64,000 nucleotides of DNA from contig NZ_AFOY02000009.1 of assembly GCF_000217955.3 (NCBI RefSeq), positions 1 through 64,000 on the forward strand, given 5' to 3'. The stretch is from Pseudomonas fluorescens HK44. Lineage in GTDB: Bacteria > Pseudomonadota > Gammaproteobacteria > Pseudomonadales > Pseudomonadaceae. The notes beneath the pieces were generated by a model. The model was not told the DNA's origin and made no database searches. It was given only the letters and a program-made list of their open reading frames with translations. The number at the start of each line of letters is the position of its first letter. The stretch's first letter is position 1. The position numbers were made by a program, and so were the translations under genes. This document shows positions 1 to 64,000 of the stretch, piece by piece.

Positions 1-39
1 TTGATCTTCAATGACGCAACATTTGTGCTCGACGACAAT

Positions 40-98
40 CCCCTGTGGGAGCGAGCCGGCTCCGGGCGGCGATCCGACGATGGCGATCAGGCAGTCGC
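40..98. repeat. REP-like intergenic repeat
   Basis: A short GC-rich stretch starts with the CCTGTGGGAGCGAGC core typical of Pseudomonas REP elements. Similar cores recur elsewhere in this window. Apart from this and one possible very small ORF, bases 1-527 show no gene I can support. Confidence 0.45.
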
Positions 99-233
99 CA
101 CCGCAATCCCGGGCTCAACCACTGTCAACAACCCTTCCTTCATCCACTTGGCATCCCGCACAAAACACCGCGAAGCCAGGAACAGCAGGAACAGCCTGCG
201 CCAGGCATTCGCCGCTTGGGTCGAGTTCTGCAT
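87..233 (-). CDS. possible 48-residue small protein
   Basis: A short open frame that starts MQNSTQAANAWRRLFLLF and ends PGIAVATA. It has a purine-rich AGAGACGG stretch a few bases before the ATG and a short hydrophobic patch (LFLLFLAS, about residues 14-21) next to basic residues. I do not recognise the family. The REP-like repeat overlaps its 3' end, which argues somewhat against a real gene, and there is no operon partner. It could be chance. Confidence 0.25.
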   Translation of the reverse strand: MQNSTQAANAWRRLFLLFLASRCFVRDAKWMKEGLLTVVEPGIAVATA

Positions 234-527
234 GGGTCCGTCTCTTTTATTATGATCAGGGCTTCACTGCCGACGGCATTCAGCCCGGAACCAGCAATCC
301 AGTCAGCCTTATGGCTGCCGTCCGTCACTATTTGTCAGGCTGATACACGCTCATGTCCGCCAAAGTCGGGTCCGTGACAATTTATATCTAAACGCTCTTG
401 GGCTTATTGCAAAATCGTTAGTGCCAATGTGCCACTATTTCTTGCGCCTTGTGCACGGTCTCTATACTCCAGACATTCGCCAGCGTTCATGGCACCGCTG
501 CAGGATGACTCAGAGACGGGGCATGCT

Positions 528-2813
528 ATGGAGTGGCCTGGTTTGCATTTCATTACCGAGCTGCCAGAGAGCAGCGGGCAAGTCGTACTCAATTGCACCC
601 ATGACCCCTTTCTGGTGCTGTTGGCCTACCTGGTCGCCTGTGCCGCCAGTTTCGCCACCCTGGACATTGCCGAACGCATCGGTCACGCCGAAAGCCCTGC
701 CTCTCAACGGCTCTGGCGCTGGGTCGGGGCCTGCTGCCTGTCGGGTGGCATTTGGGCCATGCACTTTATCGGCATGCTGGCATTCCAGGCCCCCATCGAC
801 ATCCATTACGACTTGCCGATCACCTTGCTTTCCCTGCTGATCGCCTTTATTGCAGCCTTTTTAGCAATGAACACCCTGAGCAATACTCAACTGAACGTGC
901 GGCAATACGTGCAAACCTCGATCTGCATCGGACTGGGCATCGCCACCATGCATTACGTGGGTATGACGGCGATGCGTTCGAACGCCGTGGCCCACTACCA
1001 GCCAATCGTGTTCGGCCTGTCGATCCTGATTGCCATCGGTGCCAGCGCCATTGCCTTGCTGCTGTCGCATGGTCTGCGTAACGGCGGCGGCATCGCCCAT
1101 CAGGTACTCAAATACACCGCCAGCCTGGTGCTCGGCGCCGGCATCGTGAGCATGCACTTCACCGGCATGCAGTCCATGAGTCTGGTGTTGCCGACCGGAG
1201 TCCCGATGCAACTGTCGGTCGACAACGACCACCTGCAACTGGCGCTGACGATTGCGCTGATCGCGCTGCTGGTCATCGGCAGCAGCATCAGCGCCGCCCT
1301 CGCCGACAAAAAGCTGCAACACAAGGAACATGACTTGCGCCGGGTAAACACGTTGCTTGGTCAACTGGATCAGGCGCGCATGTCGCTGCAACAAGTGGCG
1401 CACTACGACGCCCTGACCAACCTGATCAACCGCCGCGGCTTCAATCAGATCTTCGCCGAAAAACTCATCGAGAAAAGCACCGGCGGCGGCATGCTGGCGG
1501 TGATGTTTCTGGACATCGACCACTTCAAACGGATCAACGACAGCCTCGGTCACGACGCCGGTGACGAGCTGTTGAAAGTGCTCGCCAATCACATCAAAAG
1601 CTCGACCCGCAGCCACGATGATGTGGTCGCACGGTTTGGCGGCGATGAATTCTGCATTCTGGTCAACCTGCGTGAGCGCGACGAAGCACGGCACATGGCC
1701 CAACGCATCATGCAAAAGATGAAGGAGCCGATAGAGCTGGCCGGCAGGCGCATGGTCATGACCACCAGCATCGGGATCAGCGTGTTCCCCGACGACGGCA
1801 AGAGCTGCGAAGAGCTGTTGAAAAACGCCGACCTGGCACTGTACCAATCCAAAGGTAATGGCCGTAATGGCCTGCACTTCTTCAGCCCCAACCTGAAAAC
1901 CAGGGCGACGATGGCGCTGCAACTCGAAGAAGAACTGCGCAATGCCTTACGTGACGAAGCCGGGTTGATGCTCTATTACCAACCAATCTATGACCTCAAA
2001 AGCGGCCACGTAAGCAAACTGGAAGCGCTGATTCGCTGGCAGCACCCGGTACACGGCTTGCTCGCGCCTGATCGTTTCATCGCGATTGCCGAAGCCAATG
2101 GCTTGATCGCCGAACTCGACAACTGGGTGCTGCGCAAAGCCTGCGAAGACCTGAGCGAGCTGTCCAGGCACGGCTGTGAGTCGTTGAAAATTACCGTGAA
2201 CTGCTCACCGCTCAACCTGATGCGCGAAGAGCTTGCCGAAGAAATCGAATGTGCGCTGCGCTTGGCCGGCGTAGCGCCGCAAAGACTGGAACTGGAGGTC
2301 ACGGAAAACGCACTGATGGGCAACCTCGCCAATACGCTGGTGCTACTGCGCAAAATTCGGGCACTTGGTGTTTCGCTGTCTATCGACGACTTTGGCACCG
2401 GTTACTCATCCCTGGCTTACCTCAAGCGCTTGCCCCTGAACACCTTGAAAATCGACCGTTCGTTTATTCAGGACATTCCCAAGGCCACTCAGGACATGGA
2501 GATCGTCCAGGCCATTATCGTCATGGCCCACACCCTGCATTTACAGGTCGTCACCGACGGTGTCGAAACACCGGAGCAATACCAGGTCCTCAAACACTTC
2601 GGTTGCGACTTTGTTCAAGGTTATCTGTTGAGCCGCCCGGTGCCGCTGGCTGAATTACGTCCGGTACTGAACGAGATCAACCAGCGCAAGCACGCGCACA
2701 CCGTCAGTGCGTTGAGTCTGGCTCGCGGTATAGATGGATTAGTGTCGCGGGGTCCTTTTCCAGATAGCCCTGACCACCGTGCAGGCGCATCAATTGTGCG
2801 GCCAGTCCACTGA
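528..2813 (+). CDS. MHYT-GGDEF-EAL cyclic-di-GMP turnover protein (MucR-like)
   Basis: Membrane protein expected to make and/or break cyclic-di-GMP. The N-terminal half has about seven membrane segments with the MHYT signatures MHFIGM, MHYVGM and MHFTGM, proposed to bind copper or gases. A GGDEF domain follows with an intact GGDEF motif, then an EAL domain with an intact EALIRW motif, so both activities look possible. The usual RxxD inhibitory site five residues before GGDEF is not in register: the Arg is one residue too far upstream. I start at the ATG at 528 because GACGGGG precedes it, whereas in-frame ATGs at 429 and 489 lack a ribosome site. The order matches Pseudomonas MucR, which is linked to alginate. 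The last 110 bases overlap the convergent downstream gene. Confidence 0.9.
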   Translation: MEWPGLHFITELPESSGQVVLNCTHDPFLVLLAYLVACAASFATLDIAERIGHAESPASQRLWRWVGACCLSGGIWAMHFIGMLAFQAPIDIHYDLPITLLSLLIAFIAAFLAMNTLSNTQLNVRQYVQTSICIGLGIATMHYVGMTAMRSNAVAHYQPIVFGLSILIAIGASAIALLLSHGLRNGGGIAHQVLKYTASLVLGAGIVSMHFTGMQSMSLVLPTGVPMQLSVDNDHLQLALTIALIALLVIGSSISAALADKKLQHKEHDLRRVNTLLGQLDQARMSLQQVAHYDALTNLINRRGFNQIFAEKLIEKSTGGGMLAVMFLDIDHFKRINDSLGHDAGDELLKVLANHIKSSTRSHDDVVARFGGDEFCILVNLRERDEARHMAQRIMQKMKEPIELAGRRMVMTTSIGISVFPDDGKSCEELLKNADLALYQSKGNGRNGLHFFSPNLKTRATMALQLEEELRNALRDEAGLMLYYQPIYDLKSGHVSKLEALIRWQHPVHGLLAPDRFIAIAEANGLIAELDNWVLRKACEDLSELSRHGCESLKITVNCSPLNLMREELAEEIECALRLAGVAPQRLELEVTENALMGNLANTLVLLRKIRALGVSLSIDDFGTGYSSLAYLKRLPLNTLKIDRSFIQDIPKATQDMEIVQAIIVMAHTLHLQVVTDGVETPEQYQVLKHFGCDFVQGYLLSRPVPLAELRPVLNEINQRKHAHTVSALSLARGIDGLVSRGPFPDSPDHRAGASIVRPVH

Positions 2814-3597
2814 TCGGCGTTGCCGAGCCTTGCTCGCGGGAAAATTTCACCGCGCCATCCAGGTCCTTGAGCAGCGTTCGAACATGCCACTTTATCGGTT
2901 CGAAACGGCTCTCGGCCATTTGCGGGGCAAGTATCTGCAAGGGTTTCGAATCGGCAAACCCGCCGCTCAATGCTTCGGCCAGCAGGCTCGCATCCACGCC
3001 TGAACGTTCGGCCAACGCTACCACCTCGGCGATCACCAACGCATTACAGGCAACAATCATCTGATTACACGTCTTGGTCACTTGCCCGGCACCGACCGCG
3101 CCCATGTGCGTGACCCGCTGTCCGAGACTCAACAACACCGGACGCACGCGTTCGACATCGGCTGACTCACCACCGACCATGATCGCCAGGCTTGCGGCCT
3201 CGGCCCCCGCCACACCACCGGACACCGGCGCATCCAGCCAGCCCATACCGGAACGGCTGGCCAGCTCGGCAGCCATTTCCCGCGTTGCCGTGGGCTCCAG
3301 ACTGGAAAAGTCCACCAGCAACTGGTCGGCTTTCGCGCCAAACACCACGCCCGAAGCACCGAAGACCACCTCGCGTACCACCTCGGTATTGGCCAGGCAC
3401 ATCATCACCAGATCGGCGTGCTGACACAGCTCGGCAGGTGTGGCCACTTGTCGCGCGCCAGCCTCGACCAAGGGCGCGCACTTGTCAGGATTGCGGTTCC
3501 AGACGGTCAGTGGATAACCCGCCGCCAACAGACGCCGGCACATCGGCAACCCCATCAATCCAATACCGGCGAACGCCAAGGAAGGTAACGCTGCCAT
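2704..3597 (-). CDS. NAD(P)-dependent 3-hydroxyisobutyrate dehydrogenase-family oxidoreductase
   Basis: Soluble beta-hydroxyacid dehydrogenase of 297 residues, the normal family length. The N-terminal Rossmann fold shows FAGIGLMGLPM (dinucleotide binding). The substrate motif DAPVSGGVAGAE is present near residue 120. The catalytic lysine lies in GAGQVTKTCNQ near residue 170. The family reduces or oxidises small hydroxyacids such as 3-hydroxyisobutyrate, tartronate semialdehyde or succinic semialdehyde, and the sequence alone does not tell which. It is a single gene, convergent with and overlapping the MHYT-GGDEF-EAL gene by 110 bases. Confidence 0.88.
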   Translation of the reverse strand: MAALPSLAFAGIGLMGLPMCRRLLAAGYPLTVWNRNPDKCAPLVEAGARQVATPAELCQHADLVMMCLANTEVVREVVFGASGVVFGAKADQLLVDFSSLEPTATREMAAELASRSGMGWLDAPVSGGVAGAEAASLAIMVGGESADVERVRPVLLSLGQRVTHMGAVGAGQVTKTCNQMIVACNALVIAEVVALAERSGVDASLLAEALSGGFADSKPLQILAPQMAESRFEPIKWHVRTLLKDLDGAVKFSREQGSATPISGLAAQLMRLHGGQGYLEKDPATLIHLYREPDSTH

Positions 3598-3795
3598 TAT
3601 TTTGCCTCTGCTCGATTAAAGATCGCCGAATATTGGCCGATTCATCATGAATCAGGAAAGGATTCCCCCTAGCGACGCTCAGGTAAAGCCCTATCGCCGG
3701 GGACAATATCGCACTGTAAAGTCGCGAGCTCTTTATTCGTGATGGCTTGATGACATCTCGCCGCCGAACCAACCAGTCCAGGCACATGGCGCACA

Positions 3796-5976
3796 ATGAC
3801 TTCTAAAAATAATCCTGCCTCTGCGGTATCCGAACTGACGCTCACCGCCGCCACGGATAAACCCCCAGTCCCGAAGCCATTGACCAGCTCACGCCCGCTT
3901 GCGACCCAGCAGTACCTGTACTTTACCGAGACCAACACCGATCGCATCCTCGACAATCTCGATGGCCTGCGCGATCTGGTATTCCCCAAGCCACCGCACC
4001 TGGAAGACGCCCACGAACTGCATCAGCAGGAGTTCCCCTCGGTGTGCCTGATCGGTCTGGGTCGCTGCGGTTCGAACATTGCGCTGGACGTCGCGGAGCT
4101 GGTGTACAACGCCCGCAAGTTCTACCTCAACGAGTTCAACAACGAAGACAAGCCCTATGCTGAAAAGGGCTACAGCCCTGCGCAATGGATTCGTAACAAC
4201 CTGAAACTGGGTGTCGGCAAGGCCACCAAACCGGTGTTCCTGGTCGAGCCACTGGTGATGCTCGGCGACCTGGACAAAGACATCGCCGGACGTATCCGCT
4301 TCTCGCGCAAGGGCGAAAAAAGCGGCTTCCTGCGCGACTACAGCAAAATGAAGATCATGGACCTCTCGGAAGTCCACGCCGGCGGCGCCGGTAACGCGCC
4401 GATCCTCGGCCAGTACCTGGCGAAGATCATCCTGAACAAGGACACCCAGCGTTTCTCCAGCCCCGACTGGAAGATGATCCATTCGTACCTGATCGACAGC
4501 TGCGGCATCAAGGCCAACCAGTCGCGCCTGTATTTCTCGATTTTCAGCGCCGGCGGCGGTACCGGTTCGGGCATGGCCTCAGAGTTCGGGCTGGCCCAGC
4601 AGCACTCGTACATGAACAAGACGTTCGACACCAAACCGGTGGACGAGCACGACAGCAAGAGCGGCCACTCCTTCGTTTTCGAGCCGATCTTCACCAGCGG
4701 CATTTGCGTACTGCCGAACATTTCCGATCATCGCAGCGAAATGTCCGAAGCGCTGCACATCAACGCCGGTCGCCTGCTGTGCAAGTACCTGTCGGAAGAA
4801 TGGGATTTCTCATACAACTTCGCCAACGAAGACAGCAGTGAAGCCAGCGTCATGGGCCGCATCCGTCCATGGAACGCGATGATGCTGATCTCCAACGACA
4901 TCATGCGTTACGCCGAAGAGAACGATGACGGCAATATCCAGAACATTGATGTCAATGCCATGGAAAAGCACGCCAACCAGTACATCTCGCAGCAGATCTT
5001 CAATATTCTGACGGCCCAGGCAGTCACCACCGACTACGACCAGAACTACTTCCGTCGGGCCGGTATCGATATCGGCGAAACCATTCGCCTGGACGCCAAC
5101 GACCTGTTCATGAGTCTGGCCGGGCCAGTAGCGATTGCCTACGCCGAGTCGGTGGTGCCGGAACAACCGGCACCGAACAGCGACAAGTTCAAGGTATTCG
5201 ACAAAGAGCCACAGCGCCTGAACATCGACGACCTGTTCTTCCGCTCCATCGACCTGCCGCACTTCAACAAAGTGACCCAGGCCATCGAAGGCATCAGCCT
5301 GTTGCCGATCGAGTCCAAGCGTTATCGCGCGTCATTGGAGCAATACAAGAACTCGGGTTACGACGCTGCCGCGCTGCATGACCTGCACTTCTTCAAGAAT
5401 TGCTCGTCGGTGGTGTCGATCGTATCGCTGCCCAAGGATTACAAGCTGTCCTACATGGACCTGAACCGGTTGAAGACTCACCTCAACAGCCTGTTCCCCA
5501 ACACCACGCTCAAGCGTTATGCACTGGTGATCGGCGCCTCGGCCAACCTTTCGCTGACCACCCTGATCGCCAAGAGCCCGTGCCTGTCAGACGATTTCCT
5601 GACCTTGATCGTGGCATTCATCAAGCGCTGCTTTGCCCGCACTCCGTACCGTTTCGACGAAACGCTGGACAACTCGATCCTCGACTTCATCATTCATGAA
5701 GACTTCGACGAAGCCAGGATCGACGAGCTGCTCAATGAGTTCGAAAACCCGGCGAAGATCCTCGACACCAACTGGTACGCGATCAAGCCGATGTACGAGA
5801 AGAAGTACCGCGAGCTGATCAATGACAAAGACAAGTTTGTCTCGATCAACGACATCCGCCTGTCGCGCGATTGCGTGAAAAAGGCCATCAAGTACCTGCG
5901 CGAGATCTACCGTCACCGCATCGGCAAGACCAAGGTCATCTCGCTGAATAACCATACGGGCAAGACGGCCTCCTGA
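3796..5976 (+). CDS. large tubulin/FtsZ-superfamily GTPase-like protein
   Basis: A 726-residue cytoplasmic protein with no signal peptide or membrane segment. The tubulin signature is exact: SAGGGTGSGMASEFG near residue 252, the loop that holds the GTP phosphates. Upstream are a T1-like loop (LIGLGRCGSNIA, about residue 84) and a T3-like loop (AGGAGNAPILG, about 195). A possible T7 segment, YMDLNRLKTHL near residue 552, has Asp then Asn where FtsZ has two acids. It is twice the length of FtsZ (about 390) and has neither the FtsZ C-terminal tail nor the division-cluster context, so it is not the cell-division FtsZ. It may belong to the Tubulin_2 or FtsZ-like (FtsZl) families proposed to remodel membranes. 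It is a single gene whose function I cannot assign. Confidence 0.75.
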   Translation: MTSKNNPASAVSELTLTAATDKPPVPKPLTSSRPLATQQYLYFTETNTDRILDNLDGLRDLVFPKPPHLEDAHELHQQEFPSVCLIGLGRCGSNIALDVAELVYNARKFYLNEFNNEDKPYAEKGYSPAQWIRNNLKLGVGKATKPVFLVEPLVMLGDLDKDIAGRIRFSRKGEKSGFLRDYSKMKIMDLSEVHAGGAGNAPILGQYLAKIILNKDTQRFSSPDWKMIHSYLIDSCGIKANQSRLYFSIFSAGGGTGSGMASEFGLAQQHSYMNKTFDTKPVDEHDSKSGHSFVFEPIFTSGICVLPNISDHRSEMSEALHINAGRLLCKYLSEEWDFSYNFANEDSSEASVMGRIRPWNAMMLISNDIMRYAEENDDGNIQNIDVNAMEKHANQYISQQIFNILTAQAVTTDYDQNYFRRAGIDIGETIRLDANDLFMSLAGPVAIAYAESVVPEQPAPNSDKFKVFDKEPQRLNIDDLFFRSIDLPHFNKVTQAIEGISLLPIESKRYRASLEQYKNSGYDAAALHDLHFFKNCSSVVSIVSLPKDYKLSYMDLNRLKTHLNSLFPNTTLKRYALVIGASANLSLTTLIAKSPCLSDDFLTLIVAFIKRCFARTPYRFDETLDNSILDFIIHEDFDEARIDELLNEFENPAKILDTNWYAIKPMYEKKYRELINDKDKFVSINDIRLSRDCVKKAIKYLREIYRHRIGKTKVISLNNHTGKTAS

Positions 5977-6051
5977 GATCCGGTCGGGGGACCGCGATGG
6001 CCGTCTGACATCCAGCGCATCATCCAATGATTCCAACATCCAGAAACAATT

Positions 6052-6071
6052 AAGCAGCCATTCGGCTGCTT
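6052..6071. terminator. hairpin after the tubulin-like gene
   Basis: An 8-bp perfect inverted repeat, AAGCAGCC-ATTC-GGCTGCTT, lies 76 bases after the stop codon. A good T run is missing on either side, so it may be a weak terminator or a transcript-end stabiliser. Confidence 0.5.
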
Positions 6072-6207
6072 ACTAAACTGTTCCCGTTACGTTTACGTAA
6101 CCTTCCCCACTGCCAGCCTGTGGCATTTCTCTACGGCAACCTGCCATCACGCTACTCGGCTACACACTTTTACCCTGACGCCATCGGCACCAAATCAGTG
6201 CACCACT

Positions 6208-6513
6208 TCAGGCCTGCGCCCTTTCCTGGATCAGAATCCACGGCGAAACGACCACCGCCCATAACTCTGGATCACGCTCGAAAAGATCCAGCGCCCGCGT
6301 TTCAGAGAGCTTGGCGACTTTGTCGGCGGCCAGCCAGGCAGCCACTTTCTCGCCTTCATCCTGAGCAACTGCCTCGGCAGCAGCGATCAAATCCAGGCCG
6401 GAATCGACCCACAATAGGGCACCCTTGGCGAAGAACGGTTCGAGTTCCTTCCAGGTAATAGATGCGGTTTCACCAAGCAGCTTGGCATAGAGGGTGCTAG
6501 GTTCTTGAGTCAT
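6208..6513 (-). CDS. DUF2288 family protein
   Basis: Small soluble protein of 101 residues (MTQEPSTLYAKLLGETASI...), rich in Trp, Ala and acidic residues, and recognisable as the DUF2288 family of proteobacteria. I chose the ATG at 6513 because AGGA lies just upstream. An extra ten residues are open upstream but carry no conserved sequence. No function is established for the family. It is a single gene, divergent from livK and convergent with the tubulin-like gene. Confidence 0.75.
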   Translation of the reverse strand: MTQEPSTLYAKLLGETASITWKELEPFFAKGALLWVDSGLDLIAAAEAVAQDEGEKVAAWLAADKVAKLSETRALDLFERDPELWAVVVSPWILIQERAQA

Positions 6514-6859
6514 GGGTCCTGTCCGGAATTGAAATCGGCGCAATCATAACGTCGGCGCACTGGCAGAAAAACCCGGATGCAATAGAGTCATTGATCGAGA
6601 ACTGCAGGAAAGCAAGGATAGCCGCTGAATCAGGTTGCTACGCAGCCAAAATCCCGCCGCAATTCTGTCTTTTTCTTTCAAAAATGCGACACCCTCAGGT
6701 TTTGCCCCTGAGCGCCAGCTTTCCAAGCGAACAACCGGCGCTCTACACTGTACCGGTACAGTTGCCGGGGGCATTTCCGGGGATATCCAAAATATCGATC
6801 CGGTTCTGTGGCTCAGGCTGCCAGGACTATAAAAATTACAACAGTAAGAGTGGAGCACT
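6514..6859. promoter_or_regulatory. intergenic region upstream of livK
   Basis: 346 bases between the divergent DUF2288 gene and livK, expected to hold both promoters. A TATAAA box lies about 25 bases before the livK start, but I cannot pair it with a convincing -35. I see no gene or repeat here. Confidence 0.35.
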
Positions 6860-7987
6860 ATGAATAAGGCTACTAAGCAGATTTCCAAACTGTTTGCCGC
6901 TATGGTTCTGGCCGGGGTTGCCAGCCATTCGTTCGCAGCTGACACCATCAAGATCGGCATCGCCGGCCCTAAAACCGGTCCAGTGACCCAGTACGGTGAC
7001 ATGCAGTTCATCGGCGCTAAAATGGCCATTGAGCAGATCAACGCCAAGGGCGGTGTCGACGGCAAGATGCTCGAAGCCAAAGAATACGATGACGCCTGCG
7101 ACCCTAAACAGGCCGTTGCCGTTGCCAACAAAGTGGTCAACGACGGCGTCAAGTTCGTGGTCGGTCACCTCTGCTCCAGCTCCACTCAACCGGCTTCGGA
7201 CATCTACGAAGACGAAGGCGTGATCATGATCACCCCGGCCGCCACCAGCCCGGACATCACCAACCGTGGCTACAAAATGGTGTTCCGCACCATCGGCCTG
7301 GACAGCGCCCAGGGCCCTGCCGCCGGCAACTACATCGCCGATCACGTAAAGCCGAAAATCGTTGCCGTTCTGCACGACAAACAGCAATACGGTGAAGGCA
7401 TCGCCACCGCCGTGAAGAAAACCCTCGAAGGCAAAGGCGTCAAGGTTGCCGTGTTCGAAGGCCTGAACGCCGGCGACAAGGACTTCTCCTCGATCATCCA
7501 GAAACTCAAGCAAGCCAACGTCGACTTCGTCTACTACGGCGGCTACCACCCGGAACTGGGCCTGATCCTGCGTCAGTCCAAGGAAAAAGGCCTGAACGCC
7601 AAGTTCATGGGCCCGGAAGGCGTCGGCAACGACTCCATCTCGCAGATCGCCCAGGACGCTTCCGAAGGCCTGTTGGTGACCTTGCCGAAGTCTTTCGACC
7701 AGGATCCGGCCAACAAGGCACTGGTTGAAGCATTCGCCGCCAAGAAGCAGGACCCGAGCGGTCCGTTCGTGTTCCCGGCCTACTCGGCAGTCGAAGTCAT
7801 CGCTGACGGCATCAAGGCAGCGAAGAGCGAAGACACCGCCAAAGTGGCTGCAGCCATCCACGCGGGTACTTTCAAAACCCCGACTGGCGACCTGAGCTAC
7901 GACGCCAAGGGTGACCTGAAAGACTTCAAGTTCGTGGTCTACCAGTGGCACTTTGGCAAACCTAAAACCGAAGTTTCGCCTCAGTAA
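6860..7987 (+). CDS. livK: branched-chain amino acid ABC transporter, periplasmic binding protein
   Basis: Periplasmic protein that captures leucine, isoleucine, valine (and, in Pseudomonas BraC, alanine) for the LivHMGF importer. It has a clear signal peptide, a basic N-terminus then LFAAMVLAGVASHSFAA, cleaved near residue 27. The mature part begins DTIKIGIAGPKTGPV, typical of Leu/Ile/Val-binding proteins (Peripla_BP_6), and total length 375 is normal. The start is preceded by GAGTGGAG. It is first gene of the liv cluster, separated from livH by a strong terminator-like hairpin, which usually lets the binding protein be made in excess. Also called braC in Pseudomonas. Confidence 0.96.
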   Translation: MNKATKQISKLFAAMVLAGVASHSFAADTIKIGIAGPKTGPVTQYGDMQFIGAKMAIEQINAKGGVDGKMLEAKEYDDACDPKQAVAVANKVVNDGVKFVVGHLCSSSTQPASDIYEDEGVIMITPAATSPDITNRGYKMVFRTIGLDSAQGPAAGNYIADHVKPKIVAVLHDKQQYGEGIATAVKKTLEGKGVKVAVFEGLNAGDKDFSSIIQKLKQANVDFVYYGGYHPELGLILRQSKEKGLNAKFMGPEGVGNDSISQIAQDASEGLLVTLPKSFDQDPANKALVEAFAAKKQDPSGPFVFPAYSAVEVIADGIKAAKSEDTAKVAAAIHAGTFKTPTGDLSYDAKGDLKDFKFVVYQWHFGKPKTEVSPQ

Positions 7988-8011
7988 GGCGCTGCCTGAC
8001 TGACTGCCAAT

Positions 8012-8042
8012 AAAGCCCACGGCGTGCCGTGGGCTTTGTTTT
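8012..8042 (+). terminator. intercistronic terminator/attenuator after livK
   Basis: A perfect 12-bp stem, AAAGCCCACGGC paired with GCCGTGGGCTTT around a GT loop, is followed by GTTTT. It lies 24 bases after the livK stop and about 180 bases before livH, so it probably lowers read-through into the membrane components. Confidence 0.85.
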
Positions 8043-8219
8043 ACGAACGTATTGGGCCGTGCCTCCGTGATCCGGAAGCCTCCCCACCTGAAAATCTCAA
8101 AACCGTCATCAGCGGTTCGCTGGCAAACCTCTTGTTCGAAGTGGATGCAGATCCACGGGGCCTGAGCGGGAAAATGACTCCACCAGTGAAATGCGTATCA
8201 GGTTTTTAGGAGCGCAGTA

Positions 8220-9139
<920 letters not shown>

Positions 9140-9143
<4 letters not shown>

Positions 9144-10396
9144 TCAGGAATCTTAAACAGGCGCTTTTCAGCGCGCTATTGGTTTGGGCTGTGGCGTACC
9201 CGGTACTCGGCCTGAAACTGTCCATCGCCGGCATCAACCTTGAAGTACAGGGTGCCACGACCTCCACGCTACTGATCATCACCGCCTGCTCGGTGCTGAT
9301 GTTCCTGCGCGTGCTGTTCGACCGCGAATACACGGCCGCCATGCGCTCCGTGCCCAGAGGTAAATTGATCCCGGCCAGTGCGAGCAACTTCCTGACCCTG
9401 CCCAGCACCCAGCGCTGGGTCATCATGGGCTTGATCGTGATCGCTCTGGTCTGGCCGTTCTTCGGTTCGCGCGGTGCGGTGGATATTGCCACGCTGATTC
9501 TGATCTATGTGCTGCTCGGCCTGGGCCTGAACATCGTGGTCGGCCTGGCGGGTCTGCTCGACCTGGGCTATGTCGGTTTCTACGCCGTGGGCGCCTACAG
9601 CTATGCGCTGCTGTCGCACTACTACGGCCTGAGCTTCTGGATCTGCCTGCCGATCGCCGGCTTGATGGCGGCGACCTTCGGTTTCCTGCTGGGCTTCCCG
9701 GTGCTGCGTCTGCGCGGTGACTATCTGGCGATCGTGACCCTGGGCTTCGGTGAGATCATCCGTCTGTTCCTGCGTAACCTGACGGGCCTCACGGGCGGAC
9801 CGAACGGTATCAGCAACATTCCCAAACCGTCGCTGTTCGGCCTGAGCTTCGAGAGAACGGCCGCCGAAGGCGTGCAGACCTTCCACGAGTTCTTCGGCCT
9901 GACGTACAACCCGGTCAGCAAGGTGGTTTTCCTCTATCTGGTGGCGCTGTTGCTGGCGCTGTTCGCGTTGTTCGTGATCAACCGCCTGCTGCGCATGCCG
10001 ATCGGCCGTGCCTGGGAAGCGCTGCGTGAAGACGAAATCGCCTGCCGTGCGCTGGGTCTGAACCCGACCGTGATCAAGCTGTCGGCCTTCACCCTGGGTG
10101 CCTGCTTCGCCGGTTTTGCCGGCAGCTTCTTCGCCGCGCGCCAGGGTCTGGTCACGCCGGAGTCGTTCACCTTCATCGAGTCGGCCACCATCCTCGCCAT
10201 CGTGGTGCTGGGCGGCATGGGCTCGCAACTGGGCGTGGTCCTCGCGGCTGTCGTGATGATCCTGTTGCCCGAACTAATGCGTGACTTCAGCGAATACCGC
10301 ATGTTGATGTTCGGCGCCTTGATGGTGCTGATGATGATCTGGCGTCCTCAAGGTCTGCTGCCCATGCAACGTCCTCACATGGAGCTGCGTAAATGA
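9140..10396 (+). CDS. livM: branched-chain amino acid ABC transporter permease LivM
   Basis: Second inner-membrane permease, 418 residues, with an N-terminal extension before the conserved core. The core begins [20 protein letters not shown] and carries the EAA-like loop [18 protein letters not shown] near residue 300. It pairs with LivH. It overlaps both neighbours by four bases, typical of this operon. Confidence 0.95.
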
Positions 10397-11160
10397 GCAG
10401 AGAGATCCTGAAAGTAGATGGCCTGAGCATGCGTTTTGGCGGCTTGCTGGCGGTCAATAGCGTTGCCCTGAGCGTGAAAGAGAAACAGGTGGTGTCGATG
10501 ATCGGCCCTAACGGCGCCGGCAAGACCACCGTGTTCAACTGCCTGACCGGTTTCTACAAGCCCACCGCTGGCACTATCCAGCTCAACGGTGAAGCGATCG
10601 AAGGCCTGCCCGGCCACAAGATCGCCGGTAAAGGCGTGGTGCGGACGTTCCAGAACGTGCGGTTGTTCAAGGAAATGACCGCCGTGGAAAACCTGCTGAT
10701 TGCTCAGCACCGGCACCTGAATACCAACTTCCTGGCCGGTCTGTTCAAGACGCCGGCGTTTCGCCGCAGCGAACGCGAGGCCATGGAATACGCCGAGTTC
10801 TGGCTCGACAAGGTCAACCTCAAGGAGTTTGCCAACCGTCCGGCCGGCACCCTGGCGTATGGTCAGCAGCGCCGCCTGGAAATCGCCCGTTGCATGATGA
10901 CCCGTCCAAGCATCCTGATGCTCGACGAACCGGCCGCCGGCCTCAACCCGCGGGAAACCGACGACCTCAAGGCGCTGATCGGCACCCTGCGTGAAGAGCA
11001 TAACGTCACCGTGCTATTGATCGAACACGACATGAAACTGGTCATGAGCATCTCCGACCATATCTTCGTGATCAACCAGGGCACGCCTCTGGCCAACGGC
11101 ACGCCGGAACAGATCCGCGACAATCCTGAAGTGATCAAAGCCTACCTGGGGGAAGCGTAA
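10393..11160 (+). CDS. livG: branched-chain amino acid ABC transporter ATPase LivG
   Basis: Cytoplasmic ATPase of 255 residues. It shows Walker [10 protein letters not shown] (about residue 38), a signature region [14 protein letters not shown] that lacks the usual LSGG start (normal for LivG proteins), Walker [15 protein letters not shown] and the H-loop IEHDMKLV. It energises transport with LivF. It overlaps livM by four bases and abuts livF with no gap. Confidence 0.95.
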
Positions 11161-11862
11161 ATGCTGCAGTTCGAAAACGTTTCCACCTTCTACGGCAAGA
11201 TCCAGGCCCTGCATAGCGTCAACGTCGAAGTCCGCCAGGGCGAAATCGTCACGCTGATCGGTGCCAACGGCGCCGGCAAGTCCACCCTGCTGATGACCCT
11301 GTGCGGTTCGCCGCAGGCCCATAGCGGCAGCATTCGCTACATGGGTGAGGAACTGGTCGGCCAGGACTCCGCGCGGATCATGCGTAAAAGCATCGCCGTG
11401 GTTCCGGAAGGTCGTCGGGTGTTTGCCCGTCTGACCGTGGAAGAAAACCTCGCCATGGGCGGGTTCTTCACCGACAAAGGCGATTACCAGGAGCAAATGG
11501 ACAAGGTCCTGGGGTTGTTCCCGCGACTCAAGGAACGCTTCAGCCAGCGCGGCGGCACCATGTCGGGTGGTGAGCAGCAGATGCTTGCCATCGGCCGGGC
11601 GCTGATGAGCAAACCCAAGCTGCTGCTGCTCGACGAGCCGTCGCTGGGTCTGGCGCCGATCATCATCCAGCAGATCTTCGACATCATCGAACAGCTGCGC
11701 AAGGACGGTGTGACGGTGTTCCTGGTAGAACAGAATGCCAACCAGGCGTTGAAAATCGCCGACCGCGCCTACGTGCTGGAAAACGGCCGGGTGGTGATGC
11801 AAGGCACCGGTGAAGCCCTGCTGAGCGACCCTAAAGTGCGCGACGCGTACCTGGGCGGCTAA
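11161..11862 (+). CDS. livF: branched-chain amino acid ABC transporter ATPase LivF
   Basis: Second ATPase of the importer, 233 residues, with Walker A GANGAGKST (about residue 37), signature MSGGEQQMLAIGRALM, Walker B LLLLDEPSLGLAP and switch sequence LVEQN. Its start directly follows the livG stop. The group II intron begins 17 bases after the stop codon on the opposite strand, so the probable natural terminator of the operon is now about 1.8 kb downstream. Confidence 0.95.
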   Translation: MLQFENVSTFYGKIQALHSVNVEVRQGEIVTLIGANGAGKSTLLMTLCGSPQAHSGSIRYMGEELVGQDSARIMRKSIAVVPEGRRVFARLTVEENLAMGGFFTDKGDYQEQMDKVLGLFPRLKERFSQRGGTMSGGEQQMLAIGRALMSKPKLLLLDEPSLGLAPIIIQQIFDIIEQLRKDGVTVFLVEQNANQALKIADRAYVLENGRVVMQGTGEALLSDPKVRDAYLGG

Positions 11863-11879
11863 GTACTGCGGAAATCGGC

Positions 11880-13705
11880 ATAGGGGACGGCCTTCATAGG
11901 CCGCTCCCCTGCCACACCACCCGGCATGCGGGTCCGCACCGGGCGGTTCGAGAGATTGAGGTTATGAGAAACGCACTAATCCCAGCCTGTCGAACCACGC
12001 AATATTAAGCACGCGATTCAGGTCAAGACGACTGTTATGCCACCAGCGGCAGGTGTTTCCTGCCACCTTCTGCGCCACCTGGTTATTCGCGCCAAGTGCT
12101 CGCAGCTCACGATACGTCGTCGTTCCGCGCTTCCATTGTTTAAGCTGGATCGCTCGCAACCGGTGTCGTATCCATTCGTCCAGCGCACGCCAGACGGCTG
12201 GGGTTTGCGACAACCCAAAGTAAGCTTTCCATCCCAAAATGTAAGGTTGTAGGTCATCGACAATCTGCTGCAAGCTACGGCCACACGAGCGTCGGGTGTA
12301 CCAGCGTATTCGTTGCTTGAACTGCTTCTGCGCTTTATAGGATGCGGCACGCTTGACTTCGCCGCGGGCTGACCACAACTCATAGCCCAGAAACTTGCGA
12401 CCAAACGCGCTCGTCACTGCACTCTTGCTCTCGTTGACGCTCAAGTGCAGCTTTTCGTACAGCTGCCTCAGCAGGGCCATTACCCGCTGCCCCGCCTTCT
12501 GACTGCGAACATAAACGTTCGCATCATCGGCATAGCGCACAAAACAATGTCCCCTGCGCTCAAGCTCTCGGTCCACTTCGTCCAGCAGCACATTCGCCAG
12601 CAACGGCGACAGCGGGCCGCCTTGCGGCGCCCCGCAGCGGCTTTTCTCGACCACTCCATTGATCAGCGTTCCCGCATCCAGATAGGCACGAATCAGCCGG
12701 ATAACCGCCTGATCCGTGGTCCGTTTGCGCAAACGATCCATCAAGATGTCGTGATCGACCCGGTCGAAGAACTTCTCCAGATCAACATCCACCACCACTT
12801 TACGTCCTGAAGAAACATGGCGCTGAGCCGCTAAAACGGCGCCCTGCGCACAGCGTCCCGGACGAAAGCCGTAGCTGTGTTCACTGAAAGTCGGATCGAG
12901 TAATGGCTGCAAGACTTGCAGCAGCGCTTGTTGGATCAAACGGTCGGTGACCGTTGGGATACCCAGCTCGCGTTGACCGCCGTCAGGTTTGGGAATGGCT
13001 ACACGCCGTACCGGACTGGGCCGGTAGACACCTGATAGAAGCTGTTCACGAATCGCCGCCCATTGGGTCAGCAGGTACTCGGCCGTCTGATCAATATCCA
13101 GACCGTCGACTCCCGCTGCACCTTTGTTGGCCTTGACCCGTTTCCACGCCCGCTTCAGGTTTTCTCTCGCAAAGGCCCGTTCCAGCAGCCCTTGCCCTGC
13201 GTTGTCGGATTCATCTTGCGGGCGATTGACCTCGTCGCTGACGGGACTTCTCACGGCTTCACCGCTCGCAGTCTCCATCCGCCCCGCGTTTGGCAGGCAT
13301 CTGACTTCCGGTCTTTCGTATCAACATGGCCTATAACGCTTTCTCTCGTTCGGCCCTTCGTCAAAAAAAAAGACTACTACGGCCTCTGCTGACTTCTCGC
13401 TCCGGCTGGCACCGTCGCCCTTTCAGGCATAAGGCGAGATCTCCCCAGGTAAGAACGCAATCCTTCACCACACAACCGCCGGATTTACACAGCCTGATCC
13501 TTGACCACAAGAGCTTCGCGGTTTTGTGCCCGCTCGCCCTGATCGGCCGCGCCTTTTATCCGGTTCTTGTACATCGGCTCATGGCTTCGATTCACGCTTC
13601 CTCCCCACACTCGGTCACCCTCATGCAGTTGCGCTTCACTTCGTTCGCTGTGGTCAGCTTACGGCGGGACTTTCACCCACAAGATTGCGCCCATGCTGGG
13701 CGCAC
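11880..13705 (-). mobile_element. group II intron, probably bacterial class C
   Basis: Complete self-splicing intron of about 1826 bases on the minus strand. The 5' end GTGCGCCCAGCATGGGCGCA fits the GUGYG consensus. The 3' end runs through domain-V/VI-like hairpins (an ACCGCCCGGTGCGG region, then a GGGG...CCCC stem) and finishes CCCCTAT, giving the required AY end. Between them lies one reverse transcriptase gene. The 5' exon on this strand is a rho-independent terminator, stem plus T run, and the intron starts two bases after it. Such target choice is the hallmark of class C introns. The intron is antisense to livF, so it cannot splice out of the liv transcript. Confidence 0.88.
11962..13278 (-). 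CDS. ltrA: group II intron reverse transcriptase/maturase
   Basis: 438-residue intron-encoded protein. The reverse transcriptase fingers and palm show DGQRELGIPTVTDRLIQQAL, the YGFRPGRCAQGAVLAA region and the catalytic FVRYADDANVYVRS (YADD) near residue 230. A maturase (X) domain follows, ending with WWHNSRLDLNRVLNIAWFDRLG. There is no HNH endonuclease domain, in keeping with class C introns. All key residues are present, so the intron looks mobile. Confidence 0.93.
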   Translation of the reverse strand: METASGEAVRSPVSDEVNRPQDESDNAGQGLLERAFARENLKRAWKRVKANKGAAGVDGLDIDQTAEYLLTQWAAIREQLLSGVYRPSPVRRVAIPKPDGGQRELGIPTVTDRLIQQALLQVLQPLLDPTFSEHSYGFRPGRCAQGAVLAAQRHVSSGRKVVVDVDLEKFFDRVDHDILMDRLRKRTTDQAVIRLIRAYLDAGTLINGVVEKSRCGAPQGGPLSPLLANVLLDEVDRELERRGHCFVRYADDANVYVRSQKAGQRVMALLRQLYEKLHLSVNESKSAVTSAFGRKFLGYELWSARGEVKRAASYKAQKQFKQRIRWYTRRSCGRSLQQIVDDLQPYILGWKAYFGLSQTPAVWRALDEWIRHRLRAIQLKQWKRGTTTYRELRALGANNQVAQKVAGNTCRWWHNSRLDLNRVLNIAWFDRLGLVRFS

Positions 13706-13707
13706 AC

Positions 13708-13737
13708 AAAAAAACGGCCTGCGGGCCGTTTTTTTTT
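13708..13737. terminator. bidirectional terminator, intron target and probable former livF terminator
   Basis: The stem ACGGCC-TGCG-GGCCGT is flanked by seven A on one side and a T run on the other, so it can end transcripts in both directions. On the minus strand it is the 5' exon of the group II intron. On the plus strand it would have been about 20 bases after livF before insertion. Confidence 0.85.
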
Positions 13738-13741
13738 GCCT

Positions 13742-13809
13742 TGTAGAAGCACGGCTTGCCGGCGATGGTGCTTGGGAGAACGCCATCGCCGGCAAGCCGT
13801 GCTCCTACA
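13742..13809. repeat. REP pair (inverted)
   Basis: Two inverted copies of a Pseudomonas REP core, TGTAGAAGCACGGCTTGCC and its near-exact complement ending GTGCTCCTACA, around a short spacer. The arms pair over some 27 bases. It lies between the intron and the bufferin-type operon. Confidence 0.8.
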
Positions 13810-13846
13810 GGATTGTGTCGTGTACAAAAGTTTTTTCACACGCGCT

Positions 13847-13873
13847 GTAACGAACCGCAGTGACCTTTCTCTA
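13847..13873 (+). promoter_or_regulatory. candidate ECF-sigma-type promoter of the bufferin-like operon
   Basis: GTAAC, a 16-base spacer and TCTCTA resemble an extracytoplasmic-function sigma factor promoter (AAC at -35, TCTA at -10), about 58 bases before the start of the precursor gene. Related DUF2282 operons are often under ECF sigma control. This is a by-eye match only. Confidence 0.35.
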
Positions 13874-13930
13874 GAGGGGTAAGCAAGCATAAACGCTTAC
13901 TTGAACCCATCCCTTGTTTGGAGAAACATC

Positions 13931-14239
13931 ATGACCGCTACCACTCGCACCCTGTCCGCTGCCGCCCTCGCCCTGGCCTTGGGTTCCGCTTTGAGCATCG
14001 CGGCGCTGCCGACCACTGCCCATGCCGCAGCCACTGACATGGAAAAATGCTTTGGCGTCGCCATGAAAGGCAAAAACGATTGCGCCGCAGGTGCAGGCAC
14101 TACCTGCGCGGGCACCTCGAAAATCGACTACGAGAGCAACCACTTCAAGCTGGTGCCAAAAGGCACTTGCGATAAGACTGCCAGCCCGACCTCGCCGACC
14201 GGCTTCGGTCAAATGGCCGCCTACAAAGCCAAGTCGTAA
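13931..14239 (+). CDS. bufA1: DUF2282 bufferin-type precursor peptide
   Basis: Exported 102-residue protein with a long signal peptide ([21 protein letters not shown], cut near residue 34). The short mature part has exactly four cysteines, in MEKCFG, KNDCAA, TTCAGT and KGTCDK. This is the pattern of the BUF_1/DUF2282 family. Recent work describes such proteins as bufferins: ribosomal peptides whose cysteines are turned into copper-binding heterocycles by the neighbouring DUF692 enzyme, then exported to buffer copper. The start has GGAG upstream. The following three genes are the standard partners. Function is inferred from family and context. Confidence 0.85.
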
Positions 14240-14261
14240 TCCCTCCTCTGCCTGAGTGTTG

Positions 14262-15155
14262 ATGATGACCACTTCAGCGCTGCACACCGTACATCCTCAC
14301 ACTCAGGCATTGGCGTCCGAGCTCCCGCCCCGCGCGGGGCTGGGGCTCAAGACCGAGCACTTTGGCGCAGTACTCGATACTCGCCCGGACATCGGCTTCT
14401 TCGAAGTCCACGCCGAAAACTACATGGTGGCCGGCGGCCCGTTTCATCATTACCTGGGTTTGATCCGCGAGCAGTATCCGCTGTCGCTGCATGGCGTCGG
14501 TCTGTCGATCGGCGGCGAAGGTCCGCTGAACCCCGAGCACCTTGCCCGGCTCGCCCATCTGATCGAACGCTATCAACCCCAATCCTTTTCCGAACACCTG
14601 GCCTGGTCGAGCCACGGCCCGGTGTTTCTCAATGACCTGCTGCCATTGGCCTATAACGAGTCGACACTACAGCGTGTCTGCGAGCATATCGACCAGGTTC
14701 AGGAGTATCTGAAACGCCCCATGCTGCTGGAAAACCCGGCGACTTACTTGCAGTTCCAGCGCTCCGGCATGGACGAAGCCTGCTTCATCACGGATGTCAT
14801 CCGCCGCACTGGCTGCGGTTTGCTGCTGGATGTGAACAACGTCTACGTCTCCTGCATCAATCATCAGCGCGATCCATTGGCCTACCTCGACGCACTGCCG
14901 CTGCATGCCGTGGGCGAGATCCATCTGGCCGGATTTGCCGAAGACACTGACAGCCTCGGCGATCGCCTGCTGATCGACGATCACGGCGCGCCCATCGATA
15001 ACGCCGTATGGGCGCTGTACACACGTGTTCTTGAGCGCGTCGGGCCGGTGGCCACGCTGATTGAACGTGACAATCAGGTGCCTGCGTTTTCCGCGCTGCA
15101 CGCCGAGGCCCGTCAGGCCGATGAGCTGCTGGGTTATACCGGGGTACGCCGATGA
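14262..15155 (+). CDS. bufB: DUF692 (MNIO) iron oxidase, bufferin maturation enzyme
   Basis: Cytoplasmic TIM-barrel enzyme of the multinuclear non-heme iron-dependent oxidase family, about 297 residues. Candidate metal ligands sit in [58 protein letters not shown] and LIERDNQVP, all in the usual order. The enzyme is expected to oxidise cysteines of the upstream precursor. Adjacent ATGs at 14262 and 14265 are equally possible starts, and the ribosome site is weak. It overlaps the next gene by four bases (ATGA). Confidence 0.9.
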
Positions 15156-15925
15156 ACACTCAAGCCGATTTCGCCGCCGCCCTGCTTGATCCTCGACGGC
15201 CCTGCCCTGACGGTTTGTTCAGCGCCAACGGTGCTGACCCGGATAGCCGCTTCGCGGTGTACCGCAACAACGTGCAGAGCTCGCTGATCAACGCCCTGGC
15301 CGACAGCTATCCGGTGGTATCGCAGTTGGTCGGGAATGAGTTTTTTCGGGCCATGGCCCAGTTTTATGGGCGGGATTTCCCGCCGAGCAGTGCGCTGATC
15401 AACGACTACGGCAGTGACTTCGCCAGTTTCATTGAGCACTTTGCGCCGGCCGCTTCAGTGCCGTATCTCGCAGATGTCGCACGCCTGGAGCGCTTGCGGG
15501 TGATGGCCTATCACGCGGCAGATGCCAACGCTGTCGAGCCTGCCCGGATTGCTGCGGCGCTGGCTGCTCCCGAAGCGCTCGCCCAGCTACACATTCATCT
15601 GCACCCCTCAACGTTCACGCTGAGTTCGTCGTACGCCACCGTTGCGCTATGGGCCGCCCACCAGACTGACACACCCCCCCGGAACCTTGCGCCGTATCAC
15701 CCGCAAAGCGCGCTGGTGTTGCGCAATGGCCTGGAGGTTGAGGTCTTTGCGATTGACGTCGGCACGGCGACCTTCATCCACAGCCTGCAAAACAACCACC
15801 CTTTGGGGCAAGCGGTAGCCGATGCCCTGGACGCCGCCCCGGCGTTTGACTTGAGCCAGTGCCTGGCGCTGCTGATCGGCCATAACGCCATCATCCACCT
15901 GCAACACGACAAGGTATCGCCATGA
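15152..15925 (+). CDS. bufC: DUF2063 partner protein of the bufferin system
   Basis: 257-residue cytoplasmic protein. The N-terminal DUF2063 'putative DNA-binding' domain shows [22 protein letters not shown] near residue 30, and a variable C-terminal part follows. In bufferin and other MNIO clusters this protein acts as the partner that recruits the precursor to DUF692, rather than as a DNA binder. It is coupled by ATGA overlaps to both bufB upstream and the DoxX gene downstream. Confidence 0.85.
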
Positions 15926-16434
15926 ATACCCGCACCGAACACCCGAACGCCATCACCTTCCTGATCGAACGAATCATCGGACTGTTCGAGAGGATCCCCC
16001 ACAGCCTGACCGCCTTCGTTGCACGCTTCTCCATTGCCGCGGTGTTCTGGAAGTCTGGCCAGACCAAGGTCGAGGGCCTGGCTATCGACCTGTTCGACGG
16101 CACCTTCCAGCTCGGTATTCCGCGCCTCGCAGACTCGACCATTCCGTTGTTCCAAAGCGAATACCACGTGCCGCTGCTGTCCCCGGAACTGGCGGCGCAC
16201 ATGGCGGCCTTCGCCGAGCATTTCTTCCCGATCCTGATCCTCGTCGGCTTCGCCACACGCTTCTCGGCCCTGGCGCTATTGGGCATGACGCTGACCATTC
16301 AGACCTTTGTCTACCCGGACGCCTATCCGACTCACGGCACCTGGGCGGCGATTCTGCTGTACCTGATGGCCAGAGGTCCGGGCGCGCTGTCGATCGATCA
16401 TCTGATCGCCAAACGTTACGCCGCCAAACGCTAA
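15922..16434 (+). CDS. DoxX family membrane protein of the bufferin operon
   Basis: 170-residue inner-membrane protein with four hydrophobic segments and the DoxX-type stretch FSIAAVFWKSGQTKVEGL near residue 33. It is the usual last gene of DUF2282-DUF692-DUF2063 operons. A role in electron supply or membrane handling of the product is likely but unproven. It overlaps bufC by four bases. Convergent with the following LysR gene. Confidence 0.85.
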   Translation: MNTRTEHPNAITFLIERIIGLFERIPHSLTAFVARFSIAAVFWKSGQTKVEGLAIDLFDGTFQLGIPRLADSTIPLFQSEYHVPLLSPELAAHMAAFAEHFFPILILVGFATRFSALALLGMTLTIQTFVYPDAYPTHGTWAAILLYLMARGPGALSIDHLIAKRYAAKR

Positions 16435-16450
16435 GCTCTTGTAGCCGCTG

Positions 16451-17359
16451 CTACAGCCGATCCAGTGCTTCGCCGCTGCGCTTGAACCACCTCATCAGGT
16501 AGTCGGCCAATACTTGCGTGCGCTTGGGCAAGCCGCCCTGATACGGGTGCACCAGATACATCGGCATGCTTCGGGTCTGATAGTCGCGCAGCAGCCAGCG
16601 CAAACGGCCATCGGCCAGTTCAGCCTGCAACAAGTAAGAAGGCAGGCGCGCGATCCCCGCATGGGCAAGCGCAGCCTTCTTCAGCAGGTTGTAGTGGTTA
16701 CTGGCGAACGGCCCCGAGACCCGCACCCGCAACAGCTCATGTTGCTGGTGGTACAGCCACTCTTCCCGGCCACTGTAATGGCTGTTGAGCAGGCAACGAT
16801 GATCGACCAGGTCCACTGGCGTCTGCGGCTCACCGAACTGCTCAAGATAAGCCGGGCTGGCGCAAGTCATCTCGTGCCAGGCCAACAGCGGCTTGGCCAC
16901 CATTCGCTCGTCGTTGGCCACCTCTGAACGAATAGCCAGATCGAACCCGTCCCGCGACAAGTCGCGGTAACTGTTGTTCAGCTCAAGCTCGATCTGCACG
17001 TCGGGGTACTCTCGGGAAAACTCCAGCAGCAACCCATCGAAAAAAGTCTCCCCCAGCGACACCGGGACCGTCATCCGAATCGGCCCCGCCATATCGTCTT
17101 TCAACCGTGCCAGGGCCTGTCGCGCCCGCTCTACTTGAATCACCAGCGCCAGCGCTTGCGGCAACAACGCCGCACCGGCCGCCGTCAGGCTCAAACGCCG
17201 TGTGGTTCGCTGCAACAGCACTACGCTGAAACGTGTTTCCAACTGACTGATGCGCTTGGACAGCTGCCCCTTGCTACACCCCAGTTGCTGCGCTGCCAGC
17301 GTGAAACTGCCGGCCTCGATCAACACCGCAAACGCCGCCAGATCATCCATTTCGCTCAT
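16451..17359 (-). CDS. LysR-family transcriptional regulator
   Basis: 302-residue regulator with an N-terminal winged helix (MDDLAAFAVLIEAGSFTLAA, then LGCSKGQLSKRISQLE as recognition helix) and a LysR substrate domain from about residue 90 (PIRMTVPVSLGETFFDGLL). It resembles the CrgA/YafC type. I start at the ATG at 17359, which has GGAAA upstream. It is divergent from the SDR gene at 17463, with about 100 bases between, so it probably controls that gene and itself. Confidence 0.88.
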   Translation of the reverse strand: MSEMDDLAAFAVLIEAGSFTLAAQQLGCSKGQLSKRISQLETRFSVVLLQRTTRRLSLTAAGAALLPQALALVIQVERARQALARLKDDMAGPIRMTVPVSLGETFFDGLLLEFSREYPDVQIELELNNSYRDLSRDGFDLAIRSEVANDERMVAKPLLAWHEMTCASPAYLEQFGEPQTPVDLVDHRCLLNSHYSGREEWLYHQQHELLRVRVSGPFASNHYNLLKKAALAHAGIARLPSYLLQAELADGRLRWLLRDYQTRSMPMYLVHPYQGGLPKRTQVLADYLMRWFKRSGEALDRL

Positions 17360-17462
17360 GGATTGTTTCCAATTGAAAACCAAAGGTTGCCCATTAGCAC
17401 GCTTATCAATAAAAAAACCACACTAAACTGAAACCACATTCACCCACTTGAGGATAAGCACG

Positions 17463-18062
17463 ATGAAAATTCTTTTGATTGGAGCCTCCGGCACTGTCGG
17501 CTCGGCCATTGACCGGGAACTGTCCCAGCGCCACAAAATCATTCGTATCGCTCGCAAGAGTGGTGACTTCCAGGTTGATATCAGTGACAGCGCCTCGATC
17601 CGCAAGCTGTTCGAACAGACCGGCAACTTCGATGCACTGATCTGCGCCGCCGGCAGCGTCAATTTCGTGCCGTTGGCCAACATGACCGAAAAAGACTTCG
17701 AGCTGGGCTTGCGGGACAAGCTGATGGGCCAGGTCAATCTGCTGTTGATCGGCCGGGAGTTCGCCAATGACGGCGCCTCATTCACCTTCACCACCGGCAT
17801 TCTCAGCCACGATCCGATTCGTACCGGAAGCTCGGCGTCCATGGTCAACGGAGCCCTGGACAGTTTCGTTAAAGCGGCGGCTATCGAATTGCCACGCGGT
17901 CTGCGGATCAACTCGGTGAGCCCTAACGTACTGGTTGAAGCCATGGGCAGCTACGCACCGTACTTCCGCGGATTCAAACCGGTTCCAGCCGCCGATGTGG
18001 CGCTGGCCTACGCGAAAAGCGTAGAAGGCTTGCAGACAGGCCAGATCTACAACGTTGGCTAA
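17463..18062 (+). CDS. short-chain dehydrogenase-like protein lacking the YxxxK catalytic pair
   Basis: 199-residue compact Rossmann protein, start MKILLIGASGTVGSAIDREL with the GxxGxxG cofactor loop, and RINSVSPNVL near the end as in SDRs. The usual active-site Tyr and Lys are not found: the aligned region reads SSASMVNGALDSF, with Ala and Asn in those positions. This matches a small subfamily in which the change is normal. It may bind NADP without classical dehydrogenase activity. A GAGGA site fixes the start. It is probably controlled by the divergent LysR gene. Confidence 0.82.
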   Translation: MKILLIGASGTVGSAIDRELSQRHKIIRIARKSGDFQVDISDSASIRKLFEQTGNFDALICAAGSVNFVPLANMTEKDFELGLRDKLMGQVNLLLIGREFANDGASFTFTTGILSHDPIRTGSSASMVNGALDSFVKAAAIELPRGLRINSVSPNVLVEAMGSYAPYFRGFKPVPAADVALAYAKSVEGLQTGQIYNVG

Positions 18063-18156
18063 CAACGACGCGTTGTACAGGAAGGCAGGCGCACTGCAGG
18101 GTTGTGATGAGCGGTCAGCCTGAGTAACGTGGCGGCACTTGTCTGGAGACCCAACA

Positions 18157-18831
18157 ATGCGTGCTGCCCGTTCCCTGATGTTTGTCGCCCTGCTTCCTGT
18201 ATTCGCCGGTTGCCAGTTGCTGCAGAGCCCGCCTGAGAAACCGTCCATGGCCGGCCTGACCCGCATGCAGGGCGAACTCAGCATGGCCAACGGCAAGCTG
18301 ATGTTTCAGCCATGCCAGGAAAACAAGCTGTATGTCGTCAATGACGCCGGCAGCACCAGCATTCTGCAGGAAGCCGCAACGCTGGCGGGCACGCAGCACA
18401 AGATTTTCGCTGACGTGCGCGGCCGTGTTCCCGTGGGCAAATCAGCTGATGCGGGTGCCCAGTTCGACGTGCAGCAGCTATACCGCGTCGAGCGCTCGAG
18501 CGCGGCCTGTGAAGACCCCAACTTCCAGCGGCTGATCCTGCGTGCCAGCGGCACTACGCCCGACTGGAACGTCAAGGTCAACACCAAAGGCATGGTGATC
18601 GAGCGCGCCGGCCAGCCAGCGCTGGCCTTGCCGTTTCTGGAAGAACAACTCGGTAACGGACGTTTCAACCTCAGTAGCGAAGCCAATGACCAACACGTTG
18701 AACTCTGGATCGCGCCACAACGCTGCGTCGACAGCGCCCACGGCAGCGTTCAATTCATGAGCGCCGAGTTGCGGGTCAACGGCCAGGTACAACGTGGCTG
18801 CGCGTATTTCGGCGGTTCGCGTAACGACTGA
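18157..18831 (+). CDS. COG3650-like putative lipoprotein
   Basis: 224-residue exported lipoprotein with a lipobox VFAGC near residue 18 and +2 Gln, suggesting outer-membrane sorting. The rest holds two similar beta-rich parts with paired cysteines (FQPCQEN, SAACEDP, PQRCVDS, RGCAYFGG), in line with COG3650. No function is known. GGAG lies six bases before the ATG. Single gene. Confidence 0.75.
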   Translation: MRAARSLMFVALLPVFAGCQLLQSPPEKPSMAGLTRMQGELSMANGKLMFQPCQENKLYVVNDAGSTSILQEAATLAGTQHKIFADVRGRVPVGKSADAGAQFDVQQLYRVERSSAACEDPNFQRLILRASGTTPDWNVKVNTKGMVIERAGQPALALPFLEEQLGNGRFNLSSEANDQHVELWIAPQRCVDSAHGSVQFMSAELRVNGQVQRGCAYFGGSRND

Positions 18832-18942
18832 TTCGACAGGATGCTGTTTTAGCCTCACCGGAACGGACCGTTGAGGCTTATAATCGCCGGTTTGTGAAAC
18901 GCCTTTGGCGCAGTTGTGCGCCCCCGCGAACCGGACCCCGTC

Positions 18943-20556
18943 ATGTTACGAATCACCGAACTCAAGCTGCCGATCGACCATCCCGAAGAAGACCTGCGGC
19001 CTGCCATCGTGCAACGCCTGGGCATCGCCAGTGATGACCTGCTCGATTTCACCTTGTTCAAGCGCAGCTACGACGCGCGCAAAAAATCTTCCGAACTGTG
19101 CTTCATCTACACCATCGACCTTAACGTGCGCGATGAGGCGAAGTTGCTGCGCGCGTTCGCCGACGACCGTAACGTCAATGCGGCACCGGATGTCAGCTAC
19201 AAGGTCGTGGGCCAGGCTCCACAGGATTTGAGCCAACGGCCGATCGTGGTCGGTTTCGGCCCGTGCGGGATTTTCGCCGGGCTGCTGCTGGCGCAGATGG
19301 GGTTCAAGCCGATCATTCTCGAGCGCGGCACAGAAGTGCGTCAGCGCACCAAGGACACCTGGGGTCTGTGGCGTAAAAGCGTGCTGAATCCTGAGTCCAA
19401 CGTGCAATTCGGTGAAGGCGGCGCGGGGACATTCTCTGACGGCAAGCTGTACAGCCAGATCAAGGATCCCAAGCACCACGGCCGCAAAGTCCTGCACGAG
19501 TTCGTCAAAGCCGGCGCGCCGGAAGAGATCCTCTACGTCAGCAAACCGCACATCGGTACGTTCCGTCTGACGGGCGTCGTCGAAAACATGCGTGAGCAGA
19601 TTCGCGCGCTGGGCGGTGAAGTACGCTTTCAGCAAAAAGTCACTGACGTGCTGATCGAAGACGGCCAGTTGAGCGGTATCGAGCTCGCCAGCGGCGAACA
19701 GATCCACTCCAAACACGTGATTCTCGCCCTCGGCCACAGCGCCCGCGACACCTTCCGCATGCTCCACGGTCGTGGCGTGTTCATGGAAGCCAAGCCGTTT
19801 TCGGTGGGTTTCCGTATCGAACACCCGCAATCGCTGATCGACAGCGCGCGCCTGGGCAAATACGCCGGTCACCCGAAACTCGGTGCCGCCGACTACAAAC
19901 TGGTGCACCACGCCAAGAACGGTCGTTCGGTCTACAGCTTCTGCATGTGCCCGGGCGGCACCGTGGTGGCGGCGACATCCGAGCCGAACCGTGTGGTGAC
20001 CAACGGCATGAGCCAGTATTCGCGTAACGAACGCAACGCGAACTCCGGGATTGTTGTGGGCATCACCCCGGAAGTCGACTATCCGGGCGGCCCATTGGCC
20101 GGGATCGAGTTGCAGGAGCGTCTGGAGTCCCACGCCTTTGTGCTGGGTGGCAGCAACTACGAAGCACCGGCGCAACTGGTCGGCGATTTCATCGCAGGCA
20201 AGCCGTCGACGGCGCTGGGTAGCGTCGAACCCTCCTACAAACCCGGGGTTGCACTGGGCGATCTGGCGCTGGCGTTGCCGGCGTTTGCCATCGACGCCAT
20301 TCGTGAAGCTTTGCCGGCCTTCGAGAAGCAGATTCGCGGCTACTCGCTGCACGACGCGGTGCTGACCGGGATCGAAACCCGCACCTCTTCGCCGCTGCGG
20401 ATCACCCGTAACGAGTCGATGCAAAGCCTGAACGTCAAAGGCCTGTTCCCGGCCGGTGAAGGCGCCGGTTATGCCGGTGGGATCCTGTCGGCGGGTGTCG
20501 ACGGGATTCGTATTGCCGAAGCGGTGGCGCGGGATATTCTCGGTATCGAGGCCTGA
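18943..20556 (+). CDS. NAD(P)/FAD-dependent oxidoreductase (COG2509 family)
   Basis: 537-residue cytoplasmic flavoprotein of unknown substrate. After an N-terminal alpha/beta domain of about 90 residues comes the FAD fold IVVGFGPCGIFAGLLLAQMG. A second FAD contact, LFPAGEGAGYAGGILSAGVD, lies near the C-terminus. The central stretch SNVQFGEGGAGTFSDGKLYS is typical of this family of 'uncharacterised FAD-dependent dehydrogenases'. I start at the ATG at 18943. Followed by a REP pair. Confidence 0.88.
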   Translation: MLRITELKLPIDHPEEDLRPAIVQRLGIASDDLLDFTLFKRSYDARKKSSELCFIYTIDLNVRDEAKLLRAFADDRNVNAAPDVSYKVVGQAPQDLSQRPIVVGFGPCGIFAGLLLAQMGFKPIILERGTEVRQRTKDTWGLWRKSVLNPESNVQFGEGGAGTFSDGKLYSQIKDPKHHGRKVLHEFVKAGAPEEILYVSKPHIGTFRLTGVVENMREQIRALGGEVRFQQKVTDVLIEDGQLSGIELASGEQIHSKHVILALGHSARDTFRMLHGRGVFMEAKPFSVGFRIEHPQSLIDSARLGKYAGHPKLGAADYKLVHHAKNGRSVYSFCMCPGGTVVAATSEPNRVVTNGMSQYSRNERNANSGIVVGITPEVDYPGGPLAGIELQERLESHAFVLGGSNYEAPAQLVGDFIAGKPSTALGSVEPSYKPGVALGDLALALPAFAIDAIREALPAFEKQIRGYSLHDAVLTGIETRTSSPLRITRNESMQSLNVKGLFPAGEGAGYAGGILSAGVDGIRIAEAVARDILGIEA

Positions 20557-20562
20557 CCGAAA

Positions 20563-20658
20563 CCCTGTAGGAGCAAGGCTTGCCCGCGATGAAGTTGACG
20601 CGGTCTTCCCGAAAGACCGCATTATCGTTCATCGCGGGCAAGCCTTGCTCCTACGGGG
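20563..20658. repeat. REP pair (inverted)
   Basis: Two inverted REP cores (CCCTGTAGGAGCAAGGCTTG and its complement) enclose an internal hairpin GCGGTCTTCCCGAAAGACCGC. It fills the space between two convergent genes, where REP pairs often act as transcript ends. Confidence 0.9.
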
Positions 20659-20671
20659 ACAGTGCCTGGTT

Positions 20672-21766
20672 TTAGATACCGGCGCGCAACACGCTGGCCG
20701 GCAGCGGCTCGCCGCGTTCGACACTGGCCGCAACGGCCGCGATCAGACCACTCAGCTCATACCCCTGAGCCTTCAGCCAGTCCTGATCGTAATAGGTGGT
20801 CGCGTAGCGTTCGCCGCTATCACACAGAATCGCCACGATTGAGCCACTCTCTCCGGCTGCAATCATCTGCTGGGCAGCCATCAGGGCCCCGATCAGATTG
20901 GTCCCGCTGGAACCGCCCACGTGCCGGCCCAAACGCTGCGCCAGGTAATGCATGGCCGCCAGCGACAGCGCATCCGGCACCTTGACCATCGCATCGATGA
21001 CCTTCGGCAAGAACGACGCCTCGACCCGCGGCCGGCCAATGCCTTCGATCCGCGAACCACAATCCAGACGCAAGCTCGCGTCGCCGGTCTGGTAGTACTC
21101 GAAGAACACCGAACGCTCGGCATCGGCGCACAACACGCGGGTGCAATGCTGGCGATAACGCACGTAGCGCCCCAAGGTCGCGGTAGTGCCACCCGTTCCA
21201 GGGCTGGAAATCAGCCAGCTCGGTTCAGGATGACGCTCAAAACGCATCTGCTGAAAAATCGACTCGGCAATGTTGTTGTTGGCTCGCCAGTCGGTGGCAC
21301 GCTCGGCATAGGTGAACTGGTCGATGAAATGGCCGTCGTGCTCCTGGGCCAAGCGCTCGGACTCGGCGTAAATCTGCGTCGGATCCTGCACCAGATGGCT
21401 TTTGCCACCGTAGAACTCGATTTGCGCAATTTTTTCCCGGGAGGTCGTGGCCGGCATCACAGCAATGAACGGCAAGCCGAGCAAGCGCGCGAAATACGCC
21501 TCGGAGATCGCCGTCGAGCCGCTGGACGCCTCGATCACCGGCGCCCCAGGCTTGAGCCAGCCGTTACACAGCGCGTAGAGAAACAACGAACGCGCCAGTC
21601 GATGTTTGAGGCTGCCGGTGGGGTGACTGGATTCATCCTTGAAGTACAACTCGATGCCCGGCAATCCCGGCAGTGGCAAAGGGATCAGATGCGTATCGGC
21701 GCTGCGCTGGAAGTCGGCTTCGATGATCCGGATGGCTTCACGAGCCCACTGACGGTTGTCGCTCAT
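20672..21766 (-). CDS. PLP-dependent cysteine synthase/desulfhydrase family protein
   Basis: 364-residue fold-type II PLP enzyme. The PLP lysine sits in [15 protein letters not shown] near residue 54. The substrate loop is [10 protein letters not shown], and the phosphate-binding loop [13 protein letters not shown]. It differs from CysK/CysM in length and in the C-terminal part, and resembles the Cds1-like group, for which L-cysteine desulfhydrase activity is reported. The exact reaction is inferred. Single gene, preceded by a 277-base gap before nhaA. Confidence 0.83.
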
Positions 21767-22043
21767 GGTCTTTTTCTCGTTGAATCGATTAGACGTAGGG
21801 AAACCTGGCGGTGAAAACAGGCAACGGATTGACCTTGTCGAAAGGCTCAGTCAGTAAGCTTAGGAAAAAACCTGCCTAACGCACAGGTAGAGCTGAGGCC
21901 CAATACGCCAGCCAACTGCTAGGCTCAGCGCGACAACCCTGGCTGTAACGATATATAACAAAAAAGAATATAACTTTTGTTTTAACAACTAACCGTACGG
22001 GTTAGGGTGGTCCACCTTTTGAATCGATAGATGGAGAGCAAAC

Positions 22044-23231
22044 TTGCCTCTGCGTAGCACTTTCACGCGTTTCTTTCAGTTGGAAGCTGCCAGCGGTCTG
22101 TTATTGATTGCCGCCGCAGCTCTTGCCCTGATCATCAACAACTCACCGCTGTCCTGGCTCTACAACGGCCTGCTGGACACTCCCGTGGTCGCCCAGATCG
22201 GCGCCCTGAAAATCGCCAAACCGCTGTTGTTATGGATCAACGACGGCCTGATGGCGATGTTCTTCCTGTTGATCGGCCTCGAGGTCAAACGCGAAATCCT
22301 CGAAGGCCATCTGTCCAAACCGTCGCAGATCGTCCTGCCGGGTGCAGCCGCCATCGGCGGCATGGTCGTGCCGGCGTTGATCTACTGGTTCCTCAACAAG
22401 GACAACCCGCCAGCCCTGAGCGGCTGGGCGATCCCGATGGCCACTGACATCGCCTTTGCCCTCGGCGTGCTCGCCTTGCTGGGCAAGCGCGTGCCGGTCT
22501 CGCTGAAGCTGTTTTTGATGACCCTGGCGATCATCGATGACCTGGGTGCAATCATTGTCATCGCGATCTTCTACTCCGGCGCTTTGTCGACGCTGTCGTT
22601 GATGCTGGCCGCAGCCTGTCTGGTGGCGCTGGTGGCGATGAATCGGCTAGGCGTGGTCAAGCTCGGTCCCTACATGATCATTGGCCTGATTCTATGGGTG
22701 TGCGTACTCAAGAGCGGTGTCCACGCCACGCTGGCCGGTGTGACACTGGCGTTCTGCATTCCGCTACGCACGAAAAACGCCGAGCCTTCGCCACTGCTGA
22801 GCCTGGAGCACGCGCTGCACCCTTGGGTGGCCTTCGGTATCCTGCCATTGTTCGCTTTCGCCAATGCCGGTGTTTCACTGGCTGGCGTTAACCTTGAGAG
22901 CTTCACCCACCACGTACCGATGGGCATTACTGCCGGTTTGCTGCTGGGCAAGACCGTCGGTGTCTTCGGCCTGACCTGGCTCGCCGTCAAAATAGGCATC
23001 GCCGCCCTCCCCGCTGGCGCCAATTGGGGCCAGGTATTCGGCGTGGCAATCCTCTGCGGTATCGGTTTCACCATGAGTCTGTTTGTCGGTTCTTTGGCCT
23101 TTGTGCCGGGCAGCAGCGAATACGCTGGCATGGACCGCATGGGCATTCTCACCGGCTCGATCCTCGCCGCATTGATCGGTTATGCAGTGACCGCAGCGGC
23201 CAGTCGCAAGAGCATCAATAGTGCGCCCTGA
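22044..23231 (+). CDS. nhaA: Na+/H+ antiporter NhaA
   Basis: Inner-membrane sodium/proton antiporter of 395 residues with about 12 membrane segments. The catalytic aspartate pair is present in [16 protein letters not shown], with the partner Asp in [19 protein letters not shown], as in E. coli Nha[15 protein letters not shown] is another family hallmark. The start is TTG, preceded by GGAGAG; no ATG is suitably placed. The upstream 120 bases are unusually AT-rich. Ends at a shared terminator. Confidence 0.95.
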
Positions 23232-23307
23232 ATAGCCGGATTTATTACTGAGTTCACACAGCCAAGGTGTGCTGTAGTGGTCTAACAAAACAATCAGCCA
23301 AAAACAC

Positions 23308-23344
23308 AAAACCCCGACCAGTTACCTGATCGGGGTTTTGTTTT
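23308..23344. terminator. bidirectional terminator between nhaA and the glycine-zipper gene
   Basis: AAAACCCCGA pairs with TCGGGGTTTT around an inner CAG-TTAC-CTG stem, with A and T runs on the outer sides. It serves the two convergent genes. Confidence 0.88.
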
Positions 23345-23357
23345 AACCGCGTAAAAC

Positions 23358-23822
23358 TTAGTGCGAAACGCGGCTGGTGCCACCGACGGTGGAGATACGC
23401 ACACGTTCGCCAACACGGAATACTTCGTTTGGCTGAACTTCCTGAACGTAGGCGCGCATGCTGCCGTCGTCTTCGCGAACGGTGATTTCCACGCCTTGGG
23501 TACGGGTCGCGCCTTCTTCGATGGCAGAACCCGCCAGACCGCCGGCCACTGCGCCGATCACCGCAGCGACGACACTGCCTTTGCCACCCCCCACGGAGCT
23601 GCCGGCAACGCCGCCAACGACCGCACCGGCTGCACCGCCGATCGGGGTTTTGGTGCCTTCGATTTTCACCGGACGCAGGGACTCGATGGTACCCATACGG
23701 ATCGTCTGCACCCGACGTGCTTCGTCGCGGGAGTAGGAGTCACCGGTCAGGTTCGATTGGCAACCGGTGAGCAGCATCGCCATCGTAGAAAAAGAAGCAA
23801 CCAGCAAAACAGACTTACGCAT
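23358..23822 (-). CDS. glycine-zipper outer-membrane lipoprotein (SlyB-like)
   Basis: 154-residue lipoprotein with lipobox LLTGC near residue 20. A glycine zipper follows (GGAAGAVVGGVAGSSVGGGKGS and a second GAVAGGLAGSA block, residues 60-100), which would pack in the outer membrane. The C-terminal beta part ends VGERVRISTVGG. SlyB/PcpC-type proteins have this layout and bind LPS-membrane complexes under stress. The start at 23822 has GGAG upstream. Confidence 0.85.
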   Translation of the reverse strand: MRKSVLLVASFSTMAMLLTGCQSNLTGDSYSRDEARRVQTIRMGTIESLRPVKIEGTKTPIGGAAGAVVGGVAGSSVGGGKGSVVAAVIGAVAGGLAGSAIEEGATRTQGVEITVREDDGSMRAYVQEVQPNEVFRVGERVRISTVGGTSRVSH

Positions 23823-23990
23823 AGCATCAACTCCAAAGGACAGGTATTCATTAAACTCCGCAGCTTGACGCCTGTCACGGCACCGCCCGGATAAAATTGG
23901 TTTCATTCAGGTGCAGTACAGTCGCACTTGAGAAGTCATCACACAGTAGCGCCAAATTCCAGAACCTGCGTCATCGCACCAAGGATTCCC

Positions 23991-24227
23991 ATGGATTACT
24001 TCATTATTGTCGTCACCACCATTGCCGGACTGTACTTCCATGGGTGGCTGTACGTGCGGATCAAACGCTGGATGGACCGTGATCTGGCGCTGGCACTTGC
24101 CGGTAATGACGAACAGAAAAAGGCGTTCATGCTGCAACAATTGGCCATTGCCCGGCAGCAGAATATCAAACGTCGGGACCTGCCACAGTGGCTGGAGGCG
24201 GCAGCTGCCACCTACCCCACTGCGTAA
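23991..24227 (+). CDS. small single-pass membrane protein, unknown
   Basis: 78 residues: an N-terminal membrane segment (FIIVVTTIAGLYFHGWLYV) then a basic, charged cytoplasmic tail with QQLAIARQQNIKRRDLPQWL. AAGGA lies just before the ATG. I do not recognise the family by name. It is convergent with pdxH, five bases away. Confidence 0.65.
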   Translation: MDYFIIVVTTIAGLYFHGWLYVRIKRWMDRDLALALAGNDEQKKAFMLQQLAIARQQNIKRRDLPQWLEAAAATYPTA

Positions 24228-24232
24228 CCGGT

Positions 24233-24880
24233 TTACGGCGCCAGGCGTTCGCGACTCCAGTCGGTGCCTTGCAGACGATAGTTCAGACGGTCATGCAAAC
24301 GACTCGCCCGACCTTGCCAGAACTCGATGCGCTCTGGCAGCAAACGATAGCCGCCCCAATGTTCCGGGCAATGCGGCTGGCTATCGCTGAAGCGCTGTTC
24401 AGTGACTTTGAGCAGCCCTTCCAGCTCGGCACGATCGGCAATCACCTGACTCTGCGGAGACGCCCAGGCCCCCAGGCGACTGCCCAGCGGCCGTACCTGG
24501 AAATAGGCATCGGATTCCTGCGGTGTGACCTTCACCACCCGACCCTCGATACGCACCTGGCGCTCCAGGGTCGGCCAGAAGAAGGTCATGGCAGCAAACG
24601 GATTGCCCGCCAGCTGCTGACCCTTGGCACTGTCGTAGTTGGTGAAGAAGGTAAAACCCTGATCATCAAGACCCTTGAGCAACAGGATCCGGCAATGCGG
24701 GCGACCGTCCTGATCAACCGTGGCCAGGGTCATGGCATTCGCCTCGACCGGAGGTTGTTCGGTATTCACCGCCTCGGCAAACCACTGATGAAACAGCGCG
24801 AATGGCTCGGCCGGGGCCTGAGCCTCGGTCAAACCATCGCGAGTGTAGTCACGACGCATATCAGCCAGAGTCCGGGGCAT
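24233..24880 (-). CDS. pdxH: pyridoxamine 5'-phosphate oxidase
   Basis: 215-residue FMN enzyme that makes pyridoxal 5'-phosphate from pyridoxine or pyridoxamine 5'-phosphate. Family features include [36 protein letters not shown], the [19 protein letters not shown] stretch and the C-terminus [11 protein letters not shown]. Length is normal. Next to the OmpA-like gene on the same strand. Confidence 0.96.
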
Positions 24881-24920
24881 AGCGTTTTCCTTGTGCTTGT
24901 TCAGTCAGTTGCGGGCCTGA

Positions 24921-25943
24921 TTACTGGCCGCTGGTGTTTTTTACCGCTGTATCCGCTTTGGCTGCAGCCGGCTTTTTGGCTGGCTGTTTTTTGGCCGGAG
25001 CTTTCTTCGCCGAAGCCTTTTTCGAGGCAGCGCCTTTCTTCTTCGACGTTGCTTTTTTCGCGGCCACAGCTGGCGCTGCAGGCTTGGCGGTTTGCACGGC
25101 AACCATTTCCACCGGTGGCGGGGTCGGCTGGCTGTACTTGTTCAGCAATGCCAGCATGGTGGTGCGCTGGGTCAGCATGATTTCCACACGACGGTTCAAG
25201 GCACGGCCCTGGGCACTGTCATTGGCGGCGCGCGGCATCATGCTACCCATGCCACGCAACATCAGACGATCACCCTTCAAGCCACTGAGACTGAAGATCG
25301 ACGCAATGGAAGTCGCACGATCCTTGCTCAGTTGTTGAGCCTCGGCACTCGTCCCCGTGTTGTCACCATGGCCCAGTACGAGCACGGAAGTTTTGGAATC
25401 ACCTTCTACCACCTTGGACACCTTGGTGAACTCACCCAGGGCCGAAGGCAGCAACATCGCCGGACGTTTCGGGTTGAAGGCGTCATCCACTGGAACGACT
25501 ACTACCAACACGTTCTCGCGACGTTCCACTTGCAGACGACTGCCCTGAACGGCAGCACGCAAGCGTGGCTCGTAGCTGTCCAGCCAGGCCTGGGTGATTT
25601 TCGGATCAGGCATTGGCACATCTTTGATATCGGCCTTGGTGATGGCCTTAGGCTGGTCGCCAAACGGCCACCACCATTTGCTTTCGCTATCGGCTTTAGC
25701 CGCAGCGGCAGCTGCGGTGGTTGGAACGGCTGGCGCAGTCGCACTTGCGGTTGATTTGGCCTTCGCGGCGGCTGCGGCTTCAGCGGCCTTTGCGTCCGGT
25801 TTGGCAGCGGCTTTGTCCGCGACCTTGTCCGAACCGGAACCGAATGACCACCAGTGGCCACCGTCTGCATCATTTTGTGGGGTTTGCGCGCAACCGGTAA
25901 TGCTGAGACACAGTGCCAAGGCTAGAGATTTGTTCGGTGACAT
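24921..25943 (-). CDS. OmpA-domain lipoprotein with a histone-like Lys/Ala tail
   Basis: Outer-membrane lipoprotein of 340 residues, with lipobox SITGC near residue 18. An alanine/lysine-rich linker (about 40-90) is followed by an OmpA-like peptidoglycan-binding domain (LGHGDNTGTSAEAQQLSKDR... and QGRALNRRVEIML). The last 60 residues are almost only Lys, Ala, Pro and Ser in KKxxAKK and KKPAA blocks, like AlgP or histone H1. In the periplasm such a tail could bind LPS, peptidoglycan or DNA; this is inference. Start ATG at 25943; an in-frame GTG at 25955 is an alternative. Confidence 0.85.
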   Translation of the reverse strand: MSPNKSLALALCLSITGCAQTPQNDADGGHWWSFGSGSDKVADKAAAKPDAKAAEAAAAAKAKSTASATAPAVPTTAAAAAAKADSESKWWWPFGDQPKAITKADIKDVPMPDPKITQAWLDSYEPRLRAAVQGSRLQVERRENVLVVVVPVDDAFNPKRPAMLLPSALGEFTKVSKVVEGDSKTSVLVLGHGDNTGTSAEAQQLSKDRATSIASIFSLSGLKGDRLMLRGMGSMMPRAANDSAQGRALNRRVEIMLTQRTTMLALLNKYSQPTPPPVEMVAVQTAKPAAPAVAAKKATSKKKGAASKKASAKKAPAKKQPAKKPAAAKADTAVKNTSGQ

Positions 25944-26086
25944 GGGGATATCCACAAAATGAGATAAAAAGCTGTGAGTCGCTACGACCCGTATAAAACA
26001 GATGCTTTGAAACTATAGAAGCCACAGGGTTCCGTCCTGCGACCATTGGGCAAGTTTTTTTTAAAAAAATGCCTTACAGCCACCCT

Positions 26087-27274
26087 TTACAGACAAGCGG
26101 CCAAAACCCGCACAAGCTTCTGCGCACGCGGGTCCATCAACACGTATGGCCCAAGGGTATTGGTCACAAAACCGAAGGCCACATCGTATTCCGGGTCAGC
26201 GAAACCGATGGAGCCGCCAGCACCCGGATGACCAAACGCTCGAGGGCCGAGGCCGAAGGTCGCGTTGGGTACGTCCGGTTGATCGAGCATACAACCCAGA
26301 CCGAAGCGGGTCCGGGTCAATAAAGTCTTGTCTTCGCCCAGGCTGTGCTCGCGAGTCAGTTCCTGGAGCATCTCGCTTTCCAGCAGGCTGCCATCAAGCA
26401 AACCGCTGTAGAACCCGGCCAGACTGCGGGCGTTACCATGGCCATTCGCTGCCGGTTGTTGCATGCGACGCCATTCGGGTTTGTTGGTACTGGTCATGAT
26501 CGATGGCGGGTTGGTAAACGCCAGAGTGGTCATGGCCGTCGGCTCACGCATCGTCACATGCAGCAAGCGCTGCGCCGCCGCATCGCCGACATTGCCCTTG
26601 CTGCGGGCGATGTGCGCCACGCGATGAAACTCTTCATCCGCCAGGCCGACATGAAAATCCAGCCCCAGCGGTCGTGCAACACGTGCCACGATCGACTCGC
26701 CCGGCCCCCGGCCATCGGCGCGGCGCAGCAATTCCCCGACCAGCCAGCCATAAGTGATCGCCGCATAACCATGGCCTTCACCGGGCGTCCACCAAGGAGC
26801 TTCGGCGGCCAGTGCGTCCACCATGGTTTGCCAGTTGTAGAGTGCCTCTGGTGGCAACAATTCGCGCAAGGCCGGCAGACCGGCCTGATGGCAGAGCAAC
26901 TGACGCAAGGTGACCGCTTCCTTGCCGGCAGCGGCGAACTCCGGCCAATACCTGGCGACCGGGGCATCGAGCTGCAACTTGCCTTCGGCGACCAGTTGCA
27001 GGGCGGTCACCGCGGTAAAGGTCTTGGTGCAGGAGAACAGGTTGGCAATGGTGTCGCTGTGCCAAGCCTCGTGACCGTCCTTGTCGGCAGTACCGGCCCA
27101 GAGGTCGAGGACGGTTTCACCGCCGATTTGAATGCACAGTGCCGCGCCACGTTCCTGGGGATCGTCGAAGAGTGCCGCGAAAGCTTCACGCACCGCTTCA
27201 AATTTAAGCTCGTAATGACCTTGAATCAGCACCCGTAACTCTCCGAAAAAACGTTTCGACACAATGACCTGCAT
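26087..27274 (-). CDS. serine hydrolase, beta-lactamase/EstB-type esterase
   Basis: 395-residue enzyme of the class C beta-lactamase-like family (family VIII esterases, e.g. EstB). The nucleophile Ser-Lys pair is SCTK in NLFSCTKTFTAV (about residue 80). The Tyr is in YAAITYGWLVGELL, and the third motif is FGHPGAGGSIGF. No signal peptide, so cytoplasmic, and more likely an esterase than an antibiotic-resistance lactamase. Downstream of nothing obvious; single gene. Confidence 0.88.
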   Translation of the reverse strand: MQVIVSKRFFGELRVLIQGHYELKFEAVREAFAALFDDPQERGAALCIQIGGETVLDLWAGTADKDGHEAWHSDTIANLFSCTKTFTAVTALQLVAEGKLQLDAPVARYWPEFAAAGKEAVTLRQLLCHQAGLPALRELLPPEALYNWQTMVDALAAEAPWWTPGEGHGYAAITYGWLVGELLRRADGRGPGESIVARVARPLGLDFHVGLADEEFHRVAHIARSKGNVGDAAAQRLLHVTMREPTAMTTLAFTNPPSIMTSTNKPEWRRMQQPAANGHGNARSLAGFYSGLLDGSLLESEMLQELTREHSLGEDKTLLTRTRFGLGCMLDQPDVPNATFGLGPRAFGHPGAGGSIGFADPEYDVAFGFVTNTLGPYVLMDPRAQKLVRVLAACL

Positions 27275-27328
27275 TGTTCCAGCCCTTGAGGGATTTGGGA
27301 ACAGGGGCGGGCCGTGAACCTCGTAATC

Positions 27329-29722
27329 TCAGGCTTTAATGACCATTGGCCGAATGCCCACCTGCATGGCCTGCCCCTGCCCTGCGCCCTTGCTGTCGCG
27401 ACCTTTTTTCCCACCTGCATCGTCATGACTGGCACTCTCGGCTTTATCCGCCGCAGCCTTGGCCTTCCCGGCTTCTTTACCGAGCTGATCGACGGCCTGC
27501 AAGTTGGCCTTGCGCACGCTCTCGACAAAGCCCTGGAACGGTAGATCGGTAATCCCGACCAGACCGAAATGGCCGTTTTCACCGTCCAGCAGACGACCGC
27601 TCACCGGTTGATCGAGGTACTGGAACCAATGCACGCCGACAATCGACGGTTCACTCACCGCTTGCTTGACGAAATTGGCGTAGGCCGGCCCACGGTCTTC
27701 TTCCTTCGCCAGCTCCGTCACACCGCCCCAGAACGGACCGCGATCACGCGAACCGAAGTTGAACTCGGTGATCAGCACCGGTTTGTCCAGCGCCTGCAGC
27801 TTGGCGAAGTCATAACCGTCCTGAGGTTTGAGCGTGTACATGTTGAAGCTCAGGACGTCGCAGTACTGCGCGCAAGACTCGACTGCCTCAGGTGTGCTGG
27901 TGGCAAACCGACCACCGAGCAGCAGGTGGTTGGGGGCGTGCCATTTCAACGAATCGGCAATGGTCTTGAAGTAAGTGTCGGCGAAAACTTTCTGGAAATA
28001 TTTGAAGTCGGCTTCGATTTCCGGGTGCTCCGCACTTGGCAGCGGCGGCACGAAACCCGGGTCTTCCATCAATTCCCAGGCCGGCAAGTCAATGCCCCAG
28101 GCTTTCGACAGGCCCGCCTGGTTACGGTATTTGTCCCGCAGTTGCTTGAGGAACGCCCGTTTGGCAGGTACGTCGGTGGTCATTTTCAAGGTGCCGTATG
28201 CCAAGGCATAGCGGGCCTTAGGGTCATCGCCGGGGCCGGCCCAGGCCAGTTCGTTATCGGCGAAGTAACCGATCAGCCATGGGTCGTCACGGTGATCGCG
28301 TGCAGCAATGGCCACGGCACGCTCGGTGGCCATGGCGAAACGCGGGTCGAACGGATCGGGCATGCCGCCCCACCAGTCGGTGCCGGTGCTGATGCTGGCG
28401 TAATCGCCGACGATGGACAGCGGCAAGGTGTACGGCACACGGTCATTCAAGCCCAGCGCCGGGGCGCTCCAGTCGCCGATGGTGTTGAAACCCCAGGCTT
28501 GCAGGCGGTCGAGTGTATGGCCGGTCCAGCGTTTTTCGTCGAACGTGTGGGAGGCGCACGGGGTTGTGGCGGTTTCAGCCTTGGCTTCATCAGCCTGGGT
28601 TTCAGTCACAACCGCACATGGTTGACCATAAGTGCGCTGCAGGTTGGCACCGTAGAAGTCATACCAGCGACCGGCATTGAACCCGCGCCCCTGATCGGCA
28701 CCATTGCCATTGCGGTTGTCGCCTTCACCGTAATGGCCGGCCAATGGCTCGTCGTTAGCGGGCAACGACTCGAACATGGCTTCGCGCCCGGCGACGTAAG
28801 TCTGGCTGGTATCGGCGGTGACCGTATTGACCCCCAGGGAATAGAACGGGTGACCTTCCGGGGTCACCAGATACCAGCGACCGTCACGCTTTTCAGTGCG
28901 AAAGAAGCCACTGGCCTTGAAGGCCGGGCCTTTGCTCCAGCCACCGAACCTGTCCAAAGACGAACGCTGGCGCTCGGCCAGCCAGGTTTTCAGTTGCTGT
29001 TGTTCCTTATTGGCCGCGGCTTTGAGCTGCTCGTCGCTGGCGACTTTTTCCGGCCATTTCGCTCGCGTGGACTGACCATAAGCGTCCACTAACGAACCGT
29101 AGGCGGCCTTGACCACCGCGTCGCCGTCCTGCACGCCAAAGCGCTCAAGCATGATGCTCTGGGCGACTTTTGGCTGATCCATCGACAGTGTCACCGACAC
29201 TACCTGGCTGCGATCCAGTTCACCCGTGCTGCTGGCCAGCAATACACGCTGGCCTTCGACAGTGATCGGCATCGGTGGCCCGGCTTTCAGGCCCTGGCTC
29301 AGCGGCGAGCTCGGTGTCAGCGGAACCAGCAAGGTTTGCGCAGGCCCGGCCGGCAAATCGATGCGGCTGACCAGGGTCTTGCCGTCGTTACTCTGGATTT
29401 TCACGTAGAGCGTCACAGGCCAGTTCATCGCACTCTGGATACGCAGGCTCATGACGCCAGACTGCGACCAGTCCCAGGCGCCGCTTTGCGGGGTCAGGCG
29501 CAGGTTCGGTTGTGCCGCAGGGTTGAAGGTCACCCGGCGCAGAACTTCACCTTCGGCCGTTTGCTCCGCGTTGGACTGCGGCAGGCTGGCGTCCTGGGTC
29601 GCCACCTGGACCACATCGGCGGGCCGGACAAAGTTGAACAGCGTCTGTTGTCCGGCCGGAGCCGCCAACAGTGGCGCAGCGAACATCAAGGCAAAAACAG
29701 CGGGTAACGAACGGCGAATCAT
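27329..29722 (-). CDS. exported GH50/agarase-like glycoside hydrolase
   Basis: 797-residue protein with a signal peptide (SLPAVFALMFAAPLLA, cut near residue 20). A beta-sandwich-like N-terminal part is followed by a TIM-barrel region. Candidate catalytic glutamates lie in GYFADNELAW (about 490) and PVLITEFNFGSRDRG (about 653), the layout of GH-A clan enzymes, closest to GH50 beta-agarases. The substrate is unknown, since agar is unlikely here. The last 45 residues are low-complexity Lys/Ala/Gly/Asp, an unusual tail. I start at 29722; an open frame extends further upstream without a signal. Confidence 0.7.
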   Translation of the reverse strand: MIRRSLPAVFALMFAAPLLAAPAGQQTLFNFVRPADVVQVATQDASLPQSNAEQTAEGEVLRRVTFNPAAQPNLRLTPQSGAWDWSQSGVMSLRIQSAMNWPVTLYVKIQSNDGKTLVSRIDLPAGPAQTLLVPLTPSSPLSQGLKAGPPMPITVEGQRVLLASSTGELDRSQVVSVTLSMDQPKVAQSIMLERFGVQDGDAVVKAAYGSLVDAYGQSTRAKWPEKVASDEQLKAAANKEQQQLKTWLAERQRSSLDRFGGWSKGPAFKASGFFRTEKRDGRWYLVTPEGHPFYSLGVNTVTADTSQTYVAGREAMFESLPANDEPLAGHYGEGDNRNGNGADQGRGFNAGRWYDFYGANLQRTYGQPCAVVTETQADEAKAETATTPCASHTFDEKRWTGHTLDRLQAWGFNTIGDWSAPALGLNDRVPYTLPLSIVGDYASISTGTDWWGGMPDPFDPRFAMATERAVAIAARDHRDDPWLIGYFADNELAWAGPGDDPKARYALAYGTLKMTTDVPAKRAFLKQLRDKYRNQAGLSKAWGIDLPAWELMEDPGFVPPLPSAEHPEIEADFKYFQKVFADTYFKTIADSLKWHAPNHLLLGGRFATSTPEAVESCAQYCDVLSFNMYTLKPQDGYDFAKLQALDKPVLITEFNFGSRDRGPFWGGVTELAKEEDRGPAYANFVKQAVSEPSIVGVHWFQYLDQPVSGRLLDGENGHFGLVGITDLPFQGFVESVRKANLQAVDQLGKEAGKAKAAADKAESASHDDAGGKKGRDSKGAGQGQAMQVGIRPMVIKA

Positions 29723-29817
29723 ATGAACCAGGTTCTCCCTAACGACCAGTGAACGGCCTGTGTGGAATCGGTAACGGGGGGATAGACAACGAAGTGGGCG
29801 ATTTCGCCCACCGTGTC

Positions 29818-31962
29818 TCAAGATATTTCGCGACGAAACGGCGGCAGCGCGTTGAGGATAGCTTTGCCGTAGCGTTGCGTGACCAGACGCCGGTCAAGCA
29901 AGGTGATGGTGCCGCGATCTTCTTCGGTGCGCAGCAGGCGCCCGCAAGCCTGAACCAGCTTGAGCGAGGCGTCGGGCACCGAGATTTCCATGAACGGATT
30001 ACCGCCCCGGGCTTCGATCCATTCGGCCAGCGCGGCTTCGACCGGATCGTCCGGGACCGAGAACGGGATCTTGGCGATCACCACGTGCTCGCAGTAAGCA
30101 CCCGGCAAGTCGACGCCCTCGGCGAAACTCGCCAGGCCGAACAGCACACTGGAGTCACCGCCATCGACCCGCGCCTTGTGCTTGTTCAGGGTTTCCTGCT
30201 TCGACAGGTTGCCTTGAATGAACACTTGCTTGCGCCAGTCGCGGTCCAGGCCGTCGAACACGTCCTGCATCTGTTTGCGTGAAGAGAACAGCACCAGTGT
30301 GCCGCGCGAGCCTTCGACCAGTTCCGGCAGGTCACGAATGATCGCCGCGGTGTGCGCGGCCGCGTCCCGTGGGTCGGCGCGCAGGTCCGGCACCCGCAGC
30401 ACGCCGGCATCGGCATGATGGAACGGGCTCGGCACCACCGCCGTCACGGCCTTTTTCGGCAGGCCGGCGCGCATGCGGAAACGGTCGAAGGTGCCCAGCG
30501 CGGTCAAGGTGGCCGAGGTCACCAGTGCACCGTAAGCCACATTCCACAGGTTGCGTCGGAGCATTTCCGCCGCCAGGATCGGGCTGGCGTTGACCTCGAT
30601 ATCGAACAGCGAACCGCTTTCGGCCAGGGTCAGCCAGCGGGCCATCGGCGGATTGTCTTCCGGGTCTTCGGCGGTGAATGCGGTCCACAGCTCCCAGTTG
30701 CCCTGGGAACGGGACAGCAGGCTGCCAAACAGCGGATACCACTCTTCCGCCTGATTGCTGGCGATACCGATGTTGACCTCGCCATCCATGCCTTCCTTGA
30801 GCAGCTCGGTAAGCCGGGTAAAGACATCGGTCAGGCGGGCAAAGCCTTTCTTCAGCTCGACGCCCATCTCGCGCATATGCTCGGGAATCACCCCGCCGAC
30901 GAAACGATGACGTGGCCGTTCGCGGCCCTCGACGTCTTCGCCGGGCTTGAATTCGGCAACCTGTTCGCAGGCGGTGAACATGAACTGCTGCTGGGTCTTG
31001 ATCTCACGCGCCAGCTCCGGCACTTGTTCGATCAGTTTGCCCAGATCGCCCGGCAGCGGGTGCTGGGCCAGCAACTTGGTGAGGTTCTTGGCGGTCGTTT
31101 CCAGCCAGTCGGCGGTGGAACGCAAACGCGTGTAATGGGCGAAGTGGCCGATCGCCTTGTCCGGCAGGTGATGGCCTTCGTCGAACACGTAGATGGTGTC
31201 GCGCGGGTCGGGCAGGACGGCACCGCCGCCCAACGCCAGGTCGGCGAGGACCATGTCGTGGTTGGTGACGATCACGTCAACCTTGCCCATGCCTTCGCGG
31301 GCCTTGTAGAAGGCGCACTGACCGAAGTTGGGGCAATGACGGTTGGTGCACTGGCTATGATCGGTGGTCAGGCGCGCCCAGTCCGCATCTTCAAGGGCGG
31401 TGGACCAACTGTCGCGGTCACCGTCCCATTTATTGCCGGCAAGCTTTTCGATCATGCTGGTAAACAGCTTCTGACTGGCTTCATCGACCTCGATCTTGAA
31501 GCCTTCTTCTTCGAATAGCTGCGCGGTAGCGGTTTGCGCGTGGCCTTCCTGCAACAACATGTCAAGCTTGGACAGGCACATGTAGCGGCCACGACCCTTG
31601 GCCAGCGCAAAGCTGAAGTTCAGCCCGCTGTTGCGCATCAGGTCCGGCAGGTCCTTGTAGACGATCTGTTCCTGCAGGGCGACGGTCGCGGTAGCGATCA
31701 CCAGGCGTTTGCCGGCGGCCTTGGCAGTCGGAATCGCCGCCAGGCTGTAGGCCACGGTTTTCCCGGTACCGGTGCCGGCTTCCACCGCGACAATCGCGGG
31801 GTCGCCACTGCGCCGGCCTTCGTCGTCGGTGTCGATGTCACCGAGGACCTTGGCAATTTCGGCGATCATCAGGCGCTGGCCGTAACGCGGCTTGAGGCTC
31901 TTGGCTTCGAGAAAACGCGAGTAGGCGCCCTGGATCGTGGTTTTGAGTTCAGTGCTGATCAT
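29818..31962 (-). CDS. dinG: ATP-dependent DNA helicase DinG
   Basis: 714-residue iron-sulfur superfamily 2 helicase (5'-3'), used in R-loop and replication-fork repair. Walker A is VEAGTGTGKTVAYSL. The cluster cysteines are in RYMCLSK and SQCTNRHCPNFGQC, and the Walker B box is VFDEGHHLPD. The C-terminal helicase motif VLFGLASFAEGVDLPG is present. Length is normal for Pseudomonas DinG. Confidence 0.96.
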   Translation of the reverse strand: MISTELKTTIQGAYSRFLEAKSLKPRYGQRLMIAEIAKVLGDIDTDDEGRRSGDPAIVAVEAGTGTGKTVAYSLAAIPTAKAAGKRLVIATATVALQEQIVYKDLPDLMRNSGLNFSFALAKGRGRYMCLSKLDMLLQEGHAQTATAQLFEEEGFKIEVDEASQKLFTSMIEKLAGNKWDGDRDSWSTALEDADWARLTTDHSQCTNRHCPNFGQCAFYKAREGMGKVDVIVTNHDMVLADLALGGGAVLPDPRDTIYVFDEGHHLPDKAIGHFAHYTRLRSTADWLETTAKNLTKLLAQHPLPGDLGKLIEQVPELAREIKTQQQFMFTACEQVAEFKPGEDVEGRERPRHRFVGGVIPEHMREMGVELKKGFARLTDVFTRLTELLKEGMDGEVNIGIASNQAEEWYPLFGSLLSRSQGNWELWTAFTAEDPEDNPPMARWLTLAESGSLFDIEVNASPILAAEMLRRNLWNVAYGALVTSATLTALGTFDRFRMRAGLPKKAVTAVVPSPFHHADAGVLRVPDLRADPRDAAAHTAAIIRDLPELVEGSRGTLVLFSSRKQMQDVFDGLDRDWRKQVFIQGNLSKQETLNKHKARVDGGDSSVLFGLASFAEGVDLPGAYCEHVVIAKIPFSVPDDPVEAALAEWIEARGGNPFMEISVPDASLKLVQACGRLLRTEEDRGTITLLDRRLVTQRYGKAILNALPPFRREIS

Positions 31963-32061
31963 GGATTGTCGGGCGCAAAAAACGCTGGATAAATTTTCAG
32001 TGGTTCGGTTCGGCGGCTATCATACCCCGCTAATTAATCCCGCGCAGAACGGAGTACCCCA

Positions 32062-32526
32062 ATGACACCTTTCGCCCTCATTTATACCCTGCATGTACTG
32101 GCGGCCCTGATCTGGGTCGGCGGCATGTTTTTCGCCTGGATGGTCCTGCGCCCCGCCGCCATGAAGGCACTTGAAGGGCCTGCGCGATTGAAGCTGTGGG
32201 TAGAAGTGTTTCAACGTTTTTTTGTCTGGGTCTGGGTCGCCGTGGTGATCTTGCCGATCAGTGGTGTCGGGCTGATTCATCTGCGCTTCAGCGGTTTTGA
32301 AACCGCGCCGCGTTACGTGCAGATCATGATGGGGCTGTACCTGGTGATGACTGCGCTGTTTATCCGCATTCAGGCGCTGAATCTGCCGGAGTTGCGTAAA
32401 GCTGTGCTGGCCGAGGATTGGCCGACAGGTGCCGCGACTTTGGGCAAGATTCGGCGCTTGGTAGGAATCAATCTATCGCTGGGGTTGTTGCTGGTGGCGG
32501 TGGCCTCGGCCCGACCGATGTTCTAG
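32062..32526 (+). CDS. CopD-like four-helix membrane protein
   Basis: 154-residue inner-membrane protein with four hydrophobic segments. It opens LIYTLHVLAALIWVGGMFFAW, with a His in helix 1, and has PISGVGLIHLRF in the second. It resembles the CopD family, whose histidines may bind heme or copper. No copper gene is adjacent. Divergent from dinG. Confidence 0.72.
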   Translation: MTPFALIYTLHVLAALIWVGGMFFAWMVLRPAAMKALEGPARLKLWVEVFQRFFVWVWVAVVILPISGVGLIHLRFSGFETAPRYVQIMMGLYLVMTALFIRIQALNLPELRKAVLAEDWPTGAATLGKIRRLVGINLSLGLLLVAVASARPMF

Positions 32527-32550
32527 AGCCAAAGCAGCCCTGGAGGGCCT

Positions 32551-32700
32551 TTGTGGTGAGGGGGGGCTTGCCCCCGTCGGCCGGTCCGCGCTCGGGCGAA
32601 GCAGTCGTAAACCAGTCACCGCATGCATTCTGAAGGAACGGGGGCGCTGGTTCTGGGGCCGCTTTGCGGCCCAGCGGGGGCAAGCCCCCTCGCCACAGGG
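32551..32700. repeat. REP-like inverted repeats
   Basis: Outer arms TGGTGAGGGGGGCTTGCCCC and its complement (ending GGGGCAAGCCCCCTCGCCA) surround about 100 bases with further short inverted repeats. It separates two convergent genes. Confidence 0.8.
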
Positions 32701-32714
32701 GGACTCGCCAATCC

Positions 32715-33473
32715 TTACAACCGCTGTACCGTCACGGCACCTGCCGCCCCGGCAGGACCTGGCTGACCTTGCGCACCTGCGCGACCGCTTTTACCGCCGT
32801 CGGCACGGTAGACGAAACACCCCTTGGCCTTTCCGCCTGCGCCTGGCTTGCCACCGGCCCCGGCCACGCCACCGGCACCGCCGTCGACCAGCACCTTGAT
32901 CTGCCGGGCCGGGTAATCGCGCGGCAATTCAACACGCACCTGCGCGCCCGGTGCGCCGGCATGACCATCGCCACCCTTATCGCCATCCGCCCCATGCCCG
33001 GCCTGGCCCCACGTGCAGCCCGGCTCCTGGCCGTTACCGCCATCGAGCCCCACGTACCCTGGCGCACCGGCACCGCCACGGGCATCCACCGACAACTCGG
33101 GAGCGTTCAGCGAGACAATCCGCAGATTCAGGTTGCGCCCGGCGCGGGCGGCCTTGAAGTAAGTGCCCGGCGCACCTCGCGAAGTGATCTGACTGCCACT
33201 GGCAAGCTGCGCACGACTGATATTCAGTTGCAGAGCCTGTTCGCTGGGAACAATGGCGATCCGTGCCTCACGCCCCAGACGCAACTCGCCAACGCTCAGC
33301 TCGGTCACATTCGAGGGGATCAGCAGCGTGCCATTATCGGCAACTTCCAGGCGTTCCAGCTGCAAGGTGCTGGCAGTATTGGGTAAACGCAGCAGCGAGT
33401 TGGTCTCGACCGTGACCACTTGAGCCATCGCCATTGGGCTGATCAGGGCGGCGAGCAAGCAGAGCTTACGCAT
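32715..33473 (-). CDS. exported collagen-like glycine-rich protein
   Basis: 252-residue secreted or surface protein with signal peptide MRKLCLLAALISPMAMA. The first half is beta-rich (SLLRLPNTASTLQLERLEVA) and the second is a run of glycine triplets such as GAGAPGYVG, GGNGQEPG, GADGDKGGDGHAG and AGAQGQPGPAGAAGA, close to collagen-like Gly-X-Y. Two cysteines interrupt it. No LPXTG or autotransporter domain. It starts inside the last codons of the upstream DUF1145 gene (8-base overlap), so the two are co-translated. Confidence 0.72.
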   Translation of the reverse strand: MRKLCLLAALISPMAMAQVVTVETNSLLRLPNTASTLQLERLEVADNGTLLIPSNVTELSVGELRLGREARIAIVPSEQALQLNISRAQLASGSQITSRGAPGTYFKAARAGRNLNLRIVSLNAPELSVDARGGAGAPGYVGLDGGNGQEPGCTWGQAGHGADGDKGGDGHAGAPGAQVRVELPRDYPARQIKVLVDGGAGGVAGAGGKPGAGGKAKGCFVYRADGGKSGRAGAQGQPGPAGAAGAVTVQRL

Positions 33474-33744
33474 GACGAACCTCCCCGGCGGCAGGGATTG
33501 CAAGGGTTTGCACATGGAAAATACCGACAACCAGGATCTGCAAGCGATCACGCCACGGATGAGCCCGCTCTTTAAGGTTGCGGTTATAGAGCACCAGTTC
33601 CACGACGTGGGTCATCAGCAACAGACTGCCGATCAGATTGATCATCAGATGAAACGGACTGATCAACGGGCTGATCAGATTGACCAGCACCACCAGCCAG
33701 AACAACAGGGTCAACCCCTTCCCCAATCCCCAAAGCACCTTCAT
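33466..33744 (-). CDS. DUF1145 family small membrane protein
   Basis: 92-residue protein with two or three hydrophobic segments (LTLLFWLVVLVNLISPLISP and MINLIGSLLLMTHVVELVL) and a basic C-terminus. Recognisable as DUF1145 (YhhL-like), of unknown function. It overlaps and is probably translationally coupled to the collagen-like gene. Confidence 0.78.
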   Translation of the reverse strand: MKVLWGLGKGLTLLFWLVVLVNLISPLISPFHLMINLIGSLLLMTHVVELVLYNRNLKERAHPWRDRLQILVVGIFHVQTLAIPAAGEVRHA

Positions 33745-33996
33745 ACACGCCCCCGCAGATCATTATTCTTTGCGCGCACAGTACCGACTTCCATAAGGGA
33801 TAAGCCAGAGGCCAACGAAAATTCTGCTGAACGGGCGGTTTAGAGCGTCGCAACTATCAATCAGCAGCCAATCACCTGTTCGATCCGACGGCTTTTTCGC
33901 CCCTGTTTACCGCAGATCCCGCCATTGCCTGTAAACCGGCTCTAGGCCCTGACGCCGGGGCAGGCTAGTCTTCGCACATCTGATTGAGGATCTTCG

Positions 33997-34494
33997 ATGA
34001 CCGCAGGTATTTCTTCGCGCACGCCCCAGCAAGCACTCGCTGCCTTGCTCGACCGTTATGCACCACAACGACTGTTGCTGATCGGCGCCAGCGACTTCCC
34101 CGCGCTTGAGGCTTTCAAGCTCGCACACCCGGATGCCTGCGTCGCGCAAGTCGCGCCCGGCCCCCTGCCACCTGAGCTTGCCGCACAACGCTTCGACCTG
34201 GCGCTGGCACTCGACTGCCTTGAGCATCTGCCCAAACGCGATGGCCTGAACCTGCTCGGCGGGATTCGCAATCTCAACGCCAGCCGCATCGCGGTGCTGG
34301 CGGACCTGAAAGCCTGCGGCTGGCAAGCAACCGACTTCTTTTCCCTGGCACTGCAAGCCAGCGAACGCTTCCAGCGTGACGAACAGGTCCTGACACTGTT
34401 TACCTACGATCTGCTTGACTACAAACAAGTGCCTGACTGGCTCAATTCACGGTTCTGGGCCAATCCGGAAAACTTCGGAAAATACTGGTGGTAA
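33997..34494 (+). CDS. DUF6231 family protein, degenerate methyltransferase-like
   Basis: 165-residue soluble protein ([21 protein letters not shown]... [22 protein letters not shown]) with the look of a class I methyltransferase Rossmann core. The glycine-rich SAM loop is reduced, so it may not bind SAM. Assigned to DUF6231 from memory of Pseudomonas annotation. It ends FGKYWW, four bases before the YchJ-like gene; the two are probably one operon. Confidence 0.65.
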
Positions 34495-34498
34495 CACA

Positions 34499-34975
34499 AT
34501 GAGTACGTCCATTTGCCCGTGCGGCAGTGGCACCCTGCTGGATGCCTGCTGCGGCCACTACCACGCCGGCCATCCTGCGCCGTGCGCCGAGGCCTTGATG
34601 CGTTCGCGCTACAGCGCCTATGTGCTGGGCCTGATCGACTATCTGGTGGCCACCACCCTGCCCGCCCAGCAGGCTGGCCTGGATCGTCAGTCGATCAGTG
34701 ATTGGAGCGCGCAAAGCACCTGGCTTGGCCTTGAGGTGGAAAGCTCCGAGGTCTTCGGCGGACAGCCCGAACATGCATTCGTCACCTTCACCGCTCGCTG
34801 GCACGACAGCACCGGCGAACACAGCCACCGCGAACGTTCATCCTTCGTGCAAAACGCCGGGCGCTGGTACTTCATTGACCCGACCGTGCAGCTCAAGGCC
34901 GGGCGCAATGATGCATGCCCCTGCGCCAGCGGGCAGAAATTCAAGAAGTGTTGTGCGAGTTATTTCACCGTTTGA
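34499..34975 (+). CDS. YchJ/UPF0225 family SEC-C protein
   Basis: 158-residue protein with a zinc-binding SEC-C-like motif at each end: [17 protein letters not shown] at the N-terminus and [13 protein letters not shown] at the C-terminus. Between them is an NTF2-like fold ([16 protein letters not shown], then [13 protein letters not shown]). This is the standard YchJ layout. The cellular role is unknown. In an operon-like row with the DUF6231, LEA-type and short SEC-C genes. Confidence 0.88.
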
Positions 34976-35020
34976 GGCGATCTTTTGGGGCTAGACTGGG
35001 GTTCAAGGAGAAATACCACC

Positions 35021-35506
35021 ATGACCCATCAGCAACGCGCCTTACCAATTGTCACCCTGTTCATGTTCCTGAGCCTCGGTGGCTGCGCGTCCTGGTTCGC
35101 TGATGACAGCCTCGACCCGCAAGTCCATCTGCTCAAAGTCGAAGTGGTGCGCGCCAAACTTCTTGAGCAGAAATTCATGCTCTACTTTCGCGTCGACAAC
35201 CCCAACGACTCCAGTCTTACGGTTCGCGGCCTGGAGTACCGGATTCATTTAAGCGAGTTCCTGCTGGCCGAAGGCGAGGCCAGCGAATGGTTCACCGTCG
35301 ACCCGAAAAGCAGCAGCTATTTCCAGGTGCCGATCCGCACCAACCTCTGGCAACACCTGCGTGAGGTGGTAAAAATGCTGAAGAAACGCGACCAGCCGAT
35401 CCCCTATCGCCTGGAAGGAACGCTTCAAACCGGAATATTCATCGGCAATGACGTGCACCTGGCCAATAATGGCGAGATAATTCCCGGCGATTTTATTCCG
35501 GAGTAA
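35021..35506 (+). CDS. LEA type 2 family lipoprotein
   Basis: 161-residue lipoprotein with lipobox SLGGC near residue 22. A single immunoglobulin-like LEA-2 (water stress and hypersensitive response) domain follows: [21 protein letters not shown] and [12 protein letters not shown]. Likely periplasmic or outer-membrane. Six bases before the next gene. Confidence 0.8.
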
Positions 35507-35511
35507 CCTCG

Positions 35512-35721
35512 ATGACCCAGCAACCCCATGTCCATGGCCCTGACTGCAACCACGATCATGACCATCACGACCATCATGATCACGACCATGGCCATGTTCA
35601 CGGCCCGAACTGCGGCCACGCTCACCAGGAGCCGGTGCGCAACGCGTTGAAAGACGTTGGCCGCAACGACCCTTGCCCATGCGGCAACGGCAAGAAGTTC
35701 AAGAAGTGCCACGGCGCTTGA
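35512..35721 (+). CDS. small His-rich SEC-C protein
   Basis: 69 residues. The N-terminal half is a histidine/aspartate tract ([19 protein letters not shown]) with a few Cys, likely to bind nickel, zinc or copper. The C-terminal half is a SEC-C zinc motif, [17 protein letters not shown], identical in pattern to the end of SecA. It may be a metal store or chaperone linked to secretion. Same strand and tight spacing as the genes before it. Confidence 0.8.
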
Positions 35722-35746
35722 TTCTCTAGCCGCACGCATCTCCCCC

Positions 35747-35840
35747 CCTGTAGGAGCAAGGCTTGCCCGCGATGAACGATGACGCGCAATGCCTCAGATA
35801 CCGAGGTGCCCCTATCGCGGGCAAGCCACGCTCCCACAGG
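35747..35840. repeat. REP pair (inverted)
   Basis: CCTGTAGGAGCAAGGCTTGC and the inverted core GCGGGCAAGCCACGCTCCCA flank a short spacer, between convergent genes. Same family as the copy at 20563. Confidence 0.88.
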
Positions 35841-35842
35841 TT

Positions 35843-36400
35843 TTAATCAGCCATCAAAATATCTGTGGTGCAGATCACCGTCGCATACTCCCCGTGCAGA
35901 TTGCCCAGCGACATGGCATGCACCTCCTGCGCCGAATGCTTGTTGCCGAAGTAGTCGACCTTGTCGAAGGTGTAGCAGGCGTCTTCCACGACCCAGGTTT
36001 CAAACCCCAGATTGCCCGCCGTACGCGCCGTGGACTCGACCGAGTTATGAGTCGCCACGCCGACAATGATCAGTTGCTCGATCCCTGCCTCACGCAAACT
36101 CACCGCAAGCGTCGTCCCGCTGAACGCATCGGGGACCTGTTTCTGGATCACACGCTCGCCCGATAGCGGCTCGAACCGCTCCTGAAACTCGACACCCGAC
36201 TGCTGCGGCCAGAACACTGATTCCGGCGAGCGGGACAAGTGCTGCACATGAATCACCGGTCGCGCCATGCGCCGCCATTCACTCAGCAACTGTGCCATGT
36301 GCTGCTCGGCGTGGGGGTTATTGCGTGGTCCAAGCCTGGGGTGATGAATGCCTTTTTGCTGATCGATCAGAATAAGCACTGCGTTTGCCTGAAGTTCCAT
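35843..36400 (-). CDS. isochorismatase-like hydrolase with Ser in place of the catalytic Cys
   Basis: 185-residue cysteine-hydrolase-fold protein. The catalytic Asp is in VLILIDQQKG (residue 13), and a Lys follows near residue 88. The nucleophile segment reads GVATHNSVESTAR, with Ser where amidohydrolases of this family have Cys (about residue 118). It might act like isochorismatases, which do not need Cys, or be altered in function. I start at 36400, where AGAGAG precedes the ATG; upstream reading frame runs into a REP element. Confidence 0.83.
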   Translation of the reverse strand: MELQANAVLILIDQQKGIHHPRLGPRNNPHAEQHMAQLLSEWRRMARPVIHVQHLSRSPESVFWPQQSGVEFQERFEPLSGERVIQKQVPDAFSGTTLAVSLREAGIEQLIIVGVATHNSVESTARTAGNLGFETWVVEDACYTFDKVDYFGNKHSAQEVHAMSLGNLHGEYATVICTTDILMAD

Positions 36401-36505
36401 GGCGAGTTCTCTCTTGCACGGCTCATTGAATTTTCCACACTTGAGCATTACCTCTTCCTCCAGGCAAGTCATCGTGAACGCCAATCCCCTGAAAACAGCG
36501 CAGTC

Positions 36506-36602
36506 CCCTGTGGCGAGGGAGCTTGCTCCCGCTGGGGCGCGAAGCGGCCCTGAAAATGGGACTGCTACGCAGTCCAGCGGGGGCAAGCCCCTTCGCCACA
36601 GG
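36506..36602. repeat. REP-like inverted repeat
   Basis: CCTGTGGCGAGGGAGCTTGC and the inverted GGGGCAAGCCCCTTCGCCAC arms enclose GCAGTCC/GGACTGC hairpin arms. It lies in the 328-base space between two divergent genes; the rest of that space shows no gene. Confidence 0.8.
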
Positions 36603-36728
36603 TACAGCGTCAAATTCTTTGATTTATCGGACAAACCTTGAAATAAGATCGGCACCCGCTTGCGCGGCCTTCTCCTGCTCACTAACGTAGCGCCTTTATT
36701 GCGCCTCTACTCCCGCAGGAGCTTTGCC

Positions 36729-39179
36729 ATGGCCTCGCCAGCCCTTACATCCTTTCTTCCCCGGTTCGGCGTTGCCGCGGCAGTGGCCAGTGTGCTCAGT
36801 CTCACCGGTTGCCAGACCTGGAATGCCCAGGACAGCCTGCCACCCACCGCAGGCGTGCAGCCACTCAAAGGGTTGGCGCAAAACGTTTCGGTGCGGCGCA
36901 ATGCCTTGGGCGTGCCGCTGATCGAAAGCAACACCTTTCACGACGCGCTGTTCACCCTCGGTTACGTGCACGCCAGTGATCGCATCACCCAGATGGTCAC
37001 CCTGCGCCTGCTGGCCCAGGGTCGCCTGTCGGAGATGTCTGGCGCAGAGATGCTCGACGCTGACCGCTACATGCGGGCAGTCAACCTGAAGAAAAGTGCC
37101 GACGAGCTCTACAAGGCCTCCTCTCCACGCCTGCAACGCTTCTTTGAAGTCTATGCACGCGGGGTCAACGCCTACCTGTTCCGCTATCGCGACAAACTGC
37201 CGTCGGATCTCGCCGCCACTGGCTATAAGCCGGAATACTGGAAACCGGAGGATTCGGCGCTGATTTTCTGCCTGCTGAACTTCAGCCAGTCAGCCAACCT
37301 GCCGCAAGAAATCGCCTCGCTGGTGATGGCGCAAACTGTCACGACAGACAAACTCGCGTGGCTGTCGCCGTCCTATCCGGATGAAAAACTGCCACTGACC
37401 GAAGCTGAAAAGCTTAAAGGCGTGAAGCTCAACGGTACGATCCCGGGCCTGAGCGAACTCAGCAAAGCCGGCGACCAGTTGTCCGCATTGAATCCGCTCG
37501 GCGCCACAGCGTCGAACAACTGGGCGATTGCCCCGCAGCGCAGTCGCAGCGGCAAGAGCCTGCTGGCCAGCGACAGCCAATTCCCGATTGGCGTGCCGTC
37601 GCTGTGGAACTACGTGCAGATCCGCTCGCCGAAGTACCAGGCGGCCGGGGTTTCCATTGCGGGCCTTCCGATGGTCCTCGCCGGTTTCAACGGCAAAGTG
37701 GCGTGGAGCATGACCGCGGTCATGGGCGATAACCAGGACCTGTTTCTTGAAAAACTCAAGCGTCAAGGCAATGGCCTGAGCTACGAAGTCGCTGGTAAAT
37801 GGCAACCGGTGACGGTTCGTAACGAAACCTACTTCGTCAAAGGCCAGCGGCCGATTCGCGAAGCCGTGTACGAAACCCGCCACGGCCCGCTGCTCAACAG
37901 TGCCCAAGGCACCGCACTGGGCAATGGTTTCGGTCTGGCGTTGCAGATGCCGAACTTTACAGACGACAAGAGCCTCGACGCCTTCTTCGACCTGTCCCGT
38001 GCACAGAGCGCAGAGAAAGCCTCGGACGCCAGCCGTGAAATCCGCGCTATCGCGCTGAACATGGTGTTCGCCGACGCCAGCCACATCGGCTGGCAAGTCA
38101 CCGGGCGCTTCCCGAACCGCCGCGAAGGTGAAGGTGGGTTGCCATCGCCGGGCTGGGAAGGTCGTTACGACTGGGACGGTTACGCCGACCCGATGCTCCA
38201 CCCTTATGACCAGGACCCGGCCCAAGGCTGGATCGGCACCGCCAACCAGCGGGTCATCCCTCACGGTTACGGCATGCAGCTGTCCAACTCCTGGGCCGCT
38301 CCCGAGCGCGGCGAGCGCATCGCCGAACTGGCAAGTACCGGCAAGCACGACAGCCGCAGCATGATTGCCATGCAGTACGACCAGACCACGCTGTTCGCCG
38401 CCAAACTGAAAAAGATGTTTGAAGCGCCGGGCATGTCCCAGCCGCTCAAACAGGCGATCGACGCACTGCCGGTTGCCGAAGCCGGCAAAGCGCGCGAAGC
38501 TTACAGCCGCTTGATGGCATTCGACGGCAAGCTCAGCCCGACCTCCGCCGACGCAGCGATCTATGAACTGTTCCTGCAAGAGAGCATGAAGCAGATCTTC
38601 CTCGACGAGCTCGGCCCGCAGGACAGCCCGACGTGGAAAGCCTTCGTCGCCAACGGTAAATTGTCCTACTCGGCCCAGGCCGACCATTTGCTCGGTCGTG
38701 AGGACAGCCCGTTCTGGGATGACATCCGCACGCCGCAAAAAGAAGACAAACCGACCATTCTCGCCCGTAGCCTGGCTGCGGCCATCACGGCCGGCGAGAG
38801 CCAGATGGGCGCCGATCACAAAGCCTGGCAGTGGGGCAAACTGCACCACTACGAATGGAAAAACAGCCGCGGCCAGACCGTGCGCGGCGCCATGTCGGCC
38901 GGAGGTGACCACACCACGTTGAACGCTGCCGCCTACACCTGGGGACAGGATTTCAACGTGACGCTGGTGCCGGCGATGCGCTTCATTGTCGACTTCGGCC
39001 AGGCCGAACCGCTGATGGGCCAGAGCGGCACCGGTCAATCCGGCAACCCGGCCAGCCCGAACTATATCGACAGCATCGACCCGTGGCTCAAAGGCCAATA
39101 CATGAGCTTGCCGATGCAACCGCAGAACTTTGACAAGGTGTATGGCAAAACGCGGCTGACCCTGGTGCCGGGCAAGTAA
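36729..39179 (+). CDS. quiP: acyl-homoserine-lactone acylase QuiP (Ntn hydrolase)
   Basis: 816-residue penicillin-amidase-family enzyme that, in P. aeruginosa, cleaves long-chain AHL quorum signals. It is made as a precursor and self-cleaves before the Ser in [10 protein letters not shown] (about residue 261), giving alpha and beta chains. Other marks are [17 protein letters not shown] and [17 protein letters not shown]. The N-terminus has a lipobox, VLSLTGCQ near residue 23, so it may be a lipoprotein. The start at 36729 has AGGAG upstream. Name chosen by overall similarity to Pseudomonas QuiP. Confidence 0.86.
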
Positions 39180-39420
39180 CACGATGGTGATCTGTGACAA
39201 GGCAGCTTGCTTCCTCGCCACAGATCGCTCTACTTTGGTGCGGCAAATTGTACACGCCCGTTTTCGGGCACGATTCCTCTCCAGACGTGTCTTGAATCAT
39301 CTTTTAAAACGCTTGTTCGGGACTCTGGTTCGGAAATTGCTACTTTCTTAAGGTCTTACGCTTTCCAGTAACAATAATTTCGCGCCACAAGCGCTCAAAT
39401 TGGTTCTTAGGGATTTAATA

Positions 39421-40200
39421 ATGAAAAAAGCATTGCTGACCCTTTCTGCACTGGCGTTGTGCATGGCCGCTGGTTCCGCACTGGCCAAGGAATACAAAGA
39501 ACTGCGTTTTGGTGTTGACCCGTCCTACGCTCCGTTCGAGTCCAAAGCGGCCGACGGCAGCCTGGTGGGCTTTGACATCGATCTGGGCAACGCGATCTGC
39601 GCCGAACTGAAGGTCAAGTGCAAATGGGTCGAAAGCGATTTCGACGGTATGATTCCGGGCCTCAAGGCCAATAAATTCGACGGTGTGATCTCTTCGATGA
39701 CCGTCACCGAAGCCCGCGAAAAAGTCATCGACTTCTCCAGCGAGCTGTTCTCCGGCCCTACCGCACTGGTCTACAAGAAAGGTTCCGGCGTTTCTGACGT
39801 GGCCTCGCTCAAGGGTAAAAAGGTCGGCTACGAGCAAGGCACTATCCAGGAAGCCTACGCCAAGGCCGTGCTGGACAAGGCTGGCGTGACCACTCAGGCC
39901 TACGCCAACCAGGATCAGGTCTACGCCGACCTGACTTCCGGTCGTCTGGACGCCTCGATCCAGGACATGCTGCAAGCCGAACTGGGCTTCTTGAAGTCGC
40001 CACAAGGTGCTGCTTATGAAGTCAGCAAGCCGGTCAACGATCCTTTGCTGCCAGCCAAAACAGCTGTCGGTATCTCGAAAGGTAACAAAGAGCTCAAAGC
40101 CCTTCTTGATAAAGGTATCAAAGCGTTACACGATGATGGCACCTACGCGACCATTCAAAAGAAACACTTCGGTGATCTGAATCTGTACAGCGGCAAATAA
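39421..40200 (+). CDS. basic amino acid ABC transporter, periplasmic binding protein
   Basis: 259-residue periplasmic binding protein with signal peptide KKALLTLSALALCMAAGSALA. The mature part, LRFGVDPSYAPFESKAADGS then GFDIDLGNAIC, is the SBP_bac_3 pattern of HisJ/ArgT proteins for histidine, lysine, arginine or ornithine. The conserved ligand Asp and Arg regions (SMTVTEAREKVIDFS) are present. First gene of the hisJ-Q-M-P-type operon. Confidence 0.92.
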   Translation: MKKALLTLSALALCMAAGSALAKEYKELRFGVDPSYAPFESKAADGSLVGFDIDLGNAICAELKVKCKWVESDFDGMIPGLKANKFDGVISSMTVTEAREKVIDFSSELFSGPTALVYKKGSGVSDVASLKGKKVGYEQGTIQEAYAKAVLDKAGVTTQAYANQDQVYADLTSGRLDASIQDMLQAELGFLKSPQGAAYEVSKPVNDPLLPAKTAVGISKGNKELKALLDKGIKALHDDGTYATIQKKHFGDLNLYSGK

Positions 40201-40206
40201 TGCCCG

Positions 40207-40235
40207 GCGCCCATCCTCGTGATGGGCGCTTTTTT
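40207..40235 (+). terminator. intercistronic terminator after the binding-protein gene
   Basis: GCGCCCATC-CTCGT-GATGGGCGC followed by six T, just after the stop codon and 24 bases before the first permease. It probably reduces expression of the membrane genes relative to the binding protein. Confidence 0.88.
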
Positions 40236-40258
40236 CACGCTATCAGGTTGCAGATTTT

Positions 40259-40987
40259 ATGTTTGAACAACTGTTACAAAACCTCGGGCTTTCTGCCTTC
40301 AGCTTGAAGGGCTTCGGTCCGCTGCTGATGCAAGGCACCTGGATGACCATCAAATTATCGGTGTTGTCGCTGCTGGTGGCCGTGTTGCTCGGTCTGCTCG
40401 GCGCCACTGCCAAACTCTCCAGCGTCAAACTGCTACGAGTTCCCGCCCAGGTCTACACCACACTGATCCGCGGCGTGCCGGACCTGGTACTGATGCTGCT
40501 GATTTTCTACAGCCTGCAAACCTGGCTGACCTCCCTGACCGACCTGATGGAATGGGAGTACATCGAAATCAACCCGTTCAGCGCCGGGGTCATCACCCTG
40601 GGCTTCATTTATGGCGCGTATTTCACCGAGACCTTTCGCGGCGCGATCCTCGCTGTCCCACGGGGCCAGGTCGAAGCCGCCACTGCGTATGGCCTCAAAC
40701 GCGGTCAGCGGTTCCGCTTCGTGGTGTTCCCGCAGATGATGCGCTTCGCCCTGCCGGGCATCGGCAATAACTGGATGGTGATGCTCAAGGCCACCGCGCT
40801 GGTGTCGATCATCGGCCTGGCGGACCTGGTCAAAGCGGCTCAAGACGCCGGTAAAAGCTCCTATCAACTGTTTTACTTCCTGGTGCTGGCCGCCTTGATT
40901 TACCTGCTGATCACCAGCGCTTCGAACTTTGTCCTGCGCAGGCTTGAACGCCGTTATGCCGCCGGCGCCCGGGAGGCCGTACGATGA
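40259..40987 (+). CDS. amino acid ABC transporter permease (HisQ type)
   Basis: 242-residue inner-membrane permease with about five segments and the EAA loop VEAATAYGLKRGQRFRFVVFPQ. It pairs with the next gene to form the channel. The stop overlaps the next start by four bases (ATGA). Confidence 0.92.
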   Translation: MFEQLLQNLGLSAFSLKGFGPLLMQGTWMTIKLSVLSLLVAVLLGLLGATAKLSSVKLLRVPAQVYTTLIRGVPDLVLMLLIFYSLQTWLTSLTDLMEWEYIEINPFSAGVITLGFIYGAYFTETFRGAILAVPRGQVEAATAYGLKRGQRFRFVVFPQMMRFALPGIGNNWMVMLKATALVSIIGLADLVKAAQDAGKSSYQLFYFLVLAALIYLLITSASNFVLRRLERRYAAGAREAVR

Positions 40988-41694
40988 TCGAACTTCTGCA
41001 GGACTACTGGAGACCGTTCCTTTACACCGACGGTTATCACATTACTGGCCTGGCGATGACCATGTGGCTGCTCAGCGCCTCGATCTTCATCGGCTTTCTG
41101 GTGTCGATTCCGCTGTCGATTGCCCGGGTTTCATCCAAGCTTTACGTGCGCTGGCCGGTGCAGTTCTACACCTACCTGTTCCGTGGCACGCCGCTGTATA
41201 TCCAGTTGCTGATTTGCTACACCGGGATCTACAGCCTGGCCGCGGTTCGTGCGCAGCCGGTGCTCGATGCGTTCTTTCGCGATGCGATGAACTGCACCAT
41301 CCTCGCGTTTGCCTTGAATACCTGCGCCTACACCACGGAGATTTTCGCCGGGGCGATTCGCAGCATGGCCCACGGCGAAGTCGAAGCGGCCAAGGCCTAC
41401 GGCCTGACGGGCTGGAAGTTGTACGCCTACGTGATCATGCCGTCGGCCCTGCGTCGTTCGTTGCCGTACTACAGCAACGAAGTGATCCTGATGCTGCACT
41501 CGACCACCGTGGCGTTCACCGCCACCGTCCCGGACATTTTGAAAGTGGCGCGGGATGCCAACTCGGCGACCTTTCTGACCTTTCAGTCGTTCGGCATCGC
41601 CGCGCTGATTTACCTGACCGTCACCTTTGCGCTGGTCGGCCTGTTCCGACTGGCCGAACGCCGCTGGCTGGCGTTCCTCGGGCCGACTCACTAG
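40984..41694 (+). CDS. amino acid ABC transporter permease (HisM type)
   Basis: 236-residue second permease with EAA loop VEAAKAYGLTGWKLYAYVIMPS. Translation is coupled to the preceding gene. The C-terminus LAERRWLAF is typical of HisM. Confidence 0.92.
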   Translation: MIELLQDYWRPFLYTDGYHITGLAMTMWLLSASIFIGFLVSIPLSIARVSSKLYVRWPVQFYTYLFRGTPLYIQLLICYTGIYSLAAVRAQPVLDAFFRDAMNCTILAFALNTCAYTTEIFAGAIRSMAHGEVEAAKAYGLTGWKLYAYVIMPSALRRSLPYYSNEVILMLHSTTVAFTATVPDILKVARDANSATFLTFQSFGIAALIYLTVTFALVGLFRLAERRWLAFLGPTH

Positions 41695-41706
41695 GATTTT
41701 TTGCAA

Positions 41707-42825
41707 ATGCGCCACCAGATCCATGACCTGCTTGCCCCACTGCCGGGCACTGCACGACAGATCCACAGCTTCCACTTCGGCCCGACCCAGGCCAAAGGCA
41801 AGATCTACATCCAGTCCTCGCTGCACGCCGACGAAATGCCCGGCATGCTGGTGGCCTGGCACCTCAAGCTGCGCCTGGCGGAACTCGAAGCCGCCGGCCG
41901 TCTGCGCAGCGAGATCGTGCTGGTGCCCGTGGCCAACCCGATCGGCCTCGAACAAGTGCTGATGGACGTGCCACTGGGCCGCTACGAACTGGAAAGCGGA
42001 CAAAACTTCAACCGCTGGTTCGTTGACCTCGGCGAAGAAGTCGCCAGCGAGATCGAAGGGCAACTGAACGACGACCCTCAACACAACCTTGAGCTGATCC
42101 GCAGCAGCCTGCGCAACGCGCTGGCTCGGCAAACCGCCAGCACCCAACTGCAATCCCAGCGCCTGACCCTGCAAACACTGGCCTGCGACGCGGACATGGT
42201 GCTGGACCTGCATTGTGATTTCGAAGCCGTTGCACACCTGTACACCACGCCCGAGGCCTGGCCGCAAGTCGAGCCTCTGGCGCGCTACATCGGCGCCGAA
42301 GCCAGCCTGCTGGCCACCGACTCCGGCGGTCATTCATTCGACGAGTGTTTCACTCTGGTCTGGTGGCAAATGCAGGAGCGCTTCGGTGAGCACTTCAACA
42401 TTCCGCTGGGCAGCTTCTCGGTGACTGTCGAATTACGCGGTCAAGGCGACGTCAATCATCCGCTGGCCAGCCGCGACTGCCAGGCGCTGATCGACTATCT
42501 GGTTCATTTCGGCGCTATCGAAGGTCAAGCACCGCCCTTGCCCGAACTGCCCTACCCTGCCACGCCTCTGGCCGCGGTAGAACCGGTTGCAACCCCGGTC
42601 GGCGGTTTGCTGGTGTACAGCGTGCTGCCGGGCGAGTATCTGGCGGAGGGACAACTGATTGCCGAAATCATCGACCCGATCGGCGACCGTGTGACCCCGG
42701 TTCATTGCGCCAACGCCGGCCTGCTCTACGCCCGTTCGACTCGCCGAATGGCCACCGCAGGCATGGTGATTGCCCATGTTGCAGGCCTCGAAGCCTATCG
42801 CACCGGCTACCTACTTTCGCCTTGA
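41707..42825 (+). CDS. succinylglutamate desuccinylase/aspartoacylase family protein
   Basis: 372-residue zinc hydrolase fold. Zinc ligands: His and Glu in [12 protein letters not shown] (about residue 40), and a His in [16 protein letters not shown]. It ends with a lipoyl-like beta-barrel part ([20 protein letters not shown]). AstE-type enzymes release succinate in arginine breakdown. Lying between the permeases and ATPase of a basic amino acid importer, this one may process an imported N-acylated amino acid; inference. Start at ATG 41707, not TTG 41701. Confidence 0.83.
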
Positions 42826-42838
42826 GGATGCATGCCCC

Positions 42839-43603
42839 ATGTACAAACTGACCATCGAAGGCCTGCATAAATGCTACGGCACTCATGAAGTGCTCAAGGG
42901 CGTTTCGCTCAAGGCCAAGACCGGTGACGTGATCAGCCTGATCGGCGCCAGCGGCTCGGGCAAAAGCACTTTTTTGCGCTGCATCAACTTTCTCGAACAA
43001 CCCAACGACGGCGCCATGAGCCTGGACGGTCAAGCGATCCGCATGATCAAAGACCCCCATGGCATGCGGGTGGCCGACGAAGCCGAACTGCAACGAATCC
43101 GTACCCGCCTGGCCATGGTGTTCCAGCACTTCAACCTGTGGAGCCACATGACCGTGCTGGAAAACATCACCATGGCCCCGCGCCGGGTGCTGGGTGTCAG
43201 CAAGAAAGATGCTGAAGATCGCGCCCGGCGTTATCTGGACAAGGTCGGTCTGGCGGCGCGCGTGGCGGATCAATACCCGGCGTTCCTGTCGGGCGGTCAG
43301 CAGCAGCGGGTGGCGATTGCCCGAGCGCTGGCGATGGAGCCGGAAGTCATGCTGTTCGACGAACCGACCTCGGCGCTCGACCCGGAGCTGGTAGGCGAAG
43401 TGCTCAAGGTAATCCAGGGCCTGGCCGAAGAAGGCCGGACCATGATCATGGTGACCCACGAAATGAGCTTCGCCCGCAAAGTCTCGAATCAGGTGCTGTT
43501 CCTGCATCAGGGGCTGGTAGAGGAAGAAGGGGCACCTGAAGACGTGCTGGGTAATCCGAAAAGCGAACGCCTGAAGCAATTCCTGAGCGGCAACCTCAAA
43601 TAG
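42839..43603 (+). CDS. amino acid ABC transporter ATPase (HisP type)
   Basis: 254-residue ATPase with Walker [10 protein letters not shown], signature [15 protein letters not shown] and Walker [17 protein letters not shown]. Energises the basic amino acid importer. The start ATG at 42839 lies 13 bases after the aspartoacylase gene, with GAGGA upstream. Last gene of the operon. Confidence 0.94.
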
Positions 43604-43659
43604 CCCCAGATTCTGTGGGATCAAACCAGCCCTGGGCCATTGAATTTCGATGCAGGAAA

Positions 43660-43878
43660 TCAGGCAACCGGCGCCGGAGGCGGCTTATCCGGCAAGGTGG
43701 GTTCGCCAGGCTCGCCAGGTTCGGTCGGTTGTTCGTTCGGGGTATCGGGGTCGGGTTGACCGGGGATTCCGCCGGCCTGCGCGACAGGCGGATGCGCCAG
43801 CAATGACCAGGCCAGCAGGCCCACTTGATTGGGCTCAAGCCTTGCCAGTTCGGCACTTATTCGCGGATCGATCTTCAT
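43660..43878 (-). CDS. small proline-rich protein, unknown
   Basis: 72 residues. The first 30 (MKIDPRISAELARLEPNQVG) look helical and soluble. The rest is Pro/Gly/Glu-rich (PGQPDPDTPNEQPTEPG). AGGAG precedes the ATG at 43878. I do not recognise it. Same strand as dcd but separate from it. Confidence 0.6.
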   Translation of the reverse strand: MKIDPRISAELARLEPNQVGLLAWSLLAHPPVAQAGGIPGQPDPDTPNEQPTEPGEPGEPTLPDKPPPAPVA

Positions 43879-43985
43879 GAAGCACTCCTGAGCGATGGCC
43901 CGATGCGCCTTGCGCGCATCGGAGCAGTACACCCCATAGAGTGTACGCCCACCCAGGAATTCCATCGGTTTGTCAGACGGCTGAC

Positions 43986-44552
43986 TCAGGTACGCGGCAG
44001 GGTCACGCCACGCTGGCCCTGGTACTTGCCGCCACGGTCCTTATAGGACACTTCACACTCTTCGTCGGACTCGAAAAACAGCATCTGCGCCACGCCTTCG
44101 TTGGCATAGATCTTCGCAGGCAACGTGGTGGTGTTCGAGAACTCCAGGGTCACGTGACCTTCCCACTCCGGTTCCAGCGGCGTGACGTTGACGATGATGC
44201 CGCAGCGAGCGTAGGTGCTCTTGCCCAGGCAGATCGTCAGTACATTGCGCGGAATACGGAAGAACTCGACGGTACGCGCCAGCGCGAAAGAGTTTGGCGG
44301 AATGATGCACACATCGCTTTTGACGTCGACGAAGCTCTTCTCATCAAAGTTTTTCGGATCGACAGTCGCCGAGTTGATGTTGGTGAACACCTTGAATTCA
44401 TCGGCGCAACGCACGTCATAGCCGTAGCTCGATACGCCGAAGGAAATCAGCCGGTCGGCACCTTCGCCACGCATCTGGCGCTCTACGAAGGGCTCGATCA
44501 TGCCGTGCTCTTGCGCCATGCGGCGAATCCACTTGTCCGATTTGATGCTCAT
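43986..44552 (-). CDS. dcd: dCTP deaminase
   Basis: 188-residue enzyme that turns dCTP into dUTP for dTMP synthesis. It opens [20 protein letters not shown] and holds the family stretch [20 protein letters not shown] with the catalytic Glu, plus [15 protein letters not shown]. Normal length. Confidence 0.96.
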
Positions 44553-44905
44553 GGCGGGTGTCCTGAATAGCGAGGTGGAAAAATTCTGTCCGGCATCTTA
44601 CCGGGGCGCGCCGCCGGTTCAAAGTCCGGGGCACATTTCTCGCCGATCCCCCACGATTTCCGGGCCTTCGCGGCAATACAGCGCACCGTCAGTCATGAAA
44701 ACAGAGAAACCTTCGTAAAGACCATTGGCACGTTCAGGAAAAAGGGTTAAGGTGGCGCCACTGTGCTGCTTGTGTCACTGAGAATCTCTACACGATATGT
44801 TGAATTTCGATCCAACCATCTACAAGAATTTTTCCTGCTCTTTGCACTCAGTCTCGGCCAGGGTTCTTCCTGAGTCGCAGTTATCTTTGTTCAAGGAGTT
44901 ACACC
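44553..44905. other. dcd-cold shock intergenic region and long leader
   Basis: 353 bases. The right part should include the long 5' leader typical of cold shock genes, ending in AAGGAG before the start. The left part contains a minus-strand open frame of about 50 codons (44619-44774) that ends YCREGPEIVGDRREMCPGL and looks coding in composition. Its only ATG (44696) would give 25 residues. Confidence 0.45.
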
Positions 44906-45115
44906 ATGTCTAATCGCCAAACCGGTACCGTTAAGTGGTTCAACGATGAAAAAGGCTTCGGCTTCATCACCCCACAATCCGGTGACGACCTGTTCGTTCA
45001 CTTCAAAGCTATCCAATCCGACGGCTTCAAAAGCCTGAAAGAAGGCCAACAGGTTTCTTTCATCGCTACCCGCGGTCAGAAAGGCATGCAAGCTGAAGAA
45101 GTTCAAGTTATCTAA
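44906..45115 (+). CDS. cold shock domain protein (CspA family)
   Basis: 69-residue single cold shock domain. Both RNA-binding motifs are exact: RNP1 KGFGFI and RNP2 DLFVHF. It would act as an RNA chaperone. Closest in feel to CapB/CspD of Pseudomonas. AAGGAG lies before the start, and a strong terminator follows 17 bases after the stop. Confidence 0.95.
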
Positions 45116-45131
45116 CTTGTCCTGATTTAGT

Positions 45132-45164
45132 AAAAAGCCCCGCCCTCAAAAGCGGGGCTTTTTT
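45132..45164 (+). terminator. terminator of the cold shock gene
   Basis: AAAAAGCCCCGC pairs with GCGGGGCTTTTTT around a CCTCAAAA loop, followed by a T run. Confidence 0.92.
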
Positions 45165-45271
45165 GTGCCCGTCTGTTTTTACCGACCATGCCAAATATCG
45201 TGAGATTTTCATTCACCCTCTGAAGACTTACTCTAGAAACAGCCTCAACATCCTCATCAGGAAGCGGCAAC

Positions 45272-45625
45272 GTGACTGACACCAACCATGAAACCGAAAC
45301 CCCGGCGCAAATGCGCCGAACCACGCTCTACCTGACCCTGGCCCAGGTTCCGGAAGGCAAAGTGGTGAGTTACGGTCAGCTCGCCGAACTGGCAGGCCTG
45401 GGACGGGCCGCGCGCTGGGTGGGCCGCACACTGAGTCAGTTGCCCGGCGACACCAAACTGCCCTGGCATCGCGTATTGGCTGCCGGCGGTCGCCTCAGTT
45501 TGCCGGTGGGAAGCCCCTCAGGCGATGAACAGCGGGCACGTTTGCGCATGGAAGGTGTCAGTATCCTGAACAATCGTGTTGATATTCAGCGTCATGGCTG
45601 GCGCCCGGTAGAGCACAGCGGTTAG
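45272..45625 (+). CDS. alkyltransferase-like protein (MGMT family, Trp in place of Cys)
   Basis: 117-residue DNA-binding domain of the O6-alkylguanine-DNA alkyltransferase fold. The active-site PCHR becomes PWHR (KLPWHRVLAAGG), so it can bind alkylated guanine but not remove it. This defines the ATL proteins, which flag lesions for nucleotide excision repair. The start is GTG, with AGGAAG upstream. Confidence 0.92.
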   Translation: MTDTNHETETPAQMRRTTLYLTLAQVPEGKVVSYGQLAELAGLGRAARWVGRTLSQLPGDTKLPWHRVLAAGGRLSLPVGSPSGDEQRARLRMEGVSILNNRVDIQRHGWRPVEHSG

Positions 45626-45668
45626 AGTGCGCGCTTTGTTTTCGCAATTTTGAGGCAGACTCCAGCCC

Positions 45669-47231
45669 ATGCCCCGTAAAACCTGGCGCGCCGCGCTCGC
45701 TGCTTATGCCAGCCCCTCGACGCTCGTACTGTTGCTACTGGGTTTCGCCGCTGGCCTACCCTACATGCTGGTATTCTCAACGCTTTCCGTGTGGCTGCGT
45801 GAGGCCGGCGTGGCCCGAGAAACGATTGGTTATGCCAGCCTGATCGGGCTGGCGTACGCGTTTAAATGGGTGTGGTCGCCACTTCTCGACCAATGGCGCC
45901 TGCCATTACTCGGCAAACTCGGCCGACGACGCTCCTGGCTGGTCCTGGCGCAAATACTGCTGGTCCTCGGCCTGATCGGCATGGGTTTCTGCGACCCGCA
46001 AAAACACCTGTCCTGGCTGATTGCGATTGCCGTTCTGGTCGCATTCGCCTCTGCCACCCAGGATATTGCCGTCGATGCCTATCGCCTGGAAATTGTCGAC
46101 GACACGCGCCAGGCGGCACTGGCTGCCAGTTATATGTCCGGCTATCGGGTCGCGGCCCTCTTGGCGACAGCGGGCGCACTGTTCATTGCCGAAGGCTTCG
46201 GTTCCACCGGGTTCAACTACAAGCACTCGGCCTGGACCGGCACCTACGCACTGTTCGGCCTGCTGATGATCCCGGCACTGGTGACCAGCCTGCTCATGCG
46301 CGAGCCTCCTGTGCCGCTGCGTACCCAACTGTCCGCTGGTCGCTACAGTTTTGCGCACCAATTGGTGTCGGTATTCGTACTTATCGTTTTGCTGGTATCG
46401 GTGCCCGCAATGTTTACCCAGCTCTACAACACCGACTTCGCCAGCGTGATCACGGGCGCCATGAGCCCATTGGATCTGCTGCTGGAAGATCGAGCGTTTC
46501 TCCGGGCGCTGCTCTATATCATCCTGACCAGCCTGTGCCTCTCCGCCATGGGCCGTCGCGGCCTGGCCCCGGTACTGACGCCCGTCAACGACTTCGTTGT
46601 GCGCTACCGCTGGCAGGCCTTTCTGCTGCTGGGCCTGATCGCCACCTATCGAATGTCCGACACCGTCATGGGCGTCATGGCCAACGTGTTTTACATTGAC
46701 CTGGGCTTCACCAAGGATCAGATCGCCGGCGTCAGCAAGATCTTCGGCCTGATCATGACCCTGATAGGCGCCGGCATGGGTGGCCTGCTGATCGTGCGCT
46801 TCGGAATCCTGCCGATCCTGTTCATCGGCGGGTTCGCATCAGCCGCTACCAACCTGCTGTTTGTGATGCTCGCCGACATGGGCGCCAACCTGGAGATGCT
46901 GATCGTCACCATTTCCCTCGATAACTTCAGTTCAGGCATGGCCACCTCGGCCTTCGTCGCCTACCTGTCGAGCCTGACCAACCTGAAGTTTTCCGCGACC
47001 CAGTACGCCCTGCTCAGCTCGATCATGCTCCTGCTGCCACGCCTGATCGGCGGCTACTCCGGAGTCATGGTGGAGAAATACGGCTATCACAACTTCTTCA
47101 TCATCACGACACTGCTCGGCGTGCCAACCCTGCTGTTGATCGCCCTGCACTGGTTCCAGGAAAACCGCCGTGAAGGTCCGACACCAACGCCCGAGCCAGC
47201 CAAGACCGCCACCACCGTCGAAGAATCATAG
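45669..47231 (+). CDS. ampG: AmpG-type muropeptide permease (MFS)
   Basis: 520-residue inner-membrane protein with at least 12 hydrophobic segments. It opens [25 protein letters not shown] and holds the AmpG stretch [17 protein letters not shown]. It imports GlcNAc-anhydroMurNAc peptides for cell-wall recycling and so affects AmpC induction. Pseudomonas often has two AmpG paralogs, and I cannot tell which one this is. Confidence 0.9.
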
Positions 47232-47356
47232 CCCCTGGAGCGCGGGGCTTTCCCCGCACTCGAGCCACGCCGCCGGCCGCAATCCTGTACGCCAGCAAAT
47301 CTCACCCGTACAATGCTTCGTCATTTCTAGTCTTCAGCAACCGACAACGGCCTACC

Positions 47357-49072
47357 ATGCGCACCAGTCAATATTTGCTCGCCACACAGAAAGAAACGCC
47401 TTCCGATGCGGTCGTCGTCAGCCATCAGCTGATGCTGCGCGCCGGCATGATCCGCAAACTCGCCTCCGGCCTGTACACCTGGCTGCCGATGGGCTTGCGA
47501 GTGATGCGCAAGGTCGAAGCCATCGTTCGTGAAGAAATGAACGCCGCCGGCTCTCTCGAAGTGTTGATGCCGAGCACTCAACCGGCTGAACTGTGGCAGG
47601 AATCCGGTCGCTGGGAAGAGTACGGCCCTGAACTGCTGCGCTTCAAGGATCGTCACGGTCGCGACTTCTGCGCCGGCCCGACTCACGAAGAAGTGATTAC
47701 CGACCTGATGCGCAACGAGTTGAGCAGCTACAAGCAGCTGCCGATCAACCTGTACCAGATCCAGACCAAATTCCGCGACGAAATCCGCCCACGCTTCGGC
47801 TTGATGCGCGGTCGCGAGTTCATCATGAAGGACGCCTACTCCTTCCACGCCGACCAGGCATCGCTGCAGGTCACTTACGACCGCATGCACCAGGCGTACT
47901 GCAACGTGTTCACCCGCCTGGGCCTGAAGTTCCGCCCGGTTGAAGCCGACAACGGCTCCATCGGCGGCGCCGGCTCCCACGAGTTCCACGTACTGGCCGA
48001 ATCCGGCGAAGACGACATCGTCTTCAGCAACGGTTCCGACTACGCAGCGAACATCGAGAAAGCCGAAGCCGTGCCACGCGAAACCTCGCGTGCCGCACCG
48101 TCTGAAGAGTTGCGCCTGGTCGACACCCCGAACGCGAAAACCATCGCGCAATTGGTCGAAGGCTTCAATCTGCCAATCGAGAAGACCATCAAGACCCTGG
48201 TGGTTCACGCCGAAGAGAAAGGCAAGCTGATTGCCCTGATCATCCGTGGCGACCACGAACTGAACGAAATCAAGGCCGCCAACCAGCCTGGCGTCGCCAG
48301 CCCGCTGGTCATGGCCTCCGAAGCCGAACTGCGCGACGCCATTGGCGCCGGCGCCGGCTCCCTTGGCCCGTTGAACCTGCCGCTGCCAATCATCATCGAC
48401 CGTTCCGTCGAGCTGATGAGCGACTTCGGCATCGGCGCCAACATCGACGACAAACACTACTTCGGCGTGAACTGGGAGCGCGATCTGCCAGTACCGACCG
48501 TTGCCGACCTGCGTAACGTCGTGGCCGGCGACCCGAGCCCTGACGGCAAAGGCACCCTGGAAATCAAGCGCGGCATCGAAGTCGGACACATCTTCCAGCT
48601 AGGCAACAAGTACAGCAAAGCGATGAAGTGCGAAGTACTCGGCGAGAACGGCAAGCCGGTCACCCTGGAAATGGGTTGCTATGGCATCGGCGTGTCCCGC
48701 GTGGTGGCTGCGGCCATCGAGCAGAACAACGACGAGAAAGGCATCATCTGGAGCGACGCCCTCGCGCCCTTCCAGATCGCCCTGGTGCCTCTGCGCTACG
48801 AAACCGAGCAGGTTCGCGAAGCGACCGACAAGCTGTACGCGGAACTGACCGCTGCCGGCTTCGAAGTGCTGCTGGACGATCGCGACAAGAAAACCAGCCC
48901 GGGCATCAAGTTCGCGGACATGGAGCTGATCGGCATTCCTCACCGGATCGTGGTCAGTGACCGCGGCCTTGCCGAAGGCAACCTGGAATACAAGAGCCGT
49001 ACCGAGGCCGAGCCGCAAGCGCTGCCGGTCGCTGACGTACTGTCGTTCCTTCAGGCTCGTATCCGCCGCTGA
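47357..49072 (+). CDS. proS: prolyl-tRNA synthetase
   Basis: 571-residue class II synthetase of the bacterial type. Motif 1 is near [21 protein letters not shown], motif 2 is [25 protein letters not shown]-like ([17 protein letters not shown]), and motif 3 is [17 protein letters not shown]. The YbaK-like editing domain is inserted in the middle (about 230-390). Length and order fit proS. Confidence 0.97.
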
Positions 49073-49089
49073 CACCAGATAGAGAAGTC

Positions 49090-50043
49090 ATGTTCAAGCG
49101 AAACACCTTAAGCCTCGGTGGTGCCGCCCTGTGCGGCACCCTGTTGCTCGGCGGCTGCGCCAATCAGATGTCACAACGCAGCGAGCACGAGGAACGCATC
49201 GAGCGCAAACTGCTCGATCACAGCCTGCAGATCGATGTCGGCGAGCCTAAGGTGCTTGAGCTGCCGCAACGCCGGGTACGGATTCACGAGCAGAAGACCT
49301 TCGAAGTCACCGAGTACGATGTCACCCGGCGCTACGATCGTTACACGCCTTACCAACCCTGGCGCAAGGTCTACGAGATTCCTCTGGGCGCAGTGGCTTT
49401 GGTGGGCGGTGTCGGCGCGAACATCGCCAATGTGTTCGCCCTCGGCAACCTGCCAGACAGCATGACCAAGGACTGGATCAGCACAGGCATTGCCGGGCTC
49501 AACCCGTTCATGAACATACAGTCCCATGGTCGCGCACAACAGAACCTGGCCGGCATCGATGAAGTCCAGCGTGATAAGCGCATGGAATATTCGAGCCTGC
49601 CATGGAGCGAGCGCCCGGTAGAGGTCAAGGCCGGCACGCAGACCTTCGAGCTCACCACTGACCGCAACGGCGTGTTGCGTTTGAACCTGCTCGACAGCCC
49701 GTTCGCGGAACAGGACCTGAACCGTATCGGCAAGCTGCAGATCACTGTCGAAGATGCTCAGGACGACGTTCACATCGACTCGTCCCTGACGATCAGCAGC
49801 AGCCTGCGCAGTAAACTGCTGGAAGCCCATGCGCTGATTTACGACGACCTCGAAGACGACGAAGTGAGCCAGTGGGTGCACCGGGTCAAACGCCTGTCGG
49901 AGTTGGGTCTGGAAGAAGAAGCCAGCGAGCTGGAACAAAGCCTGATCGAACTGACCCGCAACGACCCCGAACTGCAAAGCGAGTTTCTCAAGTCGCTGAC
50001 CAAGGATGCCGGGCGTTTAGTGGCGGATCCAGGCGCAAATTGA
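49090..50043 (+). CDS. putative lipoprotein, unknown
   Basis: 317-residue lipoprotein with lipobox LLLGGC near residue 23 and +2 Ala. A short hydrophobic stretch, LGAVALVGGVGANIANVFALG, lies near residue 100, and the C-terminus is acidic and helical (LSELGLEEEASELEQSLIELT). I do not recognise the family by name. It follows proS by 17 bases with AGAGAAG before the ATG, so it may be read together with proS. Confidence 0.75.
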   Translation: MFKRNTLSLGGAALCGTLLLGGCANQMSQRSEHEERIERKLLDHSLQIDVGEPKVLELPQRRVRIHEQKTFEVTEYDVTRRYDRYTPYQPWRKVYEIPLGAVALVGGVGANIANVFALGNLPDSMTKDWISTGIAGLNPFMNIQSHGRAQQNLAGIDEVQRDKRMEYSSLPWSERPVEVKAGTQTFELTTDRNGVLRLNLLDSPFAEQDLNRIGKLQITVEDAQDDVHIDSSLTISSSLRSKLLEAHALIYDDLEDDEVSQWVHRVKRLSELGLEEEASELEQSLIELTRNDPELQSEFLKSLTKDAGRLVADPGAN

Positions 50044-50056
50044 CGATCTTTTGCTT

Positions 50057-51118
50057 TTAACGATCAAACAGATCCAACTGCTCGAACCCGCCACGCAGAT
50101 CCTGCAAGCGCACGCCGATCCCCAGCAAACGCACGGGCTTGCCACCCCGATTGAACGCCTGAGTCAGCAACAGCTGATAGCTGCCAAGGTCACGCCCTGC
50201 CCCGGCCTGCTCCAGCGTTGTCTGGGTAAAGTCATGGAACTTCACTTTGACGAACGGCTTGCCCGGCCGGTAGCTGCTATCGATCCGCGCCATACGCCCG
50301 TTCAGGGTTTCCAGCAGGTCCGGTAGCTTATCCAGGCAACTGACCAGATCCGGCAGGTCCACATCGTAGGTGTTTTCGACACTCACCGACTGCCGACGGC
50401 TGTCGTTCTGCACCTGCCGATCATCAATCCCCCGCGCCAGACTCCACAGACGCTCGCCAAAGCTGCCAAATTCGCGCACCAGCGCCAACTTGTTCCAGTC
50501 ACGCAACTGCAGGCAATCAACAATACCGAGCTTCGCCAGCTTGTCGGCAGTGACCTTGCCGACGCCATGCAGCTTGCTCACCGGCAACTGCGAGACAAAG
50601 TCCTCGACCTGATCCGGTGTAATCACGAACAACCCGTTGGGCTTTTTCCAGTCACTGGCGATCTTCGCGAGAAACTTGTTCGGCGCCACACCCGCCGAGA
50701 CGGTGATATGCAGCTGATTGGAGACCCGGCGCCGAATGTCCTGGGCAATTCGCGTGGCACTGCCAGCGAAATGCGTACTTTCGGATACGTCGAGGTACGC
50801 CTCATCCAGCGACAAAGGCTCGATCAGGTCGGTGTAATCGCGAAAAATCGTCTGAATCTCTTTCGACGCCTCTCTATAGGCATCCATTCGCGGCTTGACG
50901 ATGACCAGGTCCGGGCACAGCTTCAAGGCATGCCGTGAGGACATGGCCGAGCGCACTCCGTAAGCCCGCGCCTCATAGTTGCACGTCGCGATAACCCCGC
51001 GATGATCCGCCGAGCCCCCCACCGCCAGCGGTTTGCTCGCCAGAGTCGGGTCGTCACGCATCTCGATGGCGGCATAGAAGCAGTCACAATCGACGTGGAT
51101 GATTTTGCGCTGCGTCAT
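50057..51118 (-). CDS. dinB: DNA polymerase IV
   Basis: 353-residue Y-family translesion polymerase. It begins KIIHVDCDCFYAAIEMRDDP and carries the catalytic SLDEAYLDVSES. HhH region and little-finger domain follow. It lacks the extended C-terminal beta-clamp tail beyond EQLDLFDR, which itself fits a clamp-binding motif (QLDLF). Confidence 0.97.
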   Translation of the reverse strand: MTQRKIIHVDCDCFYAAIEMRDDPTLASKPLAVGGSADHRGVIATCNYEARAYGVRSAMSSRHALKLCPDLVIVKPRMDAYREASKEIQTIFRDYTDLIEPLSLDEAYLDVSESTHFAGSATRIAQDIRRRVSNQLHITVSAGVAPNKFLAKIASDWKKPNGLFVITPDQVEDFVSQLPVSKLHGVGKVTADKLAKLGIVDCLQLRDWNKLALVREFGSFGERLWSLARGIDDRQVQNDSRRQSVSVENTYDVDLPDLVSCLDKLPDLLETLNGRMARIDSSYRPGKPFVKVKFHDFTQTTLEQAGAGRDLGSYQLLLTQAFNRGGKPVRLLGIGVRLQDLRGGFEQLDLFDR

Positions 51119-51376
51119 ATAAGGCGGTGTTCAATGAAAGAAAAAGGACTACGGCGAACCGGATCGCCAGTATCTCACTGACAACTGTATATAGCACCAG
51201 TGCTTTGTTTCTTCTCTATTAGCGGTAGGAAATGCCTTCGCTGGATTTATTTTTTCAATCGAAACCAACCCATCAATAGAGCTGAAAGCCTTATGCCACA
51301 AGCCCTCAAGCCCTATCAGACCTCCTTTTTGATACGCTAAGCGATTGAACAGGAACAGAATTTTCTGAATTAGCGA

Positions 51377-51404
51377 TTGACAGCCCAGCGATCCTCTGTA
51401 GAAT
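51377..51404 (+). promoter_or_regulatory. promoter of the first initiator tRNA gene
   Basis: Perfect -35 TTGACA, 16-base spacer, -10 TAGAAT, 13 bases before the mature tRNA. The preceding 300 bases after dinB contain no gene I can support. Confidence 0.85.
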
Positions 51405-51417
51405 GCCGACACACAGA

Positions 51418-51494
<77 letters not shown>

Positions 51495-51500
51495 AACATC

Positions 51501-51532
51501 AAAAAAGGCTACTCGAAAGAGTGGCCTTTTTT
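51501..51532 (+). terminator. terminator of the first initiator tRNA
   Basis: GGCTACTC-GAAA-GAGTGGCC flanked by six A and six T, seven bases after the tRNA end. Confidence 0.92.
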
Positions 51533-51675
51533 GTGCGCATGTGTTTTTTGTCGCCCATCCTCTCCTCTCGTCGCCAGAGCCAAGAAAAAACCCTTTGCGC
51601 TTCTTATACTTAACTTGAGCGCAGCAACCGTTCGAGGTTAATTAACGCTAATTTGACCAAGCGGACTATTAACGG

Positions 51676-51703
51676 TTGACACTCAGGCGATCGTCTGTAG
51701 AAT
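51676..51703 (+). promoter_or_regulatory. promoter of the second initiator tRNA gene
   Basis: TTGACA, 16-base spacer, TAGAAT. The arrangement and much of the spacer match the promoter at 51377, so promoter and gene were duplicated together. Confidence 0.85.
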
Positions 51704-51716
51704 GCCGCCACACAGA

Positions 51717-51793
<77 letters not shown>

Positions 51794-51799
51794 AACATC

Positions 51800-51831
51800 A
51801 AAAAAGGCTGCTCGAAAGAGCGGCCTTTTTT
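51800..51831 (+). terminator. terminator of the second initiator tRNA
   Basis: GGCTGCTC-GAAA-GAGCGGCC with A and T runs. One compensating base-pair change compared with the first copy keeps the stem intact. Confidence 0.92.
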
Positions 51832-52071
51832 GTATCTGTAGAAAAGTCCTTTCGCAACAATGATCTGGCAATGTATTACGAACCTTTGGCGCTCTTCGGA
51901 GTCCACCAGATCAGGCTATGCTGAATCGCAGGCAAGCCTCTCTACGATTGAATGTGCGTAATCCCCGATGCCCGGTGATACGCGTTAATATTTGTGATTA
52001 TTTTTTTCTACAGGGATTGGTAACTTGGCTGGATACCCCCATCCTGTCGCGCACAATCCAAGAGGTGATTG

Positions 52072-54714
52072 ATGCGCGCCAACTCGTCTGATTCACAAGA
52101 CACCGTCACAGCAACACAACCGATCACGGCCACCCGTCTGCACTGGCTGGATCTGGTCAGCAAGTACCGTCAGCCCATTGGCCTGGCGGTTACGTTGCTA
52201 TTGTTCGCTATCGCGTTGATTGCCTGTCGCCATCTATTAAGTGAGCTCGATCTCTACGCCCTGCACGACTCGATTCTGGAAGTGCCGAAGCCAGCCCTGC
52301 TCGGCGCATTGGCTGCAACCATTACAGGCTTCATCATATTGCTCGGCTATGAATGGTCGGCCACGCGTTACGCTGGCGTGAGCTTGCCGCCGCGCACCAT
52401 GATTCTGGGTGGCTTCACCGCATTTGCCATCGGCAATGCCATTGGCCTTTCGCTGCTGTCCGGCGGCTCGGTGCGTTACCGCCTGTACGCACGTCACGGG
52501 CTCGGGGCGTCTGAAGTCGCCCACATGACGTTGTTTGCCAGCCTGTCATTGGGCTGCGCTTTGCCGCCGCTCGCGGCCCTGGCGACACTCAGCAACCTGC
52601 CTGCTGCTTCCGCTGCGCTGCATGTGTCGCAACCCGTGCTGGGTGCAATTGCGATTGCCGTGTTGCTGCTCTGCTCGGTATTGGCCATCGGCCTCTTCCG
52701 CCGCCGCCTGCCAGAACAACCGTATACGGATAATCTGCTGGTTCGCATCGGACGACGCACGCTACGCTTGCCGGGTCGTCGCCTGACCTTCCTGCAATTG
52801 GTGATTACCGCACTGGACGTGGCAGCCGCCGCGACCGTGCTGTATCTGCTGCTGCCGGAAGCTCCACCGTTCGGCGCCTTCCTGCTGGTCTATCTCCTGG
52901 CCCTGGCCGCTGGTGTGCTCAGCCACGTACCAGGCGGTGTCGGGGTATTCGAAGCGATTCTGCTGGCGGCCTTTGCCGACAAACTCGGCGCGGCACCACT
53001 GGCCGCGGCCCTGCTGCTGTATCGCCTGATCTATGTGGTTCTACCGCTATTGGCGGCTTGCGTCCTGCTGCTGATCAATGAAGCGCAACGCCTGTTCAAC
53101 ACTCGCCAATCGCTGCGCGCCGCCTCGGGTATGGCCGCACCGGTACTGGCAATCCTGGTGTTCCTGTCTGGCGTCGTGTTGCTGTTTTCCGGTGCGACAC
53201 CGGAAATCGACACCCGCCTGGAACACATCGGATTCCTGATCCCCCATCGCCTGGTCGATGCCTCGCACTTCGGTGCCAGCCTGATCGGCGTGCTCTGCCT
53301 GCTGCTGGCTCAAGGTCTGCGCCGTCGCCTTTCGGCCGCCTGGATGCTGACCACCATTTTGCTGATGATCGGTGCCGTGCTCTCGCTGCTCAAAGGGTTC
53401 GACTGGGAAGAAGCTTGCCTGATGATCCTGACCGCCAGCTTGCTGGCGATCTTCCGACGCTCGTTCTACCGCCCAAGCCGCTTGACCGAAGTGCCGTTCT
53501 CGCCGCTGTACCTGGTGGCCAGCCTGTGCGTGCTGGGTGCCTCGATCTGGCTGCTGCTGTTTGCCTATCAGGATGTGCCGTACAGCCATCAACTATGGTG
53601 GCAGTTCACCCTGGACTCCGATGCCCCGCGCGGCCTGCGCTCGTTGCTCGGCGCGGCCGTCTTGCTGGTAGTGGTGTCTCTGACCTGGCTGCTGCGCACC
53701 GCTCGCCCGGTGATTCATCAGCCCGACGCCGCAGAGCTGGATAAGGCGCTGAAGATCCTGATGGCCTCGTCGCAACCGGACGGAGGCCTGGCGCTGACCG
53801 GTGACAAGGCGCTACTGTTTCACCCTAACGACGAAGCGTTCTTGATGTATGCGCGTCGTGGCCGCAGTCTGGTGGCCCTGTACGACCCGATCGGCCCGAC
53901 CCAGCAACGCGCAGAAATGATCTGGCAGTTCCGTGACCTCTGCGACCTTCATCACGCCCGTCCGGTGTTCTATCAGGTACGCGCCGAAAACCTGCCGTAC
54001 TACATGGACATCGGCCTGACTGCGATCAAACTGGGCGAAGAAGCCCGGGTTGACCTGCACCGTTTTGATCTCGAGGCCAAGGGCAAAGAGATGAAGGACC
54101 TGCGTTACACCTGGAACCGTGGCACCCGCGATGGCCTGTCGCTGGAAATCTATGAGCCGGGTCATGCCCCCATGGAAGAGCTGAAGGTCATTTCCGATGC
54201 CTGGCTGACCGGCAAGAACGTTCGCGAGAAAGGCTTCTCCCTCGGCCGTTTCAGCGATGATTACCTCAAGCACTTCCGTATTGCGATCATTCACTTTGAA
54301 GGTCGCCCGGTGGCATTCGCCAACCTGCTCGAGACGTATAGCCATGACCTGGCCAGCCTCGACCTGATGCGTGCACACCCGGACGCCCCCAAGCTGACCA
54401 TGGAGTTCATGATGGTCGGCCTGATTCAACATTATAAAAATCATGGATATACACGTTTCAGTCTGGGCATGGTGCCGCTGTCGGGCCTGCAACCCCGTCG
54501 CGGTGCGCCACTGACCCAACGCCTCGGCTCGATGGTGTTTCGCCGTGGCGAGCAGCTCTATAACTTCCAGGGGCTGCGCCGCTTCAAGGACAAATTCCAG
54601 CCTGACTGGGAACCTCGTTACATGGCCGTGCCCGCCGGACTCGATCCGCTGGTGGCACTGGCCGATACCGCCGCCCTGATTGCGGGCGGCTTGACTGGAT
54701 TGGTGAAACGCTGA
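52072..54714 (+). CDS. mprF: bifunctional phosphatidylglycerol aminoacyltransferase/flippase MprF
   Basis: 880-residue membrane enzyme. The N-terminal 530 residues hold about 14 membrane segments (flippase part, with LSGGSVRYRLYARHGL). The C-terminal domain of about 330 residues is a GNAT-like aminoacyl-PG synthase (SLVALYDPIGPTQQRAEM; LGMVPLSGLQPRRGAPL). In P. aeruginosa the homolog makes alanyl-phosphatidylglycerol and raises resistance to cationic peptides and acid. Start ATG 52072, GAGGTGAT upstream. Overlaps the next gene by one base. Confidence 0.94.
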   Translation: MRANSSDSQDTVTATQPITATRLHWLDLVSKYRQPIGLAVTLLLFAIALIACRHLLSELDLYALHDSILEVPKPALLGALAATITGFIILLGYEWSATRYAGVSLPPRTMILGGFTAFAIGNAIGLSLLSGGSVRYRLYARHGLGASEVAHMTLFASLSLGCALPPLAALATLSNLPAASAALHVSQPVLGAIAIAVLLLCSVLAIGLFRRRLPEQPYTDNLLVRIGRRTLRLPGRRLTFLQLVITALDVAAAATVLYLLLPEAPPFGAFLLVYLLALAAGVLSHVPGGVGVFEAILLAAFADKLGAAPLAAALLLYRLIYVVLPLLAACVLLLINEAQRLFNTRQSLRAASGMAAPVLAILVFLSGVVLLFSGATPEIDTRLEHIGFLIPHRLVDASHFGASLIGVLCLLLAQGLRRRLSAAWMLTTILLMIGAVLSLLKGFDWEEACLMILTASLLAIFRRSFYRPSRLTEVPFSPLYLVASLCVLGASIWLLLFAYQDVPYSHQLWWQFTLDSDAPRGLRSLLGAAVLLVVVSLTWLLRTARPVIHQPDAAELDKALKILMASSQPDGGLALTGDKALLFHPNDEAFLMYARRGRSLVALYDPIGPTQQRAEMIWQFRDLCDLHHARPVFYQVRAENLPYYMDIGLTAIKLGEEARVDLHRFDLEAKGKEMKDLRYTWNRGTRDGLSLEIYEPGHAPMEELKVISDAWLTGKNVREKGFSLGRFSDDYLKHFRIAIIHFEGRPVAFANLLETYSHDLASLDLMRAHPDAPKLTMEFMMVGLIQHYKNHGYTRFSLGMVPLSGLQPRRGAPLTQRLGSMVFRRGEQLYNFQGLRRFKDKFQPDWEPRYMAVPAGLDPLVALADTAALIAGGLTGLVKR

Positions 54715-56009
54715 TGATTCAACGCTCCTGGCGGTATGTATTGGCCACTCTGGTGGTGCTGGCTGTGATCCTCGGTGGCGGTTACTGGTACTGGAATCGC
54801 CCGGCACCCGAGCCCACCCTCGAACTGCTGACGCCCATTGACGGCCCGGCAATGACCCGTGTCATTCCCGGCACCACGCCGCGCGCCCAGGTGGTTGTCG
54901 CGGTGAACGAAGATCAGAAGCTCAGCGACAAGCAACTGATGACCCTGAGCCGCGGCGGTGCCGCGCAAATCGTTCAGGTGGTCCTGCCCACAGACTGCAC
55001 GCAACAAGGTAATGCCCTGCAGGCAGCCTTCCAGCAGCTCAAGGGCCCTGCGACCCTGGTCAGCGGTATCGGCCCTGGCGCCGTCCTGGCCTGGCGCTGG
55101 TTGGCCGAGCAGAAGGACGACAAGTCCCAAGCCATTTCAGTAGACCTGGCGCTGGAAAAGCCCGGCTGCACCCACTTACTGCCAAAAAGCGCAGCTCACG
55201 GTCACTGGCTGGTCGCATGGAACGATAACCCGGACGACACCAGCGCCGGCTTCGTGCGCGATCAACCCAATGCCGAAACCAGCATCAGCGACTACGACAT
55301 CAACCTGCCGCAAGTCCTCAACAACGAACTGCGCAAGCTCCTCGTCGGCGCCGACAAGGGCAACGGCGGCCTGAACATTCCGGTGGTCGAAGTGCCTGCC
55401 GGCCAAGCCAAGGACACCGTCACCCTGTTCCTTTCCGGTGACGGCGGCTGGCGTGACCTGGACCGTGACGTGGCCGGTGAAATGGCGAAGATCGGCTACC
55501 CGGTGGTCGGCATCGATACCCTGCGCTACTACTGGCAGCACAAGAGCCCTGAGCAAAGCGCCATTGACCTTACCGAACTGATGCAGCACTACCGCCAGAA
55601 GTGGGGCACCAAACGCTTCATCCTGACGGGCTACTCGTTCGGCGCCGACGTCTTGCCAGCGATCTACAACCGCATGCCGGAAAGCGAACAGCAGCGGGTC
55701 GATGCAATCATCCTGCTGGCCTTTGCCCGTACTGGCAGCTTCGAAATCCAGGTCGAAGGCTGGCTCGGCAATGCCGGCAAAGAGGCCGACACCGGCCCGG
55801 AAATGGCCAAGCTGCCCGCCGACAAGGTGCTGTGCATCTACGGCGCAGAAGAAATCGCCGAGAGTGGATGCACCGACAAGACCGCTGTTGGTGAAGCCTT
55901 GAAGCTGCCGGGCGGCCACCACTTCGACGAGAACTACCCGGCCCTGGCCAAACGCCTGGTCAATGCGATCGAGAAACGTCAGAACAAGGACAAGGTCGCA
56001 GGACAGTGA
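54714..56009 (+). CDS. AcvB/VirJ-type alanyl-phosphatidylglycerol hydrolase
   Basis: 431-residue protein with one N-terminal membrane anchor (VLATLVVLAVILGGGYWYW) and a periplasmic alpha/beta-hydrolase region. The nucleophile elbow is LTGYSFGADVLP (about 310), and the C-terminal His is in GGHHFDENY. The gene next to mprF in P. aeruginosa (PA0919) hydrolyses alanyl-PG, which fits here. TGATG coupling to mprF. Confidence 0.86.
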   Translation: MIQRSWRYVLATLVVLAVILGGGYWYWNRPAPEPTLELLTPIDGPAMTRVIPGTTPRAQVVVAVNEDQKLSDKQLMTLSRGGAAQIVQVVLPTDCTQQGNALQAAFQQLKGPATLVSGIGPGAVLAWRWLAEQKDDKSQAISVDLALEKPGCTHLLPKSAAHGHWLVAWNDNPDDTSAGFVRDQPNAETSISDYDINLPQVLNNELRKLLVGADKGNGGLNIPVVEVPAGQAKDTVTLFLSGDGGWRDLDRDVAGEMAKIGYPVVGIDTLRYYWQHKSPEQSAIDLTELMQHYRQKWGTKRFILTGYSFGADVLPAIYNRMPESEQQRVDAIILLAFARTGSFEIQVEGWLGNAGKEADTGPEMAKLPADKVLCIYGAEEIAESGCTDKTAVGEALKLPGGHHFDENYPALAKRLVNAIEKRQNKDKVAGQ

Positions 56010-56026
56010 CCTGAGCCAGGCTCAAC

Positions 56027-56064
56027 AAAAAGCCCCCGCTGCCGCAAGGCAACGGGGGCTTTTT
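56027..56064 (+). terminator. terminator of the mprF operon
   Basis: AAAAAGCCCCCG pairs with CGGGGGCTTTTT around an inner GCC-GCAA-GGC stem, 18 bases after the stop. Confidence 0.92.
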
Positions 56065-56126
56065 CATGTCACGCCCAGCTCGACCGGACGGCACAGTTCA
56101 CCTGTGGGAAGAGCCGGGCGACGCTC

Positions 56127-56190
56127 GCCTGCTCGCGATAGCATCACCTGGATTGCCTGACACATCGAGGCGCCTGCATCGCGAGCAGGC
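56127..56190. repeat. inverted repeat at the edge of the restriction island
   Basis: Perfect 13-base arms GCCTGCTCGCGAT and ATCGCGAGCAGGC with a 38-base spacer, like a REP pair. It lies in the 389-base gap before hsdR; the remainder of that gap shows no gene, and base composition becomes lower in GC to its right. Confidence 0.75.
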
Positions 56191-56398
56191 ATCTTCAATG
56201 CAGTGCTGCAATCCGCAGCCAAATTCCAACCCCGTCGCCGATGATGCCACTGCGAATAACTTTCAAGGCAATAGGCGCAGGACTAAGCCCTCCCAAGCCA
56301 TAGCCAAATCTGGTCGATCTTGAGTAAGCTCAATGTAATATCGCGCGCACTAAGCTCAACTACGCGCAATCAAGGGACGAGCATGCATAGGATCGAAT

Positions 56399-59136
56399 AT
56401 GGCCGCGAACAGTAACTTCTCCTTTCTCAAGGAACACGATCCCGTTTTCCTTCAGCTTGCGAGCACGGCCGAACAGATTTTTGCCAGCGATCCCAACACC
56501 ACATTGATGAAGCTTCGGCAGTTGGGCGAGGCTTTGGCTCAAGATTTGGCCAGCCGGGCGGGTATTGATTTCGATGCAACTACCACGCAGTCGGACCTAC
56601 TCTACAAATTAGGTCGGGACATCCAGCTGGATCAAAATATCCGCGATCTGTTTCGAACACTTCGTGTCGAAGGCAATAAAGCCACCCACCAATTTCGTAC
56701 CCAGCACCGCGAGGCAATGGATGGGCTCAAGGTCGCTCGCGCTTTAGCCATTTGGTACCACCGATCGTTCGGAAAGAAAGGCGACCAATTCCAACCTCCC
56801 CCCTTTGTTAAACCGGATGACCCCAGCGCCCCGCTGCGCGATCTACAAAACCAGATTGAGCAACTGAAAGCGCAATTGAGCGAGTCCAGCCAGAAGCTTG
56901 AAAGCAACCAGCAGTTGACTGAGTTGAAGAAGCGCGAGGCCGAAGAGTATTCCGTTCTAGCAGAGCAAATGGATGCTGAATCTCGCCTTTATCAGCAGCA
57001 AGCCAAACAGCATGAAGCCGAGCTGGCAAAGTTGCGTGTTGAGCACGAGCAACGTATTAAAGCTTTGCAAATTCAACTATTGACCCAACCCCAAGCCTCA
57101 TCTCAGGTCATGCATAACATTATGCAGGCCACCCATAAATTCGACCTGAGTGAAGACCTCACCCGTATCCTCATCGACCAGCAACTCGTCGATGCGGGGT
57201 GGGAAGCTGACTCCCTCGACCTGACGTACAGCAAAGGGGCCAGACCAGAGAAAGGCCAGAATAAAGCCATCGCCGAATGGCCCACCAGCAGTCCAAAAGC
57301 CTGTGCTGACTATGTCTTGTTTGTAGGTTTGACGCCGGTAGCCATCGTTGAAGCCAAGCGTAAACGCATTAACGTTGCAGACCGTATTCCCCAAGCCGAG
57401 CGTTATTCTCGTGAATTCAAATTCGCTCCAGAACATCTACAGCCATGGCTACTCGCCGGGCACTCCGCACCATGGAATGATGGTGAAGGGGCAAGCTTCC
57501 GAGTGCCCTTTGCCTTTGCCTGCAATGGGCGCCCTTACATCAAGCAACTCGCGGAACACTCCGGGACCTGGTTCCGAGATCTGCGAAACCCCGCCAACAC
57601 ATCCCGGCCGCTGCAAGATTTCCATAAACCCAATGACCTACTGGACCTGCTCAAACGCAGCCAGGCAGAGGCTGAAGCCAAGCTCAAGGAAGAAGGCTTT
57701 GCCTACCTGAAGTTGCGTGATTATCAGGAAAAGGCGATCCATGCAGTAGAACAAGCGTTAGCCAACAACCAACGCGACTGCTTGCTTGCCATGGCCACCG
57801 GCACCGGTAAAACCCGCACGATCATTGGCTTGATGTACCGCTTCCTGAAAGCGGAGCGCTTCAAGCGCATTCTGTTTCTGGTCGACCGCAGTGCCCTCGG
57901 CCAACAGGCTATCGACTCGTTTAACGACACTGCCCTTGAGCAAAACCACACTCTCGCTCAGATCTACGACATCAAAGAGCTGGGCGATATGGCAGCCGAG
58001 GCGGAGACCCGCATCCAGGTGGCCACCGTGCAGGCCATGGTCAGCCGTATCTTTCGCTCTGACACGCCGCCTTCGGTTGGCGAGTTCGACTGCATCATCG
58101 TTGACGAGGCCCACCGTGGTTACACCCTCGATCAAGAGATGAGCGAGGGCGAGCTGGTCGTTCGTGATCACAATCAGTACCTCTCACAGTACCGCCGTGT
58201 GCTGGATTATTTTGACGCGTGCAAAATCGGCCTGACCGCCACCCCGGCCAAACACACTAGCGAGATTTTCGGTAAGCCGGTGTTCACCTACAGCTATCGT
58301 GAAGCCGTGGCGGATGACTGGTTGATCGACCATGAACCACCGATCCGCTACGAAACCCAGCTCAGCAAAAACGGCATCCGATTTGAAAAGGGAGAAAAGG
58401 TCAGCATCATCGATACCCAGACCGGTGAAATTGATGTCGCCGAACTGGAAGACGAACTCAACTTTAATATCGAGTCGTTCAACCGCCGGGTGATCACGCC
58501 TGCTTTTGACAAAGTGATTTGCGATGCCCTAGCCAATGAGCTGGACCCCTTTGGCGAAGAAAAAACCATGATTTTCTGCGTCAACCAAGCCCATGCCGAA
58601 CGGGTGAAAAACCTCCTGAATGCGGCCTTCAAAGACGCTTACGGTGAGCAATACAACCAAGCGACGGTGCAAATCATCACCGGCCAGAGCGACAAAGTTG
58701 AACAACTGATTCGTAAGTACAAAAACGAACCACACCCCAGCATCGCGATCACAGTAGACCTGCTCACCACAGGCATCGACGTGCCGAAAATCTGCAATCT
58801 GGTGTTTATGCGCCGGGTGCGCTCACGCATTCTCTATGAACAGATGAAAGGCCGCGCAACCCGACGTTGCGACGAAATTGGTAAAACGGTGTTCCGTATC
58901 TACGACCCCGTCGATCTCTACGCCAGCCTCGAAGCCGTCGACACCATGAAGCCCCTGGTGAAGAACCCGAATGTTTCGCTAGAGCAATTGGTCAGCGAAC
59001 TCACCAGTGATGCCAGTCACGACGCTCCCGGCAACCAGGACGACAGTAGCCACGCCCACGATGTGCTCGACGTACTCAGCCAGCGCATCATGCGAATTCT
59101 GCGCAAGGCCGACCACAAAGCCGAATCCAAGCCCTC
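56399..59136 (+). pseudogene. hsdR: type I restriction subunit HsdR, 5' part (disrupted by IS)
   Basis: First about 912 codons of an HsdR motor/nuclease subunit. It starts MAANSNFSFLKEHDPVFLQL, the EcoKI-class N-terminus with a DUF4145-like region. A coiled coil follows (about 165-225), then the nuclease core ACADYVLF...VAIVEAKRKR (PD-ExK type, about 305-325). Helicase motifs: LLAMATGTGKTRT (Walker A, about 465) and IIVDEAHRGYT (about 568). Translation now runs into the IS and stops at 59173. Nuclease and most motor motifs remain, but the C-terminal domain that holds the methylase core complex is separated. Loss of restriction is expected, though a truncated protein may be made. Confidence 0.9.
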
Positions 59137-59173
59137 GGCGTTTTTCAAGGTAGTTGTCGCGTCAACCGTCTAA

Positions 59174-60220
59174 CTATGCCGCTCTTTTCTCGACCTGTTG
59201 CTCTCGATCCGGGTTCAAAAACACGGTACCGATCGGCTCCCAGTTACGCGTCTGACCCGACCAGCGCTCCGGGGTTTTCCCCTTGGCTCGTTCGTACAGC
59301 TCATGTCGCAGGGCCAAGACTTGATGATCCAGCCCTCGATGCCGCTCGACTGGCGTGACAAAACGGATCCGGCTATGCCGGTGCTCGTGGTTATACCAAC
59401 GCATAAAATCCCTCACCCAAGCTCGTGCGGCGTCCAAACTGGCAAAACCATCCTGTGGCCATTGCGGGCAGTACTTCAGCGTTCTAAACAGCGACTCCGA
59501 GTAGGGATTGTCGTTGCTCACCCGTGGTCGTCCCCGCGAGGGCGTGATGCCCAGCTCGTACATCTTGCTCAACAGCGTCACCGATTTCATCGGCGCTCCG
59601 TTGTCCGAGTGCAGCACCAGCGGTTCGCGTAAACACTGCTCGCCGATCACGCTGCGTTGCAGCAGTGCGGCGGCTTTCTCGCCGCTTTCCGCGTCGTAGA
59701 CCTCCCAGCCCACGGCCTTGCGGCTGTAAATATCCTCGATCAGATAGAGATAGTAGTACTTGCCGCGTATCGGCGACGGCAGATACGTGATGTCCCACGA
59801 CCAGACCTGATTGGGCGCTTTGGCCGCATGAGTCGTCGGTGCTGCGTACCGCCTGGGGCGCTGACAACGGCCTCGATGTTGCTGTTGACCCGCCGCACGC
59901 AAGACGCGATAAAACGTGGCCTCCGACGCTAGATAACGCCCTTGATCGGCCAGGCGCGGCACGATCTGGCTGGGCGGCAAGTGAGCATAATCAGCGCCGT
60001 TGCACAGCGTCACAATCGCCTGGCGCTCGACCTCACTCAGCGCATTACGCGGCGTTGGCCGTGTGACAGTCGTTCGGGCATCGGTGCGGATAACGTTTGT
60101 TTCAGTCCACCGTTGCAAAGTCCGCAGCGATAGTCCGATTTCCCGGCAGGCCCTGATTTTTCTGGCTCCCGCCACGACCGCGTTGCTCAGCCAGCCAACG
60201 AGTAACTGCCGTTCTGGCAA
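59174..60220 (-). CDS. IS3-family transposase OrfB (DDE integrase core)
   Basis: 348 residues with HTH_21-like N-terminal part and the rve core. Catalytic acids: WDITYLPSP, LVLHSDNGAPMK and NPYSESLFRTLKY. All three are intact, so the element may be active. The likely start is TTG at 60220, five bases after the end of orfA. Confidence 0.9.
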   Translation of the reverse strand: MPERQLLVGWLSNAVVAGARKIRACREIGLSLRTLQRWTETNVIRTDARTTVTRPTPRNALSEVERQAIVTLCNGADYAHLPPSQIVPRLADQGRYLASEATFYRVLRAAGQQQHRGRCQRPRRYAAPTTHAAKAPNQVWSWDITYLPSPIRGKYYYLYLIEDIYSRKAVGWEVYDAESGEKAAALLQRSVIGEQCLREPLVLHSDNGAPMKSVTLLSKMYELGITPSRGRPRVSNDNPYSESLFRTLKYCPQWPQDGFASLDAARAWVRDFMRWYNHEHRHSRIRFVTPVERHRGLDHQVLALRHELYERAKGKTPERWSGQTRNWEPIGTVFLNPDREQQVEKRAA

Positions 60221-60225
60221 AGTCG

Positions 60226-60726
60226 TCAGTTGTCCTCGTTGTCGGTCCCCCAGTAGTCGTTGAGCTTTTTTCGCAGCACCAACAACGCAGCTGTTTCAGC
60301 AAGTGCCTTGTCTTTTCGACGCAGTTCGCGCTCAAGTTCCTGGATGCGTTTCTTATCTTTGCGAGACTGCTCCCGATCTTCTTTTTGCTGGGCCTTTTCC
60401 GATTTCTGGCCGGTGATGAAGGCTTGTCGCCAGGCAGTGATTTGCTCGGGGTAAAGGCCTTTGCGGCGGCAATACTCGCCCAGGTCGATCTCGGACAAGC
60501 CGGCCGCTTCAAGGACGACAGCAAACTTGGTTTCGGCTGACCAACTCTCGGCCGGTGACTTGTTTTCGGACACTGCACTTCCTTCAGAACTGAGCTGCTT
60601 GCGCCAGTTGGACAAAGACATTTCGCTGACCCCTTCGCGCCGGGAAACCTCGGCCATCGACAGGTTCAGTGGGGGAAGCAGCATCTTGAGTAATGCGGCT
60701 CTGCGTTCAGGTGAATAGTACGGCAC
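60226..60726 (-). CDS. IS3-family transposase OrfA
   Basis: About 166 residues with a helix-turn-helix (MAEVSRREGVSEMSLSNWRK) and a second HTH (DLGEYCRRKGLYPEQITAWR), then a leucine-rich coiled coil. I chose GTG at 60726 (reads VPYYSPERR) because GGAAAGAG precedes it and it lies inside the element; a longer open frame runs out into hsdR. Ends just before orfB. Confidence 0.82.
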   Translation of the reverse strand: MPYYSPERRAALLKMLLPPLNLSMAEVSRREGVSEMSLSNWRKQLSSEGSAVSENKSPAESWSAETKFAVVLEAAGLSEIDLGEYCRRKGLYPEQITAWRQAFITGQKSEKAQQKEDREQSRKDKKRIQELERELRRKDKALAETAALLVLRKKLNDYWGTDNEDN

Positions 60727-60805
60727 AACCAATCTCTTTCCGCCCCCGGTATGCTTTTTAGGAAAAACCGGAGAGGCGACAACTATCCTGACACCGGGGG
60801 CCCTC

Positions 60806-61544
60806 CCTGAAGAAAAAACTCCAAGAGCTTGAAGATATTTGGGGCGTAGAACCTGCAAAACTGCACAAGCATCTGCACGAACTGGGACCCAAGCAGGCGG
60901 CCCAGTTTATTCGTCAGCATAGTCAGTTGCTGACCCAACTGGATGCAGTCAGCAACCTGATGGGCTCAGAAAACTATCCGATTATTTCCACCCACCGCGA
61001 TGAACTGATGGTGCGTGAGCAAAGCTACGGCGCCTATCACAAACCTCAGGACTACCTCGAAAGCTTCCACGACTTTGTCCACAGCCAGCTCAACCAATCC
61101 GCAGCCTTGGGCGTGGTAGTCAATCGACCGAAAGACCTCACTCGCGAACAACTGCGTAGTGTCCGCTTACTTCTGGATCAGCACGGATTCAGCGAAGTCA
61201 GCCTGAAAAGCGCCTGGCGCAACCAGACCAACCAGGAAATCGCTGCGAGCATTATTGGCTATATCCGTCAGGCCGCTATCGGCGAAGCTCTGCTGCCCTT
61301 CGACCAACGCGTGGCCAATGCGATGCAGAAAATCTATGCCCTTCAGCAGTGGACGCCGGTACAACGCAAATGGCTTGATCGTCTGGCAAAACAATTGGTG
61401 CTTGAGGTGATCATCGACACCCAACAAGTCAACGAGGCCTTCCAGAACGATGGCGGCATCAGGAGCTTGAACCGCCACCTCGGCGGCAACCTGGATAAGG
61501 TACTGGAAGCCTTGAACGACAATCTGTGGCCCGAGGTCGGCTGA
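60806..61544 (+). pseudogene. hsdR: type I restriction subunit HsdR, 3' part
   Basis: Remaining 246 codons of hsdR after the IS: KKLQELEDIWGVEPAKLHKH, then the C-terminal HsdR region (SYGAYHKPQDYLESFHDFVH; WTPVQRKWLDRLAKQL). Joined to the 5' part with one CCCTC it gives 1158 codons, the usual HsdR size, with no other frameshift or stop, so the insertion looks recent. Confidence 0.88.
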
Positions 61545-61549
61545 GCCAG

Positions 61550-61580
61550 TTGACAGGCGCTAAGCAAAAACGCCTAAACT
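61550..61580 (+). promoter_or_regulatory. candidate promoter for the regulator-nucleotidyltransferase-phosphatase genes
   Basis: Exact -35 TTGACA (61550-61555), 19-base spacer, -10-like TAAACT (61575-61580). The spacing is longer than ideal. It would let the downstream genes and hsdM be expressed despite the IS in hsdR. Confidence 0.5.
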
Positions 61581-61608
61581 GTCCTCAGTCCTAGGACAAA
61601 GGACAGTT
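61577..61608. promoter_or_regulatory. 32-bp palindromic operator
   Basis: AACTGTCC-tca-GTCCTAGGAC-aaa-GGACAGTT: inner and outer arms share one centre, and 14 of the 16 base pairs match. It overlaps the candidate -10 and ends 15 bases before the regulator gene, so it is a likely autoregulatory site for a dimer of that protein. Confidence 0.75.
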
Positions 61609-61623
61609 GCTAACCGAGGCCCA

Positions 61624-62256
61624 ATGAAGAGTCAAGACGTACTTCTGCTGATAAAACTGATCTGCCTGGAACAGCGCGAGCGTCTGCAGCGCCAGCTCGA
61701 CAGCGAAACAGCAGAACTGATCAAGCTCAGCGATACCACCGACCAATGGCAAGGCTGGGAGGATCACCCAGAACAGGACCCGCCCGTTCATAACGACAGC
61801 TACTCTGTTCGCGCCCTACAAGCCTCACTCGGCATCAGCAAAACCGAAGTCGCCTCGGCACTGAAACGCTGTCAGCAGATTGGGTTACTCCGCATAGACC
61901 CAAACACCCAGCTACCTCGGGTCAACAACAAAGCGCTTTTGGGCTTTATTGAACATGGCCTGCGTTATGTCTTTCCAGTCAAACCCACCGAAATGGTGCG
62001 CGGTATCCCAACCAGCTTTTCCGCCCCCGTGTTACAGGGCAAGCTGATGAGTGGCGGCGACCTGATCCACGTTTGGCCAGACGCCTACGGCAATCGCAAA
62101 GGGCAGTCCATAACCCCTCTGTTCAAGACAGTACCGGGTGCGGTCAAAAGGGACTCCCTTTTGTATGAATACCTGGCGCTGATAGATGCCGTTCGCCTGG
62201 GTAATGCCCGGGAAGCCAATCTTGCAAACCAACTGCTGCGCGAGAAGATTTTGTAA
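61624..62256 (+). CDS. winged-helix-like regulator in hsd cassette (probable antitoxin/repressor)
   Basis: 210-residue soluble protein. The N-terminus is a charged helix (LEQRERLQRQLDSETAELIKL). A helix-turn-helix lies at about 60-95 (YSVRALQASLGISKTEVASA, then LKRCQQIGLLRID). The C-terminal domain, with FSAPVLQGKLMSGGDLIHVW and DSLLYEYLALIDAVRLGNAR, recalls proteins found beside AbiEii-type nucleotidyltransferases. I cannot name the family. GAGG precedes the ATG. The palindrome just upstream suggests it represses itself. Two bases before the next gene. Confidence 0.78.
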   Translation: MKSQDVLLLIKLICLEQRERLQRQLDSETAELIKLSDTTDQWQGWEDHPEQDPPVHNDSYSVRALQASLGISKTEVASALKRCQQIGLLRIDPNTQLPRVNNKALLGFIEHGLRYVFPVKPTEMVRGIPTSFSAPVLQGKLMSGGDLIHVWPDAYGNRKGQSITPLFKTVPGAVKRDSLLYEYLALIDAVRLGNAREANLANQLLREKIL

Positions 62257-62258
62257 TC

Positions 62259-62963
62259 ATGAGCCGCACACAAAACATTCAAATGCTCGAAGTCGTCGCC
62301 AAGGCGCTCGGGGAAGGCCTGTGCCAAGAGGTCGCGTTCGTCGGTGGTTGCACGACAGCCTTGTTGTTGACCGATGAATTCAGCCTGGAAGAGGTGCGCT
62401 ACACCGACGATGTCGATTTGGTCGTGCACCTGACCGGCTATGCCCAGTGGCAACAGTTGGTCGAACAACTCAAGCAAAAGGGCTTCAAGCAATCGCCGCA
62501 GGATGAGGTTATTTGCCGCATGCGCCTGGGCGAGCTGAAAGTCGACTTCATGCCCGAAGACGCTGAAACTGCAAACCTTTTGGGCTGTAACAACCGCTGG
62601 TTCACCGATGGTTTAGCCACCGCGCAATGGCACGAATTGCCAAGCGGCTCTCGTATTCGCCTGTTCAGCCCGCCCTACTTCCTTGCCAGCAAACTTGAAG
62701 CCTACGCCGGTCGCGGCGCCCAAAACCCACTGGGCAGTCAAGACCTTGAGGACATTCTCAACCTGGTTAACGGCCGCGAAGAATTGTTGACCGAAGTAGA
62801 ATCTGCCGCCCCCGAACTCCGTACCTACCTGACCCAGACAATGGCTGAACTGCTGCTGAGCAATGACTTCGGCTACCTGGTGCAGGACGCCGCTCGCGGC
62901 GATAGCGAACGAGAGCAGATCATCTGGCAACGTTTGCATCACATCGTCCGGGTAACCACCTGA
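62259..62963 (+). CDS. AbiEii-like nucleotidyltransferase in hsd cassette
   Basis: 234-residue protein with the minimal nucleotidyltransferase signature: VGGCTTALLL (Gly29-Gly30), RYTDDVDLVV (Asp51, Asp53) and the third acid in ELKVDFMPE (Asp96). The later part, FLASKLEAYAGRG and DLEDILNLVNGR, fits the AbiEii/nucleotidyl_transf toxin family, which modify tRNA ends or other targets by adding nucleotides. With the regulator before it, it forms an AbiE-like toxin-antitoxin arrangement. All catalytic residues seem intact. Start abuts upstream gene; the next ATG follows its stop directly. Confidence 0.82.
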   Translation: MSRTQNIQMLEVVAKALGEGLCQEVAFVGGCTTALLLTDEFSLEEVRYTDDVDLVVHLTGYAQWQQLVEQLKQKGFKQSPQDEVICRMRLGELKVDFMPEDAETANLLGCNNRWFTDGLATAQWHELPSGSRIRLFSPPYFLASKLEAYAGRGAQNPLGSQDLEDILNLVNGREELLTEVESAAPELRTYLTQTMAELLLSNDFGYLVQDAARGDSEREQIIWQRLHHIVRVTT

Positions 62964-63638
62964 ATGCTCGCCACTGTTAAATGGCATACCCAAGCAGGCA
63001 CCCTCACGGCGGACAACCGTGATGCCTTTGCCCATGCCCATGCCAGTCTCTACGTGATTGCCGATGGCAGCAGCAGTCATCCTCGCAGCGGAGAATTGGC
63101 CCAGGCCCTGCTTAATGATCTAACCATCGGCTTTAACCCGTTACTGACCACGGAACTGAACGCAGAGCAACTGGCCGAAGCACTGGTGCGAATAATTGCC
63201 CACAGCCATCAGACGCTACGTGACGATTTCCCCCTCGCAGCCTGCAGCTATCTAGTGCTTTGCCTGCTCCCCGATACTGCATTCACTGTTCATGAAGGTG
63301 ACTGCTGCCTCGGCACCATTGAAGATGATGGTGAAATCAGTTGGCTGAGTGCTGTACATTGCGCCCCCAACTGGCAGGGCGACCTGACCCATGCGCAAAT
63401 TGCACAGGCTTCATCGCGTCATACGTTGACCCGCTGCTTCAGCGCCCGGCGAACAAGTAGCCCTGAAATCAATTACTGGCCCGCCCGCCCCAATCAACAC
63501 TGGTTGCTGGCGAGTGATGGCTTCTGGGCCGGTTTGTGTGCCCAGGAACAACAGACATTTTTGCGTGACGGCCACTTGCCCGCCCCGCCCACCGATGACG
63601 ACATCAGTTGCCTGAGCGTCATTATGCGAACGATTTGA
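62964..63638 (+). CDS. small PP2C-like protein phosphatase in hsd cassette
   Basis: 224-residue protein with metal-binding acids in the PP2C order: NRDAFAHAHASLYVIADGSS (Asp20, Asp34), HWLLASDGFWAGL (Asp185) and PTDDDISCLSV (Asp211-213). It would remove phosphate from Ser/Thr residues using Mn or Mg. No kinase gene lies in the visible part. Its start codon directly follows the nucleotidyltransferase stop, so the two are co-translated. About 60 bases before hsdM. It is not a usual component of type I restriction loci. Confidence 0.78.
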   Translation: MLATVKWHTQAGTLTADNRDAFAHAHASLYVIADGSSSHPRSGELAQALLNDLTIGFNPLLTTELNAEQLAEALVRIIAHSHQTLRDDFPLAACSYLVLCLLPDTAFTVHEGDCCLGTIEDDGEISWLSAVHCAPNWQGDLTHAQIAQASSRHTLTRCFSARRTSSPEINYWPARPNQHWLLASDGFWAGLCAQEQQTFLRDGHLPAPPTDDDISCLSVIMRTI

Positions 63639-63698
63639 CGAGCCGAACCATTCATCCTTTTCGACTCTTATTCAGCCCCATTTTTTAGAGCACTTCCC

Positions 63699-64000
63699 AT
63701 GAACAACAGCGACATCGTCCAGAAGCTCTGGAACCTTTGCGACGTCCTGCGCGACGACGGCATCAACTACAGCGACTACGTCACCGAACTGGTGTTGCTG
63801 CTGTTCATCAAGATGGAATTCGAACAGGTTCAGAACAACGACAGCTTCAGCCACAAACTGCCCGTAGGCGCACGTTGGCCGGACCTGAACAGCAAATCCG
63901 GTTTGAACCTGCTCAACCACTACCGGCAGATGCTGCTCGATCTGGGCAAAAACACCGACCCACTGATCGCCGCCATCTACGCCGATGCCCAGACCCGCCT
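63699..64000 (+). CDS. hsdM: type I restriction-modification methylase subunit HsdM (partial, runs off the window)
   Basis: The first 100 codons are visible: MNNSDIVQKLWNLCDVLRDD, then YSDYVTELVLLLFIKMEFEQ, the N-terminal HsdM helical domain. The SAM and NPPF motifs would lie beyond the edge. The visible part is intact, so modification may persist while restriction is lost. Confidence 0.88.
   Translation, partial: MNNSDIVQKLWNLCDVLRDDGINYSDYVTELVLLLFIKMEFEQVQNNDSFSHKLPVGARWPDLNSKSGLNLLNHYRQMLLDLGKNTDPLIAAIYADAQTR

Follow-up and report, generated by a model that had tools for sequence, protein, structure and literature searches.

The closest described relative of the operon studied here is the Buf1 system of Caulobacter vibrioides (CC3254-CC3257; PMC3511200, PMC12452194), in which the genes for a DUF2282 precursor, an MNIO enzyme, a DUF2063 protein and a DoxX protein follow one another in that order under ECF control, with a GTAAC-type -35 element. 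In the published passages on this system, two central Cys residues of the precursor are converted to thiooxazoles that bind copper in the periplasm (PMC12452194, PMC12668002); the Caulobacter peptide is reported to chelate copper through these Cys-derived groups and to aid growth when copper is in excess (PMC12452194). The sigma factor SigF controls two DUF2282 operons together with a YedY-type gene under dichromate (PMC3511200). In soil Pseudomonas, P. fluorescens strains included, the same set of DUF2282, DUF692, DUF2063 and DoxX genes occurs as the Pep1 cluster, the strongest cluster correlate of Streptomyces scabies suppression; the passages found in that paper name no regulator or chemistry for it (PMC8719888).

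Similar arrangements have been described around oxidant responses. In H. influenzae, the RpoE2-HrsE system likewise combines an ECF sigma factor with a small cytoplasmic anti-sigma factor (67 aa); HOCl induces it, and an MNIO/DoxX cluster is under its control (PMC7907618). This DoxX/DUF692 cluster, itself HOCl-induced, has a precursor of a different family (COG3767), and we liken it to our operon by description, not by sequence. In Brucella, an ECF-controlled, HOCl-induced operon that encodes a Met-rich peptide together with MsrQP contributes to HOCl resistance (PMC8315932, which cites Azospira MrpX work). The regulators RpoE2, BcrS of Brucella and SigF point to oxidants (HOCl) and other metals, as well as to copper.

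We analyzed a window of 64,000 nucleotides (G000:C13:1-64000; such labels are our own for genomes, contigs and loci) from a 6.2-Mb Pseudomonas-like genome. Our main reading, to which we assign a probability of roughly three in four, is that the window holds a Buf1 bufferin operon under the control of an unlinked ECF sigma factor.

A Buf1 bufferin operon with the Pep1 gene set

The promoter and the operon, in the gene order bufA-bufB-bufC-doxX, together span positions 13846-16434 of the window, flanked by a livF-like ABC gene on one side and a LysR/SDR pair on the other (Table 1). A sequence-only reading of this DNA had named a DUF2282 precursor with four Cys residues, an MNIO enzyme, a DUF2063 partner and a DoxX gene, and all of these were found, in order: the four proteins each exceed their Pfam cut-offs, and the four Cys residues of mature BufA are kept in 30/30 loci, the window included. 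The same reading had all four genes coupled by ATGA overlaps, which holds at bufB/bufC and bufC/doxX and fails at bufA/bufB, where the genes lie 22 nt apart.

Table 1. Positions of the promoter, the operon genes and the syntenic anchors in the window
Feature	Position	Strand	Description and evidence
livF-like ABC ATPase	11161..11862	+	left anchor, outside the operon; best match 85-97% identical in 30/30 genomes searched
ECF-type promoter TGTAAC-N17-CTCTAG	13846..13874	+	conserved upstream of bufA
bufA	13931..14239	+	102-aa Buf1 (DUF2282) precursor; PF10048 84.4 bits, cut-off 22.4
bufB	14262..15155	+	MNIO bufferin maturase; Pfam PF05114 (MbnB_TglH_ChrH) 351 bits
bufC	15152..15925	+	DUF2063 partner protein; PF09836 88.1 bits
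doxX	15922..16434	+	DoxX-family membrane protein; PF07681 54.7 bits
LysR regulator	16451..17383	-	right anchor; Pfam; kept beside the Met-rich gene in 6/6 named loci
short-chain dehydrogenase	17448..18062	+	right anchor; PRK07578 305.1 bits; kept in 6/6 named Met-rich loci

BufB resembles PDB 3bww (E 9.5e-39) and scores 383.3 bits against the NCBIfam model MNIO_BufB (NF050167; cut-off 310). It alone among the four operon proteins passes an NCBIfam cut-off; BufC reaches 48.8 bits against HvfC (cut-off 142) and DoxX 39.6 bits against HvfX (cut-off 80), both equivalog models built for the oxazolin type. Searches of solved structures returned no match for BufA (E up to 1) or for BufC (E up to 0.01). 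BufA, the one DUF2282 match in the whole genome, scores 22.7 bits against the BufA2 profile NF050166, below its cut-off of 60, and we therefore classify the precursor as Buf1, not Buf2. It begins with a Sec-type signal peptide, judged by eye; since bufferins act in the periplasm, the word 'exported' means here across the inner membrane. Gene content, gene order, the four Cys residues and the BufB-level HMM match support the placement in the Buf1 family, in agreement with the bufferin-type operon proposed earlier, and judged from its sequence the window operon belongs to the canonical Buf1 bufferin type and has the Pep1 gene set of soil Pseudomonas.

Orthologues of the operon are present in 53 of 119 same-genus genomes, our own included. 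At the same site in G112, which has the candidate sigma factor described below, a DoxX-like tail is kept and is probably a deletion scar; in G071 (sigma-positive) and G021 (sigma-negative), lysR stands directly behind livF.

A conserved ECF-type promoter upstream of bufA

Upstream of bufA at 30 loci, our own among them, the exact motif TGTAAC-N17-CTCTAG occurs 26 times, a CTCAAG variant three times and a TGTAAT variant once. The pattern TGTAAC-N(16-18)-CTCTA has a single match in our genome, before bufA, and a simple sigma-70 scan of positions 13600-16600 returned 0 sites. A motif ending in AGT has 0 matches in this genome because its sequence reads CTCTAGA. The tetranucleotide CTAG is presumed to be rare in such genomes.

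The exact motif has 78 matches in the 119 same-genus genomes. Such raw counts prove nothing, because a reversed control pattern has 69 matches in the same genomes (positions not given); it is the position of the matches that matters instead. Sixty-seven of the 78 are followed, at a distance of 354-418 nt and on the same strand, by an MNIO gene, which belongs to a Buf1-type operon in 39 cases and to a second-type MNIO operon in 28. The remaining 11 lie elsewhere: three (G007, G089 and G096) precede a gene for a Met-rich peptide, and the other eight have no counted MNIO gene and no Met-rich gene behind them, with no precursor-like gene following in the four that were read.

At 14 of the 53 operons the exact motif is missing, and we inspected 11 of these 14 (leaving out G034, G037 and G044). 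Four have CTCAAG (G070, G079, G006 and G092), two have TGTAAT with CTCTAG (G031 and G106), one has CTCTAC (G093) and one has a 19-nt spacer (G082), while weak variants stand before the operons of G041 (TGTAAT-N17-CTCTGT) and G060 (TGTAAC-N17-CTCTGA, far upstream). Upstream of the G042 operon no motif was found, although this genome has the candidate sigma factor.

An unlinked ECF sigma factor as candidate regulator

None of the 21 sigma-region-4 matches in the genome lies in the window, and tblastn searches with nine ECF sigma factors of our genome against same-genus loci L005-L058 and L080-L085 found no sigma gene adjoining the operon. On an Azotobacter plasmid, bufABC-doxX is followed by genes for an ECF sigma factor, a zf-HC2 protein and MsrP, and genome G159 has the same order. 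Of the nine ECF sigma factors compared, the closest to this operon-linked Azotobacter sigma (41% over 202 aa) is encoded at G000:C19:1511602-1512234, beside a FabH-like gene and ahead of a gene for a 78-aa zf-HC2 protein, its putative anti-sigma factor judging by sequence. The pair combines sigma70 r2/r4 with zf-HC2 (PF04542, PF08281 and PF13490, each over its cut-off). The runner-up, AlgU, reaches 28% over 194 aa; AlgU, SigX, the FecI-like and the other ECF sigma factors of the genome are less likely candidates, each being further from the Azotobacter sigma in sequence comparison. Together with the motif conserved at 30 loci, this candidate supports the ECF-like promoter that the sequence-only reading had placed before the operon.

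There is also a rather unlikely alternative, in which a different ECF sigma factor of this genome recognizes the promoter, or the motif acts in part as an operator, and the candidate merely shares the ancestry of the operon's clade. At an orthologue threshold of E 1e-94 or better, the candidate is present in 72 of the 119 genomes, namely 52 of the 53 with a Buf1 operon and 20 of the 66 without (Fisher p 8e-16, a value that ignores shared ancestry); the lone operon genome without a sigma match, G035, has the motif and is a 530-contig assembly. The 20 sigma-positive genomes without a Buf1 operon favor this alternative, as do the unlinked position of the candidate and G042, with its operon and sigma and no motif found. 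The candidate's rank as the closest of the nine to the Azotobacter sigma speaks against it. The upstream region of the sigma gene itself bears on both readings: in 3/3 genomes of the Met-rich clade (G007, G089 and G096), TGTAAC-N17-CTCTA, which is the motif minus its last G, precedes the sigma gene, 19-28 nt ahead of a possible ATG start, a further point against the alternative; before the sigma gene of our own genome, a point in its favor, and at the 11 further sigma loci checked outside the clade, the motif is absent. The candidate sigma remains our preferred regulator.

The comparison with Caulobacter shows a different regulatory arrangement. There, sigF-nrsF lies beside the operon, the anti-sigma factor is a membrane protein and the promoter reads GTAACC-N16-CGAA, whereas in our genome the sigma gene is unlinked, its partner is a small zinc-finger protein and the promoter reads TGTAAC-N17-CTCTAG. 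With 0 matches to NrsF in our genome and a promoter that differs, SigF-NrsF (ECF16) was rejected as the regulator here. ECF16-type sigma genes adjoin 19 of 30 fetched DUF2282 family loci, often with a GTAACC-N16-CGAA-like promoter; with ECF16 neighbors elsewhere and no NrsF here, the operon therefore appears to have changed regulators between lineages. For PA3285 and PA3282-PA3284 of P. aeruginosa, a place in this system was considered and found no support in the literature passages: PvdS control has been predicted for PA3285, and among the passages found PA3282-PA3284 occur only as a table entry in a paper on ZnuA and zinc. SigW/RsiW of P. donghuensis is a different pair, of 169 aa and with a 249-aa transmembrane anti-sigma factor (PMC9861184).

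The motif upstream of second-type MNIO operons

In relatives, the precursor encoded by the second type of MNIO operon is a BufA2 (91.4 bits against NF050166, cut-off 60, for the one sequence tested), and these operons often share the promoter motif of the window operon. Among 71 second-type MNIO genes counted, the motif lies before 28 of the 54 in sigma-positive genomes, the other 26 having none, and before 0 of the 17 in sigma-negative genomes; this last count argues against a promoter read by some other sigma factor. A shared unlinked sigma would, on these sequence grounds, serve both Buf1 and Buf2 operons. In the passages found in PMC12452194, sigma genes are reported in Buf1 clusters and none in Buf2 clusters. 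The BufA2 operon was not found in our own genome, whose only other MNIO is fused to a SagB-type dehydrogenase and belongs to another kind of cluster.

A Met-rich peptide gene at the same site

In G007, G089 and G096, all of which carry the sigma gene and are without a Buf1-type bufB, the motif precedes a gene for an exported, Cys-free peptide rich in Met, Lys and Asp. When named genomes were scanned, 199 stretches matched the pattern and six were confirmed as such genes, in P. donghuensis HYS, P. putida 31303, P. wadenswilerensis, P. rubra and two Pseudomonas sp.; in three of these cases the peptide has the very sequence found in G007, G089 or G096. The six distinct peptides are 76-86 aa long, with Met making up 23-27% of the mature form. 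All six loci have the exact motif and lie between livG-livF and lysR-sdr. Within 6 kb of them there is no match to bufB, bufC or doxX (>45% identity or E <1e-10), and the single bufA match nearby, at L230, falls on the signal peptide.

Over the promoter, the leader and the signal peptide, the DNA of the Met-rich gene aligns throughout with bufA. When compared with 69 DUF2282 N-termini, the Met-rich N-termini score at least 50 against 34 (G007), 32 (G089) and 19 (G096) of them, versus 0 of 24 BufA2-like N-termini and 1 of 203 others, this lone match reading as bufA itself, missed by the filter. Most simply read, these sequences point to an exchange of the core downstream of a single promoter and signal peptide, between a Cys-rich, modified form and a Met-rich, unmodified one. 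For the Met-rich gene to be instead an unrelated neighbor behind a similar promoter, which we regard as very unlikely, the aligned DNA, the N-terminal matches and the livG-livF/lysR-sdr site common to 6/6 named loci would all have to be set aside. What that account has on its side is the core itself, which has no Pfam match (one sequence) and scores 9.1, 11.3 and 20.7 bits in three peptides against TIGR02953 (MXKDX), all below the cut-off of 41, with no match in two further peptides (five of the six scanned, P. rubra left out), and the unrooted direction of change. The six Met-rich rows group together (support 100/99) in a lysR tree built from 14 rows; because its root is a midpoint only, the tree does not show the direction of the swap.

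The swapped gene resembles those of the MrpX/BcrX MXKDX peptides, which are likewise short, exported, Met-rich and under an ECF sigma factor (PMC8315932). The neighbors of BcrX are MsrQP and an ECF16-NrsF pair, whereas the Pseudomonas peptides do not reach the MXKDX cut-off and have a bufA-like signal peptide.

Proposed mechanism and function

The main reading builds on observed gene content, a conserved promoter, the co-occurrence of sigma and operon and, in one clade, the presence of the motif ahead of the sigma gene. According to this model, stress would release the ECF sigma factor from its 78-aa zinc-finger anti-sigma factor, and the released sigma would transcribe bufABC-doxX from TGTAAC-N17-CTCTAG. 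BufB, acting with BufC, would then oxidize the two central Cys residues of BufA to thiooxazoles, Sec would export the peptide and, once in the periplasm, BufA may trap copper or else similar soft metals or oxidants. We infer that the candidate sigma reads the bufA promoter, and likewise its inducing signal; the chemistry, export and copper binding of the window BufA are those expected from its published homologues.

The core swap allows two readings of the function, a soft-metal trap or an oxidant sink. It is conceivable, though we lean against it, that the operon is selected for shielding the envelope from HOCl or other oxidants, in which case the sulfur-rich peptide would serve as a sacrificial sink and chelate copper only secondarily. 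In one clade this promoter drives a Met-rich peptide, and msrP follows the sigma pair on the Azotobacter plasmid, both of which are in keeping with a sink; Met-rich motifs are, however, plausible Cu(I) ligands too. The HOCl-induced, ECF-controlled Met-rich peptide and MsrQP of Brucella (PMC8315932) and the HOCl-induced RpoE2 over its MNIO/DoxX cluster (PMC7907618) point the same way, but an H. influenzae rpoE2 mutant has wild-type oxidant resistance in vitro (PMC7907618), and the Caulobacter Buf1 is reported to chelate copper and to help in its excess (PMC12452194).

Implications

The operon itself is of a known, ordinary kind. The new parts, read from sequence, would be the unlinked sigma, the promoter shared by Buf1 and Buf2 operons and the core swap. 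Among the matches listed in the open-access literature, we found no paper joining bufferins or DUF2282 with methionine-rich peptides, none on the regulon or the core swap, and none on these that names P. donghuensis. Taken further, with even chances of being right, one unlinked ECF sigma with its zinc anti-sigma factor may run a small Pseudomonas 'periplasmic sulfur-peptide' regulon with an interchangeable output. This output would be Buf1 or Buf2, both modified Cys peptides, or else, for the P. donghuensis clade, a Met-rich peptide that stays unmodified, the core downstream of the bufA promoter and signal peptide having been replaced and the modifying enzymes lost. If this is true, what is selected is a disposable sulfur-rich trap for soft metals or oxidants, and not the thiooxazole itself.

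Bufferins are widespread and newly recognized, and some genomes build them with an iron-dependent enzyme where others rely on plain Met-rich peptides. Our analysis offers a candidate regulator for those Pseudomonas bufferin operons that lack a neighboring sigma gene. A natural swap at one promoter would make the two chemistries comparable in related hosts, so that the question of whether the peptide is a copper buffer or an oxidant sink becomes testable.

Elements surrounding the bufferin operon

The interval between livF and bufA contains a group II intron, recognized from its Rfam and RT/maturase matches, that lies on the strand opposite to livF and is inserted directly behind a terminator-like hairpin, splitting this hairpin apart from livF. 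A REP-like inverted repeat follows the hairpin and precedes the bufA promoter.

Features of the window and of two other loci in the same genome
Feature	Position	Strand	Description
Group II intron	~11880-13705	-	Both ends set by eye
RT/maturase	11962-13278	-	Encoded in the intron
Rfam D1D4-1	13353-13435	-	Part of the intron
Rfam group-II-D1D4-3	13453-13624	-	Part of the intron
Terminator-like hairpin	13705-13738
Inverted repeat, REP-like	13742-13809		27 bp, 14-nt loop
L121	G000:C19:108000-120000		Further ECF sigma with 252-aa zf-HC2 protein
L002	G000:C32:61261-64800		Second MNIO, fused to SagB-type dehydrogenase domain

The MNIO fusion adjoins an aKG-HExxH peptide beta-hydroxylase, and its region is probably a separate RiPP cluster. 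Near the further ECF sigma/zf-HC2 pair is a 106-aa protein, cupredoxin-like by eye; TGTAACG, then GTC, is found downstream of the pair.

Probable operon loss and motif-free operons

One same-genus genome, G112, retains the sigma factor that is the candidate reader of the operon's promoter motif (TGTAAC-N17-CTCTAG), together with a short DoxX-like tail downstream of livF (L198), flanked by livF and lysR. This tail is a probable scar of bufABCD deletion.

A further BufA2-like operon type, whose precursor starts with MSNKSNV or MSTKNTV, occurs at loci L161, L167, L169, L179, L180, L182 and L184. The motif was not seen at these seven loci, including those in the sigma-positive genomes G063, G069, G078 and G113, and therefore the control of this operon type must differ.
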